Shown here piece after piece: positions 1 through 19,846 of a stretch of DNA of 19,846 bases. The stretch spans positions 1 through 19,846 of the forward strand of contig JAHENP010000141.1 of assembly GCA_018609965.1 (NCBI GenBank), given 5' to 3'. The DNA comes from Haloferacaceae archaeon. GTDB taxonomy: Archaea; Halobacteriota; Halobacteria; Halobacteriales; Haloferacaceae. Below the pieces are notes generated by a model, which did no database searches, was not told the origin of the DNA, and saw nothing but the letters and a program-made list of their open reading frames with translations. How positions within the stretch are numbered: position 1 is the first letter of the stretch; every line of letters begins with the position of its first letter. The position numbers were made by a program, and so were the translations under genes.

Positions 1-1189
<1,189 letters not shown>

Positions 1190-1265
1190 CCCCCAGCGGC
1201 GCCACGCGGGCGGTGGGACGGCACCGGAGCGGACCGACCAGACGGAGACACGCGGGAGACGACAC

Positions 1266-3848
1266 ATGAGCTCAGACAGACACCCCGACGACGGACAGGC
1301 CGCCCGGATCGAGCAGGTCCGGATCGAAGACGAGATGGAACAGTCGTACATCGATTACGCGATGTCCGTCATCGCCGGCCGGGCGCTCCCGGACGTGCGC
1401 GACGGGCTGAAGCCGGTCCACCGGCGCATCCTCTACGCGATGCACGAGATGGGGGTCTCGTCGGGATCGGGCCACCGGAAGTCTTCCTCGGTCGTTGGGG
1501 AGACGATGGGGAATTACCACCCACACGGTGACCAGGCGATCTACGACACGCTGGTCAACATGGCTCAGGAGTTCTCCATGCGGTACCCGTTGGTCGACGG
1601 CCAGGGGAACTTCGGGTCGATGGACGGCGATCCGGCGGCGGCGATGCGGTACACGGAGGCCCGGATGTCACCCATCGCAGAGGAGCTGTTGGAGGACATC
1701 GACCGCGACACGGTCGACTTCCAGTCCAACTACGACGACCGGTTGGAGGAGCCGGCGGTGTTGCCGGCGTCGTACCCGAATCTCCTCGTCAACGGGTCGA
1801 CGGGGATCGCCGTCGGGATGTCGACGAAGATTCCGCCCCACAACCTTGGGGAAGTGATCGACGCGACGATCAAACTGATCGACGAGCCCGACTGTGACGT
1901 GCGCGAGCTGATCGACACGGCGACACTCCTGCCGGGTGACGGCGGCACGGACGGCCCGATCAAAGGGCCGGACTTCCCGACGGGCGCGAAGATCGTCGGC
2001 AGCGACGGCGTGTTAGACGCGTACACGACCGGCCGGGGGCGGCTCCGGGTGCGTGCCACCTTCGAGACGGAGGAGGGGCCAAACGGCCGCGACCAGATCG
2101 TCGTCACCGAACTCCCCTACCAGGAGAACAAAGCGCGGATCGTCGAACGGATCGCCGAGGACGTGAACGAGGGGACGATCGAGGGGATCGCCGACCTCCG
2201 TGACGAGTCCGACCGCGACGGGGTGCGGGTGGTGATTGACCTCAAGCGTGGCGCGTCGGTCGACGTGGTGAAGAACCAACTGTTGGAACACCACCTGGAG
2301 TCGACGTTCGGCGTCATCAACCTCGCACTGGTCGACGGCCAACCGCAGGTGCTCACGCTCAAGCAGACGCTGGCTCACTACGTCGACCACCGGAAGGAGG
2401 TCGTTACCCGACGCACACGTCACGAACTCGACGAGGCGGAAGACCGCGCCCACATCCTGGAGGGACGGCTCCGTGCGCTCGAACAGGCCGACGACGTGGT
2501 CGAGACGATTCAGGACAGCGAGGATCGGGACGTCGCGAAGGCGGCGCTCCAGGCGGGGTTCGACCTCTCGACGGAGCAGGCGGCCCACATCGTCCGGATG
2601 CAGTTGGGGTCGCTCACGTCGATGGAGGCGGCCGACATCGAGTCGGAGTACGAGGCGTTGACCGACCGGATCGAACGGTTAGAGGAGATCCTCGCAGACG
2701 AGTCAGAGCTGCTGGGTGTGATCAAACGCGAACTCCGGGCGGTGAAGACGGAGTACGACGACGCCCGCCAGACCGGGTTCGTCCGCGACGCGGGCGACGT
2801 GACCCGCGCGGATCTGATCCCCGAAGAGAAGATGATGGTCGTCGTCACGGAAGACGACTACGTCAAACGGGTGCCCGCCGAGGAGTTCCGCGCCCAGCGG
2901 CGCGGCGGGAAGGGGGTGATCGGCGCGAACCCGAAGGACGGCGATCGGGTCGCCTCCGCGTTCGTCGCCAGCACACACGACAACCTCCTCTGTTTCACCG
3001 ACCGGGGGCAGGTGTACCGGCTGAAGACGTACGAGGTGCCCGAGTACGGGCGGACCGCACGCGGCACCTCGATGGTGAACGTGTTGGATCTCGACGACGG
3101 CGAGCAGATCACCGCGACGCTGTCGTGTGGCGCGTTCACCGACGACAGCTACGTGACGATGGTGACCCAGCAGGGGTACCTCAAGCGGACGGCCGGCGAG
3201 GAGTTCGCCAACATCCTCTCGACGGGGATCAGGGCGATCTCGCTGACCGGCGACGACCAGCTGGCCGACGTGACCGTGACGAACGGGGACCAGGACATCG
3301 TGATCGGCACCGTCGACGGGATGGCGATCCGATTCGACGAGGCAGACGCCCGGCCGATGGGGCGGGCCGCACGCGGCGTCCGCGGGATCGACCTCCAAGG
3401 CGACGACCGCGTCGCCGGCTTGGCGGCGATCGCGAGCGACTCCACGTGGACGCTAACCGTCACCGCGAACGGCTACGGCAAACGGACGGAGATCGACGCC
3501 TACCGCCGGCAGAGCCGCAACGGGAAGGGGTTGATCGACATCGACACCGGGGAGCGCAACGGCCCGGTTCGCGGGATCGAGACGGTCGCGCCCGGCGACC
3601 ACCTGTTTGCCGTCAGCGAGCAGGGGCAGATCACACGCACACCCGTCGAGGAGGTGTCGACGGTCGGCCGCAACACGATGGGGGTGAACGTGATGGAGAC
3701 GGAGCCGGACGACGCCGTCGCCTGTGTGGGTGTGGCCGCGGCCGCCGACGCGACAGACGACGGTGACGCGGCAAACGAGGCGGACGGCGAGAGCGAGCGA
3801 GACGACGCCGCGGACGGCGACTCAGAGTCACCGACGGCGGCCGACTGA
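1266..3848 (+). CDS. gyrA: DNA gyrase subunit A
   Basis: This is the DNA breakage-reunion subunit of gyrase. The 860-residue protein has the N-terminal winged-helix/tower region with the catalytic tyrosine at Y129 in RYTEARM. A coiled-coil region lies near residues 390-500, followed by a C-terminal six-bladed wrapping domain. The GyrA-box QRRGGKG is present at about 544-550, which marks gyrase rather than topoisomerase IV. The quinolone-determining region reads [10 protein letters not shown]: Gln90 occupies the position of E. coli Ser83, while Asp94 matches Asp87. The last 35 or so residues are an Asp/Glu/Ala-rich disordered tail typical of halophiles. The ATG at 1266 is preceded by GGGAG (1254-1258, 7-nt spacing), which fits translation from a gyrB-gyrA message. 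The gene converges with dnaJ, with 34 nt between the stop codons. Confidence 0.97.
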
Positions 3849-3882
3849 CCGGCCGCACACGAGCACTCGTCGACGGGTGTCG

Positions 3883-5040
3883 TCAGAACAGGTCGTTCAG
3901 TTTCTCAAAGAACCCCTCGCTCACGTCGACTTCCTCGCCGCCGGCCTCTGCGAACCGTTGGAGCGCTTCTTTCTGTTCGGCATTGAGATCGTCTGGCGTG
4001 ACGACTCGCGCCTGGACGTAGAGGTCGCCGTTACGACGGCCACGGAGCCGCGGCATCCCCTTCCTGCTCAAACGGAACGTCTCCCCGCTCTGTGTGCCGG
4101 CCGGAATGTCTAGCTCCACCTCGCCGTCGAGGTGGTCGACACGGATCGTGTCGCCGAACACCGCCTGCGGGAACGAGATCGCCTCCGTGACGTGGAGGTC
4201 GCTCCCGTCGCGGTCGTACCGTTCGGACGACTGGATCGACACGTCGATCAACAGATCCCCGTCCGGTGCGCCGCGGTCGCCGGGCGCACCCTCACCGTCC
4301 ATCCGGAGGGTCTGGCCGTCCTCGATCCCGGCGGGTACGTCGACGGTGAGTGACGCCTCCTCACGGGTGATCCCGGAGCCGTCACAGACGGCACACTCCC
4401 GTTCGGGCACCTCACCGTCGCCGTCACACTCCGGACAGGTTGCCGTCTGTTGGACACGCCCCAACGGTGTCTGTTGGACCTGCCGCACCTGCCCACGGCC
4501 GTTACACTGCCGACAGGTGTTGACATCGACATCACGCGGGTGGCCACGGCCGGCACACTCGTTACACCGCGCCGGGCGAGCGGCGGTGAACTCCTTGGTC
4601 GTCCCCTCGTACGCCTCCTGGAGTGTGATCTCCATTTGGGTCCGGAGATCCTTCCCCGCGCGGCGACCGCCACGGCCGCCACCGCCGAAGAACTCCTCGA
4701 AGATGTCGCCGATCCCGCCGCCGCCGAAGGAGCCGCCGCCGGCCGCGCCGCCGAACGGTCCCTGTCCCGGCCCACCCGGGCCGCCGGGGCCGTCCTCGAA
4801 GCCGCCGCGTTTCTCCGCCTGTTCGAACTGGTCGTGGCCCATCCGGTCGTACGCCTGGCGTTTCTCGTCGTCGGTGAGAACCTCCTTGGCCTTCTTGATC
4901 CGTTTGAACTTCTCTTCGGCGTCCGGATCGTCGCTCACGTCCGGGTGGTACTCCGTCGCCTTCTGTCGGTACGCCTGCTGAATCTCCTCTTCGCTGGCGT
5001 CTCTGGAGACACCCAAAGCCTCGTAGAAGTCCTCGCTCAT
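3883..5040 (-). CDS. dnaJ: Chaperone protein DnaJ (type I Hsp40)
   Basis: This is the Hsp70 co-chaperone that delivers unfolded clients and stimulates DnaK ATPase in the cytoplasm. The 385 residues show the full type I layout. The J domain has HPD at 32-34, and a Gly/Phe-rich linker spans about 80-125. The zinc domain has four CxxC(x)G(x)G repeats, with cysteines at 159/162, 176/179, 202/205 and 216/219, followed by the client-binding C-terminal domains. Length is normal for the family. The gene stands alone here: dnaK and grpE are not in the window. The ATG at 5040 lies about 30 nt downstream, on the minus strand, of a TATA-like GAAATACC (about 5069-5076), which suggests a very short leader. 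The gene is divergent from rimI and convergent with gyrA. Confidence 0.97.
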   Translation of the reverse strand: MSEDFYEALGVSRDASEEEIQQAYRQKATEYHPDVSDDPDAEEKFKRIKKAKEVLTDDEKRQAYDRMGHDQFEQAEKRGGFEDGPGGPGGPGQGPFGGAAGGGSFGGGGIGDIFEEFFGGGGRGGRRAGKDLRTQMEITLQEAYEGTTKEFTAARPARCNECAGRGHPRDVDVNTCRQCNGRGQVRQVQQTPLGRVQQTATCPECDGDGEVPERECAVCDGSGITREEASLTVDVPAGIEDGQTLRMDGEGAPGDRGAPDGDLLIDVSIQSSERYDRDGSDLHVTEAISFPQAVFGDTIRVDHLDGEVELDIPAGTQSGETFRLSRKGMPRLRGRRNGDLYVQARVVTPDDLNAEQKEALQRFAEAGGEEVDVSEGFFEKLNDLF

Positions 5041-5111
5041 CGGTTACTACTCTCTGTTGGCCGTCGCGGTATTTCAATCGCGTGGCTCGGCGGGCCGCTC
5101 GTCGCGTGTGG

Positions 5112-5117
5112 TTTATG
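5112..5117 (+). promoter_or_regulatory. TATA-like box for rimI
   Basis: TTTATG is centred about 27 nt before the GTG at 5142, the spacing expected for a leaderless haloarchaeal transcript. It is the reason for preferring GTG 5142 over the in-frame upstream starts at 5082 and 5115, which would lie before or inside the promoter. Position and motif are seen; function is inferred. Confidence 0.5.
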
Positions 5118-5141
5118 CCCTGTGACGCTGTACTGAGCCTC

Positions 5142-5687
5142 GTGACGACGGTCGACCCCGGCGGTCGGGACGGGACGCGTCTCCGGGAGGCACGACAGAC
5201 GGACCTGTTGTCGGTCTACCGAATCGAGAAGACCGTGTTCAAACAGCCGTGGCCGTACGCCGCCTTCGAACGGCTGTTGGACGCGCCGGCGTTTCTGGTC
5301 GCCGAACAGCCCACCGGCGGGCCGACGGTCGACCCCGCCGCGGCGAAACACACGGACGGCTCCGGCGTCGTCGGCTACGTCGTCGGCGACACGACTCCGA
5401 ACCACGGCCGCGACATCGGCCACATCAAAGACATCGCCGTCCGCCCGGACGCACAAGGCCAGGGGCTCGGACGGCGACTACTCCGCCGGGCGCTCCACCA
5501 CCTCGCCGCCAGCGGCGCCAGCGTGGTGAAGTTGGAGGTGCGCGCCTCCAACACCCGCGCACAACGGCTGTACGGCTCGGAGGGGTTCGAACCGGTTCGG
5601 ACCGAACCACGGTACTACGGCGACGGGGAGGCGGCACACGTGATGGCGTTGGAACTCGGCGACTGGATCAGGACGGAGCGGGACTGA
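5142..5687 (+). CDS. rimI: GNAT N-acetyltransferase, RimI-like
   Basis: This is a protein N-terminal acetyltransferase of the RimI/Ard1 type, transferring acetyl from acetyl-CoA to alpha-amino groups; in archaea such enzymes act broadly on N-termini rather than only on S18. With the GTG start at 5142 the protein has 181 residues. The acetyl-CoA pyrophosphate loop (Q/R)xxGxG is seen as QGQGLG at 105-110 after HIKDIAVRPDA. The downstream LEVRASNTRAQRLYGSEGF block (about 131-149) carries the conserved Glu, Asn and Tyr of RimI. A variable insertion of about 15 residues sits between beta strands near 57-73. The stop codon lies 6 nt from the stop of the convergent m5C methyltransferase. The family is secure; substrate specificity is inferred. 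Confidence 0.9.
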   Translation: MTTVDPGGRDGTRLREARQTDLLSVYRIEKTVFKQPWPYAAFERLLDAPAFLVAEQPTGGPTVDPAAAKHTDGSGVVGYVVGDTTPNHGRDIGHIKDIAVRPDAQGQGLGRRLLRRALHHLAASGASVVKLEVRASNTRAQRLYGSEGFEPVRTEPRYYGDGEAAHVMALELGDWIRTERD

Positions 5688-5693
5688 GGCGGC

Positions 5694-6902
5694 TCAGTCG
5701 GCCGAGTCGAGTGTTGTCTGTCGCGCGAACCCTGCGTCCGTCGCCTGTGGGTCGAACTCACAGAGCGGGCGTGCGCCGGACCGGAGTCTGTGGATACGCT
5801 TCCGGTTCTCGCGTGTCAGCATCTTGTCGAACACGTCTCTCCGGAGGTAGTAGCCGACAGCCTCGGCGAGATACGGCGGGACGGCGTTGCCGATCTGGCG
5901 GCGAACGGAGACGAGCCCGCCGCTGAACCGGTAGTCGTCCGGGAACGTCTGGAGTCGTGCGCCCTCACGCGGCGTGAGCCCACGATCCTCGAACGGGTGG
6001 ATACACCGTGCGCTCGACGGCTTGGACATGTTGGAGGTGATCGCAACCGCCGGTTCCGTCGAGTCGAGCCGCGAGTAGGAGTTGTGGTACCCCGAGGACG
6101 GCTGTAGCCCCTCGGGAATCGCCGTCCGGTCACCGCCGTCGGGAACGTGTGAGATCATCTCGACCATCTCGTCGGTGTGGTTCGCGGCGACGTGTGCCGA
6201 CAGCTCCGTCGCGTCACCCCGCAAGTCAGCCTGGAGCGCAGTCTCGGGGTGGGTGGTGTAGTCGGTCACCGCCTCGCCCGGTGTGACGGCTGGAAGATCA
6301 CCGATTCCGTCTGTGACCCCGGGGGTCGCGACCGGGTCGAGTGTGAACCCGTCGAACGGGTTCTCCGACACGTCCGACTTGGCGGCCAACACGAGGAGCC
6401 GCCGGCGGTGTTGTGGGACACCAAACTCCGAGGCCCTGACCACGCGGTGAGTCACGTCGTAGTCGAGCCGGCCGAACGACGCCGTGACGGCGTCGAGAAA
6501 CGCCCCGTCGGCGGTCTGTTGCATCCCGCGGACGTTCTCGAACAACACCGCCGTCGGATCGAGCGCCCTGACCCAATCGACGAACTGCTCGAACAGGTGG
6601 TTGCGCTCGTCGGAGCCGTCCGGACTGATCACCTCCGAGAACCCCTGACATGGCGGGCCGCCGACGACGAGGTCGACACGGTCGCGGCCGACGACCGCCG
6701 GAATCTCGGCTTGCGGCACCTCGCGGATGTCCCCCGAGAGGGCTTCGACTGTGAGCCCGTCGCGGTTGTTCGCGAACGTCTGGCGCGCGTCCTCGTCCAC
6801 CTCGACGGCGTGGACCAACTCGAACCCCGCCCGTTCGAGCCCGGCCGACAGCCCGCCTGCGCCCGCGAACAAGTCGACGTAGCTCAACCCTCGCCTGCAC
6901 AT
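5694..6902 (-). CDS. DNA (cytosine-5-)-methyltransferase, orphan
   Basis: This enzyme transfers methyl from S-adenosylmethionine to C5 of cytosine in a specific duplex DNA site. The 402 residues carry the ordered m5C motifs: motif I DLFAGAGGLSAGLERAGF from residue 10, motif IV GGPPCQGFSE with catalytic Cys85, motif VI ENVRGM at 122-127, motif VIII QHRRRLL at 164-170, motif IX LTPREGARLQTFP, and motif X QIGNAVPP. The target-recognition region between VIII and IX is about 130 residues, so a single recognition site is likely; the site cannot be read from sequence. The ATG at 6902 has a weak AT-rich element (GAAATAG, about 6929-6936) upstream. No endonuclease or Vsr-like gene flanks it; the neighbours are rimI (tail-to-tail) and the divergent DUF5810-like gene. 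It is probably a solitary methylase. Confidence 0.93.
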   Translation of the reverse strand: MCRRGLSYVDLFAGAGGLSAGLERAGFELVHAVEVDEDARQTFANNRDGLTVEALSGDIREVPQAEIPAVVGRDRVDLVVGGPPCQGFSEVISPDGSDERNHLFEQFVDWVRALDPTAVLFENVRGMQQTADGAFLDAVTASFGRLDYDVTHRVVRASEFGVPQHRRRLLVLAAKSDVSENPFDGFTLDPVATPGVTDGIGDLPAVTPGEAVTDYTTHPETALQADLRGDATELSAHVAANHTDEMVEMISHVPDGGDRTAIPEGLQPSSGYHNSYSRLDSTEPAVAITSNMSKPSSARCIHPFEDRGLTPREGARLQTFPDDYRFSGGLVSVRRQIGNAVPPYLAEAVGYYLRRDVFDKMLTRENRKRIHRLRSGARPLCEFDPQATDAGFARQTTLDSAD

Positions 6903-6994
6903 ACCGGTGAGAACACCCTGTTCCAGTTGACTATTTCGTTTCCCTCAGTCGGGAGTCCGACACCACTACAGCCGTCGAACTGCCACGTCGGGGT

Positions 6995-7507
6995 ATGGGC
7001 TACGCGTGTCCGGTGTGTGAGACCCCACAGCGAGACGGCGAACACCTCGCCAACCACCTCGCGTTCACGGCGATGTTGCGCGGCGGCGACCACGAGGCGT
7101 GGCTGTCGGAGACCGTCCCGGAGTGGGAGACGGCCACGCCCGAGGCGCTCGCGGACACGGTCGTTGACCACGCGCCGGCGGCGGAGTACGACGAGGTGTT
7201 CGAGGACACGACCACCGACGGACACGACCACGACCACGGCGAGACGGGCGCACACGGTCAGAGTCGCGGCCCCGGGAACGCGGGACGACCGACCCCCAAC
7301 GGCCGGGGAGACGACGAGACGGCCGACGAGGCGGTGTTGGACGGGGTCGTCGCGGAGGCGCGCCAACTCACCGCCGAGATGTACGGTCTGGACGGCGCGG
7401 ACGCCGACACGGGAGACGAGGCTGTCGACGAGACGGGTGCCGACGCCGACGCGGCGGACGGGGACGCCAGCGAGTCGGACGCCGACAAGACCGAGACAGA
7501 CGCCTGA
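6995..7507 (+). CDS. Haloarchaeal zinc-finger-like protein (DUF5810-like)
   Basis: The function is unknown. The first 70 or so residues form the conserved part: CPVC (residues 5-8) followed by a His-rich HLANHLAF segment resembles a single zinc-finger knuckle, then a helical region ending near EYDEVFEDT. I recognise this arrangement as the haloarchaeal DUF5810 family, from memory and not from a search. The remaining 95 or so residues are a His/Asp stretch (DGHDHDHGE) and a disordered Ala/Asp/Glu/Thr tail typical of halophilic cytosolic proteins. The ATG at 6995 gives a start directly before the conserved GYACPVC block. The gene is divergent from the m5C methyltransferase, 92 nt away, and about 200 nt before dnaG. 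The His/Asp stretch could bind metal, but that is a guess. Confidence 0.8.
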   Translation: MGYACPVCETPQRDGEHLANHLAFTAMLRGGDHEAWLSETVPEWETATPEALADTVVDHAPAAEYDEVFEDTTTDGHDHDHGETGAHGQSRGPGNAGRPTPNGRGDDETADEAVLDGVVAEARQLTAEMYGLDGADADTGDEAVDETGADADAADGDASESDADKTETDA

Positions 7508-7610
7508 GCACCCACCACTCCGGCGGAGAGTGCGTCACCCTCGCCGGCTTCGTCTCTCTCGTCTGTGTGAGAAATCTGACCGACAACGCGAGTGTTCTGC
7601 TGGTACGACA

Positions 7611-7618
7611 ACTATATC
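7611..7618 (+). promoter_or_regulatory. TATA-like box upstream of dnaG
   Basis: ACTATATC is the clearest TATA-like octamer in the 203-nt gap between the DUF5810-like gene and dnaG. Initiation about 27 nt downstream would give a 5' leader of roughly 70 nt before the ATG at 7711. That matches the presence of a real Shine-Dalgarno site there. The rest of this gap shows no ORF or hairpin I can support. Confidence 0.5.
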
Positions 7619-7696
7619 CGACGCGGACGGTTTGAGTCGCCCGGTGACACGAGCAGCCGCACCACGACGGCAGTTCACCACGTCAGCTTCACGCTC

Positions 7697-7703
7697 GGGA
7701 GGG
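7697..7703 (+). promoter_or_regulatory. Shine-Dalgarno site of dnaG
   Basis: GGGAGGG lies 7 nt before the ATG at 7711 and complements the CCUCC anti-SD of 16S rRNA. Strong SD sites are uncommon in this window, where leaderless layouts dominate. It fixes the dnaG start. Confidence 0.65.
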
Positions 7704-7710
7704 CACACTC

Positions 7711-9546
7711 ATGGAAGACACATCGAAGTATCTCGTTCACGCACGGATCACCGCAGACGGCGTCGTCGAACGGTCGGACGTCGTCGGCGCGGTGTTCGGA
7801 CAGACGGAAGGACTGTTAGGCGACGAGCTGGACCTCCGGGACCTCCAACGGTCCTCGAAGGTCGGGCGGATCGACGTCGAGATCGACAGCGAACACGGCC
7901 AGTCGTTCGGCGAGATCACGATCACCTCCAGTCTCGACAGAGTCGAGACCGCGATCCTGGCGGCCTCGTTGGAGTCGATCACACGGGTTGGTCCGTGTGA
8001 GGCGCGCGTGGAGGTCGCCGGCATCGAGGATATGCGCGCCGCCAAGCGCCGGGAGGTGGTCGAACGCGCAAAGGAACTGCTCGTGGAGTCGTTCGACGAG
8101 GGGGTGATGGACTCCGACGAGATTCTCGAGGAGGTGCGAGACGCCCAACGGGTCGAACAGGTCGACGAGTTCGCAGACTACCCCGCCGGCCCGCGGGTGA
8201 GCGACTCCGACGCGGTGATCGTCGTCGAGGGGCGCGCGGACGTGTCGACGTTGTTGGAGTACGGCATCAAGAACGCAATCGCCGTCGAGGGGACGGACGT
8301 GCCCGACGCGGTGGCGGATCTCACCGACGAGCGCACCGTCACGGCGTTTTTGGACGGCGACCGCGGCGGCGACCTGATCTTACGGGAACTCGCGCAGGTG
8401 GGTGACGTGGACTACGTCGCCTACGCGCCCGAGAACGTCTCCGTCGAGGATCTCTCGCGAGAGAACGTGATGGACGCGCTCCGCGAGAAGGTCCCCTTCG
8501 AGACGTTGGAGACGAGTGACGGCAACCCACGGTCGGGTGACCGCTCGGCGACAGAGCAGTCACGAGCCGCCGGCGACACCGACGACGGGACCGAGGCCGG
8601 CCGGACGACCGGCTCCGTCCGCACGAGCGCCACCGACGGCCGCGAGTCGATCGGTGGGGTCGGCACCACCGACGACTCTGTCACAGTCGACGCGGCGGCA
8701 GTCGTCGACGAGATCGCGGACGATCACGACGGCGAGACGAGTGAAGTGTCAGGCGAGACGCACGACGTGTCGAGCGAGACACCCGAGACAGCCGGCGAGG
8801 GGGGTGACGAGGAAGCGACCGCAGACGCCACCGAAACAGACGAAGCCAGCGGCGCCGCCGCGGCGTCTGCGGCCACGAACGGCGAAACGGCAGACACAGG
8901 CGTGACAGACGACCAACCCGACACCGAGGCGTCGACGACAGACGGCCAGAGAGAGTCGGGCGACGCGGACGTGGGGTCGGACGGTGCGGACGCAGGATCA
9001 GGCGACACGGATGTGGGGTCAGACGATGCGGACGCGGGATCAGGCGACGCGGACGCGGGGTCAGACGAGGAAGCGTCGGGCGACACTGACACCGAGTCGG
9101 AAACGGCCGCAGACGAGTCAGAGACGACTGCAGATGAGTCGGAGACGACCGCAGACGAGTCAGAAACGGCCGCAGACGAGTCGGAGACGACCGCAGACGA
9201 GTCGGAGACGGCCGCAGACGAGCGACAGTCGGACGACAGCGAGCGTCCGGCGACACTCCGGGGGCACGTCAGAGACGTGATCGACGCGGGGACGAACACC
9301 GCCCGCGTGCTCGACCGGGAGTTGGAGGTCGTGGCAGAGGTGCCCGCAGGGGAGGCGTTCGACACACTCGCGGACGACGAGACGCTGGGGTTCCTGTTGG
9401 TGTTGGACGGCCGGGTCGACCAACGACTGCTCGACGTGGCTGCTCAGCGCGGTATCGAACAGATCGTCGCCGCCTCCAGCGGGGAGTTCGTCAAGCGGCC
9501 AGCCTCCGTCCGGGTCGTCACGGCCGACCGGCTCGCGTCCGCCTGA
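7711..9546 (+). CDS. dnaG: Archaeal DnaG-type primase with long acidic repeat linker
   Basis: This is the archaeal homologue of bacterial DnaG. It has primase activity in vitro in some archaea and is also a stable component of the archaeal exosome; its role in replication priming is secondary to PriSL. The 611 residues begin with the archaeal N-terminal domain (1-160, including [13 protein letters not shown]). The TOPRIM domain follows at about 165-250, with VEGRAD (catalytic Glu173) and FLDGDRGGD (Asp215, Asp217, Asp221). The conserved C-terminal domain begins near residue 512 ([13 protein letters not shown]) and ends at VTADRLASA. Between them, residues about 267-511 are a disordered Asp/Glu/Ser/Thr linker holding two tandem-repeat blocks. 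Many archaeal DnaG proteins are nearer 400-450 residues, so the excess is mostly this linker. The start is supported by an SD site. DUF5791-like and SDR genes follow. Confidence 0.95.
8968..9072 (+). repeat. 21-bp tandem repeat block A in dnaG linker (5 units)
   Basis: Five 21-bp in-frame units encode heptapeptides of the pattern D-(A/V)-G-S-(D/G)-(D/G/E)-x, starting at residue 420 of DnaG (for example [14 protein letters not shown]). Units alternate between two variants, which suggests growth by duplication of a 42-bp pair. The repeat keeps the frame and the acidic character. Confidence 0.9.
9097..9222 (+). repeat. 21-bp tandem repeat block B in dnaG linker (6 units)
   Basis: Six 21-bp in-frame units encode SETAADE or SETTADE from residue 463 of DnaG. 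Units differ at only a few bases, so the array is recent or kept uniform. It shares the 21-bp period with block A, 25 bp upstream, but not its sequence. Confidence 0.92.
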
Positions 9547-9643
9547 CCGGGCCGTCCGGCCACGACACGCGAGCACCGTCGGTCGTTCGGCAGCCACTGC
9601 GTGAGTGACAACGGTTTTGGAGACATGGTTCCGAGCAACAGGC

Positions 9644-10063
9644 ATGTTGTACGACGTGTTGCCGGACGCGGAGACGCCGACGGCGGCCGAACTACAGGCG
9701 GCGTACGCGGCCGAACTCGCGGCAGTCGTGGACGAGTACGGCCAGGAGACGGTCGCGGCAGATACGGGGCTTGACCCGGAGACGGTCGCGGCGTTCGCGG
9801 ACGGCGACGTTGCCGACGCGACGCTGTCGGACGCCGCCGCCGTCTTCGCCGTTGACGGCATCGACCCGGACGCGGTGACTGCCGAGGTCCGCGACGGGCT
9901 GATGATGGGGCTGTCGACCGCAATCTTAGACGTGGATACGGTCGCGTTGGAGATCGAGACGGAGCTGGACGCGCGTGAGGTGCGGCAGGCGTTGGAGGGG
10001 GAGATCAGACTCCGGCTGGACGAACTCGCGGCCGTCCAGTCGCTGATCCGCTCGCGGAGCTAA
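9644..10063 (+). CDS. DUF5791-like haloarchaeal protein
   Basis: A 139-residue, all-helical acidic protein of unknown function. It begins MLYDVLPDAETP, continues with a helix-turn-helix-like stretch (DTGLDPETVAAFADGD, about 47-62), and ends with GLMMGLSTAILDVDTVALEIE and a charged helix. I recognise this order as the haloarchaeal DUF5791 family from memory. The start at ATG 9644 is preferred over GTG 9605 because family members begin with MLYD, and a TTTTGG element (9614-9619) sits 27 nt upstream. It lies 97 nt after dnaG, and its stop is only 2 nt before the GTG of the SDR gene, so those two are probably one operon. The turn-helix pattern hints at DNA binding, but no residue proves it. Confidence 0.8.
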   Translation: MLYDVLPDAETPTAAELQAAYAAELAAVVDEYGQETVAADTGLDPETVAAFADGDVADATLSDAAAVFAVDGIDPDAVTAEVRDGLMMGLSTAILDVDTVALEIETELDAREVRQALEGEIRLRLDELAAVQSLIRSRS

Positions 10064-10065
10064 CC

Positions 10066-11037
10066 GTGCGGGTGACAGTCGTCGGTGCGGGCTACGTCGG
10101 GCTGGCGTTGTGTTGCCAACTCGACGCCGCGGGCCACGACGTGACCGGCGTTCGGCGCTCCCCCCAACCCGTTCGTGAGGTGGGGATCGACGCCGTCGCG
10201 GCGGACGTGACAGAGCCAGCCGAGCTGACCGCGCTGCCGGACGCCGACGCGGTCGTGTTCGCCGCCAGCAGCGGCGGGCGTGGGGCGGAGCCGGCACGGC
10301 GCGTGTTCGTCGACGGACTCCGGAACACGATCGACGCGTACGCCGACCGCGCGTCCCCGCCGGATCGGCTCGTCTACACCTCCAGCACCGGCGTGTACGG
10401 CGACCACGACGGCGCGTGGGTCGACGAGACGACCCCGCTTGACCCACAGACGGAGAAGACGGCGGTGTTGGCCGAGGCGGAACGGGTCGCGACGGAGACG
10501 GCCGGCGACGCCGGGATCGACGGCACCGTCGCGCGGTTCGCCGGGCTGTACGGCCCCGACCGCTACCGGCTGGAACGGTACGTGGAGGGGCCGGTCACGC
10601 AGGGGTATCTCAACATGGTCCACCGGGACGACGCCGCCGGCGCGGTGCGGTTCCTCCTCACCGGGGCGTCACCGACCGACGGGTCACGGTCCGAGTCGGG
10701 TGACGCGTCAGGGTCGAACAACGAGAGAGTCGACGGACCACGGTCGTCGCCGACCGACCACGCTCGGGGTGAGGTGGTGACGGTCGTCGACGACGAACCG
10801 GTCGAGAAGTGGACGTTCGCCGACTGGCTCGCCGACGAGTGCGGGGTCGCCCGGCCGGAGAAACGGACGAAAGCAGAACGCATCGCGGCCGGTGATCTGT
10901 CTGCGGCCGCTCGCCGTCGGATTCAGACGAGCAAACGGGTCGACAACACGACACTCCGGGAGTTGGGCTACTCGTTCCGGTTCCCGACGTTCCGGGAGGG
11001 GTACCGCGCCGCGGTTGAGGCGTACACCGACGCCTGA
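10066..11037 (+). CDS. SDR-family NAD(P)-dependent epimerase/dehydratase-like protein
   Basis: An extended short-chain dehydrogenase-like protein with an N-terminal Rossmann fold: GAGYVGLAL (7-15) is the nucleotide-binding glycine loop, and YTSSTGVYGD (104-113) is the usual Ser/Tyr active-site strand. The Tyr is at 111, but position +4 is Gly rather than the catalytic Lys, so ordinary dehydrogenase chemistry is doubtful. The family resembles YeeZ-type SDRs of COG0451. Residues about 202-235 are a Ser/Asp/Gly-rich insertion that splits LLTGAS from the VVTVVDDEP strand. The C-terminal YSFRFPTFREGYRA is typical of this subgroup. The GTG start at 10066, 2 nt after the DUF5791-like stop, gives a first residue immediately before the Rossmann strand. 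The substrate is unknown. Confidence 0.85.
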   Translation: MRVTVVGAGYVGLALCCQLDAAGHDVTGVRRSPQPVREVGIDAVAADVTEPAELTALPDADAVVFAASSGGRGAEPARRVFVDGLRNTIDAYADRASPPDRLVYTSSTGVYGDHDGAWVDETTPLDPQTEKTAVLAEAERVATETAGDAGIDGTVARFAGLYGPDRYRLERYVEGPVTQGYLNMVHRDDAAGAVRFLLTGASPTDGSRSESGDASGSNNERVDGPRSSPTDHARGEVVTVVDDEPVEKWTFADWLADECGVARPEKRTKAERIAAGDLSAAARRRIQTSKRVDNTTLRELGYSFRFPTFREGYRAAVEAYTDA

Positions 11038-11164
11038 CGCCCACCCGGAAACTGGCGTCCGCGCGGGCACACGACGAACGTCGAAATCCCCGGCGAATCC
11101 GGCGCCGTCGGGCGATTGAACGGTCTCGTACATTCTTGTGTCTCGGTCCACTCCGCCAGTACGT

Positions 11165-12334
11165 ATGCTCTCACAGGTGGGGCGGCTGGTCCAGCTGACA
11201 CGCGAGACGTTCGGGGTGGGGCCCGGCGTGTTGGCGGCTGCTGTCGGGGTTGGGCTGGTCGTCGTCGCGGTGTTCGTCCTCGCGCGTCGCCTGCGACAGC
11301 CGCCCGGCGCGCGGCTCCAGGCCGTGTTGGCGGACGCCGACGAGGTGGCCGTGTTGCTCCACCCGGACCCGGACGCGGACGCGATGGCCGCCGGGGTCGG
11401 CGTCGCGCAGGTCGCCAACTGGGTGGGGACGGAGACGACGATCCAGTACTCAGGAGAGATCCGACGACAGGAGAACCGCGCGTTCCGAACCGTTCTCGAC
11501 GTCGAGTTGGAGTGTATCGACCACGTTACCGATCTCGCCGCGGAGGCGGTCGTCCTCGTCGACCACAACGAACCTCGGGGGTTCACCGGCGCGGACGGCG
11601 TGTTGCCGACGGCGATCGTCGACCACCACCCGGGTGACGGCTCTGGGGAGGCGTTCACGGACGTGCGGACGGACTACGGCGCCGCCGCCAGCATCGTCGC
11701 GGAGTACTTCCAGAACCTCGGCGCGACGCCGGTCCCGCCGGACCGCCACGACAGCGAGGTGTCGGACCTGGCGTTGCCCACGTGGATCACCACGGGACTG
11801 CTGTACGGCATTCTCTCGGACACGGACCGGCTCACTCGTGGGGCCTCCAACGAGGACTTCGCGGCCGCGGGCTACCTCTCGCCGGGTGTCGACGAGGACC
11901 TCCTCTCGCGGATCGCCGACCCGGACGTGTCGACGGAGACGCTGGAGGTGAAAGCACGCGCCATCGCCGGGCGGGACATCCGCGGCTCGTACGCGGTCAG
12001 CGACGTGGGGTCGGTGTCGAACGGCGACACCATCCCGGAGGCGGCGGACGAACTCGTCGGACTGGAGGGTGTCTCTGCGGTCGTCGTCGTCGGCGACAAG
12101 GACGGTACGATCCACCTCTCGGGACGGTCGCGTGACGACCGTGTCCACATGGGCCGGGCGTTGGACGCCGCGGTCGGCGACATCGACAACGCCTCTGCCG
12201 GTGGCCACGCCCGGATGGGTGGTGGACGGGTGCCGCCGGCCGTGCAGGCCGACGGCACCCGCGAGGTGACTGCGCCGCGCGGTGAACAGCTGAAGACGCG
12301 GTTGTTCGACGCGATGGACGGCGCGCTGCAGTGA
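11165..12334 (+). CDS. Membrane-anchored DHH/DHHA1 phosphoesterase
   Basis: A metal-dependent phosphoesterase of the DHH superfamily (RecJ/NrnA/GdpP relatives), likely hydrolysing short oligonucleotides or a cyclic dinucleotide. From ATG 11165 the protein has 389 residues. One membrane helix spans about 20-40 (GVLAAAVGVGLVVVAVFVLA), followed by an Arg-rich stop-transfer RRLR, which places the enzyme in the cytosol. DHH motifs are HPDPDADA (66-73), VLVDHNE (130-136) and IVDHHPG (151-157), with DYGAAAS at 170-176. The C-terminal DHHA1 signature appears as GGHARMGGG. A GTG at 11138 would add nine residues; no good TATA or SD decides between them, and I chose ATG because the helix follows naturally. 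The upstream gap 11038-11164 shows no other gene. It converges with the acidic protein at 12442. Confidence 0.88.
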   Translation: MLSQVGRLVQLTRETFGVGPGVLAAAVGVGLVVVAVFVLARRLRQPPGARLQAVLADADEVAVLLHPDPDADAMAAGVGVAQVANWVGTETTIQYSGEIRRQENRAFRTVLDVELECIDHVTDLAAEAVVLVDHNEPRGFTGADGVLPTAIVDHHPGDGSGEAFTDVRTDYGAAASIVAEYFQNLGATPVPPDRHDSEVSDLALPTWITTGLLYGILSDTDRLTRGASNEDFAAAGYLSPGVDEDLLSRIADPDVSTETLEVKARAIAGRDIRGSYAVSDVGSVSNGDTIPEAADELVGLEGVSAVVVVGDKDGTIHLSGRSRDDRVHMGRALDAAVGDIDNASAGGHARMGGGRVPPAVQADGTREVTAPRGEQLKTRLFDAMDGALQ

Positions 12335-12441
12335 GACGACTAACGGAGAAGGCGTCTGGTCGGGCGCGAACAACACGCGTCTGACCGAGAAAACGCGTCC
12401 GAGCGAGGACGGAACTCAGGCCCGTCCGTGCCCGACGCGTG

Positions 12442-13059
12442 TCACTCCGGGCCGGCGTAGCCCGTCACGCCGAAGTCGGTGGTCGCCTCGGTGTCCGTGT
12501 CGTCGGCGGGAGCATCGCTCTCGTTGGCGGCGCCTGCATCGTCGCCGGCGTTGTCGCGAGCCGCGTGCTCGCCGTCGTCACCGGCGCCGTCGTCGTGAAC
12601 CGTACGCTCGTCGTCGTCGCGAGCCGCACGCTCGTCGTACCGCCCCCAGTCCTCCCACGTCGGGGTCTCGACGACCGTGAACAGGAGGTTGATCAGGACG
12701 TTCGTCGCCTTCGCTTGCTCCGTCTCCGTCACCTCGTAGGCCGCGCCGGTGCCGGTCGCGCCCGGCACCGCGTTCGTGAGGTTGCGATCCTCGGGCACGG
12801 GAACGACCTGCGCCGCCTGTACGTCCGCGAGCGCCTCCGTGACGGTGCGCAACAACTGCTGGAGCTGGCCTGCCGACGCGGCGCCCTCCGCGGCGAGCGT
12901 GGCGCGCACTTCCTCGATGCGCACGCGCATCTCGTCGGTGCGGTAGCTCGGAAGTGGTTGCTCCTCGATGTCCAGGAGAAACTCCTCGTACGTTGCTGCA
13001 AGCTCCGCTGCGTCTGTCGTGCCGTCAGGTTTTACTGACGGTGAATCGTTCGAACACAT
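12442..13059 (-). CDS. Hypothetical acidic haloarchaeal protein
   Basis: I do not recognise this family. The 205-residue product has a helical, ordered-looking part (about 15-135) beginning AAELAATYEEFLLDIEEQ and including LQQLLRTVTEALADVQAAQ. A hydrophobic segment ATNVLINLLFTVVETPTWEDWGRY comes near its end (about 117-140). A disordered Asp/Ala/Glu tail finishes the protein. There is no signal peptide, clear transmembrane helix or cysteine motif. Base composition and amino-acid bias match the window, so the frame is probably real. The ATG at 13059 is followed at codons 6-13 by a 7-bp perfect hairpin, and three more short hairpins lie just upstream. The most TATA-like element, TTTACT, is about 105 nt upstream, so the leader may be structured. 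Confidence 0.7.
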   Translation of the reverse strand: MCSNDSPSVKPDGTTDAAELAATYEEFLLDIEEQPLPSYRTDEMRVRIEEVRATLAAEGAASAGQLQQLLRTVTEALADVQAAQVVPVPEDRNLTNAVPGATGTGAAYEVTETEQAKATNVLINLLFTVVETPTWEDWGRYDERAARDDDERTVHDDGAGDDGEHAARDNAGDDAGAANESDAPADDTDTEATTDFGVTGYAGPE

Positions 13060-13123
13060 GTCGTGGTACGTCCCACGACGCGGCGATGGGAGGGCGTCCC
13101 AGCGCCCTGCCGTTTTTCACGGC
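13022..13123 (-). other. Cluster of four perfect stem-loops at the 5' end of the 12442-13059 gene
   Basis: Four consecutive inverted repeats are visible. CCGTCAG/CTGACGG (13022-13041) has a 7-bp stem and 6-nt loop. TCGTGG/CCACGA (13061-13078) has 6 bp and 6 nt, AGGGCG/CGCCCT (13091-13108) has 6 bp and 6 nt, and GCCGT/ACGGC (13109-13123) has 5 bp and 5 nt. The start codon sits between the first two. The remaining gap to 13318 (about 195 nt) contains no credible ORF; it is less G+C-rich and holds AGTAAATCTT at about 13160-13171, a possible minus-strand TATA (TTTACT). Confidence 0.5.
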
Positions 13124-13318
13124 GCCCACCGCAGCGTCGTGTTTCACCCTAACGTGACTACGGGTAGTAAATCTTACGACGGATTGAACTAGCGTCGCGA
13201 TTTGAACAGCGAGATGTTAGTAAGGTGAAAGGAATTGACGCAAGTCGGTGACCGTCGCCTCACACCGCCAGTCACGACCGACAGATCGACAGCGATCCTC
13301 GTGTGGCGCTCCGTCGAC

Positions 13319-13687
13319 TCAGAACTCCTCGCCGCCGAAGTCCTCCTCCATCCCGAACTCCTCCTCCTCTTCGAATCCTTCCTCCTCGAACGCTTCGTCC
13401 TCGAACCCCTCGTCGCCGCCACCGAGTGCACTCGCGATAGTGCCGAAGATCCCGGCGTCCTCCTCTTCCTCCTCTTCGGCCTCGATGTCGATGTCGATGT
13501 CGTCGTCGTGGTGGTGGTGCCCGTGGCCGTGGCTGTGGCTGTCGTAGCCAGCGACCTGTTCGAGTTCACCCGGATCGAGCCACACCCCGCCGCAGTCCGG
13601 GCAGTAGTCGATCGTGACGCCGTGTTCGACACGTTGGTCCATCGTCGCTGTGCAGGCTGGACAGTCGAGCGCTCTCGTCGACGACAT
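13319..13687 (-). CDS. Zinc-ribbon (zf-TFIIB type) protein with His-rich and Glu/Phe-rich tails
   Basis: A 122-residue protein starting MSSTRALDCPAC. The N-terminal 45 residues are a TFIIB-type zinc ribbon: CPAC near 9-12 and CPDCGGVWLDPGELE near 29-43, the family signature of small zf-TFIIB proteins of unknown role. A linker HSHGHGHHHHDDD follows, then IDIDIEAEEEEEEDAG. The protein ends with a Glu-rich segment in which phenylalanines recur every 5-7 residues (GFEDEAF, EEGFEEEEEF, EEDFGGEEF). ATG 13687 is preferred to 13714 because it directly precedes the ribbon and lies about 28 nt from a TATA-like T-run. The His run may bind metal and the acidic-aromatic tail may bind a basic partner; both are inferences. 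It may be a single-gene transcript. Confidence 0.82.
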   Translation of the reverse strand: MSSTRALDCPACTATMDQRVEHGVTIDYCPDCGGVWLDPGELEQVAGYDSHSHGHGHHHHDDDIDIDIEAEEEEEEDAGIFGTIASALGGGDEGFEDEAFEEEGFEEEEEFGMEEDFGGEEF

Positions 13688-13710
13688 TGGTAGATCGTGA
13701 GATAGCGAGC

Positions 13711-13720
13711 ACAAAAAAGT
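13711..13720 (-). promoter_or_regulatory. TATA-like box of the zinc-ribbon gene
   Basis: On the minus strand this reads ACTTTTTTGT, centred about 28 nt before the ATG at 13687. That matches leaderless initiation and argues against the longer start at 13714, which would overlap the box. Confidence 0.5.
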
Positions 13721-13758
13721 TCGCCTCGATCTCTCGTCAGCTATCCGAACAGTGTCCG

Positions 13759-15117
13759 TCAGTCGGCGCCGAGTTCCTCAAGCGTCACGTCGGCACCGAG
13801 CATCCGGAGGTAGGTCTCGTCGCCAGTGACACGAGCGAGGTCTTCGCAGAGTTCCTGTAGCTCGTCGTGGTCCCAGTCGTCGAGATACTCGCGGCGCGAG
13901 CCACCCTGCTCGTAGACATCTCTGAGGAGATGTGCGCGGTCGAGCGTCGTCGCGGTGGTGTCGGGGGTCTCGACGGCCTCTTTCGCGTGGGCTTGGCGAT
14001 CCTCGTCGCGCCAGTCGCGGAGTTCGAGCCCAGTGGCGTCAGTGTCGAGCAACTCCATCTCTTCCATCCGGTCTTGGGTCGCGTCGGCGCGTCGGAGGAG
14101 TTTGTTGAGGTCGTCCGTGGTAGCGCTCCGTTGTTCGAGCAAGTCGAGATACACGTCCGTCTCGCCGAGATCGGCGTCTTGGATGATGCCGTAGATCTGG
14201 TCGACGACTTCCTTCGCCTCCATGATCTCGCCGGCGCGGTGGACCTTCCCGTGGTGCTTCGAGTACTCTTGGAAACACTTCCCCATCTCGATCACGCCGA
14301 TGTCGCCAGAGGCGAGGTCGCGGTTCTCTTCGAGTGTCTCGCGCGTCTCGCGTGCCGTGCGGACGATGTTGCGCCGGAGTGTTCGCCACGAGGTCGGTTC
14401 GCGGTCGTCTGTGGGGCGGGCGACGATCACGATGTCGAATGAAACTGCGTCGCCGCCGATGAACTTGTTCAGGTCCGAACTGATCGGGTACGTTGCTGTG
14501 ATCTCGAAATCGTTCTGACAGAGGGAAGTGAGCAACTCGCCCCAACTCTCGGAATCGCTGTGGTGGTAGGTGAATGCGAGCACGCCGTCGTCTTTCAGTG
14601 CTCTGCGGATAACCGAGAGCGCCTCGCCAATCTCATGTTCGAAGTCCGCCTCGGTCTTGTCGAGGTACGGGTTCGTGACGATGGACTCTGCGCGTGGGGT
14701 CTTGTCGTACTGGAACTCCTCGTACTCGTCTTCGAGGAGGATTTTCTGCCAGACGTAGAAGTAGTCGGCAACCTCGCTGTAGATGATGTTGTCGTAGTAC
14801 GGTGGGTCTGTGATCACCGCGTCGTATTCGCCCTCGGCATCAATATTCCGCATATCCCCTTGGACGACGGTAGAGTGGCTTCCAATCGACATAGAGAATT
14901 CATCCGACTCAACTGTTTCACCGTCCTCAACGTACCGGTCTGTCGGGGCGTTGGCATATTTGACAGATCTGAGTGTCATCTCCCACATCGCTTCGAATGT
15001 TCCAGTTCCGTACTCTGTTCCCCAAACATTCCCTTCCATTGGGCCGTTCGGCGGATCAAAAGAATTAGATTTGAATATATTTGTATTTTTGTTGTACGCT
15101 GGATTGTATACGCTCAT
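13759..15117 (-). CDS. COG1743-type adenine-specific DNA methylase, C-terminal half (split by in-frame TAA)
   Basis: This is the catalytic C-terminal half of a large N6-adenine (or N4-cytosine) DNA methylase. The 452 residues contain the amino-methyltransferase motif IV as DPPYYDNIIYSE (104-115), preceded by VVQGDMRN, and LAFTYHHSDSESWGELL further on. It lacks motif I and the Zn-ribbon, which are encoded by the gene immediately upstream. The ATG at 15117 abuts the upstream TAA in the same frame, so translation could restart there, or the ATG is only an internal Met of a broken 884-codon gene. Its first 30 codons lie in a very AT-rich patch. The C-terminal 130 residues are charged and helical. 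If both halves are made they could pair into an active enzyme; alone this half should not bind S-adenosylmethionine normally. Confidence 0.85.
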   Translation of the reverse strand: MSVYNPAYNKNTNIFKSNSFDPPNGPMEGNVWGTEYGTGTFEAMWEMTLRSVKYANAPTDRYVEDGETVESDEFSMSIGSHSTVVQGDMRNIDAEGEYDAVITDPPYYDNIIYSEVADYFYVWQKILLEDEYEEFQYDKTPRAESIVTNPYLDKTEADFEHEIGEALSVIRRALKDDGVLAFTYHHSDSESWGELLTSLCQNDFEITATYPISSDLNKFIGGDAVSFDIVIVARPTDDREPTSWRTLRRNIVRTARETRETLEENRDLASGDIGVIEMGKCFQEYSKHHGKVHRAGEIMEAKEVVDQIYGIIQDADLGETDVYLDLLEQRSATTDDLNKLLRRADATQDRMEEMELLDTDATGLELRDWRDEDRQAHAKEAVETPDTTATTLDRAHLLRDVYEQGGSRREYLDDWDHDELQELCEDLARVTGDETYLRMLGADVTLEELGAD

Positions 15118-15120
15118 TTA
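15118..15120 (-). other. In-frame TAA interrupting the methylase gene
   Basis: On the minus strand the junction reads AAC AGT TAA ATG AGC GTA, that is N-S-stop-M-S-V, with no frame change. One sense codon here would restore a single 884-residue reading frame of normal COG1743 length. A single-base change such as AAA to TAA, or a sequencing error, would explain it. Confidence 0.9.
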
Positions 15121-16413
15121 ACTGTTATAATTAAGAGATTCTGAGAGAGTCAATAGAAGAAACTCTTTCACAACATTAGTACGAGTGGATTTGATAGACT
15201 TTATAATTTTTGCTAGAGAAAGAATCTGTCGATTATTAAACATATCCGTCCACTTTTCGTAATCGTGTTGGAACACGTCGTTCCCACTGAGCGACGATGC
15301 AGCAGTGATGGCACCCTCTGGAATCTCCTCACTCGGCACGTACTCGTGGAGATCAGTCCGCTCGTCCCACTCATCGACAGCTTTCTGATACAGTCGTTCG
15401 TCCGCAATCTCCGCCCGCTTGTACCCCTTGTAAACAGATTTCGCCTCACCCACATCCTCACACTCCTCGCAGTAGTACTCGACCGCGTACAGTCGCTCGT
15501 CGGGTTTCCCCTGCTCGGCGATGGCGTCCGTAATCCCCTCTTTCTGCCCACACTCGGGACAGTTGTAGTACCCACCACGCGAGACGTGCCCCTCTGACGC
15601 GTCGAACGTCGCGAAACACTCCGTACACGTCGACTCCTCCGCTTGCCAGTCATCCACCAGCGTCACCGCGCCACAGTCCGGGCAGAGAACGTTGTATTTG
15701 TCGTCGTTCTCGTAGCGCCCGGCGGCGACGCGGTAGTCCTTGAACAACGGCACGGTGTGGCCACACGACGTACAGTCGAGTTCCTTCACCCAGAAGTTGT
15801 ACATCACGTCCGCGTCGTGGTCCCCGTTCGGACACGGCGTCTTGTAGTACTGCGTGATCTCGTCGGCCACGTCGTCACGAACCCGTTCGAACGCCCGCTC
15901 CAGTTCCTCGACATCCGTCTCGCCAGCTTCGAGTTCCTTTTTCGTCACGAACCACGCGACGGGGTTGAGGTCGTACCCCTCCGACTCGACGCCGAACCGC
16001 GAGGCCTCGACCAGCGAGGTGCCACCCCCCGCGAACGGGTCGAGGATTTTGGTGTCCTCCGGCAGGCGCACGTCCTTGGGGTAGAACTCCCACAGCGACT
16101 CGGGGTTGTCCATGTCCACGTCCGCGGCGGCGTCGAGCAACTCCGTCGCCGAGTGGCCGTTCGTCCCGAGCGTCTGGTTCTCGCCGGGTTCGTACACCGC
16201 CAGCTCCTCCGGGTCAGTGTCCTCGTCGAGCAGTGAGTAGAGTGTGATCGCGCGGAACAAGCAACCGGGGCGGCGCGCCCACCACTTGTGCATCGTGTAG
16301 ATCGGGCGATACCACTGTTTCGCGCGGCTCTCTTTGGCGGCAATCTCGTTGACACGCTCGATGGGAAAGCCGCGCTCGATGGGGCGTTCCGTCCGCTCGG
16401 CGTTGTCTGTCAT
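15118..16413 (-). CDS. COG1743-type adenine-specific DNA methylase, N-terminal half (DUF1156 + Zn-ribbons)
   Basis: This is the S-adenosylmethionine-binding half of a COG1743 DNA methylase. From ATG 16413 it has 431 residues. The N-terminal DUF1156-like block ends in HKWWARRPG (42-50). Motif I is DPFAGGGTSLVEASRFG (125-141), followed by NPVAWFVTKKEL. A long insert then carries several zinc knuckles (CTSCGH, CPDCGA, CTECFA, CPECGQ, CEECED). It ends LSESLNYNS at the TAA where the other half begins. ATG 16413 is chosen over 16494 because it precedes PIERGFPIERVNEIA, the usual family start, and has CTTATC 27 nt upstream. The last 40 or so codons fall in the AT-rich patch. COG1743 enzymes occur in phage-defence loci such as type 3 BREX (PglXI), but no partner is visible here. 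Confidence 0.88.
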   Translation of the reverse strand: MTDNAERTERPIERGFPIERVNEIAAKESRAKQWYRPIYTMHKWWARRPGCLFRAITLYSLLDEDTDPEELAVYEPGENQTLGTNGHSATELLDAAADVDMDNPESLWEFYPKDVRLPEDTKILDPFAGGGTSLVEASRFGVESEGYDLNPVAWFVTKKELEAGETDVEELERAFERVRDDVADEITQYYKTPCPNGDHDADVMYNFWVKELDCTSCGHTVPLFKDYRVAAGRYENDDKYNVLCPDCGAVTLVDDWQAEESTCTECFATFDASEGHVSRGGYYNCPECGQKEGITDAIAEQGKPDERLYAVEYYCEECEDVGEAKSVYKGYKRAEIADERLYQKAVDEWDERTDLHEYVPSEEIPEGAITAASSLSGNDVFQHDYEKWTDMFNNRQILSLAKIIKSIKSTRTNVVKEFLLLTLSESLNYNS

Positions 16414-16437
16414 GCCCGAGTCGACTCGTCGCTGGCT

Positions 16438-16443
16438 GATAAG
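16438..16443 (-). promoter_or_regulatory. TATA-like box of the split methylase
   Basis: CTTATC on the minus strand is centred 27-28 nt before ATG 16413, which is ideal leaderless spacing. It supports transcription of the locus and the shorter start. Confidence 0.55.
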
Positions 16444-16515
16444 TTCCCGTGTCTGTGCCTTGATCGTGTGCAGGGACGACGAGACGACCCGCACGACGTT
16501 CGCGCCGTGACGGGT

Positions 16516-16591
16516 TCAGAGTCGGGTCGTGTCCTCAGAGTCGGGTCGTGTCCTCAGAGTCGGATCGCGTCCTCAGAGGCGGTTCACGTCC
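16516..16591 (-). repeat. Four 19-bp tandem units at and beyond the 3' end of hom
   Basis: Four contiguous 19-bp units lie at 16516-16534, 16535-16553, 16554-16572 and 16573-16591. In the minus-strand reading the first (16591-16573) is the last 19 nt of hom including its TGA. The next differs at four positions, and the last two are identical to each other. Each unit ends in TGA. The array therefore looks like outward tandem duplication of the gene's 3' end into the spacer before the methylase promoter. Confidence 0.9.
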
Positions 16592-17544
16592 GACAACACC
16601 GCGGTCGCAGTCGCGTCACCGCCAGCACCACGCCCGGAGATCGCCAACCGGCCGGCGTGTGCCGTCTCCAACTCGACGATGTTGCGCGTGCCCGACACCG
16701 CGAGCGTGCCGTTCTCGGGGACGAGCCGCGGGCCGACCCGAACCGTGTCGGCTGTCGCCTCTGCGATCAGCCGGACGGTCTGGCCGTCCTCGGCCGCCAA
16801 CTCCAACGCGTTCGGCGGGAGCCCGGTGATCCCCTGAACGTCCGCCTCGTCGAGACTCGTCGTCGCCGCCTCCAACTCGTCGGGGTCGTCGACCCCGGCC
16901 TCGCTGAGCCTGTTCGACAAGATCACGCCCTTCAGCGCCGCGTCCGTCCCCTCCACGTCGAAGGTGGGGTCCGCCTCCGCGACGCCCAGGTCCTGTGCCT
17001 CCGCGAGCACGTGTTCGTAGTCGAGCCCTTCGGCGGCCATCCGCGAGAGCACGAAGTTCGCTGTCCCGTTCAACACCCCGCGGACCGCCTCCACCCGCTC
17101 GGGGCCCAGATCCGACAGCGTCGACAACACCGGGATAGCGCCGCCGACGGCCGCCTCGAACCGCACCCGGCCGGCCGACGACGCCGCCAACGCCCGCAGT
17201 TCGGCGTACCGCTCGGCGGCCGGCCCCTTGTTCGCGAGCACGACGTGCCGGTCGCGTTCGAGTGCCGTCGCGACGTGGTCGAAGCCCGGCTGTGCGTCGC
17301 CGAGTGTCGTCGGTGTCGCCTCCACGAGTGCGTCGTACGCCGCCGCGAGCGCGTCTTCTGGGTCCGCGTCACCCAGCCCCGCGCCGGCGACCTTCGCGGA
17401 CAACGCCCGCTCGGTGTCGATTCCGTCGGCGTCGACGGCGGCCGTCGAGGAGTCCGCGAGCGCGACGACGGTGTGGCCGTACTCGCCGGCCAACTCCGCG
17501 ACGGAACTCCCGACTGCCCCCGCGCCCAGCACTGCGAGCCGCAC
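16573..17544 (-). CDS. hom: Homoserine dehydrogenase
   Basis: This enzyme catalyses NAD(P)H-dependent reduction of aspartate semialdehyde to homoserine, the branch point to threonine, isoleucine and methionine. The 323 residues start VRLAVLGAGAVGSSV, with a Rossmann loop at 7-12. Conserved landmarks are LANKGP with Lys106, FEAAVGGAIPVL (129-140), GVLNGTANFVLSRM (157-170), and EADPTFDVEGTDAALK with the catalytic Lys near 205. There is no C-terminal ACT domain, so this is the short form. The GTG at 17544 lies 2 nt after the stop of the ACT-domain gene, and the longer frame extending to 17895 only overlaps that gene. Tight coupling suggests the ACT protein regulates this enzyme or its pathway in trans. 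The 3' end is duplicated in the downstream spacer. Confidence 0.95.
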   Translation of the reverse strand: MRLAVLGAGAVGSSVAELAGEYGHTVVALADSSTAAVDADGIDTERALSAKVAGAGLGDADPEDALAAAYDALVEATPTTLGDAQPGFDHVATALERDRHVVLANKGPAAERYAELRALAASSAGRVRFEAAVGGAIPVLSTLSDLGPERVEAVRGVLNGTANFVLSRMAAEGLDYEHVLAEAQDLGVAEADPTFDVEGTDAALKGVILSNRLSEAGVDDPDELEAATTSLDEADVQGITGLPPNALELAAEDGQTVRLIAEATADTVRVGPRLVPENGTLAVSGTRNIVELETAHAGRLAISGRGAGGDATATAVLSDVNRL

Positions 17545-17546
17545 GG

Positions 17547-18149
17547 TCAGACACCCCCTAACGGCTCGACGACGGTCAGATCCTTCTCCTCGGCGACCGA
17601 CCGCACCGCCTCCAGGGTCTGTTCGGCCCCGCCCGCGCGGGTGCGGAGGTGGAGTCTCGCGGCCGACGGCTCCTCGGGTGCGTCCGCGTCCGGTGCCGAG
17701 AGTGTCACGTCCGCGACCGTCGCCCCGGCGTGTTTCCGGAGCCGTTGGAGCGTCCCGGACAACCCCGTGTCGACGAGGTGACCGACCAAGACGACGACGA
17801 GTTCGTCCGCGTACGCCTCGGCGTCGGCGGTGACGACCGTCACCCCGGTCTCGCGGAGCCCCTCCAAGATGCCGTCGAACCGCTCGGGCGGACACTCCAG
17901 GTCGATTGCGACCGGAATCCGTCCGCGTGGTGTCCGCTCGCCCCGTTCGTGGACGACCGACAACAGGTTGCCGCCGTTGTCCGCGACGGGTTGGAGCGCC
18001 GCGAGCAACCGCCCCGGCTCGTCCGGCAGCTCCAACTGGATGGTGTGGACCTGCGGGTCGCCGCGACCGCCGTCCGTCTCGACGTTCTCCTCGTCTGCTG
18101 GCTCCTCGACAGGGTCCGCGTCGTCCGCGGGCGTCACGTCAGGCTGCAC
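17547..18149 (-). CDS. ACT-domain amino-acid-binding protein
   Basis: A 200-residue probable amino-acid sensor made of two ACT-like beta-alpha-beta repeats. Residues about 35-70 (HTIQLELPDEPGRLLAAL, then NGGNLLSVVHERG) form a classical ACT fold with the ligand-site DEPG/NGGN pattern. A second repeat covers LVVVLVGHLVDTGLSGTLQRL onwards. The first 34 residues are acidic and probably disordered. The start is a GTG at 18149; no TATA box lies at leaderless spacing, but an upstream short ORF overlaps the start by 11 nt and has a good promoter. The next gene, hom, begins 2 nt after the stop. ACT proteins beside hom recur in haloarchaea (from memory), consistent with feedback sensing of threonine or a related amino acid; the ligand is inferred. 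Confidence 0.9.
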   Translation of the reverse strand: MQPDVTPADDADPVEEPADEENVETDGGRGDPQVHTIQLELPDEPGRLLAALQPVADNGGNLLSVVHERGERTPRGRIPVAIDLECPPERFDGILEGLRETGVTVVTADAEAYADELVVVLVGHLVDTGLSGTLQRLRKHAGATVADVTLSAPDADAPEEPSAARLHLRTRAGGAEQTLEAVRSVAEEKDLTVVEPLGGV

Positions 18150-18324
18150 GGCGATACCCCCGACTCGCGTGGTCGGTCACGGCGACTGCGTCGTGGCGAC
18201 CACGCCGTGGGAGTGTGGTGACTCCCGGGGGTGTGCGTGTTCCGATCCCGATCCCGATCTGCGAGCCGGCGGGCCGGAACAGTTCGCGCACGTCGCGCCG
18301 TCGACAGGAGTCACACTGGCGCAT
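18139..18324 (-). CDS. Putative 61-codon leader ORF of the ACT-hom operon
   Basis: A short ORF starting MRQCDSCRRRDVRELF and overlapping the ACT-gene start by 11 nt. It deserves notice because its ATG at 18324 lies 26-27 nt from a clear CTTATC box, ideal for a leaderless transcript, whereas the ACT gene has no such box of its own. Residues 21-38 (SQIGIGIGTRTPPGVTTL) contain three Ile and four Thr. These are end-products of the pathway served by hom, reminiscent of bacterial thr leader peptides. Two short hairpins lie in the message within or just after this stretch. Against it: no recognised family, an Arg-rich composition unlike halophilic proteins, and the IGIGIG run comes from a simple DNA repeat. 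Translation is unproven. Confidence 0.4.
   Translation of the reverse strand: MRQCDSCRRRDVRELFRPAGSQIGIGIGTRTPPGVTTLPRRGRHDAVAVTDHASRGYRRAA
18192..18226 (-). other. Two adjacent stem-loops in the ACT-hom leader
   Basis: GGGAGT/ACTCCC (18209-18226, 6-bp stem, 6-nt loop) and CGTGG/CCACG (18192-18204, 5-bp stem, 3-nt loop) lie within the leader ORF, before the ACT start. CCACG also has a second copy of its partner CGTGG at 18206-18210, which overlaps the first stem. No U-run follows, so a classical terminator is not supported. Confidence 0.4.
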
Positions 18325-18347
18325 ACTCCCTACAAACCCCCACGACT

Positions 18348-18353
18348 GATAAG
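18348..18353 (-). promoter_or_regulatory. TATA-like box for the ACT-hom transcript
   Basis: CTTATC on the minus strand is centred 26-27 nt before the ATG at 18324. It is the only convincing promoter element upstream of the ACT-hom genes and is divergent from the Panacea-like gene's promoter about 50 nt away. Confidence 0.5.
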
Positions 18354-18395
18354 TGGTCTGCCGTTGGCGAACGTTACCGGCCGGGCGAGCCACAG

Positions 18396-18403
18396 GGTTT
18401 AGG
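18396..18403 (+). promoter_or_regulatory. TATA-like box of the Panacea-like gene
   Basis: GGTTTAGG (TTTA at 18398-18401) is centred about 28 nt before an ATG at 18428, which begins an 8-codon ORF. This spacing predicts a transcript starting at or near that ATG rather than at the GTG of the main gene. Confidence 0.45.
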
Positions 18404-18427
18404 TTCGGAGCCGACTCAGTCTGCTGT

Positions 18428-18454
18428 ATGACGAGCGAGGTGGAGCGACCGTGA
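18428..18454 (+). CDS. 8-codon upstream ORF (MTSEVERP)
   Basis: A minimal ORF, ATG to TGA, whose stop overlaps the GTG start of the next gene (GTGA). It begins where a leaderless transcript from the TTTAGG box would begin and contains the Shine-Dalgarno-like GAGGTG (18437-18442) for the following gene. It may deliver ribosomes to the GTG by coupling. It may also be only the leader; nothing but position supports translation. Confidence 0.3.
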   Translation: MTSEVERP

Positions 18455-18906
18455 CCGACGTACTGCTTCCACTCGCGTTGCTGTACGCCGACGGCTGTCG
18501 AGAGATCCGCGGCGCGACGAAGTTCCAGAAGCTCGCGTTTCTCGCACAGGAGGAGTACGGTGTTGAGGAACTCCACGAGTTTGAGCCAGACAAGTACGGC
18601 CCGTTCTCGGAGAGCCTCGCGGGTGCAGTGAAAGCACTGGAACAGAAAGGTGTAATAAAAAAGCGCAGAGAACAGGTTCCAGGCGGTGATGAGATGCTCG
18701 TCTACTCACTCACCGAGAGAGGTGCCAACCTAGCCGAGGAGCTACTCGGTGAGGAAGACGGAGGTGCAGAGAACACACTCACACAGGCTCAGAAAGTGAA
18801 GGGGAAGTGGGGTCAGGCTCCAGTCGATACAATCCTCCGACATGTGTACCAGTCGTACTCGGAGTACACTTCCCCGAACAGGCTGAGACCTGCAAAAGGG
18901 AAGTAA
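18451..18906 (+). CDS. Panacea/YwgA-like winged-helix protein (antitoxin SocA-like)
   Basis: A 151-residue protein beginning MTDVLLPLALLYADGC. The segment TKFQKLAFLAQEEYGVEELHEF followed by DKYGPFSESLAGAVKALEQKGVI has the helix-plus-(Y/W)xYGP pattern of the Panacea (DUF4065)/YwgA group. These are phage- and plasmid-associated proteins, some of which act as antitoxins of toxin-antitoxin pairs. A beta-wing (KRREQVPGGDEMLVYSLTERG) and a helical C-terminal part ending SPNRLRPAKGK follow. The GTG at 18451 has GAGGTG 8 nt upstream. G+C content is visibly lower than in the core genes. It converges with a membrane-protein gene 9 nt away. I assign the fold from pattern only; whether it is an antitoxin here is inference. 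Confidence 0.7.
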   Translation: MTDVLLPLALLYADGCREIRGATKFQKLAFLAQEEYGVEELHEFEPDKYGPFSESLAGAVKALEQKGVIKKRREQVPGGDEMLVYSLTERGANLAEELLGEEDGGAENTLTQAQKVKGKWGQAPVDTILRHVYQSYSEYTSPNRLRPAKGK

Positions 18907-18915
18907 GCGAGACTA

Positions 18916-19674
18916 CTACGCTCCGTCACTTCCGTCGCCAACTGGCTCCGAACCTGCATCACCCTCTCCTTCTCCCGCCTGTTCTTCTTCGTCGTCTGAG
19001 TCTAACTCCATGTCTATATCTGACAACTCGGCCTGTTCCATCTGGTCGTTGTTCGGGTCCCCTTCGGGGAACACGACGCCAGTGATCCACTCTGATCTGA
19101 TGAGTATGCTCTGTCCGAGCGGAATCTCGTCGTCTTCTGATAGACTTCTGGGGTCCTTCAGGTACAAGTCCTTGCGCGACGAGTCCCACGCCGATGGGTC
19201 GAACTCTCCACGGATATGCGGGCCGTTCTCTAGGAACACCTCGATGCGGCCCTCGCCGGCGTCGTCGAAGGCGTATCGCCATGGCTCGCGTCTGTCGCGA
19301 TCGCCGGTGGCCCGCCACCTGTCTGCAAGACCCAACAGCACGGTGATGACGAACAACACCGTCAGGTGGCTGCCGTACAGTAACATGCCCGTCGAGAGCG
19401 ACGAGCCGAACAGTGTCTCCCCGGTGACCACGTTGAACTGCTCTGTCAACATTGCTCCCAGGTACTCCGCGCCGTCGAAGTAGACTGGAGACGCCAGATA
19501 CAATATGAACAACGACACCAGGCTCGCCGCCGAACTCCAGACAATCTTTCCCGTCCGGTCCAACGTGTCGTTTCGCTCTGCCGCCCGGAGAAACACCCGA
19601 ATTGCCAGATAGCCGGGCGCAACCACCAACAGAATCGTCACCAGCGTCACCGAGAGCGTCCCTGGGTTCGCCAT
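18916..19674 (-). CDS. Three-helix membrane protein, DUF6338-like
   Basis: A 252-residue membrane protein of unknown function. From ATG 19674 it has TM1 at about 5-30 (LVTILLVVAPGYLAIRVF), TM2 at about 45-65 (SSAASLVSLFILYLASPVYF) and TM3 at about 95-118 (YGSHLTVLFVITVLLGLADRW). A soluble domain follows with EPWRYAF, IEVFLENGPHIRGEFD and DLYLKDPRSL, and then an acidic disordered tail. The PGYLA element in TM1 and the later strand pattern resemble DUF6338 proteins (recalled, not searched). ATG 19674 is chosen over 19710 because it sits just before TM1 and about 29 nt from a GATTTTTC box. It converges with the Panacea-like gene (9 nt apart) and could be its functional partner, which is speculative. 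Confidence 0.75.
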   Translation of the reverse strand: MANPGTLSVTLVTILLVVAPGYLAIRVFLRAAERNDTLDRTGKIVWSSAASLVSLFILYLASPVYFDGAEYLGAMLTEQFNVVTGETLFGSSLSTGMLLYGSHLTVLFVITVLLGLADRWRATGDRDRREPWRYAFDDAGEGRIEVFLENGPHIRGEFDPSAWDSSRKDLYLKDPRSLSEDDEIPLGQSILIRSEWITGVVFPEGDPNNDQMEQAELSDIDMELDSDDEEEQAGEGEGDAGSEPVGDGSDGA

Positions 19675-19699
19675 CGACCGGAGCGTCGTCACTCTCGGT

Positions 19700-19707
19700 G
19701 AAAAATC
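19700..19707 (-). promoter_or_regulatory. TATA-like box of the DUF6338-like gene
   Basis: GATTTTTC on the minus strand is centred about 29 nt before ATG 19674. It overlaps the longer ORF's first codons, supporting the shorter start. Confidence 0.45.
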
Positions 19708-19711
19708 CAAC

Positions 19712-19741
19712 TAAGAGAAACGAGAAGAACTGTTAGAGAAG
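19712..19741 (-). terminator. Pyrimidine/T-rich 3' end after the EF-2 fragment
   Basis: Directly after the TAA at 19744-19742 the minus strand is rich in short T-runs (TTCTCTAACAGTTC, then TTCTCGTTTCTC). This resembles archaeal U-rich termination signals, which need no hairpin. Confidence 0.3.
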
Positions 19742-19846
19742 TTAGAAGTAGTCGATACTGGAGGGGAGTTCCTGCTTCATCCCCTTCCGCTCCCGGATGT
19801 CCATGATCTGGTCACGCTGGAGCGTGTCGGACATCACGCGGAAGCC
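19742..19846 (-). CDS. fusA: Probable translation elongation factor EF-2, C-terminal 34 residues (5' end outside window)
   Basis: Only the end of the gene is present, open to the window edge. The last residues read [17 protein letters not shown] and end IDYF. The (I/V)xxxRxRKG(L/M)Kxxx(P)xxxx(F/L) ending is the characteristic C-terminus of archaeal and eukaryotic EF-2, the GTPase that drives ribosomal translocation; eukaryotic EF-2 has RKRKGLKEGIP at the same place. The preceding [11 protein letters not shown] matches the helix that leads into it. I recall EF-2 close to hom in Halobacterium, which fits the location. With so few residues the call rests on this tail motif alone. Confidence 0.68.

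What the first reader, a model, noticed from the sequence alone, without database searches (positions are those of the whole stretch)
13759..16413. COG1743 DNA methylase cut into two same-frame halves by a single TAA directly followed by ATG
Seen: the minus-strand frame runs from ATG 16413 to TAA 15118-15120, then immediately resumes at ATG 15117 in the same frame to 13759. Motif I (DPFAGGG) is only in the first half and motif IV (DPPYYD) only in the second, so neither half alone is a complete methylase. Together they have 884 codons, normal for COG1743. Either the gene is freshly inactivated or misread by one base, or TAAATG acts as a stop-restart site producing a two-subunit enzyme. Both halves otherwise have intact frames, which argues against an old pseudogene. 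The promoter is intact.
Basis: partly seen in the sequence, partly recalled or inferred. Interest (0 to 1): 0.7.

Follow-up and report, generated by a model that had tools for sequence, protein, structure and literature searches.

The report
Nonsense-split haloarchaeal DUF1156 DNA methylase copy
A salt-loving archaeon carries a DNA-methylating defence gene that a single stop codon cuts in two inside its most changeable, target-reading part; the relatives examined carry the gene whole at that point, so this copy is most likely freshly broken rather than a new two-part enzyme.

Summary
One minus-strand frame holds a DUF1156/COG1743 methylase (HmaB-like, the methylase of DUF499-centred BREX-related systems), interrupted only by TAA 15118-15120 directly before ATG 15117. 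Relatives give no support for a conserved two-subunit gene: 45 of 45 full-length haloarchaeal loci lack a stop, and 158 of 158 other rows of a wider, partly redundant alignment have a sense residue there. The following Met is an ordinary family residue (117 of 158), so the ATG most likely predates the stop. The rest looks intact: 1 of 227 near-invariant columns violated. The stop lies in the least conserved block, a predicted loop of the target-recognition insert. That insert is a module of other descent: the shells group with an intact paralogue in the same MAG, the insert with another genome's gene. No DUF499 gene was found in this 74%-complete MAG, against 14 of 14 chosen relatives. Best reading: a stray methylase copy recently inactivated by a nonsense codon. 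Assembly error, or a working pair made by termination-reinitiation at TAAATG, cannot be excluded.

The parts
15118..16413 (-). First half of the methylase (431 aa + TAA): DUF1156 domain, AdoMet motif I, Cys-pair (zinc-ribbon-like) region, start of the variable recognition zone
   Evidence: DUF1156 43.2 bits (cut-off 24)
13759..15117 (-). Second half (452 aa): rest of the recognition zone, DPPY catalytic motif, C-terminal helical part
   Evidence: HmaB profile E 5.5e-20
15118..15120 (-). In-frame TAA; column filled by sense residues in all 158 other aligned rows
15115..15117 (-). ATG abutting the stop; same column is Met in 26 of 49 and 117 of 158 other rows
14824..15216 (-). Variable AT-rich target-recognition zone (residues 400-530 with the stop counted), phylogenetically a different module from the flanks
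16021..16041 (-). Motif I, DPFAGGG
14791..14808 (-). Motif IV, DPPYYD
16439..16452 (-). Upstream box ACACGGGAACTTAT 26-39 nt before the start codon, identical in C240 and C270 and with 1-2 changes in the C240 mini copy and L015; fits a leaderless haloarchaeal promoter (inference)

Best explanation
This is an extra, probably orphan copy of the DUF1156 adenine methylase (HmaB) of haloarchaeal DUF499-centred BREX-related defence systems. An intact enzyme would bind AdoMet with motif I, read a DNA motif with an insert lodged inside its Rossmann core, and methylate adenine with DPPY (inferred from family and model). The family is modular: a conserved shell, and a recognition zone that changes by exchange and divergence. 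This copy has the shell of its own genome's paralogue and a recognition zone of another lineage (shown by trees). It was later hit by a nonsense codon in that least conserved zone (shown as sequence; its reality in the cell is inferred). Translation stops before the catalytic motif, so the copy is most likely inactive, recently so (inferred). The ATG after the stop is most likely a pre-existing family Met and may at most allow weak reinitiation.
For: Only one lesion, with both frames otherwise open. Intact paralogue C240 in the same MAG. Of 51 haloarchaeal loci 45 are full length and none of these 45 has a stop; of the other six, L038 and L062 have stops and four are partial. Stop column: 14 kinds of sense residue in 158 rows. 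1 of 227 near-invariant columns violated. dN/dS of split against C240 is 0.16 (N shell) and 0.075 (C shell), so constraint lasted until recently. Modular origin: FastTree pairs split with C240 in both shells (0.925, 0.983) but with L015 in the recognition zone (0.992); AU test rejects split+C240 in that zone, p 1.4e-5, and split+L015 in the C shell, p 0.0095. No DUF499 match in this MAG against 14 of 14 chosen relatives. By my count rows at 50% identity or more and not at a contig edge, 7 of 44 copies are broken, in various ways, so decay of copies is common. Of 222 database fragments and relatives, only the window's own N half ends at this column.
Against: The stop sits exactly before an ATG (chance 1.8-4.6%) and in a loop, as a viable split would. 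Near-absence of decay also fits a still functional pair. The AU test does not reject split+L015 in the N shell (p 0.224), and its groups were named after seeing the trees, so its p values are optimistic. Absence of DUF499 is weak, since the MAG is 74% complete in 361 contigs, so orphan status is not proved. NCBIfam's DUF1156_antiphage model matches far below its cut-off (143.2 of 1000 bits for C240).
Confidence: 0.7

Rival explanations
1. Stop-restart two-polypeptide methylase: ribosomes end at TAA and restart at the abutting ATG, and the halves assemble into one active enzyme.
For: Distance 0 nt lies in the -8 to +10 nt range that the authors treat as predictive of coupling (PMC10666635 passages); a Shine-Dalgarno motif is not essential for reinitiation in H. 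volcanii (PMC6728339 passages). The break falls in the predicted loop 440-444 between a helix and a hairpin. Near-invariant columns are kept.
Against: No examined relative has it: 0 of 45 full-length loci, sense residue in 158 of 158 rows. The split divides the Rossmann core: strands before the insert are in half 1, strands after it in half 2. No Shine-Dalgarno-like stretch before the ATG (by eye); removing the motif cost about 20-80% of reinitiation in 6 of 7 H. volcanii pairs. The ATG is an inherited family Met. An intact paralogue is present.
Confidence: 0.12
2. Sequence or assembly error: the living cell has a sense codon, or the contig is a chimera of two paralogues.
For: The window is from a 361-contig MAG with several similar copies, some cut at contig ends (C270, C185, C54), where assemblers may mix paralogues.
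Against: No other broken gene was evident by eye among the window's main ORFs. A gene with the same recognition-zone type, also AT-rich, exists whole in another MAG of the same genus (L015), so the mosaic need not be an artefact.
Confidence: 0.15
3. Stop codon read through or recoded so that a full-length enzyme is made.
For: The frame is open on both sides of the TAA.
Against: I recall no recoding signal of the form TAA-ATG. No Rfam family reaches its gathering score in the window. The column is variable and not catalytic.
Confidence: 0.03

Closest known systems
HmaB, the DUF1156 N6-adenine methylase of Hma / DUF499-centred BREX-related (BR) systems (PMC12839542, passages read)
   Same: DUF1156 N-terminus, motif I then DPPY, a large recognition insert between Rossmann strands with invariant Cys pairs, HmaB profile matches. 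Same-genus G160 has two close copies on one replicon, one beside a DUF499 ATPase.
   Different: The window gene is cut by a stop, no DUF499 ATPase was found in its MAG, and it sits among unrelated chromosomal genes.
BrxXI, the methylase of Type-3 BREX (same paper, passages)
   Same: Recognition domain embedded in the methylase core, with a four-Cys finger, as that paper describes.
   Different: Has another N-terminal element instead of DUF1156 per that paper; the PglXI profile hit here is weaker than HmaB (1.5e-14 against 4.8e-39 for C240).
Natural or engineered two-piece DNA methylases (M.AquI, M.EcoHK31I: recalled; split M.SssI, PMC3404938: start of abstract in listing)
   Same: Two chains that together would hold all motifs.
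   Different: Those are C5-cytosine enzymes (recalled, M.SssI also per listing); here no relative examined is split at this point and no activity is known.
Recognition-domain change in restriction-modification specificity genes (HsdS domain movement, PMC3077401: start of abstract in listing)
   Same: Variable recognition module with a history different from the conserved part.
   Different: Here it is inside a BREX-related methylase shared among paralogues and haloarchaeal species; active switching within a cell was not tested.

Membership tests
HmaB / BR-system DUF1156 methylase | N-terminal DUF1156 domain | tested here: met
   PF06634 43.2 bits against cut-off 24 in half 1
HmaB / BR-system DUF1156 methylase | N6-methylase core with motif I and DPPY, insert embedded in the Rossmann core | tested here: met
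HmaB / BR-system DUF1156 methylase | Sequence match to curated HmaB / anti-phage DUF1156 models | tested here: inconclusive
   PADLOC HmaB E 3e-18 and 5.5e-20 for the halves, 4.8e-39 for C240; but NCBIfam NF042963 is far below its cut-off (143.2 against 1000 bits for C240)
HmaB / BR-system DUF1156 methylase | DUF499 ATPase and helicase in the locus | tested here: not met
   No DUF499 match in own MAG (14 of 14 chosen relatives have one); none seen among window genes. MAG only 74% complete. Helicase not searched genome-wide.
HmaB / BR-system DUF1156 methylase | One uninterrupted reading frame | tested here: not met
   TAA at 15118-15120
Natural two-subunit DNA methylase | Split conserved among relatives | tested here: not met
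   0 of 45 full-length loci; sense residue in 158 of 158 other rows; of 222 database proteins only the window's own N half ends at the column
Natural two-subunit DNA methylase | Both chains made and jointly active | not testable with these tools
   needs proteomics and methylome data
Methylases with exchangeable recognition domains | Recognition zone has a history different from the shell | tested here: met
   (AU p 1.4e-5 for the zone; 0.0095 C shell; 0.224 N shell, not rejected; groups named); zone identity nearly independent of shell identity (12090 pairs, r 0.285)
Phase-variable / switching methylase loci | Active recombination between expressed and silent copies in one population | not tested
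   needs reads or strains

The most novel reading that the evidence does not exclude
TAAATG works as a stop-restart junction in a haloarchaeon: one mRNA yields two polypeptides that assemble into a BREX-related methylase cut inside its recognition insert, giving a first natural two-chain DUF1156 enzyme and a possible route to mixing recognition halves among the genome's paralogues.
Probability: 0.12. Interest if true: 0.6.

Novelty: new member of a known kind. Interest (0 to 1): 0.3.

Why it matters
As a split gene it is probably an ordinary recent pseudogene. What may outlast that is the mosaic: DUF1156 methylases of haloarchaea keep a conserved shell while the recognition zone varies almost independently, across species and among copies in one genome. 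That suggests how these poorly studied defence methylases change the DNA motif they mark, and it can be tested by methylome sequencing of isolates with near-identical shells.

Tried and rejected
Conserved split: not supported. No examined relative shares the in-frame stop. The only other long 'stop inside' hit, G116:C6, was its natural end.

Database C-terminal proteins that begin at the stop column or the next one (P0004, P0011, P0014, P0020, P0027, P0055, P0110) looked at first like independent splits. As a control, 82 of the 222 listed hits start with Met beyond residue 200, and they pile up just as much at other conserved Mets (10 at residue 479, 8 at 204, 7 at 521, 7 at 595, 7 at 432-433), so this site is nothing special. 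Only the window's own N half (P0121) ends at this column; P0136 ends 6 columns before it, P0158 and P0163 7 columns after. The lists are capped (120 of 272 and 120 of 303 hits), and the DNA of these proteins was not fetched, so contig ends or frameshifts upstream are inferred.

AT-rich patch as a foreign insert unique to this gene: rejected. In 50 rows mean third-position GC is 0.51 in the recognition zone against 0.62 and 0.68 in the shells. Recognition-zone dS is saturated in most pairs, so no dN/dS of the split copy was read there.

PDB fold search: Foldseek had no match at E 0.001 or below; the VIA-align rows shown were other AdoMet enzymes, mostly methylases. No BREX methylase was listed; inconclusive. 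Rfam (gathering threshold) and tRNA scans of the window: nothing.

Rows left out: 6 of 51 haloarchaeal loci (L038, L057, L060, L061, L062, L088: partial or frameshifted) were not aligned; the 25 bacterial loci were not examined for stops. The AU trees used 23 of 50 rows. In one search the 106 full-length proteins (840 aa or more) among the newly listed hits and 3 partial ones were added; loci and proteins overlap, so rows are not independent, and these proteins came from a search with an L015 recognition zone, which favours that type. The 14 relatives were picked by me from the 58 other genomes with a methylase match.

Full report
Observation. The minus-strand frame 16413-13759 is open but for one TAA at 15118-15120, followed at once by ATG 15117. 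Half 1 (431 aa) carries DUF1156 above the Pfam gathering score, motif I and Cys pairs; half 2 (452 aa) carries DPPYYD. Each half matches a different part of the same PADLOC HmaB profile.

Where it lies. The window is contig C141 of a 2.6 Mb, 361-contig, 74%-complete MAG. The same MAG holds an intact 904-aa copy (C240, 82-83% identical), a 5' piece of a third copy at a contig end (C270), a deleted mini copy (C240:10834-11145) and two further partial matches at contig ends (C185 at 57-59% and C54 at 36-37% identity). Within the first 580 nt, the window copy is 94% identical to C270 and 88% to C240; a box ACACGGGAACTTAT stands 26-39 nt before the start codon in the window copy, C240 and C270, with one or two changes in the mini copy and L015. 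The promoter region therefore looks intact; that transcripts are leaderless is inference.

Is the split shared? A scan of genome contigs gave 76 loci, 51 of them haloarchaeal. Of these, 45 read full length without a stop; L057, L060, L061 and L088 are partial without a stop; L038 and L062 have stops. Of 170 genomes of the family, 59 (own included) have a match; by my count of the rows at 50% identity or more and not at a contig edge, 7 of 44 copies are broken or truncated, in various ways: the window, G145:C27, G042:C5:86590, G077:C4:16035 (interrupted by about 0.7 kb), G116:C17, G132:C17 and G118:C95. G116:C6, flagged with a TAA, simply ends there. In a 159-row alignment the stop column holds 14 kinds of sense residue in the 158 others, and the next column is Met in 117. 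The ATG after the stop is therefore most likely older than the stop. Seven database C-terminal fragments start at this Met, but fragments start as often at other conserved Mets, and no N-terminal fragment other than the window's own ends here among 222 proteins.

How recent? Of 227 near-invariant columns in 50 rows the split copy violates one (Y809H, stop counted); of the other 49 rows all but two (G160c 44, L059 25) violate 0-7. dN/dS between split and C240 is 0.16 and 0.075 in the two shells. Constraint thus held until lately, or still holds. These data cannot tell those two apart.

What the stop sits in. The predicted structure of the intact paralogue (mean pLDDT 85.7, pTM 0.82) shows a Rossmann core interrupted by a long insert, the architecture described for BR-system methylases (PMC12839542, passages). 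The stop column is residue 442 of that model, in the loop 440-444 between helix 423-439 and a hairpin, in the least conserved 20-residue block of the protein (0.38 mean pairwise identity). Half 1 keeps the core strands before the insert, half 2 those after it. PDB matches to the Rossmann core span both.

A module of other origin. Between split and C240, blocks of 100 aligned nt share 74-95 outside the zone and 45-56 in columns 1200-1600. Trees of the shells pair split with C240 (FastTree supports 0.925 N, 0.983 C); the tree of residues 400-530 pairs split with L015 (0.992), and C240 with G160a (0.995). L015's MAG matches G161, a same-genus genome, by contig coordinates. With 23 rows the AU test rejects split+C240 in the recognition zone (p 1.4e-5) and split+L015 in the C shell (p 0.0095), but not split+L015 in the N shell (p 0.224); the groups were named after the trees. 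Over 12090 pairs of full-length rows, recognition-zone identity has a median of 0.51-0.59 in every shell-identity bin from 0.55 to 0.95 (0.40-0.44 below that; 0.97 in the 4 pairs above; r 0.285), and 266 of the 950 pairs with shell identity of 0.80 or more have zone identity under 0.5. Exchange or rapid divergence of the recognition zone is thus a family habit. Low GC there is family-wide too (third-position GC 0.51 against 0.62 and 0.68).

System context. 14 of 14 chosen relatives have a DUF499 ATPase match, and in each at least one lies on the same contig within about 7 kb of a methylase match (searches compared); this MAG gave none. In same-genus G160 the ATPase is flanked by two methylase copies (79% and 46% identical to C240), with a third (70-73%) about 7 kb beyond. 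The window copy stands among gyrase, dnaJ-like, primase and homoserine dehydrogenase-like genes (names by recall translations). The blocks on its two sides lie apart and in opposite relative orientation in G160 (C1 609-619 kb and 581-583 kb) and in G159 (C1 1011-1016 kb and 949-951 kb), so it sits at or near a rearrangement breakpoint. Orphan status is likely but not proved, given MAG incompleteness.

Mechanism. Best reading: a stray HmaB-type copy, built of a local shell and a recognition zone of another lineage, whose translation now ends before the catalytic motif; inactive. Reinitiation is physically possible: in H. volcanii coupling is strong at overlaps and very short distances, the authors treat -8 to +10 nt as predictive (PMC10666635, passages), and a Shine-Dalgarno motif is helpful but not essential (PMC6728339, passages). 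The gap here is 0 nt. A random stop in this gene has ATG next in 16 of 884 cases, so the coincidence is mild, not strong, evidence for the two-chain reading.

Literature. The rows listed by the searches (open-access library only, lists capped) show no title or abstract start about a split DUF1156 methylase. The text of PMC6471742 on haloarchaeal methylases holds neither COG1743 nor DUF1156 (term search).

Verdict. A well observed, real feature of the assembly; most likely an ordinary recent nonsense lesion (or error) in a modular defence methylase family. Interest is moderate, mainly for the mosaic.

Noticed in passing
window 12442-13059 (-): 205-aa protein without a Pfam match belongs to a dispersed amplified family: 21 matches in this MAG, 10 in G160, 8 in G159, none in G161, many of them weak. 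It lies downstream of methylase copies in the window, of the mini copy in C240 and in G160:C2.
   Followed up: partly
L010 (C240) 10834-11145 (+): Mini methylase of 103 codons matching residues 1-73 and the last 40 (overlapping ends), with an upstream box differing at two bases: an internal deletion of most of the gene.
   Followed up: partly
window 16497-16591: Imperfect 19-bp tandem repeat just upstream of the methylase (four overlapping 38-nt copies at 19-nt spacing).
   Followed up: no
L014 and L015: Two methylase paralogues of one MAG are identical at DNA level over about 125 alignment columns in the N shell but have different recognition zones: looks like gene conversion, or assembly mixing.
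   Followed up: partly
L141 (G077:C4:15800-19600): Another methylase copy interrupted by about 0.7 kb of sequence with stops in this frame, probably a small mobile insertion; nature not determined.
   Followed up: partly
G160:C2, also G044:C5, G042:C5, G077:C4, G128:C20: Several haloarchaeal loci carry two or more methylase matches on one contig with a DUF499 ATPase match between or beside them, perhaps one per strand of a non-palindromic site (the last part is speculation).
   Followed up: no
window 5694-6902 (-): A second DNA methylase of cytosine type (best PADLOC type II methylase E 3e-100, also DruM cytosine methylase) stands in the same window; I saw no restriction enzyme beside it by eye but did not search for one.
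   Followed up: no
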